Assembly: GCA_913057205.1 (NCBI GenBank)
Contig: CAJXNO010000018.1
Coordinates: forward strand, 1 to 55,043
Direction of reading: 5' to 3'
Length of the DNA: 55,043 nucleotides
DNA from: an uncultured Flavobacteriales bacterium
GTDB taxonomy: Bacteria; Bacteroidota; Bacteroidia; Flavobacteriales_G; Salibacteraceae
The notes beneath the pieces were generated by a model that saw only the letters and a program-made list of their open reading frames with translations, was not told the DNA's origin and ran no database searches. Positions 1 through 55,043 of the stretch are shown here, piece by piece. Positions within the stretch are counted from its first letter, which is position 1, and each line of letters opens with the position of its first letter. Both the position numbers and the translations under genes were made by a program.

Positions 1-208
1 CTTTCTGGCCCTTGATCGAGAACCTCCCATCCATATCGGTAGTGCCGCCACCGATGAGCGCGCTGTCTGTGCTGTAAAGTGCAACGTTTACGAAGGGAAT
101 GGGCGCACCCGAAGGCTCGGTTACCCGTCCACTCACCGTCTGCGAAAAAGCCAGTCCAGGCAGCAAAACAGCAAGTGCAACTACAAAACAATGGAGTGAT
201 TTAGTCAT
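1..208 (-). CDS. TonB-dependent receptor-like outer membrane protein, N-terminal fragment
   Basis: Only the first 69 codons lie in the window; the gene runs off the left edge. The product starts with a clear signal peptide ending near LAFSQ. It continues as VSGRVTEPSGAPIPFVNVAL, the first strands of a carboxypeptidase-regulatory-like (CarboxypepD_reg) domain. In Bacteroidota this domain usually precedes a TonB plug and barrel, so an outer-membrane receptor is the best guess, but the diagnostic part is not visible. An in-frame ATG four codons upstream (position 220) is an alternative start. A hairpin at 235-272 separates it from the MscS gene upstream on the same strand. Confidence 0.75.
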   Translation of the reverse strand, partial: MTKSLHCFVVALAVLLPGLAFSQTVSGRVTEPSGAPIPFVNVALYSTDSALIGGGTTDMDGRFSIKGQK

Positions 209-234
209 GTGTTGCAACATCGATCGCGAAAGTC

Positions 235-272
235 ATAAAAAAGCCGATGGAAGAATGACATCCACCGGCTTC
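235..272 (-). terminator. Intrinsic terminator after the mscS-like gene
   Basis: Read on the minus strand, AAGCCGGTGGA and TCCATCGGCTT form an 11-bp arm pair with one mismatch, followed by a run of T. It lies just past the end of the MscS gene (337) and before the receptor start, so it probably ends mscS transcription. Confidence 0.7.
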
Positions 273-336
273 TCATCTTAAATACTTGTTAATCCTGCAT
301 TCAGCTTAAAAACGAGTGCAGGCACAAATGGTTCAA

Positions 337-1161
337 TTACTTATCCAAATGCACATCCATCTGAGGATAAGGAATACTGATCTTCTCTTCGTCGAATCGA
401 CGCTTCACGCTTTCAATCATGTCAAAGTGCACGTCCCAATACTTCGGAGCATCTACCCAAACACGTGTGGTGATGTTGACGGAGCTATCTGCCAGTGCAC
501 CTACCCGTACGAATGGTGCTGGATCTTTCAAGATGCGATCATCTTTCTCAATGATGTCACGGATGACTCCTTTCGCTTTTTCAAAATCGTCATCGTAACC
601 GATCCCAAAGGAGAAATCCACCCGACGCGTAGGCATGGTGCTGTAATTGGTCATCGAAGAGTTAGCCAATCCACCGTTTGGAATGATGATGATCTTATTG
701 TCTGGGGTATTCATGATGGTATTAAAGATCTGAATCTCACGAACGGTTCCTGCGTGACCCGCAGCTTCAATGTAGTCGCCTACCTTGTAGGGTTTGAACA
801 GCAGGATCATAACGCCACCAGCGAAATTCTGCAAGGTGCCTTGCACCGCTAAACCAACGGCCAAACCTGCAGCACCGAGGATGGCCACAAAGGACGTCAT
901 CTCAATGCCCACCATTCCTGCCACGCTGATGATAAGGGCTACTTTAAGTACGATGCTCAAAACACTGCGTATAAAAGGAACCAAGCTGGGATCCATTTCT
1001 CTCCGCTTCATCACATCGTTAAGACGCGCCACCAATCCATTGATAATCCATAATCCAATTACGAGTGCAATTACAGCACCCAGTAGCTTCATGCCATATT
1101 CAACGATAAAGCCTTGAAGTTGCTCCATTAAGTCGGAGACTTTATTGATTTCTAATTCCAT
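337..1161 (-). CDS. Small-conductance mechanosensitive channel, MscS family
   Basis: The 274-residue product is the size of a minimal MscS. It has two N-terminal transmembrane helices (about residues 22-45 and 65-88) and then the pore helix with the Gly/Ala-rich segment AGLAVGLAVQGTLQNFAGGV. The beta domain follows (FKPYKVGDYIEAAGHAGTV, then PNGGLANSSMTNYS) and a C-terminal alpha/beta domain ending in IPYPQMDVHL. MscS channels sit in the inner membrane and open under tension to release solutes during hypo-osmotic shock. The gene stands alone with a terminator at 235-272. The ATG at 1161 gives the expected N terminus. Confidence 0.95.
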   Translation of the reverse strand: MELEINKVSDLMEQLQGFIVEYGMKLLGAVIALVIGLWIINGLVARLNDVMKRREMDPSLVPFIRSVLSIVLKVALIISVAGMVGIEMTSFVAILGAAGLAVGLAVQGTLQNFAGGVMILLFKPYKVGDYIEAAGHAGTVREIQIFNTIMNTPDNKIIIIPNGGLANSSMTNYSTMPTRRVDFSFGIGYDDDFEKAKGVIRDIIEKDDRILKDPAPFVRVGALADSSVNITTRVWVDAPKYWDVHFDMIESVKRRFDEEKISIPYPQMDVHLDK

Positions 1162-1203
1162 GGGTCAAATAAGTTTGGTTCAAATAAGCTTAGAAGTTTG
1201 GGA

Positions 1204-1842
1204 TCAGAGGAAGGGATTGTGAATTTTCTCATGTCCTATTGTCGTTTGTGGCCCATGGCCTGAATAGACCGTGTAATCATCATCTAATGTGAAGAGCTGT
1301 TCTCGGATTGAATTTAAAAGAGTCCCATGATCTCCACCCGGAAGGTCTGTTCGGCCAATGCTTTCCCTAAACAAAACATCGCCACCGATCACCATTTTCT
1401 GCTCGTGCTGGATAAATACCAAGTGCCCTGGTGCATGTCCCGGACAAAAACGGATTTCGAATCGATCACCATCCAGATCAAGCTGGTCTTTCTCAGAAAG
1501 ATGAAGCTCACATGAAGGAGAGCTTTCGAAACCTGGAATTCCATACATGCTGGCACTTACTCCTGCCATGTTCATGGTTGGCTCATCGCGTTCATCGTAT
1601 TCCGGTGATAGTCCGTACTCCGAATGGATGAATGCGTTCCCGAACACGTGATCTAAATGACAGTGGGTGTTCAATAATCGGGTAGGGGTCAAGCCCTCAA
1701 AGGCAATAAATGCTTTCAGCTCCTGTTTTTCCATGGGGTCATAGCAACCCGGATCGATGATCCAACAGTTCTTCTGGTCTGAATAGAGGACGTAGGTATT
1801 TTCTTGAAAAGGACTGAAGGTGAATTGGCGAATGTGCACCAT
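1204..1842 (-). CDS. Metallo-beta-lactamase-fold hydrolase (glyoxalase II-like)
   Basis: This 212-residue protein has the metal-binding motif THCHLDH at about residues 59-65, a further metal His in CPGHAPGH, the GGDVLF aspartate motif and a late SGHGPQT histidine. These are the ligands of a binuclear MBL-fold hydrolase. Length and motif spacing fit the short glyoxalase II-like/YcbL group, which hydrolyses thioesters such as S-lactoylglutathione, but the C-terminal glutathione-binding domain of true GloB is absent. The substrate is therefore uncertain. It is likely cytoplasmic, as no signal peptide is seen. Confidence 0.9.
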   Translation of the reverse strand: MVHIRQFTFSPFQENTYVLYSDQKNCWIIDPGCYDPMEKQELKAFIAFEGLTPTRLLNTHCHLDHVFGNAFIHSEYGLSPEYDERDEPTMNMAGVSASMYGIPGFESSPSCELHLSEKDQLDLDGDRFEIRFCPGHAPGHLVFIQHEQKMVIGGDVLFRESIGRTDLPGGDHGTLLNSIREQLFTLDDDYTVYSGHGPQTTIGHEKIHNPFL

Positions 1843-1912
1843 TACTCGTCTAATTTGTTAGGATGATGTGCTTAAGGCTTGTTACATTTAGAGCTTCGCT
1901 CTGTTTTAATCA

Positions 1913-4900
1913 ATGATGTTCAAAGGTAGAAGGATTCCATTGCGGCTTGCGACTCTAGTCGCCTCCTTGCTCTTGGCGGGTGAACTGCGCGCGCAGTTCT
2001 ACCACGGGATGCACCATCCTTTTGGAAAGAACCGGATTCAATATGAGCAGTTCGATTGGATGAAATACGAATTCGATCACTTTACGGTTTTCTTCTATGG
2101 CAGGAATAAGAACCTCGCCGTCTTCACTGCGAAGAATGCTGGTGAGATGATCGATGAAATGGAGCAATTCTTTGATTACTCCATGAAGCGCGAACGCACC
2201 CAATTCGTCGTATATCAGAAACTGGAGCATTTCCGGCAGTCCAACGTGGGGATTCCGGAAACGGATGAATCCAACATCGGTGGCACCACCCAGATTGCGG
2301 GATCCAAGATCTTCGTTTACTTCGATGGCGACCTGAACTCATACCGACAGCAGATCCGCGAGGGCATTGCTGAAGTGTTGATCGGACAGATGCTTTTCGG
2401 AGAGAATTGGCGCGAGATGATCAAGAACAACGCTTTGATCAACTTTCCGCAATGGTTCATAGCCGGCTTGACCAAGTATGCAGCGAGACCGTGGGATATC
2501 GAGGCAGACGATCGATTGCGCGACTTGGTTTACCGAGATCGTTACAAGAAGTTTAACCGACTGGGCGAAGAAGATGCCGCGGTGGCAGGAAGGTCGCTTT
2601 GGTATTACATCGGCGAGACCTACGGGACCAACGTGATCCCCAACATCATGTACATGGCACGGGTCACCAGGAGCATTGAGTCTGGTTTTCTCTTTGTACT
2701 GGGTACTTCTATGGAGACCTTGCTGGAAGATGCGCAGCGCTATTTCGAGATGCGCTATGCAAGTGACCGCGAAGGCACACAAGACTTTGAGCCATTCCTG
2801 TATATAAGAAGTCGAAAAGGCAGAGACTTCACAGAGCCTAGGATCAGTCCAGATGGAAGGTACCTTGCCTACGTAACCAACGTCAAAAGCAAGATGAAGG
2901 TGTTCATCTACGACGCTAGCAAAGACCGTAAACGCAAGCGTTACCGCCAAGGCCATAAATTAGATCACATCTACGACACCTCCTACCCGGTAATGGATTG
3001 GAATCCAGTAACCGGCGAGCTGCATGTGATCGTTGAGCGCCGTGGTCGACTGTGGATGCATCGCATCGATCCAAAGGAAGGAGAAACAGGAAAGATCGAG
3101 CTGTTGCGCTTGGAGAAGGTTCTTGATATGAGCTTTTCTCCTGATGGAAAACAAATCCTATTTTCTGCTATAAACGGAGGACAAACAGATATCTACCTCT
3201 ACAGCATCGCTGCAAACAGCCAGAAGCAATTGACAGCAGATATCTATGATGATCGATATCCAGTATTCCTGAACGAGGAGGAAGTCCTTTTCGCATCCAA
3301 CCGAGCCAACGACACCATTGATCTTGCCAAGGACAATTTGAGCTATGCACCTCTTCCTACCATGGACATCTACAAGCTTCCGGTAGAAGACGGTGAGGTG
3401 GCCATGAATTTGACGCAGTCCCCAACAAGCAATGAACGGAAACCCTTGCGCTTGAACAATACGTCGTTCATGTTCGAAAGCGATGAAAGTGGCATCAGAA
3501 ACCGGTATTTCGGACAAATGGATAGTGCGATCGTATCTATTGATACCGCCATCACTTATCGTTACTACGCTAGAACAGAAGCGTTAACGGGTTATCCAAG
3601 GAATTTAACAGGGTTCGACTACGAAGCGAGTGAAGAGAAGCTGGTTGAGCTCTTTCTATACGACGGTGGCTATAGCATGCAGATCAAGGAAGGAGATGAG
3701 GTTACCCAGCCTTTTCTTCCAGTCAACTCGAACTTCAAGCAAAACGAGTTGATCGATCAAGCCAGAGAAGAGCGCGCAGAGCGTGCTGCAGAACCCTTGC
3801 AAGAGGATACGCTGGGCATCACCATCATCCGAAAGAAAGTCTTTGACCAGGATGCGGTGAGTAAGTCGATAGACGATGGCACCATCAACATTTTCGATTA
3901 TCAATTTGATGAGGAGTCCATGCGGGATGCGGCCAAAGACAACGGGGAAAGCCGCAACACAGTATTGATTCCGCGTGATTCGATCAAACAGGACGATGAC
4001 ACCCCCTTCGTGCTTCCTGTGATGCGGAATTATGACCTTGCTTTTGCGGCTACCGATCTCACCACCCAAATGGATTTCGATTACGCTACTGATCTGTACC
4101 AGCCTTTCAATGGCGGTCCCTTCATCAATCCTGGATTAGGAACTTTCCTGAAGGTAGGAATGCTGGATGTGTTCGAAGATTACAAACTCGAAGGAGGCTT
4201 TCGTTACTCCTTCAACAGCGATGGAACGGAGTACTTCATCTCTTTAGAGGATCGGTCGAGGCGACTGGATCGTAAGTACATCCTCCAAAGACAGGCTTTG
4301 ACCACTATCGAAAGCCTGCCCTTGAACCAACGGGTGCAGATCTATCAAGCACGAGGCATCTTTCGTTACCCGATCGATGAGGTGCAATCGGTTCAACTCA
4401 CCGCCACTGGGCGATACGATCGCTTGATCACGCTAGGACAAGACCGTCAAGGCTTAGAGCAGGACGATGAGACTGACTTTTGGGGTGGTGTGAAACTGGA
4501 GTACATATTTGATAACACGCTTGATATGGCGTTGAATATCCGAAGTGGTACACGTTTGAAGGTTTTCGGTGAGCACTATCGCAACATCGTAGATCCATCG
4601 TCTTCGTTGTATGTAACTGGACTCGATCTTCGAAACTATATACCGATCCACCGGGAGTTGATCTGGGCTAATCGCTTGGCGGGGAGTTCAAGTTTTGGTC
4701 CGCAAAAGCTGGTTTACTACATGGGCAGTGTAGACAACTGGATCATTTTGGGCAACCGAGAACGCTTTGATTTTGGCAATGATGTATCTAGAACCCAGGG
4801 CTATCGCTTCCAAACCATAGCAACCAACATGCGGGGCTTCGTGCAAAACGCGAGAAACGGCAACAATTTTGGCGTGCTGAACAGCGAGCTCCGCTGGCCG

Positions 4901-5221
4901 GTGGTGCGTTACTTCACCAACAAACCACTGAAAAGCGAGTTCCTCTCTACTTTTCAGGTGATCGGTTTTGCCGATGTGGGTACGGCATGGACGGGCGTTT
5001 CACCCTACTCAGAAGAGAATGCGTTTAACCGCATCACAGAAACCAATGGCTCAGTAACGGTGACTTATGAGAACCAGACCGATCCGTTCATCGGTGGGGT
5101 AGGTTGGGGCCTCCGAGCGAAGGTTTGGGGTTATTTCGTACGCTTTGATTATGCTTGGGGCATAGAAAACGGCTTATTTTTGAATCCTACGACGCATTTG
5201 TCGTTCGGACTAGACTTCTAA
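1913..5221 (+). CDS. Exported pseudo-peptidase / PD40 propeller / beta-barrel protein
   Basis: The 1102-residue product begins with a signal peptide (cleavage near LRAQ, residue 28). Residues about 45-290 resemble a gluzincin peptidase-MA-like domain, but the catalytic helix reads REGIAEVLIGQ (149-159), so both zinc histidines of HExxH are missing; WFIAGLTKY (181-189) matches the following WFxEGLAEY signature. Residues about 300-560 carry TolB-like PD40 repeats (ISPDGRYLAYVTN, FSPDGKQILFSA). The C-terminal ~350 residues look like an outer-membrane beta-barrel of the surface-antigen (Omp85-like) type and end in an aromatic (GLDF). It heads a chain of abutting genes. Such proteins are often called TolB in Bacteroidota, but true TolB is much shorter. 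The start could also be the next Met. Confidence 0.85.
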   Translation: MMFKGRRIPLRLATLVASLLLAGELRAQFYHGMHHPFGKNRIQYEQFDWMKYEFDHFTVFFYGRNKNLAVFTAKNAGEMIDEMEQFFDYSMKRERTQFVVYQKLEHFRQSNVGIPETDESNIGGTTQIAGSKIFVYFDGDLNSYRQQIREGIAEVLIGQMLFGENWREMIKNNALINFPQWFIAGLTKYAARPWDIEADDRLRDLVYRDRYKKFNRLGEEDAAVAGRSLWYYIGETYGTNVIPNIMYMARVTRSIESGFLFVLGTSMETLLEDAQRYFEMRYASDREGTQDFEPFLYIRSRKGRDFTEPRISPDGRYLAYVTNVKSKMKVFIYDASKDRKRKRYRQGHKLDHIYDTSYPVMDWNPVTGELHVIVERRGRLWMHRIDPKEGETGKIELLRLEKVLDMSFSPDGKQILFSAINGGQTDIYLYSIAANSQKQLTADIYDDRYPVFLNEEEVLFASNRANDTIDLAKDNLSYAPLPTMDIYKLPVEDGEVAMNLTQSPTSNERKPLRLNNTSFMFESDESGIRNRYFGQMDSAIVSIDTAITYRYYARTEALTGYPRNLTGFDYEASEEKLVELFLYDGGYSMQIKEGDEVTQPFLPVNSNFKQNELIDQAREERAERAAEPLQEDTLGITIIRKKVFDQDAVSKSIDDGTINIFDYQFDEESMRDAAKDNGESRNTVLIPRDSIKQDDDTPFVLPVMRNYDLAFAATDLTTQMDFDYATDLYQPFNGGPFINPGLGTFLKVGMLDVFEDYKLEGGFRYSFNSDGTEYFISLEDRSRRLDRKYILQRQALTTIESLPLNQRVQIYQARGIFRYPIDEVQSVQLTATGRYDRLITLGQDRQGLEQDDETDFWGGVKLEYIFDNTLDMALNIRSGTRLKVFGEHYRNIVDPSSSLYVTGLDLRNYIPIHRELIWANRLAGSSSFGPQKLVYYMGSVDNWIILGNRERFDFGNDVSRTQGYRFQTIATNMRGFVQNARNGNNFGVLNSELRWPVVRYFTNKPLKSEFLSTFQVIGFADVGTAWTGVSPYSEENAFNRITETNGSVTVTYENQTDPFIGGVGWGLRAKVWGYFVRFDYAWGIENGLFLNPTTHLSFGLDF

Positions 5222-5602
5222 ATGACCTTGAACGAAATCATCATCCTCATACTGATTGGGCTCTTTGCTGGGATATTCAGCGGACTTTTTGGAATCGGTG
5301 GTGGATTGATCATGGTTCCTGCCATGGTTTTCTTTTTAGCGATGAACCAACATGAGGCACAAGGCACTAGCCTTGGAGTTTTGGTGATTCCAGTGGCAGC
5401 CGTTGCAGCGTTCAACTATTACAAAGCTGGAGCACTGAACGTGAAGTTTGCAGTGATCATCGCCTTGAGCTTTGTGGTGGGTGGATTCTTGGGTTCCAAA
5501 GTATCTCTTGGCGTGAGTGAATTGATGCTGAAGCGCGTCTTTGGTGTGTTGATGCTTCTAATGGCAATCAAACTGATCTTCTTCTCAAAAGCCAGCGCTT
5601 GA
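5222..5602 (+). CDS. Half-size TauE/SafE (TSUP) family membrane transporter
   Basis: This is a hydrophobic protein of 126 residues with four predicted membrane segments. The signature GLFGIGGGLIMVP follows the first helix, as in the TauE/SafE (TSUP) family, which exports sulfite, sulfoacetate and other anions. Full-length members have about 250 residues from two such halves, so this is a single repeat that would have to pair with itself or a partner. The ATG follows the stop codon of the preceding gene directly, and its own stop overlaps the ATG of the next gene, so it is very likely cotranscribed. The substrate cannot be told from the sequence. Confidence 0.85.
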   Translation: MTLNEIIILILIGLFAGIFSGLFGIGGGLIMVPAMVFFLAMNQHEAQGTSLGVLVIPVAAVAAFNYYKAGALNVKFAVIIALSFVVGGFLGSKVSLGVSELMLKRVFGVLMLLMAIKLIFFSKASA

Positions 5603-6786
5603 TGAAGGAACAGATCCAACAACGGGCAAATGAATTGCAAGAGCAGTTGGTTGAAGTCCGCAGGCACTTACACCGATACCCTGAACTCTCCTTTCAAGAG
5701 CATCAGACCGCAGCTTTCGTACTAGAACAGCTGAATTCCTACGGGATCGATGCCAAGTTGCACTCTGAAACGGGTATTGTTGCCTTGATCAAAGGTGAAA
5801 ACGGAGATTCTGATCGTGTGTTGGCTTTGCGGGCTGATTTAGATGCCCTTCCACTACAAGAGAAAAGCGATAAGAACTATTGCTCCGAGCATTCCGGAGT
5901 GATGCATGCGTGCGGGCATGACGTACATACGACATCGCTCCTCGGTACGGCGATGATCTTGCATGATCTGCGATCGTCCTTTGCAGGAACGGTTAAGTTC
6001 ATCTTTCAACCGGGTGAAGAGAAGCTTCCTGGAGGAGCCTCCATCATGATTAAGAATGGAGTTTTGAAGGATCCTGAACCTCAGGCCATTCTAGGACAGC
6101 ATGTTTTTCCTGACCTAGAGGCAGGTAAAGTGGGCTTCCGCGCAGGGAAGTACATGGCGAGCTGCGATGAGATCTACCTGACCGTAAAGGGTAAAGGAGG
6201 TCATGGCGCACTTCCGCACAAGGTCATCGACCCCGTTTTGATCGGTTCACACATTATTGTGGCCTTACAGCAGATTGTTAGCCGACGAAGTAATGCTTTG
6301 CTACCGACCGTATTGTCGTTTGGATGCTTCAATGCCAACGGAGCAACCAACGTCATTCCCGATGAGGCTAAGCTGGAAGGAACCTTCAGAACCTATGATG
6401 AGGAATGGAGAGAAGAGGCCCATAAGTTAATCCGGCAGATCGCTGAACAAACAGCAGGCTCCATGGGAGCAAGTTGTGAAGTCAAGATCGAAAAGGGCTA
6501 TCCTTTTGTATACAATGATCCACTACTGACTGATCAAGCCAGATCAGATGCAGAGGCATACCTGGGAAAGGAGAACGTTGTGGATTTAGAGATGCGTCCA
6601 ACCGGCGAAGATTTCAGCTTTTACACCCATACCTTACCAGGAACGTTTTATCGACTCGGTGTGCGCAATGAGCTAAAAGGCATCACAAGTGCAGTACATA
6701 CCACTACCTTTGACGTGGATGAAGCTTGCCTTTCTGTAGGAAGTGGCTTGATGGCGTGGCTGGCAATTCAAAACCTAAAGAGATGA
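5602..6786 (+). CDS. M20D-family amidohydrolase (N-acyl amino acid/hippurate hydrolase type)
   Basis: The 394-residue metallopeptidase-fold enzyme begins with LVEVRRHLHRYPELSFQE, typical of M20D amidohydrolases. It has the metal-site cysteine and histidine in HACGHDVHT (about 100-108), the FQPGEE glutamate pair, GGHGALPH in the dimerisation domain and a late His in SAVHTTTFDVDE. The family removes acyl groups from N-acyl amino acids or related amides in the cytoplasm. The ATG at 5602 shares its A with the TGA of the TSUP gene. A TTG one codon upstream is possible but less likely. Substrate specificity is not predictable here. Confidence 0.93.
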   Translation: MKEQIQQRANELQEQLVEVRRHLHRYPELSFQEHQTAAFVLEQLNSYGIDAKLHSETGIVALIKGENGDSDRVLALRADLDALPLQEKSDKNYCSEHSGVMHACGHDVHTTSLLGTAMILHDLRSSFAGTVKFIFQPGEEKLPGGASIMIKNGVLKDPEPQAILGQHVFPDLEAGKVGFRAGKYMASCDEIYLTVKGKGGHGALPHKVIDPVLIGSHIIVALQQIVSRRSNALLPTVLSFGCFNANGATNVIPDEAKLEGTFRTYDEEWREEAHKLIRQIAEQTAGSMGASCEVKIEKGYPFVYNDPLLTDQARSDAEAYLGKENVVDLEMRPTGEDFSFYTHTLPGTFYRLGVRNELKGITSAVHTTTFDVDEACLSVGSGLMAWLAIQNLKR

Positions 6787-7208
6787 AGTACATAACCCTA
6801 TCCTTATTCTTTTTGTCGACACTGTTGGTCAGTTGTGCTGATCCACAAGAAAAGAAAGTCCAAGAACTAAAGAAGGTGACCATTGCCTTGCACGACGAGG
6901 TGATGCCGCGCATGGGAGAGATTACAGAGCTTTCTACCGACTTGAAAGACTTACGCGAGGATTTGAAGGCTGATACAACAGATTCAGCCATTAATGAGAT
7001 CGGTGTGATCAATGATCGAATCAAGTCGCTGGATGATGCCTATGAAGGAATGATGCAGTGGATGGCAGACTATGAGCCGCGATTTGAAGAGGAACATCCG
7101 ATGGATTCAGCTGTTGTTTACTATGAACAGCAGCGCACATACATCGAGCGCGTGAAGTTGGATATGGAGAAAAGTATAGAGGATGCAGCAGGGTATTTGG
7201 AGCAATAG
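6783..7208 (+). CDS. Small lipoprotein with a coiled-coil body
   Basis: The ATG at 6783 overlaps the preceding stop by four bases (ATGA). The 141-residue product starts with a lipoprotein signal peptide (lipobox LVSC, Cys near residue 18). The mature part is a charged, helical protein with heptad-like spacing (VTIALHDEVMPRMGEITELS, then LKDLREDLKADT). Similar small lipoproteins in Bacteroidota carry the uninformative name 'viral A-type inclusion protein'; no function is established. It lies between the amidohydrolase and the SCO1-like gene in an overlapping chain, which suggests coexpression with the copper/cytochrome pair. Confidence 0.8.
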   Translation: MKYITLSLFFLSTLLVSCADPQEKKVQELKKVTIALHDEVMPRMGEITELSTDLKDLREDLKADTTDSAINEIGVINDRIKSLDDAYEGMMQWMADYEPRFEEEHPMDSAVVYYEQQRTYIERVKLDMEKSIEDAAGYLEQ

Positions 7209-7842
7209 GTACTCCCTTTTTCTTATAGCGGTTTTAGGTATGGTGATTACAGGCTGTGAAGCGCCTACCCAAGAACTTCCAGTGCTCGGCCCGTACACCG
7301 TTGAAGACCAAATTGTTGATGGTGTATTGCAAACCGATACCGTATTCACTACAATCCGAGATTTTGCATTCGTAGATCAAGACGGTAATAGCATTGATCA
7401 AAGCACGACAAAAGGTAAGGTCTACGTCACCGATTTTTTCTTCACCTCTTGTCCAACCATTTGTCCCAAGATGAAGCAGCAAATGCTACGGATCTATGAT
7501 CGATTTGAGACAAACGATGATGTGTTGTTGCTATCGCACAGCATTGATCCAAAGCGGGATAGCGTTGGTCGATTGAAGACCTATGCGGATAAGTTGGGGA
7601 TATCATCTACAAAATGGCATTTGATGACCGGTGATCGGGACAGCATCTACAGCATGGCCAAGCATTACATGATCGCTGCGCAGGAGGATGAATTAGCTCC
7701 CGGTGGGTTTGCACACAGTGGTGCCTTTCTGCTGGTGGATAAGAACCGCCAGATCAGGGGTATTTACGATGGAACCAATCCTGAAGAAGTAGACCAACTC
7801 ATGCTCGACTTGGAATTCTTGCTGAATGAACCGCAGGGCTAA
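7183..7842 (+). CDS. SCO1/SenC-family copper chaperone or thiol oxidoreductase
   Basis: This 219-residue lipoprotein-like product (lipobox VITGC near residue 25) has a thioredoxin-fold SCO domain. The metal-binding pair is CPTIC in FFFTSCPTICPKMK, SHSIDPKRDS follows, and the third ligand His is in FAHSGAFLLVDK. SCO proteins deliver copper to the CuA site of cytochrome oxidase (or to nitrous oxide reductase) or act as thiol reductants in the periplasm. The ATG at 7183 lies 26 bases inside the preceding gene; no better start is seen. A monohaem cytochrome c gene overlaps its end, which supports a role in respiratory-enzyme assembly. No oxidase subunits are in the window. Confidence 0.92.
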   Translation: MQQGIWSNRYSLFLIAVLGMVITGCEAPTQELPVLGPYTVEDQIVDGVLQTDTVFTTIRDFAFVDQDGNSIDQSTTKGKVYVTDFFFTSCPTICPKMKQQMLRIYDRFETNDDVLLLSHSIDPKRDSVGRLKTYADKLGISSTKWHLMTGDRDSIYSMAKHYMIAAQEDELAPGGFAHSGAFLLVDKNRQIRGIYDGTNPEEVDQLMLDLEFLLNEPQG

Positions 7843-8254
7843 AAGCATATGGGTCATTTTGCTCCTCGCATTGACTGGTATTACCGTGTTTGATGCCTGC
7901 GATTACAAACCACGAAACCAAGGTCAAAAGCTTTACGAAAAAGAGTGTGCTAGCTGCCACATGGAGAATGGACAAGGACTAGGTGAGCTCATCCCACCTG
8001 TGGCGAATGCAGATTATGTGGTGAAACACAAAGAAGACCTGGCCTGCATCATCCGGCATGGGATTGCAGGACCGATGACCGTGAACGGCATCGAATACGA
8101 TGGTGAGATGGAGGGAAATACAAAGCTCTCCGATATTGAGATCAATAACCTCATTCACTACTTATTGGTCGATCTGAACCAGCAGAAAGAGCATTTCGTG
8201 ATCAGCGATATCCGGGCTCAGCTGGAGGATTGTCAATTTCATTCAGACAAGTAG
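7826..8254 (+). CDS. Membrane-anchored monohaem cytochrome c
   Basis: The 142-residue protein has an N-terminal hydrophobic segment ending in a Cys (FDAC), so it may be a lipoprotein. The haem c motif is CASCH at about residues 42-46 and the axial methionine is in IAGPMTVNG, giving a class I cytochrome c fold. It would carry electrons on the periplasmic side of the inner membrane. It starts 17 bases inside the SCO1-like gene and closes the plus-strand chain that begins at 1913. Its last 16 bases overlap, tail to tail, with the minus-strand hydrolase gene. Confidence 0.92.
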   Translation: MNRRAKSIWVILLLALTGITVFDACDYKPRNQGQKLYEKECASCHMENGQGLGELIPPVANADYVVKHKEDLACIIRHGIAGPMTVNGIEYDGEMEGNTKLSDIEINNLIHYLLVDLNQQKEHFVISDIRAQLEDCQFHSDK

Positions 8255-8964
8255 CGATTTAGAATTGGCTGCAGCAGGTTGGTGCACGTGCGTGCCATAA
8301 TATGCGAGCCGCCGGTTACGACGTGATCAGCACCCGACCTTCGGATGGGTAAGGTGTGATCATCATCCCCATGGATGTGGATCACCTTGTTCTGGTGTTC
8401 TGGAGGCTGCCAGGCAGCAATCATTCCAATGGCGCGTTTGATGAATTTAGCATCCTTATCCTTCAGCATGGAACGAAAAAGGGGGGCAAAAGCCTTCCGG
8501 TCAGGTTCAAATAGCGGTTGCGCTATGCGAGAACCCATTTTGATGATCCCAGCGGGCATTAAGCGGTAGAAGGGAAGCCAGCGTTGGCTGCGGTAGAAGG
8601 GAGGAAGTTCCTGCCGTTCTGTAATGCTTGAAATGGCAATGACCTGCTCCGGATCAAGTTTCCGACAAAGCTCTTGGCTGATCATTCCACCCAGCGATAC
8701 ACCCATGAAGGTATAGGGTAGTGCCGTATCAATCTGAGGCTGGAGCCGATCTGCATAGCTGGACATGCTTTCACCTCGATGAGGCCGAGGATAGTCTATC
8801 GCGATTACTTCATATCGGACGGAGTCGAAATGCAGGCCTTGAAAAATGCGCTCGTCTGAACCTTGTCCAGGAAAGAGATAGATACGCTCAAGTTGAGCAA
8901 AGCATGCGAAGCACCAAGGCGAACAAGCCATAGACATTAAAACGCCTACTCGGCTGGATCGCAT
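8239..8964 (-). CDS. Alpha/beta hydrolase
   Basis: The 241-residue product has an alpha/beta-hydrolase core: an early strand and oxyanion region (IYLFPGQGSDERIF), the nucleophile elbow GVSLGG (Ser near 94), an acid candidate in HGDDDHTLP and the catalytic His in GGSHIM. The first ~24 residues are hydrophobic with a basic start and could be a signal peptide, or the real start could be a later Met (near residue 10 or 12). The substrate is unknown. The stop lies inside the convergent cytochrome c gene. The desaturase gene ends 8 bases upstream of this start on the same strand, so the two are probably cotranscribed. Confidence 0.85.
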   Translation of the reverse strand: MRSSRVGVLMSMACSPWCFACFAQLERIYLFPGQGSDERIFQGLHFDSVRYEVIAIDYPRPHRGESMSSYADRLQPQIDTALPYTFMGVSLGGMISQELCRKLDPEQVIAISSITERQELPPFYRSQRWLPFYRLMPAGIIKMGSRIAQPLFEPDRKAFAPLFRSMLKDKDAKFIKRAIGMIAAWQPPEHQNKVIHIHGDDDHTLPIRRSGADHVVTGGSHIMARTCTNLLQPILNRYLSE

Positions 8965-8972
8965 GAAAACGT

Positions 8973-9716
8973 CTAGGCCTTGCTAGCCTGAAGCTTGAGT
9001 CGGATGATACCGAGCTTATCCATCACCTTGATGGCGATGTATACCGGATCGATCTCATGCCAGCGGATGCCACCAAAATTGGCACGGGCACCGTGCTTAT
9101 GGTGGTTGTTGTGGTAGCTTTCGCCTAACATCAAGAAGTCGAAGGGTAGCAAGTTCTTGGAAGTATCGCCTACTTCAAAGTTGGTGTAGCCGTAGCGGTG
9201 TGCAAACCAGTTGATGATTGCACCGTGTACTGGACCCATGATGAAGTGGATTGGAAGTAACAAGTACATCCACCATGCCGTAGCAAACTCCACGTAGAAC
9301 CAGATATAGAAAACACCCCAAAGTATGCGGATCGGCCAAGCGTCTGCAAATCGTTCGAATACAAACCACTCCGGCAGGTCTTTTTTCCATTTCTGATCGA
9401 TCTTCACTCGGCCATAGAAGATGTTCGAATAGATGGTCTTCGTCCGCCACATCATACTGAAGAGGTTCTTATCGTATTTCGGCGAATGTGGATCCAATTC
9501 GGTGTCCGCATGTGCGTGGTGCATGCGGTGAAGAATGCCGTAAGTGTTTGGGCTGAGGTAGCTGGAACCTTGGAAAACGAACGAAATCACCTGAAAAAAG
9601 CGCTCCCAACCTTTGCTCATAGTGAACATTTGGTGAGCGGCATATCGATGATGAAAAAAGGTTTGGGTGAAAAGGCTCAAATACCAATGAGCACAGAAGA
9701 AAATGAGGATTTCCAT
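8973..9716 (-). CDS. Acyl-CoA desaturase, membrane fatty acid desaturase family
   Basis: This 247-residue membrane protein has the three histidine boxes that bind the di-iron centre: HHRYAAH near the N terminus, HRMHHAHADTELDPHSP and the C-terminal SYHNNHHKHG. This arrangement fits stearoyl/acyl-CoA delta-9-type desaturases that adjust membrane fluidity. Membrane segments flank the first box and the central region. A strong promoter lies upstream (9781-9813). Regiospecificity cannot be read from the sequence. Confidence 0.94.
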   Translation of the reverse strand: MEILIFFCAHWYLSLFTQTFFHHRYAAHQMFTMSKGWERFFQVISFVFQGSSYLSPNTYGILHRMHHAHADTELDPHSPKYDKNLFSMMWRTKTIYSNIFYGRVKIDQKWKKDLPEWFVFERFADAWPIRILWGVFYIWFYVEFATAWWMYLLLPIHFIMGPVHGAIINWFAHRYGYTNFEVGDTSKNLLPFDFLMLGESYHNNHHKHGARANFGGIRWHEIDPVYIAIKVMDKLGIIRLKLQASKA

Positions 9717-9780
9717 TAAACGGATTTTAGGGTAAGAAATTCATGAAGCCTGGTGGAAAAGCCTCGAAATAATACTGCGT

Positions 9781-9813
9781 CAAATATAACGGTTTTGCCT
9801 CCTTTAGGTTCAA
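9781..9813 (-). promoter_or_regulatory. Bacteroidota-type promoter for the desaturase gene
   Basis: On the minus strand, TATATTTG (9788-9781) is a perfect TAnnTTTG -7 box. A TTG at 9813-9811 lies 22 bases upstream, inside the accepted 17-23 spacing. The start codon follows about 65 bases downstream. Confidence 0.75.
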
Positions 9814-9859
9814 GGAAAAAGCACTTCCTGACCTAAGTCATTGTAGCTATGAACGTTTC

Positions 9860-10759
9860 TTAAGCTTGTTCGTCTTCGGAGCTTGCGTCCTTCAATTGCT
9901 CCATCATCCGATGCACTTCTCGTATGCGCTCTTCGTTGCCCACCTTTCGGTAGCTGTATTCCAAGTTGTTAAGTGCACGCTTTAGAATGGTGGTATTCTT
10001 GGCGGGTTGATAGAAGCTCTTCTTAGGCTCCATTTTCAACTGCTCCAAAAAGTAGTCGATTTCCTTACCGGAAAAGACCGTTCCCTTGCTGAAAGGATTG
10101 ATGTAGAAGAGGACATCGGAGGTGTAGATATCATTGGTCTTGTAAAGACTGAAACGATCCAAGTAGCCCAAGATGAAGTGCCGAGGTAGATTCACCCCAT
10201 AGATCGGAAGATCAAGGTTTTGCGCGATGATCGAATAGATCAGACTTAAGCTCAAAGGATTGCCTTTCTTGGTCTCCAATACCACGGATAAGAACGAATT
10301 CTTGGGCGAGTGGTAATCTGCGGTATTCCCAGAGAAACCGTAGATCTCAAACAAGATGTGGTTGATCACCTTCACCTGCTCGAATGCGGTAAGGTTGGTG
10401 TTCAGTTCGATCCAAATGTCTTGCTGGATCTGCTCCAGTTTCTTCAGCATAGCCTCTTGATCGAAGTCTGGATACTGGTAACGATTGAGGATGATGACTC
10501 CATCGAGGAGGTTGCTGGCACCAGCATCAGCCCATGCCTTCAGGTTTGTTAGCAAGCTTTCGAACTGGATCTCATGGATCAACTGTTCGATGCGCTGTTG
10601 AAAGACCAAGCCGAAAAGATTCGACTCCCAAGCTTCTTCCAGATTGGGAATGGCTACCTCACCCATGGCCAATAACTCTGTACGCACCTGTTCGAAAACA
10701 TGATCGTCTGGATCGTCGATCAGTTGGATGAGGGAGCTGAGTTGATGCTTTTCCTGCAT
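9860..10759 (-). CDS. SirB1-like transglutaminase-fold protein
   Basis: The 299-residue protein matches the SirB1/transglutaminase-like family. It has an N-terminal helical domain, then a core with VKVINHILFEIYGFSGN, KKGNPLSLSLIYSIIA and LPRHFILGYLD, where the family's conserved GNP, His and Asp lie. The usual catalytic cysteine position is not occupied by Cys in these segments, so enzymatic activity is doubtful. The C terminus is a TPR-like helical stretch (TILKRALNNLEYSYRKVGNE). It appears cytoplasmic. The role of the family in Bacteroidota is not established. It has its own promoter at 10767-10794. Confidence 0.82.
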   Translation of the reverse strand: MQEKHQLSSLIQLIDDPDDHVFEQVRTELLAMGEVAIPNLEEAWESNLFGLVFQQRIEQLIHEIQFESLLTNLKAWADAGASNLLDGVIILNRYQYPDFDQEAMLKKLEQIQQDIWIELNTNLTAFEQVKVINHILFEIYGFSGNTADYHSPKNSFLSVVLETKKGNPLSLSLIYSIIAQNLDLPIYGVNLPRHFILGYLDRFSLYKTNDIYTSDVLFYINPFSKGTVFSGKEIDYFLEQLKMEPKKSFYQPAKNTTILKRALNNLEYSYRKVGNEERIREVHRMMEQLKDASSEDEQA

Positions 10760-10766
10760 GGTTCAT

Positions 10767-10794
10767 CAAAATTACGGGGGTTTGGAGCCCGCAA
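10767..10794 (-). promoter_or_regulatory. Promoter for the SirB1-like gene
   Basis: TAATTTTG (10774-10767, minus strand) is a perfect -7 box and TTG at 10794-10792 lies 17 bases upstream. The ATG at 10759 follows 7 bases after the box, so the transcript would be leaderless or nearly so. Confidence 0.65.
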
Positions 10795-10845
10795 GGTTTA
10801 GGTTTTGGGGAGCTATTAACATCAACCTTGTTAATTAAGCATGGT

Positions 10846-11715
10846 TCACCCCACAATGGCATCGAGGGTTTGATCGATGAGTTGCGCCATCGCCTCCTTG
10901 TAGCGTGTACTAAAGGATTTCGCTTTTCGATTGGCCACCACCAAACAGATACAAGCACAGCGGTGTCCGAGTGCCTTACCCAAGGCAAAGAGCGCTGAAC
11001 TCTCCATTTCATAGTTCATAATGCGCCTACCGCCGTACTCAAAGCGGTGGATGCTGTCATTGAACCCCGGCCGAGCGATGGGTAGTCGCAACTGTCTACC
11101 CTGCGGACCAAAGAATCCATTGGCAGTGAGGGTGATACCTGTCTTGCCGATGTGTCGCAGTTTTTTCACCAATTCTTCTGATGCCTGAGCTACATAAGGT
11201 TCGCCTAATGTTTCTTCATCACTCAGGAAACCTTCAAACGCTGTTTTCAGTAGGTGTTCTCCTTCGTTATAGTTGAGATCATAGAAATGTGCAACACCAT
11301 CCAGTCCGATGCTGAATTCAGAGATCACCGCCGTATCTGCTGCCAGGTCGGGTTGGAGTCCACCACAGGTGCCAATACGTATCAGGTTCAAACGCCGAAG
11401 TTCTTTCTTAATCCGGCGTTCTGAAAGATCGAAGTTCACCGCCGCATCCAATTCATTCACTACAATATCGATGTTGTCTGTGCCGATTCCTGTAGCCAGA
11501 ACGGTGAGTCGTTTGCCCTTGTAGGTTCCCGTATGCGTAATAAACTCCCGGTTCTCGATCCGATGCTCTACGGCGTCAAACCGTTCCGAGATCAGGGCCA
11601 CTCGTCCGGGGTCGCCCACTAAGATCACATCGTCTGCTATGTGTTCTGGCTTCAACTTGAGGTGATAAACACTTCCATCAGGGTTGAGCACCAACTCGCT
11701 TTCCTCTACTTGCAT
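10846..11715 (-). CDS. Nucleoside phosphorylase (uridine phosphorylase-like)
   Basis: The 289-residue protein belongs to the PNP/UDP phosphorylase (NP-I) family: VILVGDPGRV forms the phosphate-binding loop, ATGIGTDNIDIVVNELDA follows, IRIGTCGGLQ is the central signature and MNYEMESSALFALG holds the ribose/base-binding Met-Glu pair. Such enzymes split nucleosides to base and ribose-1-phosphate in salvage. Uridine is the likeliest substrate by resemblance, but purine activity cannot be excluded. A longer reading frame from a TTG at 11739 is rejected because that TTG lies within the -7 promoter box at 11737-11744. The ATG at 11715 is therefore preferred. Confidence 0.9.
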   Translation of the reverse strand: MQVEESELVLNPDGSVYHLKLKPEHIADDVILVGDPGRVALISERFDAVEHRIENREFITHTGTYKGKRLTVLATGIGTDNIDIVVNELDAAVNFDLSERRIKKELRRLNLIRIGTCGGLQPDLAADTAVISEFSIGLDGVAHFYDLNYNEGEHLLKTAFEGFLSDEETLGEPYVAQASEELVKKLRHIGKTGITLTANGFFGPQGRQLRLPIARPGFNDSIHRFEYGGRRIMNYEMESSALFALGKALGHRCACICLVVANRKAKSFSTRYKEAMAQLIDQTLDAIVG

Positions 11716-11736
11716 ACCGAATAAAATTGAATCGCT

Positions 11737-11744
11737 CAAACCTA
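11737..11744 (-). promoter_or_regulatory. -7 promoter box for the nucleoside phosphorylase gene
   Basis: TAGGTTTG on the minus strand fits TAnnTTTG exactly and lies 21 bases upstream of the ATG at 11715. No TTG with correct spacing is seen upstream. Confidence 0.5.
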
Positions 11745-11768
11745 GACATTATATAGTTTTACGCCGCC

Positions 11769-13046
11769 ATGAAAGCACGCATCATAACCATAGGTGATGA
11801 GATCTTGATCGGACAGATCGTTGATACGAATTCTGCCTGGCTGGCTGAGCAGTTGACGCTCATCGGTTTGCAAGTAGATCAGATGGCAACCATCTCAGAT
11901 ACCAAAGAAGCCATCCATGCCCAGCTCGATGCGCACGTGGGTAAGGTTGATCTGATGATTTTCACGGGTGGACTCGGTCCAACGCAAGATGACATCACCA
12001 AGCCAGCCTTAGAGGAATGGTTTGGAGGCGGATGGAAGACCGATCAACGGGTTTTGGATCGGGTACAGGCTCATTTCGAAGAACGGGGAATTCAGATGCC
12101 CCCGATCAATGCGGAGCAAGCGGATATACCTGCCGTATGTGAGGTGTTGTTCAACGCACATGGTTCTGCTCCCGGGATGCTCTTTGAGCGCAGCGGTACC
12201 GTGGTTGTATCCATGCCAGGTGTCCCGTTTGAGATGAAGAGCATTTTTACCGATGAATTGCTTCCAAGACTCAACGTTCGGCTTATCGATGAGACCGTCG
12301 CTCACCGCACCGTGCATACTCAAGGAATCGGTGAGAGTTCATTGATGGAAATCATTACCGACTGGGAGGCTCGTCTTAGAAATGAAGGCTTGAAGTTAGC
12401 TTACCTGCCTTCTGTTGGAGCTGTTCGTTTACGGATATCAGGAAGTGGTGCACACCAGGCCACGATCCTTGGACGGATCGATGCTTACATTGCTGACCTC
12501 TTGCCGCTCATCGATGACTATGCCTTTGGCTATGATGGTGATCAATTGGAGGAAGTGGTGGGTAAACTTCTGAAAAGGGAAGGCCTCACCTTGTCGGTTG
12601 CTGAAAGTTGCACAGGTGGATACATCGCACACTTGCTCACTTCCGTTGCGGGCAGCAGTACTTTTTTCAAAGGAAGTATTACCGCGTATGCCAATGAAGT
12701 GAAAACCCAACAGCTGGGTGTGCGTGCGCAGGATATCTTAGACCACGGGGCAGTGAGCGAAGTAGTGGCGATCCAGATGGCAGAGGGGGTAAAGCGTAGC
12801 TTACATACCGATTTCGCAATCGCAACCACGGGTATTGCCGGACCCGATGGTGGTACCCCAGAGAAGCCTGTGGGAACGGTGTGGATCGGTGTTGCAGGTC
12901 CATCCAGAAGCTTTGCACTACGTTATCGCATGGGGACCAACCGTGAACGCAACATCAGAAAGTCCGCCCTCCAAGCATTACAGCTACTTCGCAAGGAGAT
13001 TTTGAAGGAAATCGGAATTTCTTTCCAGAAGGCACTGATAGAATAA
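11769..13046 (+). CDS. cinA: CinA: competence/damage-inducible protein, NMN amidohydrolase
   Basis: The 425-residue protein has the standard two-domain CinA layout. The N-terminal MoCF-like domain starts ARIITIGDEILIGQIVDTNS and includes the FTGGLGPTQDDIT loop (ADP-ribose pyrophosphatase type). The C-terminal CinA domain has LSVAESCTGGYIAHLLT and ATTGIAGPDGGTPEKPVGTV, the nicotinamide-mononucleotide deamidase site that recycles NMN to NaMN. It is cytoplasmic. rpmB follows 39 bases after its stop but has its own promoter. Confidence 0.97.
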   Translation: MKARIITIGDEILIGQIVDTNSAWLAEQLTLIGLQVDQMATISDTKEAIHAQLDAHVGKVDLMIFTGGLGPTQDDITKPALEEWFGGGWKTDQRVLDRVQAHFEERGIQMPPINAEQADIPAVCEVLFNAHGSAPGMLFERSGTVVVSMPGVPFEMKSIFTDELLPRLNVRLIDETVAHRTVHTQGIGESSLMEIITDWEARLRNEGLKLAYLPSVGAVRLRISGSGAHQATILGRIDAYIADLLPLIDDYAFGYDGDQLEEVVGKLLKREGLTLSVAESCTGGYIAHLLTSVAGSSTFFKGSITAYANEVKTQQLGVRAQDILDHGAVSEVVAIQMAEGVKRSLHTDFAIATTGIAGPDGGTPEKPVGTVWIGVAGPSRSFALRYRMGTNRERNIRKSALQALQLLRKEILKEIGISFQKALIE

Positions 13047-13056
13047 AAGTTACTCC

Positions 13057-13064
13057 TATATTTG
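13057..13064 (+). promoter_or_regulatory. -7 promoter box for rpmB
   Basis: TATATTTG is a perfect TAnnTTTG box, 21 bases before the rpmB ATG. No clear -33 TTG is seen at the right distance. Confidence 0.6.
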
Positions 13065-13085
13065 CACCCCAATTTTCGAGGAATC

Positions 13086-13319
13086 ATGAGAATTTGTCAG
13101 ATCACAGGAAAGAAAGCAATGGTTGGTAATCACGTATCACACTCCAACCACAAAACGAAGCGTAGATTCGATGTCAACTTGATGACAAAGAAGTTTTATG
13201 ACGCAGAGCAGGATGAGTGGATTACCTTGAAAGTGAGTGCTTCTGGTATTCGCCACATCAACAAGCGTGGACTAGCGGCTTGTTTGAGTGATGCACGTGC
13301 AAACGGCTACATTAAGTAG
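13086..13319 (+). CDS. rpmB: 50S ribosomal protein L28
   Basis: The 77-residue basic protein is a full-length bL28: [20 protein letters not shown] at the start, [12 protein letters not shown] in the middle and [20 protein letters not shown] at the end. The ATG at 13086 is preferred to an in-frame upstream start because it gives the conserved N terminus and the promoter box at 13057-13064 would otherwise overlap the coding region. rpmB is followed by a strong terminator. In many bacteria rpmG (L33) comes next; here it does not. Confidence 0.98.
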
Positions 13320-13342
13320 ATCGTTTCCAAAACGAATTTTGC

Positions 13343-13367
13343 AAGCCCCGATTTCGGGGCTTTTTTT
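13343..13367 (+). terminator. Intrinsic terminator after rpmB
   Basis: AAGCCCCGA and TCGGGGCTT form a GC-rich stem with a two-base loop, followed by seven T. It is the clearest rho-independent terminator in the window. Confidence 0.9.
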
Positions 13368-13462
13368 GTACCTAGATGCTCACAGTGAGGTTTTGATAAT
13401 CTCCTTTGTGGTGCGGTTTGGTATGAAGGGAATTGAGCGTGCTTTGTACCGTCACAAAGCAT

Positions 13463-14905
13463 ATGCGTTCGATTATAAGCCTTTTTTTATTGTCCTTTTC
13501 GCTGGGGAACGGAGTGATGTTCGCTCAACAAAGTGCCGCTCAAAACCCCCTTAAAAACCTCGTCAGCCTGCCTCCGTTTGAGGAAGAACTCAGCGCTACC
13601 TTCTTCGCTGAGAACAGAGAACGCTTACGCGACACCTTGCCGGATAGCAGCGTAGTCGCCTTGTTTAGTGCACCGCTAAAAACGCGATCGAACGACATCC
13701 ATTTCCCATACCATCAAGATCCTGATTTCTACTACTTCACAGGCATCAAGAAAGAAAATGCCATGTTGTTGCTCTTCAAAGAACCCATCCGAATTGAAGA
13801 CAAATGGTACCGGGAGATCTTGTTCATAGAAGACAAGGACCCGAAGAAAGAAATGTGGACGGGTAAGATGCTTGGTGCTGAGGAAGCAGCAGAGATCAGT
13901 GGAGTAGGCGCCGTTTGGTCAAATACGCAGTTCAAGCCGCTTCAGCTGGATTGGGATAAACTGAAGCATGTCTTTGCGAACCGTCACCTTTTTGTGGAGG
14001 GTGATGACCTGACCCATCCAGGCGATCTCATGAGCTTGATCAATCACTTTTACAATAAATGTGAGCGTGCCGGTCGACCCGTTTTGGTGAATGAGGGGGA
14101 GGATCTCTTTGCTTTTTTGAGGCAACAGAAATCGCTAGAGGAGTTACGGATGATCCAGCGCGCGGTAGACATAACCTGCGAAGCACACAACAATGTGATG
14201 AGGAGCATTCAACCCGGTATGACAGAGAATCAATTGCAGGCCATCATCGAGTACACGTTTCGATTCAATGGGGCAGACGGACCTGCTTTTCCGAGCATTG
14301 TTGCTAGTGGTGACAATGGAGCAATCTTGCATTATACCGACAATTCAGGCGTGCTGATTCCTGGTGATCTGGTTGTGATGGACATCGGTGCTCAGTATGA
14401 GCAATATGCGGCTGATATTACACGTACGATTCCGGTCAATGGCGTGTTCTCAGATGAACAACGTCAGGTATATCAATTGGTGCTGGATGCGCATACCGTT
14501 GCGATACGATATGCTCGTCCGGGATATAAATTCTGGACACCCCATGAAGAGGCGCTCCGTATGATTGGTAAGGGGTTGATCAAACTCGGAATCATCAAAG
14601 AGTGGTCTGAAATTGGAGATTACTTCATGCACGGTACATCGCATTACCTTGGACTGGATGTGCATGATGCTGGCATCTATTCTGCCCTGAAGCCAGGAGA
14701 CGTGATTACGGTTGAGCCAGGCATTTACATTCCAGAGGGATCACCATGTGATGAAAAATGGTGGGGAATCTTCGTGCGCATCGAAGACGATATCTTGATT
14801 ACGGAAGATGAGGCGATGATCCTTTCAAACAGCTCTCCAAGAAGCATTGATGCCATTGAGGCGATGATGCGGAAACCCGATGTGATGGTTGAAGATCAGC
14901 CATAA
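13463..14905 (+). CDS. Exported Xaa-Pro aminopeptidase (M24B, aminopeptidase P)
   Basis: The 480-residue product has a signal peptide (MRSIISLFLLSFSLGNGVMF, then AQ), an aminopeptidase-P N-terminal creatinase-like domain (HFPYHQDPDFYYFTGI) and a C-terminal pita-bread M24 domain. The metal ligands are visible: the two Asp in VVMDIGAQYEQYAADITRT, His in HGTSHYLGLDVHD, Glu in VEPGIYIPEG and Glu in VRIEDDILI. It removes an N-terminal residue preceding proline from peptides, here in the periplasm or envelope. The ATG at 13463 is chosen over an in-frame TTG ten codons earlier because it begins a proper signal peptide. Confidence 0.93.
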   Translation: MRSIISLFLLSFSLGNGVMFAQQSAAQNPLKNLVSLPPFEEELSATFFAENRERLRDTLPDSSVVALFSAPLKTRSNDIHFPYHQDPDFYYFTGIKKENAMLLLFKEPIRIEDKWYREILFIEDKDPKKEMWTGKMLGAEEAAEISGVGAVWSNTQFKPLQLDWDKLKHVFANRHLFVEGDDLTHPGDLMSLINHFYNKCERAGRPVLVNEGEDLFAFLRQQKSLEELRMIQRAVDITCEAHNNVMRSIQPGMTENQLQAIIEYTFRFNGADGPAFPSIVASGDNGAILHYTDNSGVLIPGDLVVMDIGAQYEQYAADITRTIPVNGVFSDEQRQVYQLVLDAHTVAIRYARPGYKFWTPHEEALRMIGKGLIKLGIIKEWSEIGDYFMHGTSHYLGLDVHDAGIYSALKPGDVITVEPGIYIPEGSPCDEKWWGIFVRIEDDILITEDEAMILSNSSPRSIDAIEAMMRKPDVMVEDQP

Positions 14906-14911
14906 GAAGTC

Positions 14912-15343
14912 TTATTGCTTTACAACACAATCTTTATTGAAGACATAGACGAAGGATTCTACCTTCTTCGATCCACCGATGTTGATGGGGATGCCGAGTC
15001 CCAGCATGGTGATTCCTGCGAAAATTAATGGAGTTGATCCGAGTGGTTGGTCGCTAAAGTAATAGCCACCCAATGCGGCTGCCGTGCAAACTACACCACA
15101 GCTCGCCAACATCAATCCAAATGCTTCCGTTTGTTTGCCTGTTTTGTAAATGTTCCAAGCGCGTGGACAGTTCTTTGTTAGCGCTTCTATCCTGTTTATG
15201 CCGATTTCCATCGGACCTTGGTAGAGTCGGTAGCCAAAGGTTTCATCTACACGTGTGATGGAATCGCTCATGATCTGCGCCTTTGATAGGCTAGGAATAA
15301 GCAGGAGCAGACCAAGGCACAATTGAAGAAGGATTGGTTTCAT
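14912..15343 (-). CDS. Unknown exported protein with two C-terminal membrane segments
   Basis: No family is recognised. The 143-residue product has a signal peptide (LLQLCLGLLLLIPSLSKAQ) and a soluble stretch around ETFGYRLYQGPMEIG. Two hydrophobic segments follow (AFGLMLASCGVVCTAAALGG and IFAGITMLGLGIPINIGG) and the end is VYVFNKDCVVKQ. The Gly-rich paired helices resemble those of small envelope proteins common in Bacteroidota. It is convergent with the aminopeptidase gene, 6 bases apart, and follows the broken LamG gene on the same strand. Confidence 0.65.
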   Translation of the reverse strand: MKPILLQLCLGLLLLIPSLSKAQIMSDSITRVDETFGYRLYQGPMEIGINRIEALTKNCPRAWNIYKTGKQTEAFGLMLASCGVVCTAAALGGYYFSDQPLGSTPLIFAGITMLGLGIPINIGGSKKVESFVYVFNKDCVVKQ

Positions 15344-15393
15344 CGTAAACAGATAACGATCCGCAAGTTAACGTAAGCTTGCGGCTTCGTCAA

Positions 15394-16265
15394 TTACTGT
15401 TTTATGATGCGGTAGCTTTCATGGCGTGAAGGGTGGATTACGTGCAGCACATAAGTAGCTGCCGCAATAAACCGAAGGTCGATCTCTATGATTTGATCTT
15501 TGGAGGTGAGTTCAACCACTTTACTCCCGTCCATTGCCGTCAGTACATAGGTGGCTTCTACACCAAGGTCGGCACTCCAAGCAATGTTCAAATGGTGTCG
15601 AGCAGGATTTGGGAAGACCTCAAGATCCTCACGTCGTCTACTTTGCCGTTGAAGAATCGATTCATTTCCGTTCGATCTACACCGATGACGAAATTAACGT
15701 TGGGGAAGGAAAAACTTCCATTGCCAGACGGCGTCCCCGTATAGAACAGTTCACCGTCGAGATAGTAAAAACTGGTAGTTGCATTTCTGATCATGGCAAC
15801 GTGTGTCCACCTTGGCAAGGTATCAAAAGGTGAGATCACCACAGCACCTTCGCCTCCGGCGTTAGCCTTAATGTCTCCTTCGTCATACCTGTATGCAAAT
15901 GCTCCATACGTCAGACTTGCTGCGTCTTGGTTGAGGATGAATTGGTCATCCGTGGTATCACGTGTATACGCCCAACCCGTAACTGTTCTCTCCTGATAAT
16001 CAAACGTCTCATCTAAGTCAATCCAATCCCCAGCACCGTCAAAATCATATGCGGAACTATCGTTTCCGTATCGATCAGTGGTGGGGACCGCTTTCCAGAT
16101 CGTTCCATCAAAACCATTTCCGCTTTCGTCGAGTGCGTTTCCATCAAGTGGGTAATGCAACTGCATACTGTCCTGTAACGTGAATTGGCTTTGAGCTTGA
16201 TATGGCAATATCACGCAACTCAATGCGAGTAACGCAAGGCCTAGGTAGAAACGATGATGCAGCAT
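15394..16265 (-). pseudogene. LamG-domain T9SS cargo protein, broken by a frameshift
   Basis: The first frame (16265 down to 15588) gives a signal peptide and a LamG/concanavalin-like domain: YPLDGNALDESGNGFDGTIW, GAGDWIDLDETFDYQERTVT, then FFNGKVDDVRIL. It then runs into a stop after a meaningless tail. The next frame holds EVFPNPARHHLNIAWSADLG from about 15621, followed by a typical T9SS type A sorting domain ending SYRIIKQ at 15394. The two parts belong together, and a single-base loss near 15619-15626 (or a larger frame-changing deletion) separates them. As read, the product would be secreted to the periplasm but not recognised by the T9SS. A sequencing error is possible. Confidence 0.8.
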
Positions 16266-16300
16266 AAGTTTTCGGTCGAAATTTTCAATCCAGTAGTGCT

Positions 16301-16308
16301 CAAAAGTA
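16301..16308 (-). promoter_or_regulatory. -7 promoter box for the LamG gene
   Basis: TACTTTTG on the minus strand is a perfect TAnnTTTG box about 35 bases before the start codon at 16265. No matching -33 TTG is seen. Confidence 0.5.
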
Positions 16309-16402
16309 GTAAACTGATGGGGAAATTTTTAGGTTTTGGCTAAAACCTAGACGTGCTATTCAAGAGAAAGGTTGTAAGGGTAAAAAATCGCCTCAGAAAG
16401 CA

Positions 16403-16410
16403 TACATTTG
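16403..16410 (+). promoter_or_regulatory. -7 promoter box for the marC-like gene
   Basis: TACATTTG fits the consensus exactly, 34 bases before the ATG. The nearest upstream TTG (16372-16374) is 28 bases away, outside the usual spacing. Confidence 0.55.
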
Positions 16411-16444
16411 CAGTCCGAATAAAATACTTGATGATAGATTATAA

Positions 16445-17026
16445 ATGTTTGATTTAAAAGAGATTAGCACAGCAACGATGGTCTTGTTTGCGGTGATTGA
16501 TATCATTGGTTCGATTCCGATCATTATTCAGTTGCGACAGAAGGCCGGACACATCCAGTCTGAGAAGGCCAGTATCGTGTCTCTGGTGATCATGATCGCC
16601 TTCCTGTTCATAGGGGATGAGATCCTTCAATTGATCGGAATCGACATCAATTCCTTTGCGATCGCGGGTTCGTTCATTCTGTTCTTCCTCTCCCTTGAGT
16701 TGATCCTAGGAATTAAACTTTACAAAGACGATGAGAACGCTGAAGCCAACGTCAGCAGTACATCCATCGTTCCGCTCGCTTTTCCTTTGATCGCAGGGGC
16801 GGGGAGTATGACCACCTTGGTGTCGCTCCGCGCAGAATTTGCCATTCAGAACATTGTTGTGGCCATCTTTTTAAATATCCTACTGGTCTACTTGGTCCTA
16901 AAGAATACCAAACGCATTGAGCGTTTGATCGGCCCGATCGGCATTGCCGTTTTGCGTAAAGTATTCGGTATCATCCTACTGGCCATTGCCGTGAAACTCT
17001 TTCGCACCAACCTGGGACTCCTCTAA
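16445..17026 (+). CDS. MarC-family integral membrane protein
   Basis: The 193-residue, six-helix membrane protein matches the MarC (UPF0056) family: LFAVIDIIGSIPIIIQL near the start, FAIAGSFILFFLSLELILGI in the middle, then STSIVPLAFPLIAGAGSMTT and a final helix with AVLRKVFGIILLAIAVKLF. The family lies in the inner membrane; despite its name, a role in multidrug resistance has not been upheld and the substrate is unknown. The GH3-family gene starts 27 bases downstream and is probably cotranscribed. Confidence 0.93.
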   Translation: MFDLKEISTATMVLFAVIDIIGSIPIIIQLRQKAGHIQSEKASIVSLVIMIAFLFIGDEILQLIGIDINSFAIAGSFILFFLSLELILGIKLYKDDENAEANVSSTSIVPLAFPLIAGAGSMTTLVSLRAEFAIQNIVVAIFLNILLVYLVLKNTKRIERLIGPIGIAVLRKVFGIILLAIAVKLFRTNLGLL

Positions 17027-17053
17027 GCTTCTGCGCACTAACTTCGTGGCCCT

Positions 17054-18544
17054 ATGGGACTAAAGGCGTACGCAGCAAAGTGGCTGGCAAAAAGAGAGGT
17101 TGCAGGCATCAAGAAATGGTCAGATCATCCCCTTGAACAGCAAGAGAAAACCTTCTCTTATTTGAAGCGTGTGCTCGCATCCACTTCTTTCGGTAAGGAA
17201 CATGGCATAACTAACGCCCTGAGCTATGCACAATGGAAAGAAGCCGTCCCGGTGAGGGATTATGAGCAGCTTCGTCCTTGGGTTGATCAGGTAGTGCATG
17301 GTGAAGCAGACGTGCTGTGGAAAGGTAAACCCGCCTACCTCTGTAAAACCTCCGGCACCACCTCTGGCGTGAAGTATATACCGATGAGTAAGGAAGGCAT
17401 CGATGCTCAGATCAAAGCCGCCCGATCCGCGCTGATGTGCTACATCCATGCATCTGGCAATGCGTCCTTTGTAGATGGTAAAATGATGTTCCTCCAAGGA
17501 AGTCCGAAACTTGAAACCAAACATGGGATTGAGGTAGGTCGACTCTCCGGTATCGTTGCGCATCATGTTCCTCAGTACCTCCAAACCAACCGTTTGCCTT
17601 CATGGCAGGTGAATCGGATGGAAGATTGGGAGAAAAAAGTGGATGCGATTGTTGATGAAACCAAGTCTAAAGACCTGCGGCTCATTTCGGGTATTCCTCC
17701 TTGGGTGCAGATGTACTTTGAACGGATGCTGGCTCAAACCGAAAAGGAATCTATCAAAGCGGTTTTCCCAAACCTTAGCCTCTTTGTGCACGGAGGTGTG
17801 AACTATGCGCCCTACAAGCAACGGCTTGAACAACTCATCGGCGACAGCATCGATACCATTGAAACCTATCCCGCCTCTGAGGGATTCATCGCCTATCAAG
17901 ATGACTACCGTTCTGAAGGCCTCTTGCTGAACCTAGACGCTGGTATCTTCTACGAATTCATTCCTCTTGATCAGATCCATGCTGAGCATCCTGACCGACT
18001 TCGCTTGGATCAAGTGGAGCTGAATAAGCAATACGCGATTGTCTTGAACACATCAAGCGGTCTATGGGGATACCTCATAGGAGATACAGTCAAATTCATT
18101 TCTAAAGACCCTTATCGCATTGTGGTCAGCGGTCGCATCAAGCATTTCATAAGCGCCTTTGGTGAGCATGTGATCGCTGAAGAGGTTGAGAACGCCATGA
18201 CCAGGGTCTGTGCCATGGAAGGACGTTCGATTCAAGAGTTTCATGTAGCTCCGCAGGTGAGTCCGGCCGAAGGATTGCCCTACCACGAATGGCTCATCGA
18301 ATCTGACGAAACTTTGTCAGCAAACTTCGCAAAAGAGCTAGACCGCATCATGCGAGAACTCAATCCTTATTATGACGACCTGATCGAAGGGAAGGTGCTG
18401 CAAGCGTTGAAGACAACGATTGTTCCGCGTGGCGCATTCAATGCTTACATGAAGTCTCAAGGAAAGCTGGGTGGACAAAACAAGTTGCCACGTTTAAGCA
18501 ACGACCGTGCGATTGCTGAGAAGATTCTCTCAACAATGGTCTGA
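17054..18544 (+). CDS. GH3-family acyl-adenylate/amide synthetase-like protein
   Basis: The 496-residue protein matches the GH3 (auxin-responsive promoter) family throughout. Its ATP-binding motif region is CKTSGTTSGVKYIPMS (about residues 95-110). FVHGGVNYAPYKQRLEQLIG and TYPASEGFIAYQ lie in the centre. YLIGDTVKFIS and SGRIKHFISAFGEHVI precede the C-terminal lid. Plant GH3 enzymes adenylate a carboxylic acid and join it to an amino acid. Bacteroidota homologues are common but mostly uncharacterised, so the substrate is unknown. It shares an operon-like position with marC and precedes dxr, which has its own promoter. Confidence 0.92.
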   Translation: MGLKAYAAKWLAKREVAGIKKWSDHPLEQQEKTFSYLKRVLASTSFGKEHGITNALSYAQWKEAVPVRDYEQLRPWVDQVVHGEADVLWKGKPAYLCKTSGTTSGVKYIPMSKEGIDAQIKAARSALMCYIHASGNASFVDGKMMFLQGSPKLETKHGIEVGRLSGIVAHHVPQYLQTNRLPSWQVNRMEDWEKKVDAIVDETKSKDLRLISGIPPWVQMYFERMLAQTEKESIKAVFPNLSLFVHGGVNYAPYKQRLEQLIGDSIDTIETYPASEGFIAYQDDYRSEGLLLNLDAGIFYEFIPLDQIHAEHPDRLRLDQVELNKQYAIVLNTSSGLWGYLIGDTVKFISKDPYRIVVSGRIKHFISAFGEHVIAEEVENAMTRVCAMEGRSIQEFHVAPQVSPAEGLPYHEWLIESDETLSANFAKELDRIMRELNPYYDDLIEGKVLQALKTTIVPRGAFNAYMKSQGKLGGQNKLPRLSNDRAIAEKILSTMV

Positions 18545-18557
18545 TTAACATTGTTTG

Positions 18558-18590
18558 TTGATCTGATTTCACGATCAAAACGCATCTTTG
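18558..18590 (+). promoter_or_regulatory. Promoter for dxr
   Basis: CATCTTTG (18583-18590) matches seven of eight -7 positions and TTG at 18558-18560 lies 22 bases upstream. The dxr ATG follows after 9 bases, so the leader would be very short. The TTG at 18588 that could lengthen dxr lies in this box. Confidence 0.5.
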
Positions 18591-18599
18591 CAGCCCTTT

Positions 18600-19763
18600 A
18601 TGGAACAGGAAGAAACCAGAGGAATAGCCATACTCGGTAGTACCGGTAGCATTGGTACGCAGGCCCTAGAGGTCATCAGCGAGCAACCAGACCGGTTCAG
18701 AGCAGAGGTGCTTACAGCAGGGAGAAATGCCGACCTTCTGATCGAGCAGGCAAAGCGCTACCGTCCGAATGCCGTGGTGATTGGTGATGAAGCGCAATAC
18801 CAGAAAGTAAGCGATGCCTTGTGGAACCTCGACATCAAAACCTACGCTGGCAGCGAAGCGCTGGAGCAGGTGGTAGAGATGGAAGGAGTTGATATTGTAC
18901 TCACGGCATTGGTTGGTTTCGCAGGCTTGAAACCTACGATGCGCGCCATCAAGGCAGGGAAGCACATCGCATTGGCCAACAAAGAAACCTTGGTTGTAGC
19001 AGGAGAACTGGTAACCAAAGCCGCCCGTGAAGCAGGGGTTAACCTTTACCCGGTAGACTCTGAACACAGCGCCATCTTTCAATGCTTGGTGGGTGAGTTC
19101 CACAACCCCATTGAAAAGATCTATCTCACTGCCTCTGGTGGACCGTTCCGAGGAAAGACAAGAACCGAGCTCGAGGATGTCAAGAAAGAACAAGCCCTCA
19201 AGCATCCGAATTGGGACATGGGTGCCAAGATCACGATCGATTCCGCTACGCTCATGAATAAGGGCTTAGAGGTGATTGAAGCAAAGTGGTTGTTTGCCTT
19301 ACGACCTGATCAGATCGATGTCATCGTGCATCCGCAGAGCATTATTCATAGCATCGTGCAGTTTGAAGATGGAAGCATGAAGGCGCAAATGGGATTGCCA
19401 GACATGAAGCTTCCGATTCAATATGCTTTGGCTTATCCGGAGCGGTTGAAGACCGATTTTCCGCGCTTCAATTTCATGGATTATCCATCCTTAACCTTTG
19501 AACAAGCAGACACATCCACCTTCAAGAACCTTGCTTTGGCGTATGAGGTGATGGAGAAAGGCGGTTCCGCTCCATGTGCGATGAATGCTGCAAATGAGAT
19601 TGCGGTTGAGGCATTCTTAAAGGATCAGATCGGATTTTTGGAGATCAATGAAATGATCAATCACTCGGTTCAGAACACCGCTTTCTCAAAACAACCGAGC
19701 TTAGAAGACTATTTGGAAATAGATAAAGAAGCGCGACAAAAAGCGCGCGAATGGATCAATTAA
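18600..19763 (+). CDS. dxr: 1-deoxy-D-xylulose 5-phosphate reductoisomerase
   Basis: The 387-residue enzyme makes 2-C-methyl-D-erythritol 4-phosphate, the second step of the MEP isoprenoid pathway. The NADPH site is GIAILGSTGSIGTQALEVI at the N terminus. ANKETLVVAGELV and VDSEHSAIFQCL hold substrate and metal residues. SGGPFRG, HPNWDMGAKITIDSATLMNK and GLEVIEAKWLF form the catalytic loop and metal-binding segment. The ATG at 18600 is chosen over an in-frame TTG four codons upstream. rseP starts one base after its stop. dxs, the preceding pathway step, is at the right end of this window. Confidence 0.98.
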   Translation: MEQEETRGIAILGSTGSIGTQALEVISEQPDRFRAEVLTAGRNADLLIEQAKRYRPNAVVIGDEAQYQKVSDALWNLDIKTYAGSEALEQVVEMEGVDIVLTALVGFAGLKPTMRAIKAGKHIALANKETLVVAGELVTKAAREAGVNLYPVDSEHSAIFQCLVGEFHNPIEKIYLTASGGPFRGKTRTELEDVKKEQALKHPNWDMGAKITIDSATLMNKGLEVIEAKWLFALRPDQIDVIVHPQSIIHSIVQFEDGSMKAQMGLPDMKLPIQYALAYPERLKTDFPRFNFMDYPSLTFEQADTSTFKNLALAYEVMEKGGSAPCAMNAANEIAVEAFLKDQIGFLEINEMINHSVQNTAFSKQPSLEDYLEIDKEARQKAREWIN

Positions 19764-19764
19764 T

Positions 19765-21084
19765 ATGGAAGATTTTCTCATCAAAGCAGCCCAGCTCATC
19801 TTGAGCCTCTCGATCCTCATCGTTTTGCACGAGTTGGGGCACTTCATACCTGCCAAATTGTTCAAGACGCGGGTAGAGAAGTTTTACCTCTTCTTTGATC
19901 CTTGGTTCTCACTGTTCAAATTCAAGAAGGGAGAAACCGAGTATGGAATGGGATGGCTGCCTTTGGGCGGATATGTCAAGATTTCCGGAATGATCGATGA
20001 GTCGATGGATAAGGAGCAGATGGCCAAGGAACCAGAACCCTACGAATTCAGAAGCAAGCCCGCCTGGCAGCGTTTGATCATCATGATCGGAGGTGTTACC
20101 GTGAATTTGATCCTTGGGTTCTTGATCTACAGCATGGTACTCTTTGTTTGGGGTAAAGAACGTCTGCCTTTGGAGAATATGACGCATGGGGTATACGTGG
20201 ATAGCACCTTGACGCCTTACGGATTACAAGATGGCGATCGGATCGTTGATGTGTTGGACGGTGAGGTCCGCTACTATGAAGACCTTGGCAAAGAGATATT
20301 GATCAACGGAGCACGCCAATTACAGGTAGAACGCGATGGGGAACGGATGACCGTAGCGTTACCTGATTCCATTGAAAAAGTGCTTTTAAAGAATGAGGTT
20401 AAAATGCTCTTTACACCGAAGTATCCGTTCGAGGTAGACAGTGTGATTGCCGGACAGAATGCAGAGAAGGCGGGTCTTAAGAAAGATGATCGCATCATTG
20501 CCGTTGCAGGTGAACCCACTCCTGGACCGATCGAGGGTATCAAGGCATTTCAATCGAATAAGGGACAAACCGTTAACATGCAAGTGCTGCGCGGTGGCGA
20601 TACTACTGAACTCAGCGTGGATGTAACCGAAGCCGGTACCGTCGGTTTCGGCGTTCGCCCGATGTCTGCCTTCATGGAAACCGAGACCTATAAGTACAGT
20701 TTTTGGGCTGCGATTCCAGCAGGGGTGAACGAGACCGGCGAGATCTTGGGGAATTACATCACCAGCATGAAGTTGATCTTCACGAAGGAAGGTGCTTCTC
20801 AGATCGGAGGTTTTGGTGCCATCGGTGGACTTTTCCCAGCAACTTGGAACTGGCAGGTGTTCTGGAGCATGACGGCTTTCTTGTCGTTGATCCTTGCTTT
20901 CATGAATATTCTGCCTATTCCTGCCTTAGACGGCGGACACGTGATGTTCTTGTTGTACGAGATGATCACCGGACGCAAACCGGGAGACAAGTTCTTGGAA
21001 TACGCCCAAATGGTGGGCATGATCCTACTGTTCGGCTTACTCATCTTTGCGAACGGTAACGACATCCTTCGCGCATTGCGCTAG
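19765..21084 (+). CDS. rseP: RseP-type site-2 intramembrane metalloprotease
   Basis: The 439-residue inner-membrane zinc protease has HELGH (about residues 22-26) in the first helix and NILPIPALDGGHVMFLLYE near the C terminus, the two halves of the active site. A PDZ domain lies between (VDSVIAGQNAEKAGLKKDD, about 225-245), and a weaker upstream PDZ-like part is seen at VYVDSTLTPYGLQDGD. RseP cleaves membrane-bound anti-sigma factors and leftover signal peptides. It follows dxr after one base, a conserved arrangement, so the two are cotranscribed. Confidence 0.96.
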   Translation: MEDFLIKAAQLILSLSILIVLHELGHFIPAKLFKTRVEKFYLFFDPWFSLFKFKKGETEYGMGWLPLGGYVKISGMIDESMDKEQMAKEPEPYEFRSKPAWQRLIIMIGGVTVNLILGFLIYSMVLFVWGKERLPLENMTHGVYVDSTLTPYGLQDGDRIVDVLDGEVRYYEDLGKEILINGARQLQVERDGERMTVALPDSIEKVLLKNEVKMLFTPKYPFEVDSVIAGQNAEKAGLKKDDRIIAVAGEPTPGPIEGIKAFQSNKGQTVNMQVLRGGDTTELSVDVTEAGTVGFGVRPMSAFMETETYKYSFWAAIPAGVNETGEILGNYITSMKLIFTKEGASQIGGFGAIGGLFPATWNWQVFWSMTAFLSLILAFMNILPIPALDGGHVMFLLYEMITGRKPGDKFLEYAQMVGMILLFGLLIFANGNDILRALR

Positions 21085-21134
21085 CGGTTTTTCATTTCCT
21101 TTGACCAATCGTGAAAGGTGGTCATTGGTCAATC

Positions 21135-21770
21135 ATGCGTTGGGGAATCTATATCCTTACGGTAGCTGCGCTCGTAGTTTTGCTCCATGGCATGCTGCGT
21201 GACCTCCCTACTGTTGCTGCTGTTTTCTTTTTTCTACTCTTTTTACCGTTTTCCTATGCACTGGGTGTTTCATTCGCCTTCGCGTTCAGCATGCATCGCA
21301 AAAGAAGCGGTCTGAACTTGATCATCTCGCTGACCATATTGTTAGCGGCTTCCAGCAGTTGGATAGCCTACTTTCCGCCTGATCTACGTCCAACGTTAAC
21401 GGTGGTCATTCCAGATGACTACGAAGGCAATGTCTATTATTTCAGACCCGATGGAGGAGAGGTCCAGCTGACCGCGGATGAGTATGGTTGTATCTATATT
21501 CCTCCCAATGTTTCGGAAGGTAAACGCTTCGAGTTGTACTATGGAGATGAAGAGATCCAGGAAGCACAACTAGCAAGTAAAATCGCCATGTATACGGCAG
21601 AAATTGGGGAGGATAAGCGGATGAAGAGGAAGGTCCCGTTCGCAAGTTTTGCGGTCAATGGCACACGCGAAGGTGTCGTCATCTCCAAAGCGAAGGCTCC
21701 TTTGGAATCTTTCTATGTCTTGATGCAAAAAGGCGTCTTAGACCAGCGAATCTCCGCTGCGACCAAATAA
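21135..21770 (+). CDS. Unknown membrane protein with a C-terminal extracytoplasmic domain
   Basis: No family is recognised. The 211-residue product has three hydrophobic segments (about residues 5-22, 26-48 and 60-78) and then a soluble beta-rich domain (LTVVIPDDYEGNVYYFRPDG, IYIPPNVSEGKRFELYYGDE). The topology suggests that the soluble part faces the periplasm. The ATG at 21135 is preferred to a GTG at 21111. It starts 50 bases after rseP and is probably the last gene of the dxr-rseP unit. It ends at the shared hairpin at 21771-21798. Confidence 0.7.
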   Translation: MRWGIYILTVAALVVLLHGMLRDLPTVAAVFFFLLFLPFSYALGVSFAFAFSMHRKRSGLNLIISLTILLAASSSWIAYFPPDLRPTLTVVIPDDYEGNVYYFRPDGGEVQLTADEYGCIYIPPNVSEGKRFELYYGDEEIQEAQLASKIAMYTAEIGEDKRMKRKVPFASFAVNGTREGVVISKAKAPLESFYVLMQKGVLDQRISAATK

Positions 21771-21798
21771 AAAAGGACCTCCAATCGAAGTTCCTTTT
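21771..21798. terminator. Possible bidirectional terminator between convergent genes
   Basis: AAAAGGA (21771-21777) and TCCTTTT (21792-21798) form a short stem flanked by A and T runs between the ends of the membrane protein gene and the thiolase gene. The stem is weak, so the call is tentative. Confidence 0.45.
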
Positions 21799-21820
21799 GG
21801 CTTTTCATTCACTGTCCTGA

Positions 21821-22996
21821 TCACATCAACTCAACGATCATCGCACTGGCACCGCCGCCGCCGTTGCAGATGCCTGCACCGCCTATCTTACCGCCGTGCT
21901 GTTTCAACACATGGATCAAGGTAACGATGATCCTGCTTCCTGAGCTACCGAGTGGGTGACCCAAAGAAACGGCTCCACCGTGCACGTCAACTTTAGCAGG
22001 ATCCAATCCAAGTAGTTTCACATTCGCTAGGCTCACTACGGAAAAGGCCTCATTCAATTCCCAGAAGTCAACATCTTCCACCTTCATGCCAGCACGATCA
22101 AGTGCCACAGGAATAGCTTTGGAGGGAGCCGTTGTGAACCACTCGCTGTCTTGCGCTGCATCACCAAATGAGCGGATCTTAGCCAAAGGCTTAAGTCCGA
22201 GTTCAGCGGCTTTCTCCGCACTCATGATAACCAATGCCGAGGCACCGTCGTTCATAGTAGAAGCATTTGCTGCAGTGATGGTTCCCTCTTTCTCAAAAAC
22301 CGCTCTCAATTGAGGGATCTTCTCAAACTTCACATTCTTATACTCTTCATCCTCCGCAAATAGGATCGGGTCTCCTTTACGCTGTGGGATCTCAACGGGC
22401 ACAATCTCCTCTTTGAACCAGCCATTCTCCCATGCCTTTGCAGAACGCTTGTACGACTCAATCGCAAAGTTGTCCTGGTCTTCGCGCGAGAAGTTGTGCT
22501 CCTTGGCGCAAAGCTCAGCGCAATTCCCCATTAATTGGTTCGTGTATACATCCATCAAGCCATCGTTGATGATACCATCGACCATCTTTCCATGTCCGTA
22601 CTTCTGTCCTGGTCGCAGGGCGGTGTAGTGAGGAGTTTGCGACATGCTTTCCATTCCACCGGCCACTACCACATCATTGATGCCTGCCATGATCGACTGT
22701 GCACCTAGCATGATGGCCTTCATGCCTGAAGCACATACCTTGTTCACGGTGGTGCAAGGAACCTCGCTGCTCAAGCCTGCTCCAAGCGCTGCTTGTCTCG
22801 CTGGTGCCTGACCAACTCCTGCTTGCAACACATTTCCCATGAAAACCTCTTGAACATGCTTCGGATCAATACCGGCGCGCTCAACCGCACCTTTGATGGC
22901 AACGGAGCCAAGCTTGGTCGCTGGAATCTGAGAAAGGCTTCCCATGAAACTGCCCATGGGCGTTCTAACCGCGCTTACTATTACTACTTCTTTCAT
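21821..22996 (-). CDS. Thiolase (acetyl-CoA C-acetyltransferase type)
   Basis: The 391-residue enzyme has the three thiolase sites: the acyl-accepting Cys in VNKVCASGMKA (about residue 89), the His in HGGAVSLGHPLGSSGSRI and the second Cys in GICNGGGGASA at the C terminus. MAGINDVVVAGGMESMSQTP is the typical signature. It condenses two acetyl-CoA or cleaves 3-ketoacyl-CoA; sequence alone does not separate biosynthetic from degradative use. The ATG at 22996 (MKEVVIVSAVRTPMGSF) is chosen, because the longer frame has 15 atypical residues before it. Confidence 0.95.
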   Translation of the reverse strand: MKEVVIVSAVRTPMGSFMGSLSQIPATKLGSVAIKGAVERAGIDPKHVQEVFMGNVLQAGVGQAPARQAALGAGLSSEVPCTTVNKVCASGMKAIMLGAQSIMAGINDVVVAGGMESMSQTPHYTALRPGQKYGHGKMVDGIINDGLMDVYTNQLMGNCAELCAKEHNFSREDQDNFAIESYKRSAKAWENGWFKEEIVPVEIPQRKGDPILFAEDEEYKNVKFEKIPQLRAVFEKEGTITAANASTMNDGASALVIMSAEKAAELGLKPLAKIRSFGDAAQDSEWFTTAPSKAIPVALDRAGMKVEDVDFWELNEAFSVVSLANVKLLGLDPAKVDVHGGAVSLGHPLGSSGSRIIVTLIHVLKQHGGKIGGAGICNGGGGASAMIVELM

Positions 22997-23038
22997 CGCT
23001 ATTTTGAATTTCTTGGTTTGTGTACGATCTGTGAGCCG

Positions 23039-23046
23039 CAAATGTA
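23039..23046 (-). promoter_or_regulatory. -7 promoter box for the thiolase gene
   Basis: TACATTTG on the minus strand is a perfect match, 42 bases before the ATG at 22996. It lies inside the longer thiolase frame's upstream region, which supports the shorter start. Confidence 0.5.
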
Positions 23047-23124
23047 GCAGTCTCGAAGGAGTTTTTTCCTATCGCTTCCTCAAGCGCCACATCGATTGTT
23101 GTGGTTGTGCTACTTTCGCTCGAA

Positions 23125-25173
23125 GTGAAACTCAACTGGAAAGATCGCATCAGAAACTATCCGCTCATACAGCGGAGTATAGCGTTCATCTTGGCGGTGG
23201 TGGTGATCGCTCTTTTCCTTCCCAAAGATGCCCTTTTCAAGTACGAGTATCAGCTCAACCAACCTTGGAAGCACGACAAGCTCTTCGCGCCCTTTGATTT
23301 TGGGATCAGGAAGAGCAACGAAGAGCTCAAAGCGGAAGAAGAACGCATCCGATCTGAGCAATATCCCGTCTTTACACTGAACAGAGCGGTGACCGAACAA
23401 ACGTTACACCGGATCGATGAAGCATGGCTTGCGATGGAGGATTCCTTGGCTCCGTGTGACAGTTTCAGAACCGCGCACCTGCGAAGGATGGCCGATCTTC
23501 TGAGCAAAGGAATCTTGCGGCAAGATAGTGTGGTAAGATCTCTCAAGTCAACCGACTTCGTTTACCTCGATCGATCTGATCAGCTCGAGCGAGTCTTTTT
23601 TGGAGATGCCATGATGATTTCTGACGCACTGGCAGCAGTAGTTGACTTCACCGAGCAGTTTACGGATAGCGTGTGCATGCAGCGCGCCCAAGATTTGAGC
23701 AAACGCTACCTGATCTCCAACTTGGTGTACAATGACAGCATCACTTCTCGTTTGATCCAAAAGAAGCTGGACGACATGGTTCTTCTGGAAGGGAAGATGA
23801 ACCGTGGACAAGTGATCATCGATGAAGGGGAGGTGGTTACGCCAGAACGTTTCAAAGTACTGGAGAGCTTGAAACAAGAGTACGCGGCCCGTACAATTTC
23901 AGAAACGGGCTTCCAATGGTCATTGATCGGGTCCTTGGGGATCGTCGTCATCTTGCTTGGATTGCTGATGCTCTTTGTGTACCTCAGTCAAGACAGACTT
24001 TTTAACGACCCTCGTCCCATCACATTGGCGCTCTCTCTGGTTACGGTGAGTTTTGCGGTTACATCCATCGCACACAGCAGCAGCACCTTATCCATTTACG
24101 CCATACCGATTGGGATCACGCCCTTGTTGATGCGCATGTTCTTCGATTTTAGGGTCTCCATCTTCACCTTCTTCGCACTGGTACTCATAACGGCCATCTT
24201 CTCCTCGAATCCTTTGGAGTACATCGTCCTGCAATCCAGCGCAATCTCCTTTGCGACACTGTATCAATCTTCTTCCACCAAGCGCTCAAGAACTTTGGGT
24301 ACGGCGTTGCTGGTATTTGCAGGCTACAGCATCATTTATGTGGTCATCAGCCTTGCTCAGAATGGCAACTTCAATGGGGTTTCCAATGCTTATTTCGGTT
24401 GGTTTGCCATCAATGGCCTTTTGTGTATGATGGTTTTTCCTTTGATCTATCTGGTAGAAAAGGTGTTCGGTTACATTTCTGAGACCACCTTATTAGAGCT
24501 TTCAGATAGCAATCAACCGCTTCTGAAAGAATTGGCCGTAAAGGCGCCCGGCACCTTTCAGCATTCTCTGCAGGTAGCCAACCTAGCGGAAAAGGTAGCT
24601 GCAAGAATAGGAGGGAGTCCGGTGTTGTTGCGCACGGCAGCGATGTACCATGACATCGGCAAAATGAACGATCCACAGTTCTTCATCGAGAATCAGTTGC
24701 CAGATAACAATCCCCATGATGACTTAGAGCCAGATGAGAGTGTCTCGATCATCATCGGTCATGTTACCAAAGGAATTGCTATGGCAAGCAAGGCGGAGTT
24801 GCCTTTTGACATCATCCAATTCATTCAAACCCACCATGGCACCAGCAAGGTGCGTTATTTTCTAAAGAAAGCGACCGATCAACAAGGGGAAGGCCAAGTG
24901 GATGAATCAGTATATACCTATCCAGGCCCACGACCCAACACCAAGGAACAGGCCATTTTGATGATGGCTGATTCTGTGGAAGCTGCATCACGAAGCCTCT
25001 CGAGTTTTGATCACCAGTCCATCGATCAATTGGTGGAACGCATCATCGATGGCCAACAGACAGACGGACAGTTTGAAGAAGCACCAATCACGTTCAAGGA
25101 TGTGAGCGCCGCCAAGCAAGTGCTCAAGGGAGCGCTGAAGGGGATCTACCACCAGCGCATCAGCTACGACTAG
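23125..25173 (+). CDS. 7TM-HD-domain phosphohydrolase (PgpH-type c-di-AMP phosphodiesterase family)
   Basis: The ~682-residue inner-membrane protein has one N-terminal helix (SIAFILAVVVIALFLP) and a large extracytoplasmic domain (about 40-270). A seven-helix bundle follows (about 270-470), then a cytoplasmic HD domain. The HD metal ligands are GTFQHSLQVANLAEKV, MYHDIGKM, HVTKGIAM and QTHHGTSKVRYF. The family includes PgpH, which hydrolyses cyclic di-AMP; that activity is inferred here. Start codons are poor: GTG at 23125 (giving MKLNWKDRIRN) is preferred, with GTG at 23101 as the alternative. A near-consensus -7 box TACTTTCG lies at 23111-23118, inside the longer frame. Confidence 0.9.
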   Translation: MKLNWKDRIRNYPLIQRSIAFILAVVVIALFLPKDALFKYEYQLNQPWKHDKLFAPFDFGIRKSNEELKAEEERIRSEQYPVFTLNRAVTEQTLHRIDEAWLAMEDSLAPCDSFRTAHLRRMADLLSKGILRQDSVVRSLKSTDFVYLDRSDQLERVFFGDAMMISDALAAVVDFTEQFTDSVCMQRAQDLSKRYLISNLVYNDSITSRLIQKKLDDMVLLEGKMNRGQVIIDEGEVVTPERFKVLESLKQEYAARTISETGFQWSLIGSLGIVVILLGLLMLFVYLSQDRLFNDPRPITLALSLVTVSFAVTSIAHSSSTLSIYAIPIGITPLLMRMFFDFRVSIFTFFALVLITAIFSSNPLEYIVLQSSAISFATLYQSSSTKRSRTLGTALLVFAGYSIIYVVISLAQNGNFNGVSNAYFGWFAINGLLCMMVFPLIYLVEKVFGYISETTLLELSDSNQPLLKELAVKAPGTFQHSLQVANLAEKVAARIGGSPVLLRTAAMYHDIGKMNDPQFFIENQLPDNNPHDDLEPDESVSIIIGHVTKGIAMASKAELPFDIIQFIQTHHGTSKVRYFLKKATDQQGEGQVDESVYTYPGPRPNTKEQAILMMADSVEAASRSLSSFDHQSIDQLVERIIDGQQTDGQFEEAPITFKDVSAAKQVLKGALKGIYHQRISYD

Positions 25174-25204
25174 AAAAGAGAAGGTCCCGACTTGCGCCGG
25201 GACC
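25174..25204. terminator. Shared hairpin terminator between the HD gene and rnpB
   Basis: GGTCCCG (25183-25189) and CGGGACC (25198-25204) form a 7-bp GC-rich stem between two convergent transcripts. On the minus strand it is followed by TTCTCTTTTC, so it mainly ends rnpB. On the plus strand only a weak A/T tract follows. Confidence 0.7.
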
Positions 25205-25212
25205 ATAAAAAT

Positions 25213-25550
25213 GTTGAAACTGTAAGCCAGATTCTGTGGCTGCTTTTGAGGCAGCTACCTGTCATTTATCTACGCGACCTACCCTCCCACATCAGGCGAG
25301 CAGCCTTCAAACGTGGGTTTACATGGTCTTGCAGCCCGCGAGGTTTACCCAGATCCCGATTGCTCGAGAAACGCGTGAGCTTTTACCTCACGTTTTCACC
25401 CTTACCCCGAATACACGGGGCGGTTTATTTTCTGTGGCACTTGCTGCTGATGGCAGGGCCATCACCCTCGGTTTCCCAAGGCACGGTGCTCTGTGCAGTC
25501 CGGACTTTCCTCCATTCCGATTACTCGGAACAGCGACAGGTCGTTTCAAC
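25213..25550 (-). ncRNA. rnpB: RNase P RNA, bacterial type A
   Basis: The RNA component of RNase P, which trims the 5' leaders of pre-tRNAs. On the minus strand the conserved GAGGAAAGTCCGGACTGCAC lies close to the 5' end, and the 3' end has the matching AGATTCTGGCTTACAG-type segment. The ends pair: GTTGAAAC at 25550-25543 and GTTTCAAC at 25220-25213 form helix P1, which fixes the length at about 338 nt. A consensus promoter lies at 25555-25582 and a hairpin terminator at 25183-25204. Several open frames cross this region on the plus strand, but they are artefacts of the RNA gene. Confidence 0.95.
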
Positions 25551-25554
25551 ACGG

Positions 25555-25582
25555 CAAATGTACGCTATTAGCGGTGTATCAA
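25555..25582 (-). promoter_or_regulatory. Promoter for rnpB
   Basis: TACATTTG (25562-25555, minus strand) is a perfect -7 box with TTG at 25582-25580, 17 bases upstream. The inferred RNA 5' end at 25550 follows four bases after the box. The -33 element lies inside the end of the Smr-domain gene. Confidence 0.8.
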
Positions 25583-26101
25583 TACTTCCGTGGCTCCAAA
25601 TCCGTAGGTGCGGTAGGGGGCATCGTGGTAGCTCAGGTGGTCTTGCTGATCCAAGAAACGGTGTACTTCAGACCTGAGTACACCTTCACCAACGCCATGA
25701 ATAATCACCACTTTCGGATAGCGCTTTTCTATGGCCTCTCGAAGAAAGGCACGGCAGCGGGTCATCTGATACTGTAGGATCTCACCATTGGTCATATGCT
25801 CAAACCGATCGAGAAGGGCATGGATGTGCAGGTCGAGTTCGTAAGTGGCATCTTCTGCATCTTGTAATCCTCTGAGCTTCTTTCGAGCCGCACGTTCGGC
25901 TTCTCGTTCCTTTGGAGTGAGCGTAGCGCGTTCTAGGTGTGGCTTGATGAGGTCATCGTGTTCAACCCGTACCAATTCATCTTGATCGTATGGAAAGGTC
26001 ATTCCATCCACGTTTATATAGTAGGTTGCGCCATCGATCGCTTCAATGATTCCTTCCGCAGCTTCATCCACTGCACGTACTTTTTCACCTACCTTGAACA
26101 T
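25568..26101 (-). CDS. Smr-domain protein (DUF2027-like N terminus)
   Basis: The 177-residue protein has an N-terminal SH3-like part (FKVGEKVRAVDEAAEGIIEA) and a charged linker (about 65-85). A C-terminal Smr domain follows, with the signatures ELDLHIHALL and VVIIHGVGEGVLRSEV (the HGxGxGxLR loop). Smr domains are endonuclease-like modules found in MutS2 and in stand-alone proteins. Recent work links some of them to mRNA cleavage on collided ribosomes, but that role is not shown for this group. Its stop lies 18 bases before the rnpB 5' end. Confidence 0.9.
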   Translation of the reverse strand: MFKVGEKVRAVDEAAEGIIEAIDGATYYINVDGMTFPYDQDELVRVEHDDLIKPHLERATLTPKEREAERAARKKLRGLQDAEDATYELDLHIHALLDRFEHMTNGEILQYQMTRCRAFLREAIEKRYPKVVIIHGVGEGVLRSEVHRFLDQQDHLSYHDAPYRTYGFGATEVLIHR

Positions 26102-26123
26102 GTCAATGCTTCAGTTTGTGGTT

Positions 26124-26131
26124 CAAAGATA
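26124..26131 (-). promoter_or_regulatory. -7 promoter box for the Smr-domain gene
   Basis: TATCTTTG on the minus strand is a perfect match 22 bases before the ATG. A TTG lies 24 bases upstream (26158-26156), one base beyond the usual range. Confidence 0.5.
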
Positions 26132-26188
26132 ATTGGATGTTAACACCCATGCTGCCAACGCTTTTGGGTTACATTCGTTTATCTAGTA

Positions 26189-27031
26189 GTGGAACGCTTC
26201 TCAAAAGCATATGAGGTCCTAGGACTCACCCCCGAGGCAGACTTGGATCAGGTCAAAAAGGCCTATCGACGGCTTGCCTTGCGCTATCACCCTGACCTCA
26301 ACAGCGACCCTCAAGCGCATGAACGCTTTCTGTTGGTCAAGAAGGCTTACGATGTGATCTTGACAGCAGACAAGAAATGGTCAGAATTCGATTTTAAAAA
26401 GGCTAGCAGCAAACCTGCAAAAGCGAACCGTGATCCCGCTCGGAAGAACATGTCGCGTGAAGAGGCGATCAAAACTGCGCGTGAGAAAGCTCGCAAGTAT
26501 GAAGCCATGCGCATGCAGCGGGAAGCTAGAGAGTTTTCTAAGTTCAAGCGCTCCGTGCTCTATCCTTGGACGATGGGTATGAGCTACCTCTCATTGGTTT
26601 TTTTCTTTCTCATTCTGATCGATGCCTTTGTTGTAAACCGCACGCATGAGGGTTTCGTGGTAGAAAAATCGCCGATCGTATTTCATGCCATGGGGATGGA
26701 AGCTACCACTGGCTACGAACTTGTATTGAAAGGGGGTGAAAAAGTGGTGTTGGGTACAGAGCCTGCCAACCGGATATCGGTGAATTCTTATGTGAGTTTG
26801 GCGGAGACCTTCATCTTTCGTGATGTCCCAAAGATCTGGGTGGTGGATGAGGATTTCAGATCGTTTGAAGTAGATGGATTCAACAAGCCGCCTTACTTGT
26901 TCTTCCTGCTGTTCATCGCAGTTCCAATTTTGGTTCTGATTGTGGATAAGCCCAGCGCTGTATTCTACTCAGCAGGAGCGTTCGCGCGCTATTTCTCTGT
27001 GATCTTTATCCTGTATTTCGTGATCTTCTGA
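26189..27031 (+). CDS. J-domain protein with C-terminal membrane segments
   Basis: The 280-residue product opens with a complete J domain (AYEVLGLTPEADLDQVKKAY, HPD motif in RYHPDLNSDP, ending near residue 65). A basic linker follows, then a membrane helix (about 127-148), an extracytoplasmic beta-rich part (about 150-230) and two more helices at the C terminus. J domains stimulate the ATPase of Hsp70 (DnaK); here that would occur at the membrane face. It lacks the G/F, zinc-finger and client-binding parts of DnaJ. GTG at 26189 is the start; a near-consensus -7 box TACATTCG lies just upstream. It converges with the DUF819 gene. Confidence 0.82.
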   Translation: MERFSKAYEVLGLTPEADLDQVKKAYRRLALRYHPDLNSDPQAHERFLLVKKAYDVILTADKKWSEFDFKKASSKPAKANRDPARKNMSREEAIKTAREKARKYEAMRMQREAREFSKFKRSVLYPWTMGMSYLSLVFFFLILIDAFVVNRTHEGFVVEKSPIVFHAMGMEATTGYELVLKGGEKVVLGTEPANRISVNSYVSLAETFIFRDVPKIWVVDEDFRSFEVDGFNKPPYLFFLLFIAVPILVLIVDKPSAVFYSAGAFARYFSVIFILYFVIF

Positions 27032-27033
27032 TT

Positions 27034-28422
27034 TTAAGGCGCAGCCATCTGCATCAAGAGACCGCAGATATAGGCTCCGTAGGTGCCGAGCGCGTATCCC
27101 AATACAGCAAGCAAAACTCCAACAGGGGCAAGAGAGGGATGGAAGGCTGCTGCTACTACCGGTGCAGAAGCGGCTCCACCAATGTTGGCTTTTGAACCCA
27201 CAGCCAAAAAGAAGAATGGCGCTTTGATGAGTTTTGCCACAACAAAGAGCAACAGCACATGGATGGCCATCCAGAGTAATCCAACCAGAAAGATTCCTGG
27301 GTTAGAGAAGATCTCCATCACGTTCATCTTCATTCCAATGGTGGCTACTAAAAAGTAGATGAATACTCCTCCGATCTTGGATGCGCCTGCACCCTCGAAA
27401 TTCCTGAGCGGCGTGAAACTCATGATCAAACCAAAGGTGGTAGCCAGAACGATCAACCAGAAGAACTTCGAATCCAAGCTGAATTGTTTCAAACTGGGTA
27501 GGTTTTCAGCAATGTACGGTGCAATGATGTCGGCGATCAAATGCGCTCCACCCGTCGCCACAAAACCTATCGCCAAGATGATGAAGAAATCTGTCATGGA
27601 AGGAATGCGTGCGATGCGCTGACTGAATTCATGCATCTTGTTCTTGAGGTTGGTCACGCTGCTTGCATCGGCCTTGAAGAAGCGATCGATTGATTCTGAT
27701 CGTCCAACACCCAAAAGCAAGAAGGCCATCCAGATCTCGGCAACAATGACGTCTACCGTGATCATGATGGAATAGAGCTTAGACGATGGTTGAAACACCT
27801 CAAACATGGCTGCCTGATTGGCACCACCTCCGATCCAGCTTCCCGCAATGGTGGTCATGCCACGCCACACGGCTTCTGGTCCAGCACCTCCAACTACGTC
27901 AGGCATGAAGGCGGAGAAGGCTAGAATGGCCAATGGACCGCCGATCACCACCCCAATGGTGCCAGTGATGAACATGATCAATGCTTTTGGTCCGAGTTTG
28001 ATCAATTCAGGGATGCTAATGCTCAAGGTGAGCAAGACCAAACTGGCAGGCAAAAAGTAACGAGAGGCAGCGAAGTAGAGCATGCTCTCCTTCTTGAATG
28101 CGGATAGATCACTTGCTGATAATCCCAAGGACTCTACGCCCGCCTCAAGGTCCTTGGCACTCCAATTCGAGGGAAGTGCATATCCCAGTTGTACCAGATG
28201 GTCTGCAACAGCGGAAAGATCATACCATTTCGGAGCGATGATGCCCAATGAAGTGAAAATACTCGGCAGAAAATAGCAGAGCAAGAGAGCGGGAACATAG
28301 GTGTAGAACTTCTTCCATGCGCCCGTATTGATTCCGTTGGTATAAAAAATCAAGCCCAGCAGTCCGAGCAAAATGCCCAAGACAGTGGCGTCATTCGTGA
28401 TTAAAGGTTCGTGTAGATGCAT
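27034..28422 (-). CDS. DUF819-family multi-pass membrane protein
   Basis: The ~462-residue, very hydrophobic protein has about ten to twelve membrane helices and matches the DUF819 family (GIIAPKWYDLSAVADHLV, IAGSWIGGGANQAAMFEVF, AVGSKANIGGAASAPVVAAA). The Gly-rich GGGANQAA and GSKANIGGAASAP motifs in two halves suggest an inverted-repeat transporter fold, but no substrate is known. The ATG at 28422 is preferred to a TTG four codons upstream. It is monocistronic by position and ends two bases from the convergent J-domain gene. Confidence 0.88.
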   Translation of the reverse strand: MHLHEPLITNDATVLGILLGLLGLIFYTNGINTGAWKKFYTYVPALLLCYFLPSIFTSLGIIAPKWYDLSAVADHLVQLGYALPSNWSAKDLEAGVESLGLSASDLSAFKKESMLYFAASRYFLPASLVLLTLSISIPELIKLGPKALIMFITGTIGVVIGGPLAILAFSAFMPDVVGGAGPEAVWRGMTTIAGSWIGGGANQAAMFEVFQPSSKLYSIMITVDVIVAEIWMAFLLLGVGRSESIDRFFKADASSVTNLKNKMHEFSQRIARIPSMTDFFIILAIGFVATGGAHLIADIIAPYIAENLPSLKQFSLDSKFFWLIVLATTFGLIMSFTPLRNFEGAGASKIGGVFIYFLVATIGMKMNVMEIFSNPGIFLVGLLWMAIHVLLLFVVAKLIKAPFFFLAVGSKANIGGAASAPVVAAAFHPSLAPVGVLLAVLGYALGTYGAYICGLLMQMAAP

Positions 28423-28533
28423 ATTGGCCGGCAATATAGGAGTTATGCGGATTCTGTGCAGTGATCAGATGTCTTTGAAGCAGGGTTCAAAGTAGCATTG
28501 AAAAGATATATTCGCGCCGCCAACCAAAATCTC

Positions 28534-30384
28534 ATGATAAAACACTACGGAGCCCTGATTTTATTGACCTATTCGTTCTCCCTGAGCGGTCAGCATGTAG
28601 ATACACTTTCAACCTTCACGATCACCGGAAATCGGCTCGAATCCTCTGTAATGGAGTCGGGACGAAACATTCAGGTGATTACGCGAAAACAGATCGAGGC
28701 ATTGCCAGTAAACAGTCTGAACGAAGCTTTGCAGTATGTGGCCGGGCTGGACTTCCGGCAGCGTGGTGCCTTCGGTGCGCAGGCCGATGTGAGCGTGCGC
28801 GGTGGAACCTTTGATCAGACTTTGATCTTGGTGAATGGTATCAAAGCGATAGATGCACAGACAGGGCACCACAATATGAACCTAGGCATCGATCTCCAGG
28901 CGATCGAACAGATCGAAGTGATCAAGGGTCCAGCAGCAGCACGCTATGGATTGAATGCCTTTAGTGGAGTCATTAACATCATTACGAAACCTGCTGAAAC
29001 AGCAGAATGGACCGTTTCTAGTTCAGTTGCACAAGACGCTGCAGACTCTTCTGTTCAACCGTTTTATGGTGGGTATGAAGTGAACACCACCGCCCACCTA
29101 GGAACGGAGCAGTCTCGACACTTGGTTTCGCTGGGTAGATTGCAAAGTACGGGTTACCGACCCAACACCGATCTCGACCGAAACAACGTTTTCTATCAAG
29201 GCGAAACACGCACGCAACTCGGAAACTTCAAGGCGATGGCTAATGTGGTGAACAATACCTTCGGAGCAAGCGGTTTCTACGCGTTTCCGATCGATTCGAG
29301 CAGCGAAGAGGGAGTGACTACTTTTCTCACTGCCTTGGAGCATCAACTTTCCACCGGAAGATTCAAACTGACGAGTCGCATCTATTCTCGCAAGAACTTT
29401 GATACCTACACCCTCTTTAGAGCGCAGCCTCAAATTTTCCAAAATCGCCATCGTACCGATGTTGAAGGCGGTGAGATACACGGCGCCTATGCGTATGGAG
29501 TGGGCAGTTTTGGTGCCGGATTGGAGTATAGACGTGAGGCCATCAATAGCTCAAACCTAGGACTTTGGGTGAGGGATAATGGGGGCTTTTTCGTAGAGAA
29601 CCGGCTTTATTTGCTAAAACAAAAGCTAGCCCTCAATACCAGTGCTTATATCAATGTTTCAAGTGATTACGGAGTGCAGATCCTACCAGCGATGGAGGCG
29701 AGCTATGCGGTTACCGAGCAATGGTCGGTCTTTGGAAATGCCGGGCGCTCCTTCAGGGTCCCCACGTTTACTGACCTTTATTACGTCGGACCAACGAATG
29801 TGGGTAATGCCAACTTACAGCCAGAGCAAAGCGATCAAGTTGAGTTGGGTTTGAAATGGGGATACGGCGGCCAATTGTTACAAGCATCGTTTTTCAACCA
29901 GCGTTCTCAGGATCTGATCGATTGGGTAAGATCTTCAGAAACGGAAGCATGGACACCCGAAAACTATGAGTTCGTGGTCACGAACGGTGTGGATGTCAAT
30001 TATACCTGGATGCCCATAGGCGCTTCAAATGATGGTGTTCGAGTGGGTCAATTGAGGGTGGGCTACACTTACTTGGACATGCAGCGTCAATCCATTGATG
30101 CTCGCATATCACGCTACGCACTAAATAACCTACGCCATCAACTCACCTTGAATGGTGGCTTGAACCTAGGTGTACATTGGGCCATAAGCTTGAATGCGCG
30201 CTACCTAGACCGAGTGGCATACCAAAATTATGTATTGCTGGATGCGCATATTCAATATGCCCAGGAGCGCTTTGAATGGTGCTTGGATGCCACAAACGTG
30301 CTCGATACGGATTACATTGAGGCAGCCAATGCACCAATGCCGGGTAGATGGATGCGTATGGGACTTATGGTCAGACTTCGCTAG
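28534..30384 (+). CDS. TonB-dependent outer-membrane receptor (BtuB/CirA-like)
   Basis: The 616-residue product has a signal peptide (LILLTYSFSLSGQ) and a TonB-box-like start. The plug domain has NEALQYVAGLDFRQRGAFGA, VSVRGGTFDQTLILVNGIKA and EVIKGPAAARYGLNAFSGVI. A 22-strand-type barrel follows, with SVFGNAGRSFRVPTFTDLYY, NLQPEQSDQVELGLKWGY and an end in MRMGLMVRLR. It lacks the carboxypeptidase-like domain of the other receptor in this window and resembles vitamin B12 or siderophore receptors; the ligand is not predictable. The ATG at 28534 is chosen because it starts the signal peptide. A near-consensus -7 box TATATTCG lies at 28507-28514. Confidence 0.92.
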   Translation: MIKHYGALILLTYSFSLSGQHVDTLSTFTITGNRLESSVMESGRNIQVITRKQIEALPVNSLNEALQYVAGLDFRQRGAFGAQADVSVRGGTFDQTLILVNGIKAIDAQTGHHNMNLGIDLQAIEQIEVIKGPAAARYGLNAFSGVINIITKPAETAEWTVSSSVAQDAADSSVQPFYGGYEVNTTAHLGTEQSRHLVSLGRLQSTGYRPNTDLDRNNVFYQGETRTQLGNFKAMANVVNNTFGASGFYAFPIDSSSEEGVTTFLTALEHQLSTGRFKLTSRIYSRKNFDTYTLFRAQPQIFQNRHRTDVEGGEIHGAYAYGVGSFGAGLEYRREAINSSNLGLWVRDNGGFFVENRLYLLKQKLALNTSAYINVSSDYGVQILPAMEASYAVTEQWSVFGNAGRSFRVPTFTDLYYVGPTNVGNANLQPEQSDQVELGLKWGYGGQLLQASFFNQRSQDLIDWVRSSETEAWTPENYEFVVTNGVDVNYTWMPIGASNDGVRVGQLRVGYTYLDMQRQSIDARISRYALNNLRHQLTLNGGLNLGVHWAISLNARYLDRVAYQNYVLLDAHIQYAQERFEWCLDATNVLDTDYIEAANAPMPGRWMRMGLMVRLR

Positions 30385-30434
30385 TTGATTATTAGTTATT
30401 TACAGACATTTTGGCGGTGATTTTATTCGGATAG

Positions 30435-30447
30435 GGACAAATTGTCC
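30435..30447. promoter_or_regulatory. Perfect palindrome upstream of clpB
   Basis: GGACAA-A-TTGTCC is a perfect inverted repeat of six bases around a single A in the 203-base gap between the TonB receptor and clpB. It could be an operator for clpB control or a remnant of a terminator for the receptor gene. Nothing else is recognised in this gap. Confidence 0.3.
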
Positions 30448-30587
30448 TTTATAGATCCTTTTAAATGCCTTTGGATTGTTCTTTGTTTTCAAATGAGCAA
30501 GTCCTTCGATCGAGGCTCTACCGGGATGAAGTGTTTCGGTAGAGGTTCGGTGGGAAGTTTAACCAAGGATTGAAAAACGAATAAAAC

Positions 30588-33203
30588 ATGAATTTCAACA
30601 AGTTTACATTGAAGGCTCAAGAGGCGGTGCAGCGAGCACAGCAGATGGCGGTGTCAAAGTCACACCAGTCGATAGAGCCGAGCCATATCCTGAAAGGGAT
30701 ACTGGAATTGGATGAGAACGTAGTACCGTTTTTGTTCAAGAAATTAGGGGTGAACCAAGACATGGTTTCGCAAACCCTAGAGCGCATCATAGATGGCCTA
30801 CCGTCGGTAGAAGGCGGAAAGCAGTACCTCAGTCAAGTGTCATCTCAAGTCCTCGCCAAGGCGCAAGACAAATTGAAGGATCTTGGGGATGAGTTCGTAT
30901 CCATTGAGCACCTTTTGCTGGCGCTCTTAGATGTCAATGACCAAGCTTCATCCGTGCTTAAGGATAGTGGTGTAAACCACAAAGACCTCTTGCAGGCGAT
31001 CGAAGCACTGCGGAAAGGAGCTAAGGTGACCAGTCAGTCGGCCGAAGAAACCTACAATGCACTGGGCAAGTACGCTATTCATCTGAACCAACAAGCAAGA
31101 AGTGGAAAACTCGATCCGGTCATCGGCAGGGATGAGGAGATCCGAAGGGTGCTGCAGATCTTATCTAGACGTACCAAGAACAATCCGATCTTGATTGGAG
31201 AACCAGGTGTAGGTAAAACGGCTATCGCAGAAGGCTTAGCGCATCGTATTGTGAATGGCGATGTGCCTGAGAACCTAAAGGATAAGGAGCTTTACAGCCT
31301 AGATATGGGCGCACTTGTGGCCGGTGCGAAGTACAAAGGTGAGTTCGAAGAACGCTTGAAGGCGGTGGTGAAAGAAGTCACGGGCAGCGACGGCCATATC
31401 GTTCTCTTCATCGATGAGATCCATACCCTCGTTGGTGCTGGCAAAGGTGATGGCGCCATGGATGCAGCAAACATCTTGAAGCCTGCCTTAGCGCGCGGCG
31501 AACTACGAGCTATTGGCGCAACTACATTGAACGAGTACCAGAAATACTTTGAAAAAGACAAAGCACTGGAGCGACGTTTTCAAACCGTGTTGGTAGATGA
31601 ACCTGCAGAAGACGATGCGATCAGTATCCTTCGCGGACTTAAAGAACGCTACGAGACCCACCATAAGGTTAGGATCAAAGACGAAGCCATCATCGGAGCG
31701 GTGCAGTTGAGTCAGCGCTACATCACCGATCGCTTCCTGCCAGATAAGGCAATCGATTTGATCGACGAGGCTGCGGCCAAGTTGCGCATGCAGATCAACA
31801 GCATGCCTGTTGAGCTGGATGAAGTTGAGCGAAAGCTTCGTCAGCTCGAGATTGAGCAAGAAGCCATCAAGCGCGAGAACGATGAGAAGAAGCTGGACGA
31901 GCTCAAGAAGCAATTGGCAGACCTCCGCGAAAAGCGTGATGGGCTTAAAGCCAAATGGGAGAGCGAGAAGGAAGTGGTTGAAGGCATTCAACAAGAGAAA
32001 AAGCGCATCGAAGAACTTAAGCTTGAGGCAGATCAAGCCGAACGCAGCGGTGACCTCGGCAGGGTTGCTGAAATCCGCTATGGTAAGATATCCGAGGCAG
32101 AACAGCACCTCAAAACGCTGGAGGAACAATGGAGTGAAATGGATACCAGCGGTTCACGGATGATCAAAGAGGAGGTGGATGCCGAAGACATTGCCGAAGT
32201 GGTAGCGAAATGGACGGGAGTTCCGGTAACCAAAATGCTGCAAAGTGAGGCGGAGAAACTCCTGCACCTCGAGAACGAACTGCACAAGCGTGTGGTAAGT
32301 CAAGATGAAGCCATAGAAGCCGTAGCCGATGCAGTGCGTCGGAGCAGAAGTGGACTCCAAGATGCCAACCGACCCATCGGTTCATTCATTTTCTTGGGGA
32401 CCACCGGTGTAGGGAAAACCGAACTGGCAAAAGCGTTGGCAGAATACCTCTTTGATACCGACCTGGCCATCACGCGGATCGATATGAGTGAGTACCAAGA
32501 ACGGCATGCAGTGAGCAGGTTGGTAGGTGCACCTCCCGGATATGTGGGGTACGATGAAGGTGGTCAACTCACAGAGGCCGTGCGCCGGAAGCCTTATTCC
32601 GTAATCTTGCTAGACGAGATCGAAAAGGCGCATCCGGATGTCTTCAACATCCTTCTGCAAGTCTTGGATGACGGTCGACTCACGGATAACAAGGGGCGTG
32701 TAGCCAATTTCAAGAACACCATCATCATCATGACCTCGAACTTGGGTTCAGACATCATCAACCGCAACTTCACCGGAGTAGTAGACGAAGAGTTGGATAT
32801 CACCATGGCGAAGACAGAGATGGAGATGAGGGAAATGCTACGCGCTAGCTTAAAACCAGAGTTCTTGAATCGGATCGATGAGACCATTGTGTTTAAACCG
32901 CTCAACAAACGTGATGTGAAAGCCATTGTACGCATGCACTTGAATGCCTTAAGTAAACAGGTGAAGCAGCAAGGCATCCGCATCACAGCAACAGAAGAGG
33001 TGATCGATCACTTAGCTGAGGCAGGGTTCGACCCGCAGTTTGGAGCACGTCCGATCAAGCGATTGATTCAGAAAAACGTACTCAACGTACTGAGTAAGCA
33101 ACTACTCTCAGGCAAGGTGGAGCGTGGACAAGACCTTGTACTCGACATCTTTGACGGAGAATATGTGTTTAGAAAACCCATCAAGTCGGAAGATTGGAAA
33201 TAA
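30588..33203 (+). CDS. clpB: ClpB disaggregase (Hsp100)
   Basis: The 871-residue protein has the full ClpB layout. The N-terminal double Clp-N repeat begins [23 protein letters not shown]-1 carries Walker [16 protein letters not shown] (about residues 204-218). The coiled-coil M domain (about 410-530) is rich in EKKRIEELK-type heptads. AAA-2 carries [14 protein letters not shown] (about 605) and the arginine-finger region, and a C-terminal small domain ends the protein. With DnaK it resolubilises heat-denatured proteins. The M domain separates it from ClpA and ClpC. It appears monocistronic. Confidence 0.98.
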
Positions 33204-33326
33204 TGATTCAAATAGTTAAGAAGTAACAAAACTTTTTGATTATCGCTAGCTCCGTGCAGCCTTCCCAGTATTTGTAGCTACCCCTTCTTCAGAAAGTGAA
33301 AAATATAGTTTTCTTCCTTTCAATAC

Positions 33327-33757
33327 TTAGGTTCTAGTCCCTAAAAACTTCGCTGTGAATTGTACTGGACTCATTTCCGTCAATGACCTGTGCGGGTGAT
33401 TTTGGTTGTAATCTTCTCTTGAGTCTTCAGCTATGAGCTTGACCTGATGCAAGTCTTCAAAGATGTATGTATCCAGCACATCTTCTCTGAAGGTTCTATT
33501 GAACCTTTCGATGTAAGCGTTTAGCACGGGTTTACTTAGCTGGATGTATTGCATATCATTTCTTTGTCTACGCACCAATTTCTAAATGCCTTAGCAACAA
33601 ACGCACTTCCTTTATCTACTCGCATGGTTGATGGTTAACCTCTGAACTCAACGAACCTTTCCATGACATGAATAACCTTCTCAGATGGGAACTGTACTCT
33701 GGCTCTACAAGCCAATGCTTCACGTTTGTAATCGTCGATCACATTGAGTGTTCTGAG
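33327..33757 (-). pseudogene. IS3-family transposase (orfB) remnant
   Basis: Read on the minus strand, three pieces of an IS3-type DDE integrase core line up in order. TLNVIDDYKREALACRARVQ (about 33745-33650) holds an IDDY motif and ends in a TAA after FVEFRG. RVDKGSAFVAKAFRNWCVDK lies in the same frame after that stop. NAYIERFNRTFREDVLDTYI and PHRSLTEMSPVQF lie in another frame and end at 33327. So it has at least one nonsense codon and one frameshift, and the N-terminal half including the first catalytic Asp is missing. No terminal inverted repeats were found. It is inactive. Confidence 0.88.
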
Positions 33758-33844
33758 TAGTGAAAAATTAGATGCTTATTTGGAGCCTTTTGAAAAAATA
33801 TAATCCTAAACCATTGATATTCAACAATTAAGGATTATAAAAAG

Positions 33845-33918
33845 TGGTCCCACCTGGGCTCGAACCAGGGACCACCTGATTATGAGTCAGGTGCTCTAAC
33901 CAACTGAGCTATAGGACC
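33845..33918 (-). tRNA. tRNA with CAU anticodon, probably tRNA-Ile2
   Basis: The minus strand folds as a complete 74-nt cloverleaf. The acceptor stem is GGTCCTA/TGGGACC with discriminator A, and CCA is not encoded. The D arm is GCTCAGTTGGTTAGAGC. The anticodon arm is CCTGA-CTCATAA-TCAGG with CAT at the centre, and the T arm is CCTGG-TTCGAGC-CCAGG. CAU tRNAs are initiator Met, elongator Met or Ile2. The initiator is excluded because the 1-72 pair is intact. The C4-G69 and C5-G68 pairs are TilS recognition elements described for E. coli tRNA-Ile2, which favours Ile2 over elongator Met; this remains an inference. The IS3 remnant lies on its 3' side. Confidence 0.9.
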
Positions 33919-33923
33919 AGTGC

Positions 33924-34029
33924 GTGCCGAAGCACACGAAAGTATGTTAAAGTCCTTATCGCTAACCAATTCAGTGGTGGCAGAAATCTTTGATTTCGTC
34001 GCCAACATTAATCCCGATGGCAATCGGGA
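33924..34029. repeat. Cluster of three short hairpins between the tRNA and its partial copy
   Basis: Three inverted repeats lie within 106 bases: GTGC-CGAA-GCAC (33924-33935), GAAATC-TTT-GATTTC (33983-33997, flanked by GGC/GCC-type pairing) and TCCCGAT-GGCA-ATCGGGA (34012-34029). The last resembles the CCCGAT...ATCGGG palindromes scattered between genes in several Bacteroidota genomes. No coding frame is apparent, and no T tract marks them as terminators. Confidence 0.6.
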
Positions 34030-34045
34030 CTGAGCTATAGGACCA
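34029..34045 (-). repeat. Partial duplicate of the tRNA 5' end
   Basis: A 17-base direct repeat of 33903-33919: both read TGGTCCTATAGCTCAGT on the minus strand, which is the acceptor 5' strand plus the start of the D arm of the adjacent tRNA. The rest of the tRNA is missing from this copy. The span from here to 34215 shows no gene; an isolated 5' tRNA end of this kind is usually a recombination scar. Confidence 0.8.
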
Positions 34046-34215
34046 AAGGCGTTAACCGTTCAATACTGTTGCGTTGCTTATAAAAGCTCACACCACTAAA
34101 ATAAAACTTTTGAAACGGCTCTCATCTGTGCGGTGTGGCCGCTACTGAGTGGCTGCATTTCAAAAGGGCCGCAAATGTAATCAACCAATCGTTTTGTGAA
34201 CATTACCTTGGCCGC

Positions 34216-34857
34216 ATGAAACTGGATTTTGGAAGTATTGATGCCGTTATCCTCGATTTAGGAGGCGTTATCCTCAACATCGATTATCAACGCACCATAG
34301 ATGCGTTTCAGGCGTTGGGCTTCGATGATTTTGATGCCCAGTATTCGAAGATGCAGCAGTCAGGGTTGTTCGATGATCTGGAGATGGGCCGCATCGATCA
34401 AGCCGCATTTGTATCCCGCATTCAGGAGGTCATTCCCTATGCTCCTGATGCGGAAATTATCAGTGCTTGGAATGCACTGCTCGGAGATTTTCCAGAGGGA
34501 CGCATTGAAACGGTGGAGCGCATTGCCCAACGTTACTCTACCTGCTTGCTCAGCAATACGAACGCCATCCATTACTGCGCCTTCAGCAAGACACTGGAAG
34601 ATCAAACGGGACGCAAAGAAATCGAGTCATTGTTCCAAAAGGCCTACCTCTCGCATGAAGTCGGTATGCGGAAACCTGATGTGGAGATCTTCAAGCACGT
34701 GCTGCATGATCAGGGATTCGTTCCAGAACGGACGCTCTTTGTTGATGACAGTCCGCAACACTTGGTGGGCGCTCAGTCATGTGGCATTCAAACCTATCAC
34801 ATGACAGATGCTGATTCCTTGGAAAACCTATTCGGGTCGGTCTTGACAGAGCTCTAG
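34216..34857 (+). CDS. HAD-superfamily hydrolase, subfamily IA
   Basis: The 213-residue protein has the HAD motifs. Motif I is VILDLGGVILNIDY, with the nucleophile Asp at about residue 13; the second Asp of DxD is replaced by Gly, as in many variant-3 members. Motif II is CLLSNTN, motif III is the Lys in GMRKPDVEIF and motif IV is LFVDDSPQHLVGAQ. Members are phosphatases or dehalogenase-like enzymes of varied substrate; loss of the acid/base Asp in DxD argues against a standard phosphatase. The ATG at 34216 is chosen over an upstream start that adds 27 atypical residues. Its last 30 bases overlap the convergent epimerase gene. Confidence 0.9.
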   Translation: MKLDFGSIDAVILDLGGVILNIDYQRTIDAFQALGFDDFDAQYSKMQQSGLFDDLEMGRIDQAAFVSRIQEVIPYAPDAEIISAWNALLGDFPEGRIETVERIAQRYSTCLLSNTNAIHYCAFSKTLEDQTGRKEIESLFQKAYLSHEVGMRKPDVEIFKHVLHDQGFVPERTLFVDDSPQHLVGAQSCGIQTYHMTDADSLENLFGSVLTEL

Positions 34858-35229
34858 GAGCACGCCATGGGTAGACTTCGGGTGGAAGAAACAAACCAGC
34901 TTGTTGTCTGCGCCCTTCCTTATTCCGCCAATGGCTTCGAAGCCCTCATCGATCAAACGCTGCCGCTCCGACTCAATGTCAGATACATCGTAGGCAATGT
35001 GGTGGATCCCTTCTCCGCGCTTCGCGATGTACTTGCTGATCGGACTATCGTCATTCGTGCCTTCGAGCAATTCGATCTTGTTTTCACCTACCTGAAAAAA
35101 GGCGGTGGCAACGCCCTCAGACTCGACCCGCTCTTCTTTGTAGGGCGGTTTTCCGTAAAGCTTGGTGTAGGTCTCGTTCGCATTCTTTAGGTCCTTGACC
35201 GCAATGCCGATGTGTTCGATCTTTCGCAT
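34828..35229 (-). CDS. mce: Methylmalonyl-CoA epimerase
   Basis: The 133-residue vicinal-oxygen-chelate protein has two beta-alpha-beta-beta-beta modules. It begins KIEHIGIAVKDLKNANETY (metal His near residue 6), continues with VGENKIELLEGT and GEGIHHIAYDVSDIES (His near 78) and ends with THGVLLELCQD (Glu). These match methylmalonyl-CoA epimerase, which interconverts the (R) and (S) forms between propionyl-CoA carboxylase and methylmalonyl-CoA mutase. Neither partner lies in the window. The gene overlaps the HAD gene by 30 bases tail to tail. Confidence 0.93.
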   Translation of the reverse strand: MRKIEHIGIAVKDLKNANETYTKLYGKPPYKEERVESEGVATAFFQVGENKIELLEGTNDDSPISKYIAKRGEGIHHIAYDVSDIESERQRLIDEGFEAIGGIRKGADNKLVCFFHPKSTHGVLLELCQDRPE

Positions 35230-35240
35230 GGAGCTAAAAT

Positions 35241-35263
35241 AAAAAACCCCTCACGTGGAGGGG
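35241..35263 (-). terminator. Intrinsic terminator after the T9SS cargo gene
   Basis: On the minus strand CCCCTC and GAGGGG form a GC-rich stem around CACGT, followed by six T. It lies 28 bases past the stop of the cargo gene (35291) and just before the epimerase gene on the same strand. Confidence 0.85.
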
Positions 35264-35290
35264 AAAAAACAAAACTTAGGTAATGCCTGC

Positions 35291-36079
35291 TTACTTCTTT
35301 TTCATGAACTCCTCGGTGGAGTTATCATAGTTCAAGTAGTACAATCCTTTCTTCAAATTGGTTGCATCGATCTTAGAAGAGTATCCCTTCTTCACGATGT
35401 TTCCGTGGATATCGAATACCTCGTACATCGTCTCTGAGGTAAACTCGATGTTTTCTTCTACCTTCTTGGGGTTGAAATCAACCTTCGCTACGCTTGATTG
35501 GTAGGTAGCAGTTGGACTGTAGCGTGGAACGCCGGTATAGTCTACCTGCTTCACACGGAATTTATTCTCACCTGAATGTGGGGTGATCTTGAAGTTATAC
35601 TTGTTCACCGTACCTGTGCGTCCGGCCCCTTCAACCTCACCAACATATACCCACTTGTTCCACCGGAATTGCTCAACGATGTAGGTCAATACTCCCGCTT
35701 CGTTCTTGGTAGACCAATTCAATACACCGTCATTGCTAACGCTGATGCTTTCAGTTTCGAACGTACTCTTCGGGTTCAACACCTCTGGGTTCAACACCTT
35801 CGGTGCACAGTCGTCTTTGTGCTTGATCACAACTACGATGTGGTCACCCAAGTCAAGGTTGTGGATCGACAGGTCGATCTCAAACGCGCTGGAGTTCCAT
35901 TCGTCGGTTGTTACACTTCCGTTAACGGTTACTTCGTAGGTACAAAAACCAACACCGGAACCGGCAAATGGATTTCGGACGTAGAGGTTTTTCCCCTGAT
36001 AGTTTCCTTCCAATACAATATTGCCGGCAAAAGACAGGCTAGCGGAAAGACCGAAAAGCAACGCTAACAGTAGTCTCAT
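35291..36079 (-). CDS. Secreted protein with T9SS type A sorting domain
   Basis: The 262-residue product has a signal peptide (MRLLLALLFGLSASLSFAG), a beta-rich N-terminal part (NIVLEGNYQGKNLYVRNPFA), a fibronectin-like segment (about 120-190) and a C-terminal sorting domain (YEVFDIHGNIVKKGYSS, then NLKKGLYYLNYDN and EEFMKKK). The last part is the standard signal for export by the type IX system. No catalytic motif is seen; similar proteins are surface or released structural or adhesion factors. The ATG at 36079 is preferred because the frame upstream has no signal-like character. It has its own promoter box and terminator. Confidence 0.85.
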   Translation of the reverse strand: MRLLLALLFGLSASLSFAGNIVLEGNYQGKNLYVRNPFAGSGVGFCTYEVTVNGSVTTDEWNSSAFEIDLSIHNLDLGDHIVVVIKHKDDCAPKVLNPEVLNPKSTFETESISVSNDGVLNWSTKNEAGVLTYIVEQFRWNKWVYVGEVEGAGRTGTVNKYNFKITPHSGENKFRVKQVDYTGVPRYSPTATYQSSVAKVDFNPKKVEENIEFTSETMYEVFDIHGNIVKKGYSSKIDATNLKKGLYYLNYDNSTEEFMKKK

Positions 36080-36129
36080 CTGAGGGATGGTTTCGTTTGA
36101 ATCTGGTTTACGAAGGTTCCTTGGTCGCT

Positions 36130-36137
36130 CAAATTTA
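36130..36137 (-). promoter_or_regulatory. -7 promoter box for the T9SS cargo gene
   Basis: TAAATTTG on the minus strand is a perfect match, 50 bases before the ATG at 36079, in the gap after the upstream lipoprotein gene. No -33 TTG at the right distance was found. Confidence 0.5.
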
Positions 36138-36157
36138 GCATTCCATTTCATCTAGCG

Positions 36158-36718
36158 CTACGATGCCGCTTGATTTGCTTTTACATGTTTCACACTTTCG
36201 AGCATCAACCGAGCGATCGATTCTGCATAAGGACCTTCGTCTTTATTATCGCGGAACTCAAATTGAATGCCGTTGATCTGCTTCACAGCATAAAAGTGAT
36301 ACTCAGGATCTAAGAAAGAATCCTTGATCTCGGATTTGTACAAAAAGTAATCATCACCTTCCTCTACAACTGTGTTCGTGTACATCAGGTCATCCATGAC
36401 CTCAGCCTTCTTCGCTGCTACATCACCACCCTCTGCGATCAGCATGTTGTACATGGAGCCTACGCGAACAATGGTTTCGCCGTAACCCGTTTCGATCACT
36501 TCTGGATAGCCTTTTGTGCTGTCTGGAACATACAAAGAGAAGGGTAGGTAGTATTCCGAGAGGTCTAAGAGGTTCGTTCCGTTTGCTAAAACACGTGGAA
36601 GCTCTTCTTGGGTTTGCTCTTCTGCTGCAGCGTCATCAGCTCCTTCACCTGAGGAACCACACGCCGCGAGCGTCAAAACCAAGCTCAGCATCAATAGGTT
36701 GTTCCAAGTCAATTTCAT
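36158..36718 (-). CDS. Unknown lipoprotein
   Basis: The 186-residue product has a lipoprotein signal (LVLTLAACGSS, Cys near residue 20) and an acidic, Ala/Glu-rich linker (GADDAAAEEQTQEELP). A compact domain follows, with YLPFSLYVPDSTKGYPEVIE, MLIAEGGDVAAKKAEVMDDL and a C-terminal amphipathic helix. No known family or catalytic motif was recognised. It sits in the envelope, attached to the inner or outer membrane. The UbiA-family gene upstream on the same strand ends 50 bases away. Confidence 0.75.
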   Translation of the reverse strand: MKLTWNNLLMLSLVLTLAACGSSGEGADDAAAEEQTQEELPRVLANGTNLLDLSEYYLPFSLYVPDSTKGYPEVIETGYGETIVRVGSMYNMLIAEGGDVAAKKAEVMDDLMYTNTVVEEGDDYFLYKSEIKDSFLDPEYHFYAVKQINGIQFEFRDNKDEGPYAESIARLMLESVKHVKANQAAS

Positions 36719-36767
36719 AGTCGGTGTTTCGAGTCGAAAAGTAATAGATTTTCCGAAGTGCGCTATT

Positions 36768-37721
36768 TTAAAGAAGTCCGCGGAATAAAATCAATTCTAA
36801 TACACCAATCAGCATGATCAATTTCAATACGCTGCTTGCCTTGCATAGGCGACGCGCATTCAGATTAGACACAAGAAGCATCACTACCAATGCCGATAAT
36901 CCCGTGACAATCGCTGTGATCAACCAACCTGAAAGGGTGCTCCCTAGCATGAGTTGAAGCCTCAATTGTAAGGCAATTACCATCAACAGCAGGAACACAA
37001 CGATCCAAGCAGTTGGCCTTTGTCCGATCAAGATCACCAAAGACCTCCCCGCTTGCACCCGATCACCCTCCTCGTCCTCCATATCCTTCACTACCTCGCG
37101 GGCAAGATTGATCAAAAAGACCAACCCGATGTAATTTACCACCGCATCAACCCATACTGAAAACTGCGTAGGATAGGCCTCACGCCACTGCTCCATCAAC
37201 CCAAGCTCCGGAAGTATTAAGATGCCGGGCAGCGCCGCAATCAGCAAACTCACCACCACATTCCCAATCAACCCCATCGGTTTACCGTAGCGTGCATAAA
37301 GCCATAGAAGCATGCCCACAACAGGGTAGATCCAGATGAATCGTGTTTCACCATAGGTAACGCCGAGGTAGATACAGATCAACATGCCAGCAACAAAAGC
37401 GCCCCAAGCCATGCTGCGCACCAGGCTTGGTTGAAATTGCTCAGAAGACAACGGCCGTTCTGGTCGATTGATGCGGTCTGCCGCCTGATCATGCAGGTCA
37501 TTCAACCAGTAACCAAACCAGGTGATGAGCAATAGATCAAGTACGTACAACGTTCGGTCTATCCATGTTAGATGCGCTGGTACTCCAAGACGCTCACGCA
37601 AAGCATCCAAGACAACAACATCTCCTAGCACAAAGAATGCGATGATCAGCAATACGTTAGGTAGCCGCAACATTCGTATGAACGAAAGCATTTCCCCTCT
37701 GTTCCTCGGTGTATCGTCCAT
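36768..37721 (-). CDS. UbiA-family prenyltransferase
   Basis: The 317-residue inner-membrane protein has about eight to nine helices and both Asp-rich motifs of the UbiA family. The first is NDLHDQAADRINRPERPLSS (about residues 79-98), which binds the prenyl diphosphate through Mg; the second is NLAREVVKDMEDEEGDRVQA (about 200-219). The family attaches prenyl chains to aromatic or glycerol acceptors (MenA, UbiA, chlorophyll and geranylgeranylglyceryl phosphate synthases). The NRPxRP form resembles the last two groups and uncharacterised Bacteroidota paralogues; no quinone genes lie nearby, so the acceptor is unknown. Confidence 0.9.
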   Translation of the reverse strand: MDDTPRNRGEMLSFIRMLRLPNVLLIIAFFVLGDVVVLDALRERLGVPAHLTWIDRTLYVLDLLLITWFGYWLNDLHDQAADRINRPERPLSSEQFQPSLVRSMAWGAFVAGMLICIYLGVTYGETRFIWIYPVVGMLLWLYARYGKPMGLIGNVVVSLLIAALPGILILPELGLMEQWREAYPTQFSVWVDAVVNYIGLVFLINLAREVVKDMEDEEGDRVQAGRSLVILIGQRPTAWIVVFLLLMVIALQLRLQLMLGSTLSGWLITAIVTGLSALVVMLLVSNLNARRLCKASSVLKLIMLIGVLELILFRGLL

Positions 37722-37785
37722 TTCCGCAAATTTGAGTAAACTTTTCTACTGCCAAACACCGCATTACTTTCGTCTTATCCTCCAC

Positions 37786-40170
37786 ATGCGAAGCCTCATA
37801 ACGATCATCTTATCACTCCTTGCTGTAGTGGCGACGGCCCAGAACTACACGATCAGTGGCTTTGTAGAAGATGCTACCAGTGGAGAAAAACTCATCGGCG
37901 CCAATGTGTTTGAGCAAAAAAACTTCAAGGGTACATCGGCCAATGTCTATGGATTCTACTCCCTTACCTTACCCGCTGGAGAACATGAGGTGCTGGCTTC
38001 ATTCGTAGGCTACGATGCACAATTGCTGCGTATCAATCTTCAAAAAGATACAGCCATCAACTTTGAATTGAGTGGGGCGGTGCAGCTCCAAGAGGTAGTG
38101 GTTGAGGCAGATCGAAGTGTTAAGATCCAAGAAGAAAGCCAGATGAGCATGATCAAGGTTCCAATCCAAACCATACAGAACATTCCCGCTCTCTTGGGTG
38201 AACGCGATGTGCTCAAAGCATTGCAGCTGTTGCCGGGGGTACAAAGTGGAAGCGAAGGAGCAAGCGGACTATACGTTCGGGGTGGTGGACCTGACCAGAA
38301 CCTGATTCTGCTCGATGGTGTTCCAGTGTACAATGCTACCCACTTGTTCGGCTTTTTCTCGGTGTTCAACCCCGATGCGATCAACAGCGTAGAACTGATC
38401 AAAGGAGGCTTCCCAGCGCATTACGGTGGTCGACTCTCATCTGTGATTGATATCCGCATGAAGGAAGGGAACATGGAGGAGTTCCATGGCAACGGCTCAG
38501 TGGGGATTGTGAGTTCAAAGCTCACCTTGGAAGGCCCGATCGTGAAAGACAAAGCATCCTTCATCGTATCGGGTCGCCGAACTTACATCGACTTCCTTGC
38601 TCGACCCATCATCCGAAACCAGTTTGAGCAGGCGGGCAATGAAGGACTCGCAGGTTATTATTTCTATGACCTCAATGGAAAGGTGAACTGGAAAATATCG
38701 GATAAGGACCGCATCTATTTGAGCTCTTACCTGGGTGATGATCAGTTTTATTTTGATATCGATGAGTCCTACGATGGTGGTGGCGGGCGACGTATTACGG
38801 ATCGCATCGGTGCGGAGCTCGGCTGGGGAAACCTCACCACGGCGCTGCGCTACAATCGCGTCATCAACAGCAAGCTTTTCGCCAACCTGACCGCTACCTA
38901 CAGCAGCTATGACTTCCTTGTAGGTCAGGCTACAGAGGTGTTCAGTGAACCCGCAGACCCGAGCATCGATGAATCCTTCGCGTTCAGTTACCTATCAGGG
39001 ATTTATGATTGGTCTGGCCGCATTGACTTCGATTACGTGCCTACTCCGAATCATGCCATCAAGTTTGGCGCAGGGGATATCTATCACACCTTCACCCCTG
39101 GAGTAAACGTATTCAGCGCAGACGCAGGTAATAATGCACAGTCAATCGATACCACCTATGGTGCCGATAAGGTCTTCGCCCATGAGTATTTCATTTATGT
39201 GGAAGATGATTTCAAGATCTGTTCCCGTCTGAGGGCCAACCTAGGAGTACACTTTGCGGGATTCCTATCGCATGACAACCACTTCTATGCACTGCAGCCA
39301 CGTGCCTCAGCGCGTTATTTGATCAATGAATTCTTATCGGTAAAGGCATCTTATGCGGAGATGCAGCAATACATTCACCTCCTGACCAATGCTGGGATTG
39401 GTTTACCCACAGACCTTTGGGTGCCGGCTACGGATCGCATCCCACCTCAGTATTCGCGCCAAGTGGCCCTAGGCTTGGCACAGACTTTTCGGAACGACAT
39501 TGAATTGAGCGTGGAGGGGTACTACAAATGGATGAACAACTTGATCGAATACGGTGAAGGAGCGAGCTTCTTCACTGGTGGACAAGATTGGGAAAGCCAG
39601 GTGGAAACGGGACGAGGCTGGTCATACGGCGCAGAGGTCTTCCTTCAGAAGAAGGTGGGTAAAACGGCTGGCTGGATCGGATATACACTCAGTTGGACCA
39701 ACCGTCAGTTCGATGCGCTGAATTTTGGCAACCCCTTTCCCTATCGCTATGATCGCCGGCATGATTTGAGCCTTGTGTTGACCCATGAATTCAACGATCG
39801 CATCGATGTTGCAGCAACGTGGGTCTATGGAACAGGAAACTCTGTTAGCCTGCCGATTGAGCGTTATCAAGCCTTCAATACGCAACGTTCCTTTTTGGAT
39901 GAGATCGAATACTACGAAGGACGCAATGGCTTCCGCATGGCTCCTTATCATCGATTGGATGTGGGCATCAACTTTCACAAGGAACGCAAATACTGGAAAC
40001 GTACATGGAGCTTAGGCGCATACAATGCTTACAGCCGACGCAATCCCTTCTTCTTGTATTTCGATGAAACCTTTACTGAAGTCAATGGCCAACCAGAATC
40101 TACCAATGAGCTCATTCAAGTGAGTGTTTTTCCAATCATTCCTTACATCACCTATAGTTTCAGTTTCTGA
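37786..40170 (+). CDS. TonB-dependent receptor with carboxypeptidase-regulatory-like domain
   Basis: The 794-residue outer-membrane protein has a signal peptide (LITIILSLLAVVATAQ) and a CarboxypepD_reg-like domain (YTISGFVEDATSGEKLIGAN, about 20-105). The plug follows (ERDVLKALQLLPGVQSGSEG, LYVRGGGPDQNLILLDGVPV, SVELIKGGFPAHYGGRLSSV), then a long beta-barrel ending in YSFSF. It imports an unknown ligand by TonB/proton-motive force. The DUF4249 lipoprotein gene overlaps its stop by one base and is the likely surface partner. A near-consensus -7 box TACTTTCG at 37765-37772 and the signal peptide support the ATG at 37786; a longer frame upstream is rejected. Confidence 0.94.
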   Translation: MRSLITIILSLLAVVATAQNYTISGFVEDATSGEKLIGANVFEQKNFKGTSANVYGFYSLTLPAGEHEVLASFVGYDAQLLRINLQKDTAINFELSGAVQLQEVVVEADRSVKIQEESQMSMIKVPIQTIQNIPALLGERDVLKALQLLPGVQSGSEGASGLYVRGGGPDQNLILLDGVPVYNATHLFGFFSVFNPDAINSVELIKGGFPAHYGGRLSSVIDIRMKEGNMEEFHGNGSVGIVSSKLTLEGPIVKDKASFIVSGRRTYIDFLARPIIRNQFEQAGNEGLAGYYFYDLNGKVNWKISDKDRIYLSSYLGDDQFYFDIDESYDGGGGRRITDRIGAELGWGNLTTALRYNRVINSKLFANLTATYSSYDFLVGQATEVFSEPADPSIDESFAFSYLSGIYDWSGRIDFDYVPTPNHAIKFGAGDIYHTFTPGVNVFSADAGNNAQSIDTTYGADKVFAHEYFIYVEDDFKICSRLRANLGVHFAGFLSHDNHFYALQPRASARYLINEFLSVKASYAEMQQYIHLLTNAGIGLPTDLWVPATDRIPPQYSRQVALGLAQTFRNDIELSVEGYYKWMNNLIEYGEGASFFTGGQDWESQVETGRGWSYGAEVFLQKKVGKTAGWIGYTLSWTNRQFDALNFGNPFPYRYDRRHDLSLVLTHEFNDRIDVAATWVYGTGNSVSLPIERYQAFNTQRSFLDEIEYYEGRNGFRMAPYHRLDVGINFHKERKYWKRTWSLGAYNAYSRRNPFFLYFDETFTEVNGQPESTNELIQVSVFPIIPYITYSFSF

Positions 40171-41093
40171 TGGGTAAACAGATTACATATTGTTTGGTCT
40201 TCTGCTGCGCTTTGATCCTGGGTGCGTGTCAAACGGTGGTGCAGATCGATCTTCCAGAGCGAGACAGCAAGTTGGTTTTGAATGCTGAGGCGCATCCTGA
40301 CAGCGTTTGGCGATTCTACCTAAGCCAGAGCAAGGGCATTTTGGAACCCGGTGAGTTGGAACCCGTACTCAACGGTGAGATCACCATTGCTGGCTCAGAC
40401 GGAAGTTATGAAGTACTAGACCAGGTCTACGACGAAGCGTTTGGAGTTAGTTTTCCGGTCTATCGCGGTACGGGAAAGCCGGTTTCGGGGGTAAGCTATC
40501 AAGTCTTGGCAACGGCTGCAGGGTTTGAACCGATCACAGCCTTGGACTCTCTGCCTGAACCTGTTCCGATCCTCGGATTAGATACCGCTTCAACCATCAT
40601 TGAGGACCAAGACTTCTTTGAGCTTATGGTCACGTTTGAAGATCCTATCCAGACCGACTACTATGACCTTCGGCTCTTTTATTTCTTGGAGTTACCCTTC
40701 GACACGGGCAGTGGCCAGTTCACCAATACCGCCTACTTGGGTGAGATTCCATACAATTTTGAGGTGGAGTCTTTCTTTGATGGTGGCGCAAGTACCGTGA
40801 TCAATGATGAGCGCTTCAATGGTCAGACCTATACCTTGCCCGTAGTATTCTCAAAAAGTGTGTTGGATGCTGTTGCTGAAGAAGAGTTGTTTCAGCTCTT
40901 TCCAGCCTATGTAATCTGCGAGTTGCGAACGGTATCAGAGACCTACTACAAATACGCAGAGAGCTTTGATGACTACCAATCGAGTTCGTTTGATCCTTTC
41001 TCTCAACCTGTGCAAGTGTACTCCAATGTGAGCCAGGGTTTCGGAGTGTTTACGGCCTTCAGTGTAAGCAGAGACACCATTCGGATCAACTAG
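40170..41093 (+). CDS. DUF4249-family lipoprotein, receptor partner
   Basis: The 307-residue product has a lipoprotein signal (CALILGACQTVVQIDLP, Cys near residue 20) and then the DUF4249 pattern (KLVLNAEAHPDSVWRFYLSQ, YFLELPFDTGSG, CELRTVSETYYKYAESFDDY). DUF4249 lipoproteins are regularly encoded after TonB-dependent receptors in Bacteroidota, in the way SusD follows SusC, and are thought to act at the cell surface. The ATG shares its A with the TGA of the receptor gene, so the two are translationally coupled. It ends with a 4-base overlap with the convergent trans-sulfuration gene. Confidence 0.88.
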   Translation: MGKQITYCLVFCCALILGACQTVVQIDLPERDSKLVLNAEAHPDSVWRFYLSQSKGILEPGELEPVLNGEITIAGSDGSYEVLDQVYDEAFGVSFPVYRGTGKPVSGVSYQVLATAAGFEPITALDSLPEPVPILGLDTASTIIEDQDFFELMVTFEDPIQTDYYDLRLFYFLELPFDTGSGQFTNTAYLGEIPYNFEVESFFDGGASTVINDERFNGQTYTLPVVFSKSVLDAVAEEELFQLFPAYVICELRTVSETYYKYAESFDDYQSSSFDPFSQPVQVYSNVSQGFGVFTAFSVSRDTIRIN

Positions 41094-42250
41094 GGGAGTG
41101 CAGAGAACGCCTGCTCCAAGTCTTCGATCAGATCATCAGCGTCTTCTATCCCAACACTCAGTCGGATCAGCGAATCGGTAATGCCTGTTTTTGCTCGCTC
41201 TTCTTTTGGGATCGATGCGTGGGTCATTGTTGCCGGATGGCCTGCAAGCGACTCAACACCACCGAGCGATTCGGCGAGCGTAAACACTTGCAATCGGCTG
41301 ACCAATTCGAAGGCTTCCTCCAGCTGATCTCCTTTCAAAGAAAAGCTGATCATCCCGCCGAAACCCTTCATCTGCGCTTTAGCTACAGCATGGTTGGGAT
41401 GATCCTCGAAGCCGGGCCAATAGACGTTATCGACCCGATCGTGCTTCCTCAGCCAATGTGCCACTTTTGACCCATTCTCACAGTGCCGCTGCATCCGCAG
41501 GTGAAGGGTCTTAATACCGCGTAGGGCCAAAAAGGCGTCCATCGGGCCGCATACTGCTCCTGCTGAATTCTGAATGAACTTCAGTTCTTTGTGCAGTGCT
41601 TCATCGTTCAAGGCCAGGAAGCCCATCACCACGTCACTGTGTCCGCCAATGTACTTCGTAACGCTGTGCATTACGATGCCTGCCCCGAGGTCAAGTGGGT
41701 TTTGCAGGTAGGGAGATGAGAAGGTGTTGTCAACCACCAGGATCAAGTCGTTTTCCTTCGCAACCTGAGCAAATGCTTTGATGTCTATGATGTTCATCGT
41801 AGGGTTGGTTGGCGTTTCTACCCAAAGCATCTTGGTATTGTTGCTGATCAGAGGAAGGATCTGGTCTACGCGGTCCATGCCCGTGAAATGAAACTTCACG
41901 CCGTAACGATCATGGATCTGGGTGAACTGCCGATAGGTGCCGCCGTAGAGGTTATTCGTGCTGATCACCTCGTCACCGGGATTCAGCAATCGTATGCAAG
42001 CATCAATGGCCGCCAGACCGCTTGCGAAGGCGAGTCCGAAGTGTGCATTTTCCAATGCCGCTAAGTTCTTCTCCAAGGCACTCCGGGTGGGATTACCACT
42101 CCGACTGTACTCAAAACCTTTGTGATCACCGGGCCTGGCTTGGGCGTAGGTAGTGGTCTGATAGATGGGGGTCATTACAGCTCCCGTGGCAGGATCAGGG
42201 TCGAGGCCTGCATGGATGGCCTTCGTGGCAAATCGCATCTTCTTCTTCAT
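41090..42250 (-). CDS. Cystathionine gamma-synthase/lyase family PLP enzyme
   Basis: The 386-residue PLP enzyme matches the Cys/Met metabolism family in full: IYQTTTYAQARPGDHKGFEY, SRSGNPTRSALEKNLAALE, ASGLAAIDACIRLLNPGDEV, the PLP-binding Lys in MHSVTKYIGGHSDVVMG (about residue 200), and the C-terminal LGGVESLAGHPATMTHASIP. Members act as cystathionine gamma-synthase, gamma-lyase or O-acetylhomoserine sulfhydrylase. The sequence most resembles the lyase/synthase branch, but the branch cannot be fixed by eye, so no symbol is given. It begins only 49 bases from the end of the small membrane protein gene of the next operon. Confidence 0.93.
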   Translation of the reverse strand: MKKKMRFATKAIHAGLDPDPATGAVMTPIYQTTTYAQARPGDHKGFEYSRSGNPTRSALEKNLAALENAHFGLAFASGLAAIDACIRLLNPGDEVISTNNLYGGTYRQFTQIHDRYGVKFHFTGMDRVDQILPLISNNTKMLWVETPTNPTMNIIDIKAFAQVAKENDLILVVDNTFSSPYLQNPLDLGAGIVMHSVTKYIGGHSDVVMGFLALNDEALHKELKFIQNSAGAVCGPMDAFLALRGIKTLHLRMQRHCENGSKVAHWLRKHDRVDNVYWPGFEDHPNHAVAKAQMKGFGGMISFSLKGDQLEEAFELVSRLQVFTLAESLGGVESLAGHPATMTHASIPKEERAKTGITDSLIRLSVGIEDADDLIEDLEQAFSALP

Positions 42251-42298
42251 GCGGTTGAAGGTAAGCTTAGAAAAGAAATTGCGCGAAGATTGAGCGGG

Positions 42299-42805
42299 TT
42301 AAGCTTCTTGGGACGAGGAGCTATCCTCCGCTAAAAACTTGCTCAGGATCTCATAAAGACCTTGTGGGCGTTGCGTCCCTAGGGTGATCCGTTCGCCGTT
42401 CTTCGTTTCAAACTCGACGCACCATTTTCCATAGGTGAAGAATCGGATACTCTCTTTGCGGTGCAGGTTGAACATGGGTCTGTTCAGCAAGAACTTCGAG
42501 TACGGCTTGACCTCCAAAGCGCGCAAACCATCCATTTCCAGCTCAACCTTCTTGAAGGTCATCGGTCCGATCAGCGTGAGCTTGCTTCCTTCCAAACGTG
42601 TTTCCAAATGCTGGATCATCATCGAGACAAGCGAAAGCACCAATACCACAATGGCCAGTAAAAAGAAGACATTCTTGGTCTGGTCGTCGACCTCAGATGC
42701 GTAATAGAAAATCAGACAGAATAAGGCGATCACGGTTCGGCGCATGATGCCGAATCGGTTGAACCCGAGGTACTGCTTTTCTTGGTAGTCGTACTTAATC
42801 GCCAT
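42299..42805 (-). CDS. Small membrane protein with a PH-like C-terminal part
   Basis: The 168-residue protein has two adjacent membrane helices (about residues 22-38 and 44-66) and then a soluble beta-rich domain (LTLIGPMTFKKVELEMDGLR, IRFFTYGKWCVEFETKNGER). A helix in YEILSKFLAED ends the domain. The pattern resembles bacterial PH-like domains behind a helical hairpin. No name is established. The ATG at 42805 lies 11 bases inside the end of tilS, so it is the last gene of the overlapping minus-strand operon. A longer upstream frame is rejected because it reads through tilS. Confidence 0.72.
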   Translation of the reverse strand: MAIKYDYQEKQYLGFNRFGIMRRTVIALFCLIFYYASEVDDQTKNVFFLLAIVVLVLSLVSMMIQHLETRLEGSKLTLIGPMTFKKVELEMDGLRALEVKPYSKFLLNRPMFNLHRKESIRFFTYGKWCVEFETKNGERITLGTQRPQGLYEILSKFLAEDSSSSQEA

Positions 42806-44096
42806 TCGGTTCGAAAGATAAGGAAACAATAGGTTCAAGCCCCTTCTGCCACTTGAATTCCTCTGCCACTTGCCATTCAGGAACCCAGCAGATGTCTCCC
42901 GCTTGGTTGCATACAACGATCGTGTGACGTAAGTGGGCATAACTCGCACCTTTTTCAAGGAGGTATTTCCGGATGTTCACCGAGTAGTTGAGTCCAAGTG
43001 GGGTGAAAACGTCTGATTCATGCAAGGGCCTCACGGTCAAAGGAAGTTGATTTGGAAGCATCGCAAGCCAGACCTTTCGGTTCCTTAGATCGAAACTTGG
43101 TTCACCGCCGAGGTGTTCTAAACAGGTCACCGTTCCCATAGGGAGTTCACAAACTTCATCGGTGCTGAGTTTCTTGTTGAACGTAACAAGGGGCTCCTTT
43201 GGGAGCAAGCTGATGTGCCGTGAACTACGAATAAAGCTGTGCGCCATCTTCTCCCAACGCGCGCCCACGTTTGCAAGCACCATTTCTGCCGCCTCCGAAC
43301 GCTGCAACCCTTCGTCGCGAAACCCATGGTAAAGCAGGCCCGCCCACAGCAATTTTTCGTTCGGATCAAGCTTCATCACCTTCGCGTCACCGATCTGTTC
43401 AACCCGCGCTTGCGCCAATCCGTTCAATACCTCCGCATCCTGTTCAAGGAAATCAAGGCTCCCCTCGATTCGCTTCAAGGTGTTTTGATCCAATGCCTTG
43501 AGCGGACGCATCACTTCATGTCTGATCCGGTTACGGGTATAGTCCAACCCTTCGTTGCTTTGGTCAGTTCGATACACCACACCGTGTTCAGCGGCATAAC
43601 GCTCAATTTCCTCCCGACCAGCCCACAACAAAGGCCGAACGATCCTCCCTCGCTTTCGCGGGATGCCTTTCATCCCATAGATCCCTGTCCCTCGTGCCAG
43701 GTTCATCAAGGTGGTCTCCACCCGGTCATCCAAATGATGCGCTGTGAGCAAATGCGTGTAGCCATGCGTCGTGCACAATCCTGCAAAGAATTCATACCGC
43801 AATGCTCGAGCTTGTTCCTGCACGTTTTCTGCTTCTTTATCAATGCTCACGCGCTTTCCGTGATAGTCAACACCCCACCGTTGGGCCTGTGATTTGACCA
43901 ATGCTTCATCGGCGTCAGATGCCTCACCCCTAAGCTGATAATTCATGTGCGCGATGCCAAAACGGTATCCAGACCGATGGATCAAATGCGCCAATACCAT
44001 GCTGTCAACACCCCCGCTCACGGCTATAAGCAGCCGGTCGTTCGTATTCCACAAGGCATGTGCTTGAACGTAGCTAGATAATCGGTCGAGCATCAT
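42795..44096 (-). CDS. tilS: tRNA(Ile)-lysidine synthase TilS
   Basis: The 433-residue enzyme has the N-type ATP pyrophosphatase loop LLIAVSGGVDSMVLAHL (about residues 26-42), followed by IAHMNYQLRGEASDADEALV and THLLTAHHLDDRVETTLMNL. These are characteristic of TilS. A TilS C-terminal domain follows (about 340-433). It converts C34 of tRNA-Ile2 (CAU) to lysidine so that AUA is read as Ile; a candidate substrate is at 33845-33918. The start is ambiguous: ATG at 44096 (adjacent Met at 44093) is preferred. It overlaps the end of pabB by 23 bases. Confidence 0.95.
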   Translation of the reverse strand: MMLDRLSSYVQAHALWNTNDRLLIAVSGGVDSMVLAHLIHRSGYRFGIAHMNYQLRGEASDADEALVKSQAQRWGVDYHGKRVSIDKEAENVQEQARALRYEFFAGLCTTHGYTHLLTAHHLDDRVETTLMNLARGTGIYGMKGIPRKRGRIVRPLLWAGREEIERYAAEHGVVYRTDQSNEGLDYTRNRIRHEVMRPLKALDQNTLKRIEGSLDFLEQDAEVLNGLAQARVEQIGDAKVMKLDPNEKLLWAGLLYHGFRDEGLQRSEAAEMVLANVGARWEKMAHSFIRSSRHISLLPKEPLVTFNKKLSTDEVCELPMGTVTCLEHLGGEPSFDLRNRKVWLAMLPNQLPLTVRPLHESDVFTPLGLNYSVNIRKYLLEKGASYAHLRHTIVVCNQAGDICWVPEWQVAEEFKWQKGLEPIVSLSFEPNGD

Positions 44097-45405
44097 CCAA
44101 AGGTAGGGGCTCCGTTGGCTTGTTCTGCTTACAGCTATCAACCAAATCGATCAACGGACGGGCTTTCACGTAGCTTTCTTCCCATTCTTCCATGGGGTCT
44201 GATAGTGCAGTAATGCCACCTCCTGCATAACAAGAAATCAGTCCTTTCGCTTCATTGTAAATCAGGCTTCGGATAACCACGTTGAAGTCGGCAGTAGTAT
44301 TCGAACGGATGTAGCCTACCGTACCGCTGTAAATGCCACGTCTACTGTGCTCCAACTCATCCAGTACCTGCATCGCGCGTACTTTCGGGGCGCCTGTCAT
44401 GCTGCCCATCGGGAAAGCTTTCAACAGAGCGGCTACTTTGTTGGTTTGCGGACGTAGCTGTGCTTCTACCGTAGAGAACATCTGATGCACCTTCGGATAG
44501 GTTTCAATCCGATACAATTCCGGTACATTAACACTTCCCTTCGTGGCAAAGTGAGATAGGTCATTCCGTACCATATCAACGATCATCACGTTCTCTCGAC
44601 GGTCTTTTTCAGAGCATGCCAGCCGTTGCTTGAGTGCAGCATCTTCCTTTTCATCCGCTCCACGTGGCATAGTGCCTTTCATGGGCTGCGACATCACGTG
44701 ATCGCCCTGCATGGCCAAGAAGCGCTCCGGACTGAAGCTGAGCAACTGATGATTTCCGATCTTGTAGTAGACCGCAAACGGATTCGGGAAGCGCGCATGT
44801 CCCTCAAGGAAAAGAGACGGTCCGTCCACGCGCGCAGCATCCCAGTAGAATTCCTGACAGTAGTTGCCTTGATACACTTCGCCGCGCTGTATGTGCGTTT
44901 GCAGCGCATCCAGGTCCCGCAGGTATTGCGCTTGATCTACCCGAGAATGTAAATCAGAACACGCTAACGTTGCCGGTTTCACCGTCGTTTCTGAAATGCC
45001 TGCATAGATCGCTTCAAGTTGCTCAATGCGGTCATTATATCCCCAAGCTTTAAAGCACACTTCGTGTGCATTCAATTCAATGCTCACCTTGGGAACAAAG
45101 GCCGCACAATGTGGAAATCCCATGTGGTCGGGATGCCTACTCTGCAGGTCCTCCAGATCGTTCTTCACATCGTAATTGAGGTGGTAGAAGATGTCTTTGT
45201 CTTGGTGCTTCTCCTGGAAGGAAATCAGGTCGATCGCATTGGTATGAGCACTTTCCCACGCTACACCAACGGCTGCCAGCGCCTTGAGCCCATGGTACCA
45301 ACCGCTGCCATGAAAGACCATTGCGACGGCTTGTTGTCCGGCCCATTGGGTGAGCTGGGCAAGAAAAGCATCGCTATCCTTGAGGTCTTTCTTAAGCGTG
45401 ATCAT
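44074..45405 (-). CDS. pabB: Aminodeoxychorismate synthase component I (chorismate-binding family)
   Basis: The 443-residue protein has a weak N-terminal domain and a full C-terminal chorismate-binding domain. It has QTHIQRGEVYQGNYCQEFYW, RFPNPFAVYYKIGNHQLLSF (substrate and Mg segment), SFSPERFL, VMSQPMKGTMPRG and VDMVRNDLSHFA. FPMGSMTGAPKVRAMQVLDE and RRGIYSGTVGYI complete it. The latter segments are shared by PabB and TrpE. The absence of a TrpG partner and of other trp genes, and the PIKGTxPR-like loop, favour PabB, which makes 4-amino-4-deoxychorismate for folate. The gene overlaps hemH by four bases and tilS by 23. Confidence 0.82.
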   Translation of the reverse strand: MITLKKDLKDSDAFLAQLTQWAGQQAVAMVFHGSGWYHGLKALAAVGVAWESAHTNAIDLISFQEKHQDKDIFYHLNYDVKNDLEDLQSRHPDHMGFPHCAAFVPKVSIELNAHEVCFKAWGYNDRIEQLEAIYAGISETTVKPATLACSDLHSRVDQAQYLRDLDALQTHIQRGEVYQGNYCQEFYWDAARVDGPSLFLEGHARFPNPFAVYYKIGNHQLLSFSPERFLAMQGDHVMSQPMKGTMPRGADEKEDAALKQRLACSEKDRRENVMIVDMVRNDLSHFATKGSVNVPELYRIETYPKVHQMFSTVEAQLRPQTNKVAALLKAFPMGSMTGAPKVRAMQVLDELEHSRRGIYSGTVGYIRSNTTADFNVVIRSLIYNEAKGLISCYAGGGITALSDPMEEWEESYVKARPLIDLVDSCKQNKPTEPLPLDDARPII

Positions 45406-46412
45406 GCGCGTTGTCTCACCATGTCCTCCAGTGTGTCGATCCAGAGAGGATGGTCGTTCAAACTTTCCACCAGTTGTACCTTCTCACCGCCGTGTTCTTC
45501 GAAGATCTCTTGGTACTCGTCTCCGATCTCGATGGTGGTTTCCAAACAGTCGGCAACAAAGGCCGGAGAGAAAACGAGCAGCTTCTTCGCACCCTCTTTG
45601 GCTTTCTGCTCTACCACTTTGTCGCTGAACGGTTCTAGCCAATTCTTGTCCAAGCGCGATTGGAAACAAACGGTGTATTTTTCTTCTGGAATGCCGAGTC
45701 CTTCTGCTAGCAGGCGTGTGGTTCCATAGCAGGTGGCTTTGTAGCAGAACTTGTTTTCCTCGGTGATTTCGTGTTCGCAGTTCTTGGATTGACATAAGCC
45801 TTCATCGTAAACTTTGTCTACTTGTCGTTCTGGCAAGCCGTGGTAGGAGAAAAGTACGTGATCATACTCCTTCCAATCGTATTGGCGTCCGCGTTCCAAG
45901 AAGGCGTTGATGTACCCCGGGTGATCCCAGTACTGACTGATGATCGATAGCTCGGGCATGACCCACCACTTTCTTACCACATCCAACACCGCTTGCAAGG
46001 CACTGCCCGTGCTGGCGGAGGCATAGTGCGGGAAGAGTGGAACCACGATGATCTTCTCTGGATTGCTCTTACGGATGCGTTCCATCACATCTGGGATGCT
46101 CGGATTCTTGTACCGCATGGCGAGCTCCACATGGAAATCGATGCCTAGTTTATCTTGAAGTTTCCTCTGCACAGAAAGGCCGTGCAACAGGATGGGTGAT
46201 CCCTCCGGGGTCCAAACCTCTTTGTACACCTTGGCACTCTTCGGTGCACGGAAGGGAACGATGATCAAGTTCACCAAGATCTTGCGGAGCAACCACGGAA
46301 TATCGATCACTCGCGGGTCATTCAAAAATTGGGAGAGGTAGCTCCGCACATCGGAAACGCTGGGGCTATCTGGGGTTCCTAGGTTCACTAGGAGGACGGT
46401 CGTCTTACTCAT
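45402..46412 (-). CDS. hemH: Ferrochelatase HemH
   Basis: The 336-residue enzyme inserts iron into protoporphyrin IX (or coproporphyrin III), the last step of haem synthesis. It has VLLVNLGTPDSPSVSDVRSY at the N terminus, the catalytic His in VLFSYHGLPERQVDK, and the conserved VCFQSRLDKNWLEPFSD and SPAFVADCLETTIEI towards the C terminus. An insertion with four cysteines lies just after the catalytic His (C-x4-C-x10-C-x4-C, about residues 205-230). The gene overlaps its neighbours by four bases on both sides. Confidence 0.97.
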   Translation of the reverse strand: MSKTTVLLVNLGTPDSPSVSDVRSYLSQFLNDPRVIDIPWLLRKILVNLIIVPFRAPKSAKVYKEVWTPEGSPILLHGLSVQRKLQDKLGIDFHVELAMRYKNPSIPDVMERIRKSNPEKIIVVPLFPHYASASTGSALQAVLDVVRKWWVMPELSIISQYWDHPGYINAFLERGRQYDWKEYDHVLFSYHGLPERQVDKVYDEGLCQSKNCEHEITEENKFCYKATCYGTTRLLAEGLGIPEEKYTVCFQSRLDKNWLEPFSDKVVEQKAKEGAKKLLVFSPAFVADCLETTIEIGDEYQEIFEEHGGEKVQLVESLNDHPLWIDTLEDMVRQRA

Positions 46413-48658
46413 GGTTCAATGTTCGCTAAATCAACAGCTGCTGCTCCAATTGGTTTGTAATACCGGTTATTCAAATTCAAGCCTTTCCCGGTTTGCACAT
46501 CAAGGTTCAAAGGTCTGAGTAATACTTCATCTACCCAAACCGTCATCGGCTCATCGCGATGGAGCAATAACTCAAATGAGCTTCCGCTTTCTTGAGGCAC
46601 GATGACGATGCTGCATAAGGCCCATTCACCATCAAAAGCTACTACGTGGTGCGCCACTTCGCTCACTTCGAATTGTACATCCTGATCGTTCTTCCGCTCC
46701 CAGAACCAAACCTGTGTGTTCACCGCATGCGCATCGGTATAATGTACCCAGAAACTCAACTCATAGGTACCTAGTTTTTGGAAGGTGGTCCCCTTCGAGA
46801 TCAAAGGCGTCCAGTCTTTCCGATCAAAGGCAAGGGCACCCCCTCCGCGATAATGCAATGCCGTGTTAGCATCATCAAAGGAGTGGTAGGTCACATCTAA
46901 GCTGTCTACGGACGTCTGAACCGTTACTGCTTCTGGTGCTTCTGCTCGAACCGCTGCGACCTGGTCGGCATACAGGTCTTTCAGTGCTGTGAGGGATAAG
47001 GAACGCAGGTCATATTGCTCAAAGCTGCCTACCTGCTTCGTGTACCTGATCAATTGCGCTTCCGATGCCTTCAAGGCGTGGTTGCGATCAACGAGCAGCA
47101 ACCAGTTTTCTTGCGAATGTGCAGTTGCATATGGGTGTACTTGAAGGTGTTCACCGGTGAGTTGAAGCTGCTGCACCGTCTGCTCCATTGAGGTCCGACT
47201 CATCTGTACGCCTACCAGCGGAATACCTGTTCCTAAACTAATGCGCATGGCGTCTTTGGCGATGTATTCTGTTTTACGCGTACCGAAGTTCTCTGAACCC
47301 ACATGGAAATATGGAATGGGGAGGATGGCGTCGTAGTTGGAAGGATCAATCGCCTCTGGCGCAGCACTCACGGTTGTTTCGCTCACCGTATGGGAGATGA
47401 TGTGTTTTTGATAGGGAATCAGCTCAAGGAGGAAGATCATGATCATAACCGACCAAATCGCAGCGCGCACCTTGAGGGAGTCCCAAACCTTCGCGATCAT
47501 AACGAACGCGAACACATTCAGCGCGTAATAAAAAACAAAGGCAAATCGACCGATACCGCGAAACTGTCGGAGTGGACCGGTGTGGTCGAGGTAGTGTTCA
47601 AAGCCTTCTAGGGTAAAGGGCATCCCGATCGACAGGAGCATCACCGGAATGGAAGCCAAGAGTAGAATCCAAATCTGATGGTCGCTCGTCCATGTAAGAT
47701 TTCGATGTGCAATGGCTTTTGCGATCCACCCGATGCTAGCGATGATCGAGCCGAGGGTGGCAGCAGCACCCACATAAAAGAAGCCTTCATTGGAGAAACT
47801 CGCCCAGCCTGGAAAAAGGCGCATGATATGAATGGCATAGTCTGCATACAAGGGCAAAATGATCGAGGTGAAGGTTGCCCGGAAATACAAAAAGCCATAA
47901 GGCACATCTGGACGGTCGATCACGGGATCTGTCAAGGTGATGATGGCCTGAAAGAGTAACAAGGGAAGGATCACGGTGCTGAGGCGCAGTAGCCATTGTT
48001 TCCAATCGCGCAGGGCTCGGGTGGTGATCAGTTCTAGTCCCAAGTATAGCCCAGTAAAAAGGCTTCCCATCGCAAGGAAGTAGGGGTGGATGAAACCAGC
48101 GGTAAGCAACAGCAAAACAACCCAGATTCCATTGCGCACAGTACGCTCAGAAAGCAAGAGGTAGATGAGCAGCGGAAGAAAGAAGCCGTGCGCCAGGGAG
48201 TAGTGTCCACCTAAGCGCGCCCATTGCGGAGAGATCAACATGATGGCCACCGACGCGAACAGCGCGAATACCTTGCCTACTCCGAGCTTCATCAGACTTC
48301 GAAAAAGGAAATACGCACCCCATTGAAAGGAAACGATGAGCAACAGCGTAAGGATCCACACCAGTTGGCCATTCAGCGGAAGGATAGCATGTACAGCTTT
48401 CAGCAGAAGCGCAATGGGAGCCTGGTTATCGGTAAAGGTGAGGTGCTCGCCAAAGGGGTGGTTCATACCGGTGAACCAAAACCATTGTTCCCCGTGAAGG
48501 ATATGGTAGGCGAAGGTGTAGAAGTTCTTCATGGTATCCTCTCCACTTCCCATGAGGAAGCTCCCCCAATCAGCGAACGCAGCTCCGTAGAGAATGGAAG
48601 TGCAAACGAAGAAGGTAAGGCCATGAAGAAGGTACTCGATGATCGCGGAACGGTTCAT
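46409..48658 (-). CDS. Large membrane protein with periplasmic C-terminal domain, GT-C-like
   Basis: The 749-residue product has about eleven to twelve membrane helices in residues 1-440 and then a large extracytoplasmic region ending in a beta-sandwich-like domain (about 600-720). The first loop holds GSGEDTMKNFYTFAYHILHG and MNHPFGEHLTF, with acidic residues placed as in GT-C-type glycosyltransferases that use lipid-linked sugars. This is a resemblance, not an assigned family. It could also be a polysaccharide-related membrane protein. It heads the overlapping operon and overlaps hemH by four bases (ATGA). Confidence 0.75.
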   Translation of the reverse strand: MNRSAIIEYLLHGLTFFVCTSILYGAAFADWGSFLMGSGEDTMKNFYTFAYHILHGEQWFWFTGMNHPFGEHLTFTDNQAPIALLLKAVHAILPLNGQLVWILTLLLIVSFQWGAYFLFRSLMKLGVGKVFALFASVAIMLISPQWARLGGHYSLAHGFFLPLLIYLLLSERTVRNGIWVVLLLLTAGFIHPYFLAMGSLFTGLYLGLELITTRALRDWKQWLLRLSTVILPLLLFQAIITLTDPVIDRPDVPYGFLYFRATFTSIILPLYADYAIHIMRLFPGWASFSNEGFFYVGAAATLGSIIASIGWIAKAIAHRNLTWTSDHQIWILLLASIPVMLLSIGMPFTLEGFEHYLDHTGPLRQFRGIGRFAFVFYYALNVFAFVMIAKVWDSLKVRAAIWSVMIMIFLLELIPYQKHIISHTVSETTVSAAPEAIDPSNYDAILPIPYFHVGSENFGTRKTEYIAKDAMRISLGTGIPLVGVQMSRTSMEQTVQQLQLTGEHLQVHPYATAHSQENWLLLVDRNHALKASEAQLIRYTKQVGSFEQYDLRSLSLTALKDLYADQVAAVRAEAPEAVTVQTSVDSLDVTYHSFDDANTALHYRGGGALAFDRKDWTPLISKGTTFQKLGTYELSFWVHYTDAHAVNTQVWFWERKNDQDVQFEVSEVAHHVVAFDGEWALCSIVIVPQESGSSFELLLHRDEPMTVWVDEVLLRPLNLDVQTGKGLNLNNRYYKPIGAAAVDLANIEP

Positions 48659-48686
48659 GCACGCCTAGCTTGCCGCGAAGCTACAT

Positions 48687-48694
48687 CAAACTTA
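48687..48694 (-). promoter_or_regulatory. -7 promoter box for the minus-strand operon 42299-48658
   Basis: TAAGTTTG on the minus strand fits TAnnTTTG exactly, 28 bases before the start codon at 48658. No TTG with 17-23 spacing is seen upstream. Confidence 0.5.
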
Positions 48695-48742
48695 ATGCAC
48701 ATGAGGTATACGAACAGTTGAGCGGAATTGTAAATTAGTCGC

Positions 48743-49389
48743 GTGGTACGAATTGTATTGGCAGACGATCATCAGCTCATCTTGGATGGCTTGAAATCCC
48801 TCATTGAAAAAGTTGAGGGATTCCATGTTGTTGCTGAAGCACGCAATGGAAAGGAGTTGATAGACATCCTAAGCGCCGTGAAGGCTGACGTGGCTTTGGT
48901 GGATATCGATATGCCCATTCTTTCCGGAATCGATGCCATCAAGGAACTCACCCAAACTTCGTCTGATGTCAAGTGTATAGCCCTTACCATGCACAAGGAA
49001 AAGGGGATGGTACAGCGGGTCATGCAGGCAGAGGGGCCTATAGGTATATCCTCAAGAACATTGATCAAGACGAGCTTATCGCGGCGATCAAACAAGTTGC
49101 AGGTGGCGAGAAGGTGCTCGATGATAACATCTTGCAGATCATGAAAGAAGGTTCAGTCAAGACAGATGAAGGCCCGAGCAGCCTGCACCTGAGCAACGAG
49201 TTGACCGACCGTGAATTGGAAATATTACGGATGATCGCCCAAGGCATGTCGAACAAGGAGATCGGGGAAGCGTTGTTCATTTCACACCGAACCGTAGACA
49301 CCCATCGAACCAACCTCATGAAGAAATTGAACGTTCATAATATTGCCGGACTCATCCGATATGCCATACGAAGTGTCTATGTTGAGTAA
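48743..49389 (+). pseudogene. LuxR/NarL-type response regulator, split by a frameshift
   Basis: The first frame from GTG at 48743 gives a receiver domain: IVLADDHQLILDGLKSLIEK, phospho-acceptor Asp in VALVDIDMPILSG (about residue 54), Thr in CIALTMHKEKGM. It loses sense after MVQRVMQA. The next frame holds AYRYILKNIDQDELIAAI from about 49034 and a complete LuxR helix-turn-helix (LTDRELEILRMIAQGMSNKE, LFISHRTVDTHRTNLMKKLN), ending at 49389. Adding one G near the GAGGGG run at 49031-49036 restores a normal 215-residue regulator. Either a real inactivating indel, programmed frameshifting or a sequencing error would explain it. No sensor kinase gene lies nearby. Confidence 0.85.
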
Positions 49390-49448
49390 GGCAACGTTGA
49401 AAGAATCAAACGTCTTAAAATCATCACTAAAACAAATAACCAAATCGT

Positions 49449-50075
49449 ATGAATCTGTTTAGGAATCTCGCAATCGTAGCCCTAGTATTAAGCACCCTGG
49501 CATTGGGCGCTTGGAAAGCTGACTCAGAACAACTGGAGATCGGAGAGATCATTCCATTGATGCAAGTTAAAATGGAGGATGTCTCTGGATCTTCCTTCCA
49601 CCTGAGGGAGCTGCATCAAGAAAACGGACTTCTCGTCATCTTTTCGTGCAATACCTGTCCGTTTGTGTTGCAGTGGGAAGATCGCTACAATGAGCTGTAC
49701 AACTTGTGTAAGGCCAATAACATTGGCATGGTGCTGGTAAACAGCAATGAAGCCAAGCGCGATGGTGACGATTCATTGGAGAAGATGAAGGAGAAAGCGA
49801 AGGAGCAAGGATACCTCATGCCCTACGTAGTTGATTCTGATCACGTGGTCGCAGACGCTTTCGGGGCACGCACCACTCCGCACGTTTACCTCTTTGATCG
49901 CGATGCTAAGCTGGCCTACCGTGGCTTGATCGATGATAACGGTGAAGACAAGAACGCGGTGCGCAAACCTTACCTCATCAACGCAATCAACGCGATGAAA
50001 GCAGGTCGTACGATCGATCCACAAGTAACGAAGGCGATGGGTTGCAGCATCAAGCGCGTAGAACAAGAGTATTGA
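49449..50075 (+). CDS. Exported redoxin (AhpC/TSA-like thioredoxin-fold protein)
   Basis: The 208-residue product has a signal peptide (LAIVALVLSTLALGAWKAD) and a peroxiredoxin-like thioredoxin fold with the CxxC pair in FSCNTCPFVLQWEDRYNEL. GVLVNSNEAKRDGDD-type and RTTPHVYLFDRDAKLAYRG segments follow. This belongs to the stand-alone redoxin group common in Bacteroidota, probably a periplasmic thiol oxidoreductase. The exact partner is unknown. A strong terminator follows at 50093-50118. Confidence 0.88.
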   Translation: MNLFRNLAIVALVLSTLALGAWKADSEQLEIGEIIPLMQVKMEDVSGSSFHLRELHQENGLLVIFSCNTCPFVLQWEDRYNELYNLCKANNIGMVLVNSNEAKRDGDDSLEKMKEKAKEQGYLMPYVVDSDHVVADAFGARTTPHVYLFDRDAKLAYRGLIDDNGEDKNAVRKPYLINAINAMKAGRTIDPQVTKAMGCSIKRVEQEY

Positions 50076-50092
50076 TCTATTCGATAAAAGCG

Positions 50093-50118
50093 AAGGCGGC
50101 CGATGGTCGCCTTTTTTT
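50093..50118 (+). terminator. Intrinsic terminator after the redoxin gene
   Basis: AAGGCGGCC and GGTCGCCTT form a nine-pair stem (one G-T) around GAT, followed by seven T in all. It separates the redoxin gene from purD. Confidence 0.9.
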
Positions 50119-50171
50119 ATGCGCTGTTCTGCGGGTCATTTCTTTCTTTGCAGCCACTAATACGCATTGCA

Positions 50172-51455
50172 ATGGAAAAGATTCGAGTACTGTTGTTGGG
50201 AGGAGGAGGACGTGAACACGCCTTGGCTTGGAAAATGAGCCAGAGTCCGCTGTTGGATCACCTCTTCGTAGCCCCAGGTAACGGAGGCACCAGTGAGGTA
50301 GCCACCAACCTCAACTTTTCAGACAGCGACTTCGATGCCATGAAGCATGCGCTGATCGAGCACCGCATTGATCTTGTGGTAGTGGGACCCGAAGCGCCGC
50401 TGGTAAAAGGGGTGCGTGCATTCATTGAGGAAGACGTTGACCTTCAACATGTCAAAGTGGTGGGCCCAGGAACGGAAGGTGCCCAAATGGAAGGTAGTAA
50501 GAGTTTCAGCAAGCAGTTCATGGAACGCCATGGCATTCCAACTGCCGCCTTTGGTGAGTTTACGGGAGCTGAATTGAACGATGCAAAGGCATTCTTGGAG
50601 CGGTTTGATCCCCCTTATGTGCTGAAGGCAGATGGTCTGGCAGCAGGTAAAGGGGTGTTGATCCTCGACGACCGCAGCGAGGCGGAGAAGGCCTTGGAGG
50701 AGATGCTGCAAGGCGGGAAGTTCGGCAGTGCAGGAGAGAAGGTGGTGATCGAGGAATTTCTGAAGGGAATCGAGTTGTCGGTATTTATTCTGACCGATGG
50801 CACCAACTATGTTTTGCTTCCTGAGGCCAAGGACTATAAACGCATCGGTGAGGGAGATCAAGGTTTGAATACAGGAGGGATGGGCTCTATTTCTCCTGTG
50901 CCGTTCGCAAACGAAACCTTCATGCAGAAGGTCGTTGATCGCATCATTGAACCAACCGTTCAAGGGTGGAAGAAGGATGGCATGGATTACAACGGCTTCC
51001 TCTTCGTAGGATTGATGGCTGTGGATGGTGAGCCTTTTGTGATTGAATACAACTGCCGCATGGGAGACCCCGAGACAGAAAGCGTAATGCCGCGCATCAA
51101 GAGCGATGTGTTGGAGTTGCTTTGGAAATGTGGGGTAGGTGAGCTGGAGGGTGTTGACTTAGAGGTTGATGAGCGTTTTGCCACCTGTGTGATGGCCGTT
51201 TCAGGAGGTTATCCTGAGGCATATGAGAAAGGAAAGCAGATCACGGGAGCCTCCACTTCATCGGAAGATACCATGCTGTTTCATGCAGGAACCAAGATGC
51301 AAGACGGTGAATTGGTGAGCAGCGGAGGAAGAGTGATCGCAGTGACCTCGATGGGGGAGCACATGACCGATGCCTTGCGTAAGAGCTATGCCAAGCTGGA
51401 TGAGCTCCATTTTGACGGAATGTACTTCAGGAAGGATATTGGATTTGACCTCTAG
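50172..51455 (+). CDS. purD: Phosphoribosylamine-glycine ligase
   Basis: The 427-residue ATP-grasp enzyme joins glycine to 5-phosphoribosylamine, the second step of purine synthesis. It starts RVLLLGGGGREHALAWKM, followed by VGPEAPLVKGV, GSKSFSKQFMERHGIPTAAF, YVLKADGLAAGKGVLIL (ATP-grasp loop), LPEAKDYKRIGEGDQGLNTG and EYNCRMGDPETESVMPRI. The ATG at 50172 is chosen; the 23 residues upstream read through the terminator region. A 7/8 -7 box lies at 50143-50150. Confidence 0.98.
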   Translation: MEKIRVLLLGGGGREHALAWKMSQSPLLDHLFVAPGNGGTSEVATNLNFSDSDFDAMKHALIEHRIDLVVVGPEAPLVKGVRAFIEEDVDLQHVKVVGPGTEGAQMEGSKSFSKQFMERHGIPTAAFGEFTGAELNDAKAFLERFDPPYVLKADGLAAGKGVLILDDRSEAEKALEEMLQGGKFGSAGEKVVIEEFLKGIELSVFILTDGTNYVLLPEAKDYKRIGEGDQGLNTGGMGSISPVPFANETFMQKVVDRIIEPTVQGWKKDGMDYNGFLFVGLMAVDGEPFVIEYNCRMGDPETESVMPRIKSDVLELLWKCGVGELEGVDLEVDERFATCVMAVSGGYPEAYEKGKQITGASTSSEDTMLFHAGTKMQDGELVSSGGRVIAVTSMGEHMTDALRKSYAKLDELHFDGMYFRKDIGFDL

Positions 51456-51470
51456 TTCGTGGTCGGGTGC

Positions 51471-51653
51471 TTATTTCAGCGTGCCGTTCTGCTTGGCTTC
51501 CTTGTTAAAGTCGCCCATTTTCTTGATCCAGATCACGCCAAGAATCGCCATGATCACGATGATGAACCAGTTGAAACCGTTGCCAAGAAGGGTCAATAGT
51601 TTGAAGCTTTCTGTGAAAAGGTCTCCAATTGCTTCGATGAATGCTGCGTCCAT
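51471..51653 (-). CDS. DUF6341-like small membrane protein
   Basis: The 60-residue product has an amphipathic N terminus (MDAAFIEAIGDLFTESFKLL), one membrane helix (NWFIIVIMAILGVIWIKKM) and a charged tail (GDFNKEAKQNGTLK). Size, layout and position match the small DUF6341 proteins found next to purD and DUF6427 genes in Flavobacteriia; the function is unknown. A full promoter lies just upstream, which supports the gene and its start at 51653. A longer frame from 51704 would cover the promoter. Confidence 0.75.
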   Translation of the reverse strand: MDAAFIEAIGDLFTESFKLLTLLGNGFNWFIIVIMAILGVIWIKKMGDFNKEAKQNGTLK

Positions 51654-51670
51654 GTGATCAAATGTTTCGG

Positions 51671-51699
51671 CAAATCTAAAAAACGGATCAATTACGCAA
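51671..51699 (-). promoter_or_regulatory. Promoter for the DUF6341-like gene
   Basis: TAGATTTG (51678-51671, minus strand) is a perfect -7 box and TTG at 51699-51697 lies 18 bases upstream. The start codon follows 17 bases after the box. Confidence 0.65.
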
Positions 51700-51733
51700 G
51701 CCATCCCCTTAAGTTTGCCTTGATTTTTTTGTC

Positions 51734-52681
51734 ATGATCAAAAGCTTAAGAAAGCGAGATAGCAGCTTCATCCTAATCGCACCAGTGGTTTGGCTGTGCT
51801 GGTTGGTGGCGCTTTTGATTACCATAGAACCGCATTCATTTGGCCTCCATCGCCTCCTGGCGGTGCGTTGGCTGCCAGGCTATGCAGACCTCATCCTGGG
51901 TTCCGTACTTATCGTGATGGGCGCTTTTGCTGCGAATCGCGTGGTGCAAAACAGCGTGCTCCTCGGACGCATCAGTAATTTCCCCATGTTGTTCCTAGTG
52001 GTGATGGCGGCCTTCATTCCGCGTTCAGCGTTGGGAGTGGATGGTGGATTGATTCTGCTCATACAAGTGCCGCTTCTTCGTTACATCCTTGATCTGCCAG
52101 AAGGGCATCGCAGCAATTCCTTGGCCTACAACAGCGGCGTGATCATCGGGGCGATGTGTTTTGTTGAGCCTTGGGCCATACTCTTGGTGGTTGTGGTGCT
52201 TCAAGCCATGCTAAGTACGGGATTGCTTGACCTCAGGAAGTTCATACTCCACCTCCTTGGGGTGCTCACACCGGCATATCTGTTAAATGCAGGACTTTTC
52301 CTTGCGGATCAGCCTTTGCTCTTCCCGCAGTTCGAGGTGGCGTTCTCCCGAGATTGGTTTTCTGTGATTGACGTTTCGCACGGACTTCAACTTGGGCTGC
52401 TTTTAGTGCTTGGACTCTTTGCCTTCTTCTCCGTGCTACAAATATCATCGCATTCTACGTTGCGTGAAAAGCGCAAATGGTACCTGGTAATTACCTATGC
52501 CTTCGTTGCATTCATTAGCATGCTTTTGGCTGGATTCAGCAGAGGGTATTACCTGATGCTTATTCCAGGATGTATTGTGCTTGCGCGATTGTTCTTGAAC
52601 GGATCGAACAAACGGGCGTTGAACTTCGCGCTGATCTTGCTATTTGTGCTGTGGGTTCTTGCGATTTTCTTAGGCTCTTGA
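51734..52681 (+). CDS. DUF6427-family multi-pass membrane protein
   Basis: The 315-residue protein has about eight to nine membrane helices and matches the layout of the DUF6427 family of Bacteroidota: a short basic N terminus (MIKSLRKRDSSFILIAPVVW), RYILDLPEGHRSNSLAYNSG, and EPWAILLVVVVLQAMLSTGL in the centre. The second half is very hydrophobic. No substrate or reaction is known. It sits between purD and purQ and is divergent from the DUF6341-like gene, an order conserved in Flavobacteriia. Its stop is 38 bases before purQ. Confidence 0.78.
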   Translation: MIKSLRKRDSSFILIAPVVWLCWLVALLITIEPHSFGLHRLLAVRWLPGYADLILGSVLIVMGAFAANRVVQNSVLLGRISNFPMLFLVVMAAFIPRSALGVDGGLILLIQVPLLRYILDLPEGHRSNSLAYNSGVIIGAMCFVEPWAILLVVVVLQAMLSTGLLDLRKFILHLLGVLTPAYLLNAGLFLADQPLLFPQFEVAFSRDWFSVIDVSHGLQLGLLLVLGLFAFFSVLQISSHSTLREKRKWYLVITYAFVAFISMLLAGFSRGYYLMLIPGCIVLARLFLNGSNKRALNFALILLFVLWVLAIFLGS

Positions 52682-52693
52682 AAGGGGTATTGC

Positions 52694-52701
52694 TACTTTT
52701 G
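52694..52701 (+). promoter_or_regulatory. -7 promoter box for purQ
   Basis: TACTTTTG fits TAnnTTTG exactly, 18 bases before the purQ ATG. No -33 TTG with 17-23 spacing is seen. Confidence 0.55.
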
Positions 52702-52719
52702 ACAACCTAATTCTAGCGC

Positions 52720-53412
52720 ATGAAATTTGGTGTAATAACATTCCCTGGTTCCAACTGTGACCAGGACATGGTGTACGTATTGGAAACCATTATGGGCCAA
52801 GAGGTTGTAAAGCTCTGGCACAAGGATCACGACCTGCAAGGCTGCGATTTCATTGCCCTTCCAGGAGGATTCTCCTACGGCGATTACCTGCGGTCAGGAG
52901 CCATCGCGCGGTTTTCACCGATCATGCGCGAAGTGATCGATTTCGCGAATAAAGGGGGGTATGTCTTTGGTGTATGCAACGGATTTCAGATCCTATGCGA
53001 GTCTGGATTGCTTCCAGGTACGCTGCAGCACAACCAGAACCGACAGTTCATCTGCAAGAACGTGAACTTGAAAGTGGCATCAATAGATTCGCTGATCACG
53101 CGAGGATTAACGAAAGGTGAGGTGCTGAACATTCCCATCGCACATGGCGAAGGAAACTACTATAACAATGCAGCGGGTTTGAAGGAGTTGGAAGACAATG
53201 ATCAGGTCCTTTTCCGCTACTGTGATGCAGATGGTAACCTTACTCCAGAAAGCAATCCAAACGGGGCACTAAACAACATTGCTGGCATTACCAACAAGAA
53301 CCGAAACGTGTTTGGAATGATGCCACACCCAGAACGCGCGGCCGACCCAGAATTAGGAAATGTGGATGGGCGTGGCTTGTTTGAGTCGATCCTGATGGAA
53401 GTGTTGGCATAA
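52720..53412 (+). CDS. purQ: Phosphoribosylformylglycinamidine synthase, glutaminase subunit
   Basis: The 230-residue class I glutamine amidotransferase supplies ammonia for FGAM synthesis. It begins KFGVITFPGSNCDQDMVYVL and has the nucleophile Cys in YVFGVCNGFQILCESGLLPG (about residue 87) and the His/Glu pair in MMPHPERAADPELG. Its small size fits the PurQ subunit that works with separate PurL and PurS rather than the large fused PurL; neither partner lies in this window. Confidence 0.97.
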   Translation: MKFGVITFPGSNCDQDMVYVLETIMGQEVVKLWHKDHDLQGCDFIALPGGFSYGDYLRSGAIARFSPIMREVIDFANKGGYVFGVCNGFQILCESGLLPGTLQHNQNRQFICKNVNLKVASIDSLITRGLTKGEVLNIPIAHGEGNYYNNAAGLKELEDNDQVLFRYCDADGNLTPESNPNGALNNIAGITNKNRNVFGMMPHPERAADPELGNVDGRGLFESILMEVLA

Positions 53413-53492
53413 TCCAACTCTTTTTCAGAATTGACGTACATTAGAACTTTATGCGCATCGTTTTGTTCCCTTGGTAAACCATCCGAAAAATT

Positions 53493-55043
53493 ATGTCAGA
53501 ATCTAAGTTTCAAGCGGGCGAGTTTCTTTCCCAGATCCAATATCCAGCGGATCTAAGAGAGAAATTTGGTATTGAAGACCTGCCCCAAGTCTGTGACGAG
53601 CTGAGAGACTTCATCATTGATGTGGTGTCACAGAAAGGCGGTCACTTCGGTGCCAGCCTGGGTGTGGTCGAGATGACCGTCGCCTTGCACTATGCCTTCC
53701 ACACGCCGTATGATCGATTGGTGTGGGATGTTGGTCACCAAGCTTACGGACATAAGATCCTGACAGGAAGGAGAGACATTTTCCATACCAATAGAAAGTA
53801 CGGGGGTATCAGTGGATTCCCCAAGATCAAGGAAAGTGAATACGACACATTTGGAGTAGGACACTCTTCCACGTCCATCTCGGCGGCACTCGGAATGGCC
53901 GTAGCCAACAAGAGCATGGGTGATCACAAGCGCCAGCATGTGGCGATCATCGGCGACGGTGCGATGACTGCGGGTCTTGCCTTTGAGGGCTTGAACCACG
54001 CTGGTGTTGAGAACAGCAACCTATTGGTCGTACTCAACGATAACTGCATGAGCATCGACCCGAACGTTGGTGCGTTGAAAGATTACCTTACCGATATCAC
54101 CACCTCGCATACCTATAACAAGGTGAAGGATGAGGTGTGGCACCTGCTCGGTAAGATCAGCAAGTTCGGTCCATCTGCGCGTGAGATCGTACAGAAGGTA
54201 GAGCACAGCATCAAGTCATCTTTGTTGAGCAGCTCAAACATGTTTGAGAGCCTCAACTTCCGCTACTTCGGACCCATTGATGGTCATGATGTGATCCACA
54301 TGACGAAGGTGATGGAAGACCTGAGAGACATTCCTGGGCCAAAGATCCTCCACTGCATTACCAAAAAGGGTAAAGGCTATGCGCCTGCAGAGCAGGGATC
54401 GGCAACCAAATGGCACGCACCGGGGATCTTCAATAAGGATACCGGTGAGATCATCAAAGTGACGCCGAACAGTCCGCAGCCTCCGAAGTATCAGGATGTA
54501 TTTGGACATACCATCGTAGAGCTAGCGGAGAAAAATGAAAAGATCATGGGCATCACCCCAGCGATGCCTTCTGGAAGTTCATTGAACATCATGATGAAGG
54601 CCATGCCTGAGCGTGCTTTTGATGTGGGTATCGCTGAGCAGCATGCTGTTACCTTCAGCGCTGGTTTGGCAACACAAGGACTTCGACCTTTCTGTAACAT
54701 TTATTCATCCTTCATGCAACGCGCCTACGATCAGGTGGTGCATGATGTGGCCATTCAGAACTTGCCTGTAGTGTTTTGCTTGGATCGTGCCGGTGTAGCC
54801 GGAGCGGATGGACCAACCCACCACGGTGCATACGATATTGCTTACATGCGCTGCATTCCGAACTTGGTGGTTTCTGCACCAATGAACGAGGAAGAGCTTC
54901 GAAACTTGATGTATACTTCACAATTGGAGGAGACCAACGTGCCATTTGTGATTCGCTATCCACGAGGTCAAGGCGTAATGCCAGAGTGGAAGACGCCGAT
55001 GAAGAAGATCAAGATCGGCAAGGGTAGAAAGGTGCTCAACGGA
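53493..55043 (+). CDS. dxs: 1-deoxy-D-xylulose 5-phosphate synthase, N-terminal 517 codons
   Basis: The frame runs from ATG at 53493 to the right edge with no stop, so roughly the last 120 residues are missing. It has the DXS transketolase-type layout: [37 protein letters not shown] (thiamine-side His), [14 protein letters not shown], the thiamine diphosphate motif [31 protein letters not shown], and the second-domain segment [18 protein letters not shown]. It condenses pyruvate with glyceraldehyde 3-phosphate, the first and controlling step of the MEP pathway, upstream of dxr (18600-19763). Confidence 0.97.

Follow-up and report, generated by a model that had tools for sequence, protein, structure and literature searches.

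A propeller-bearing Omp85-type protein with a degenerate zinc-peptidase domain in Bacteroidia, and its intact relatives, often in a gene row with a tamB-like gene

What role could be played at the outer membrane by a protein that joins a peptidase-like domain without an active site to a propeller and a membrane barrel? The question is raised by a gene of an uncultured Flavobacteriales bacterium (Salibacteraceae), found in a stretch of 55,043 nucleotides that was analysed as a whole and is called the window here. The initial annotation proposed a degenerate zinc-peptidase domain fused to a PD40 propeller and an outer-membrane barrel. The parts of the gene are assigned as follows.

1913..5221, + strand: whole gene, pseudo-gluzincin, TolB-like propeller and Omp85 barrel (1102 amino acids, open frame)
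1913..1996, + strand: signal-peptide-like N terminus, residues 1-28 (sequence; helix 7-22 in the AlphaFold2 model)
2012..2782, + strand: predicted gluzincin-fold domain without active site, residues 34-290 (PDB matches to M9, M30 and M1)
2360..2374, + strand: EGIAE, residues 150-154, in the HExxH columns and within helix 141-162 (alignments and model)
2453..2479, + strand: WFIAGLTKY, residues 181-189, equivalent of WFxEGxAEY, with A184 for the third-ligand Glu (alignments and model)
2810..3712, + strand: TolB-like beta-propeller, residues ~300-600 (Pfam PD40 3e-10; PDB matches to TolB and TolB-like proteins)
3794..3997, + strand: linker, residues 628-695, predicted disordered (pLDDT <50), at the POTRA position of other Omp85 proteins
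4025..5218, + strand: predicted Omp85-type barrel, residues 705-1102 (16 long strands, counted by eye from the DSSP list)
4829..4840, + strand: MRGF, residues 973-976 (R974 and G975 invariant in the 19-sequence alignment)

This anatomy of pseudo-gluzincin, propeller and Omp85 barrel is nearly certain. The full-length AlphaFold2 model, built from 74 related sequences (mean pLDDT 83.6, pTM 0.81), consists of helices with a small sheet in the N-domain, then the propeller, the disordered residues 628-695 and a barrel from residue ~711; the mutual placement of the domains is as predicted by this model. By comparison with the PDB, the modelled barrel is a BamA/TamA-type Omp85 barrel, with matches to BamA (8xnb_A, Z 25.6, 317 residues aligned, 4.0 A), TamA (Z ~22) and the mitochondrial SAM complex (Z 21.8), so that both the proposed outer-membrane barrel and its closed fold at the C terminus are borne out by prediction; short strands near residues 932, 964, 981, 1040 and 1048 in the DSSP list are taken as barrel loops. 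MRGF stands at what is presumably the place of the Omp85 loop-6 (V/I)RG(F/Y) motif, and R974, G975, F1019, D1021, G1023, G1064, G1066 and R1068 are invariant in all 19 rows of the 19-sequence alignment. For the propeller, the PDB matches are TolB and a TolB-like protein (Z ~22-24), and PD40, as proposed, exceeds its Pfam cut-off, being the sole family to do so in the 1102-residue protein. TolB itself is a soluble Tol-Pal protein that has the propeller fold (Z ~23) in common with the window protein, whereas the NCBIfam TolB model scores 49.6 bits on the latter, far below the cut-off of 343.15. The Pfam search of the window protein matched neither PF01103 nor PF13485 and no POTRA domain, the disordered linker lying where POTRA domains would be expected. 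The cut-off of PF01103 (Omp85) is exceeded by several relatives of the same architecture, among them those of G132 (1.2e-13) and G274 (3.6e-13) and the site-less one of G162 (6.1e-7); PF13485 (Peptidase_MA_2) matches 8 of the 19 alignment rows, counted without naming them, and HExxH is present in 8 of the 19. Folded alone from 72 sequences (pLDDT 84.6), the N-domain matches M9 collagenase (Z 15.3, 233 residues, 3.9 A), M30 lugdulysin (Z 14.6), M1 aminopeptidases (Z ~14) and a chain of the TFIID entry 7edx (Z 13.4) that we take to be TAF2, a relative of the M1 enzymes. From the matches to M9, M30 and M1, residues 34-290 of the model have a gluzincin fold, in agreement with the initial annotation.

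The zinc ligands and the catalytic glutamate are absent from this domain in the alignments, as the initial annotation had claimed. It had also equated HExxH with REGIAEVLIGQ (residues 149-159); this segment does align without gaps to HHELVHAVFND of relatives, both in the 19-sequence and in the 139-locus alignment, and the claim can be refined, since the exact equivalent of HExxH is EGIAE and the third ligand is lost as well. The column of the first histidine contains E150 of the window protein, that of the catalytic glutamate G151, that of the second histidine E154 and that of the third-ligand glutamate A184, the last within the WFxxGLxxY signature, which is kept as stated. All four residues (H, E, H, E) are kept in 12 of 139 loci, every one of them from other classes of the phylum. 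The site is missing from the other 127, five of which are gapped there, and the catalytic glutamate is kept in none of the 122 readable site-less loci; the catalytic column of the 127 rows contains glycine in 91 and alanine in 21. Apart from one gapped row, each of these 127 rows (126) has both W181 and G185, which are invariant, unlike the old ligand columns, which are among the more variable ones (entropy ranks 211, 177 and 210 of 254). With W and G invariant and the ligand columns variable, the fold is retained and the chemistry is gone. The window domain, having neither zinc ligands nor catalytic glutamate, is by its alignment a degenerate zinc-peptidase domain. The possibility that the degenerate site is an artefact of reading frame or alignment was considered and rejected, the segment being free of gaps and the pattern constant in the readable site-less rows. 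Outliers are L150, with glutamate in the catalytic column but no histidine there, and L154 and L087, with one histidine each. Judged by mean pairwise identity in 47 lost rows (34.2% in the dead domain, 28.1% in the propeller and 35.3% in the barrel), the dead domain is still conserved; dN/dS is hardly usable, with a finite dS in one of 18 pairs (L031/L032, which gives 0.012, 0.033 and 0.009 across the three domains). Seven of the best 80 loci among 559 candidates, being partial or shorter than 1000 amino acids by the chosen start, were left out of one alignment (A3), and L072 and L114 out of another (A4).

In a sample of 296 genomes from the phylum, 232 have a match to the window protein. Many listed genomes of family code f5 have no match and those of f18 have weak matches only (~6e-6 to 1e-3); these genomes may have lost the protein or have another in its place. 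Of 80 further regions, chosen to span family codes and not at random, two (L237 and L249) were dropped because the centre gene was not found; the 78 that contain the gene comprise 48 with an intact site, all from the same phylum but from other classes, and 30 with a lost site, all from the class Bacteroidia. A tree was made from the barrel only, which has no columns in common with the site, for 95 rows (the 78 regions, the window and 16 loci from the best 80 of 559; 48 intact and 47 lost), and a single change on this tree explains the site states, with SH-aLRT 100 for the split; here as in all other trees, the searches were quick, support is by SH-aLRT only and the root is at the midpoint.

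A scan of 296 genomes of the class Bacteroidia with PF13485 gave 29 matches in 28 genomes. Six genomes of family code f2, within Bacteroidia, encode a divergent protein that shares the architecture and whose site is intact. These f2 proteins (L308-L313) have 1041-1073 amino acids, with HE[LM]VHAFQY and WM[VI]EGMAEY, and their gene adjoins a penicillin-binding-protein-like gene, so named from sequence inspection. An intact orthologue elsewhere in Bacteroidia, outside f2, was considered and rejected: among 16 frames of 996-1165 amino acids, none has HExxH in the aligned columns, the HExxH of L290 being a chance occurrence outside them. Seven matches in frames of 245-639 amino acids were not counted as this protein family, and L294 stands outside the alignment. 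The f2 N-domains are nearer to the intact clade by HMM score (171-185 versus 87-105 bits). Further trees, made from 24 intact and 24 lost rows drawn at random plus the six f2 rows (54 in all, the long-branch L272 and L273 having been removed beforehand), place the lost rows on one side of a branch, with support 98 for the barrel and 100 for the N-domain without the site; the f2 group has support 100 in each, and the intact rows lie on one side for the barrel (93) and need two changes for the N-domain. The intact f2 subfamily is placed by these trees outside the lost clade. Intact sites are present in Peptidase_MA at large, and because they are found there and in both other groups, loss is the simpler direction of change. 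A single loss of catalysis in the ancestry of the Bacteroidia copies is highly probable on these sequence comparisons.

Two observations go beyond the initial annotation: sites are intact in other classes, and there is a gene row with tamB. In 26 of the 48 intact rows, belonging to 11 family codes, a tamB-like gene, an RNase R gene and the Omp85 gene directly adjoin one another in this order, with median gaps of 8 bases between the first two and 21 bases between the last two. None of the 30 lost rows has the tamB-like/RNase R row upstream, and 28 of them had >5.5 kb of upstream sequence (Fisher p 1.5e-7 for intact versus lost, a value that ignores relatedness). The row is also missing from the other 22 intact rows, 17 of which have >5.5 kb upstream, and likewise from the window gene, which lies on contig C18, the genome's only PF04357 match being on contig C2. 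Three more intact rows have RNase R upstream with no tamB gene in the stretch (L223 and L224, both near a contig end, and L226). RNase R was assigned by Pfam RNB in the two proteins scanned (2.3e-113 and 6.7e-114). The large protein encoded upstream of it has a hydrophobic N terminus and 1483-1578 residues in seven complete copies, and a profile comparison with Bacteroidia TamB, with seven sequences on each side, gave probability 100 and E 1.3e-54 over 917 columns. The TamB assignment rests on this profile comparison, since Pfam hmmscan of six of the large proteins reported no TamB; it put DUF748 above the cut-off once, and in the other proteins it gave either sub-threshold matches to DUF748 or AsmA or no suitable family. 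A genome search with PF04357 in ten genomes with the row found a match in the large gene in five of them, as the sole TamB match in G236, G051 and G066; the match is elsewhere only in G092, G069 and G282, and there is none in G132 and G267. Two of the large genes (L163 in G236 and L165 in G051) give no TamB by hmmscan, yet 63.9 and 63.8 bits by the genome search. The presence of RNase R between the two other genes means that the row may be an old gene order and not the trace of a complex. In seven tamB regions of Bacteroidia, it was seen that tamB adjoins a TsaD-like gene in G000 and G111 and an 811-residue TamL-like gene in G249 (regions L317, L321 and L323).

The best overall explanation, to which a probability of about 0.5 is given, is that the window protein is a WD40-Omp85 pseudoprotease that would serve in docking or client binding and would descend from a TAM-like, protease-armed ancestor. 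The N-terminal parts of Omp85 proteins lie in the periplasm, and by this usual topology of the superfamily the peptidase-like domain and the propeller of an Omp85-type barrel should face the periplasm too. The initial annotation had the pseudo-enzyme displayed or housed by the barrel; the barrel stands as predicted, and a periplasm-facing position is expected in place of display on the outside. Together with the enzyme domain of PlpD, which was shown to be periplasmic (PMC11116518), this topology argues for a periplasmic location of pseudoprotease and propeller, which may serve there as a docking platform instead of POTRA domains. A periplasmic binding or docking role is somewhat favoured. In the ancestor, the protease-armed Omp85 protein would have partnered the TamB-like protein encoded just upstream, the two forming a TAM-like pair for the transport of outer-membrane proteins or lipids, and the intact protease would remove or trim stalled or faulty clients. 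A comparable task falls to BepA at BAM, a periplasmic zinc peptidase acting in barrel assembly; the likeness is by analogy only, since BepA belongs to family M48 and, unlike the window protein, is separate and active. In Bacteroidia, the protein would have left the tamB gene row, lost catalysis and retained the cleft and propeller as a module that binds a partner or client where the barrel opens into the periplasm; a dead protease could still bind clients. TamL is the published TamB partner in Bacteroidia, and the row with tamB hints that TamB has one more partner. Ancestral work with TamB is given slightly less than even odds from the gene order.

The same architecture could instead be a self-contained factor for barrel assembly or quality control near BAM, a built-in fusion resembling BamA and BamB that has no link to TamB and whose pseudoprotease binds misfolded barrels. 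BamA is the nearest PDB match of the barrel, WD40-Omp85 has been likened to a BamA-BamB fusion (PMC4104836, in the part available), and the 17 intact rows without tamB despite ample upstream sequence fit such a factor; the tamB-like and rnr genes that directly precede the gene in 26 of 48 intact rows speak against it and leave it rather unlikely.

A route of uptake and breakdown in Bacteroidia, suggested by the neighbours of the gene in the window, has a still lower probability.

1204..1842, - strand: divergent metallo-beta-lactamase-fold hydrolase, upstream (Pfam Lactamase_B 7.3e-28)
5222..5602, + strand: half-size TauE/TSUP transporter (Pfam TauE 3e-22, profile positions 1-112 of 237)
5599..6786, + strand: M20-family amidohydrolase (Pfam Peptidase_M20 1.7e-39)

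The barrel would admit, or the cleft would bind, a peptide or N-acyl amino acid, to be carried through the inner membrane by the TauE-type protein and cleaved by the M20 enzyme. The mechanical start of the TauE gene is the base right after the stop codon of 1913-5221, with no base between, which favours such a route; the M20 gene overlaps the TauE gene by 4 bases from its mechanical TTG start, or by 1 base with a start at the ATG codon that follows. Among the window and the best 80 of 559 candidates (81 loci), 47 have TauE as the next gene, 52 have an M20 gene and 36 have a beta-lactamase-fold gene upstream. Where >2.5 kb lies downstream (61 loci among the best 80 of 559), TauE is anywhere in the flank in 38 and M20 in 44, mostly tens to a few hundred bases from the stop. 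These supporting loci are, however, the closest 80 of 559; both genes are within the next three in only 3 of the 30 site-less rows of the 80-region set (L265, L275 and L276), and to our knowledge Omp85 barrels are not nutrient pores. The beta-lactamase-fold gene is upstream in 19 of those 30 rows. After the M20 gene, at 6726-8254 of the window, are small lipoprotein-like, SCO1/SenC-like and cytochrome-c-like genes, named by sequence inspection, with relatives in 8 of the 81 loci each (window included, best 80 of 559). In family codes f9 and f11 (L150, L154-L156 and L266-L270), the site-less gene is immediately preceded, in the same orientation, by a gene for a ~350-residue FAD-oxidoreductase-like protein.

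Transfer or remodelling of lipids at the outer membrane is the least probable account, since for all the likeness of the overall plan to that of PlpD (PMC11116518, in the part available) and the AsmA/TamB-type proteins in the gene row of relatives, the Pfam search found no lipase domain in the window protein.

A search of the open-licence literature, outside which most subscription papers lie, found neither the peptidase domain nor the single loss nor the tamB row; within it, TamB, RNase R and Omp85 occur together in no paper, nor do Bacteroidetes, outer membrane, TolB and 'peptidase MA'. We take PF00149 to be the calcineurin-like phosphoesterase family and not a gluzincin family, and we know of no propeller in PlpD. 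An Omp85-type membrane barrel is the defining feature of the superfamily in the scheme of 2014, which includes POTRA-less members (PMC4104836, in the part available), and at least one POTRA domain belongs to the definition given elsewhere (PMC11116518, likewise). By its modelled architecture the window protein fits the WD40-Omp85 subfamily of that scheme (Heinz and Lithgow 2014, PMC4104836), with which it has in common a TolB-like propeller before an Omp85 barrel and the lack of a detected POTRA; the propeller-Omp85 architecture has thus been known since 2014, whereas the available description of the subfamily has no gluzincin domain, intact and dead states or tamB row. In a word search of that paper's available text, no word began with 'peptidase', and 'metalloprotease' was used for another subfamily. 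This other subfamily, 'Metallo', resembles the window protein in having a so-called metalloprotease domain fused to an Omp85 barrel, but in the same text its domain is given as PF00149 and a propeller is not mentioned (PMC4104836). TamA and TamL share the Omp85 barrel with the window protein (TamA Z ~22), and a TamB homologue stands in the row of 26 of 48 intact relatives; TamA and TamL carry three POTRA domains (PMC12045153, in the part available), whereas the window protein has gluzincin and propeller (residues 34-600), then the stretch predicted to be disordered (628-695), and no tamB beside its gene. Word searches of the TamL paper and of one other did not find 'WD40'. PlpD, an Omp85 protein with a patatin domain whose loss alters membrane lipids, is alike in having an enzyme-like N-terminal domain on an Omp85 barrel, but its domain is lipase-like where that of the window protein is a gluzincin (PMC11116518, in the part available).

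The assignment adds a peptidase fold to an Omp85 subfamily that is widespread and that, in the available text of PMC4104836, was described only as a propeller fusion, and it provides a clean case of one protein family that is an enzyme in one group and a pseudoenzyme in its sister group. It points to an uncommon version of a machine already known in envelope building, and whether TamB can work with a POTRA-less Omp85 partner is now testable. Outside Bacteroidia there may, as a tentative proposal, be a third kind of TAM, in which a POTRA-less Omp85 protein with a zinc protease and a propeller would be the outer-membrane partner of TamB, while the copy in Bacteroidia would have been freed from TamB, would have lost catalysis once and would have become an envelope component with a structural or binding role. 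If this is true, proteolytic quality control would once have been built into the membrane-biogenesis machine itself.
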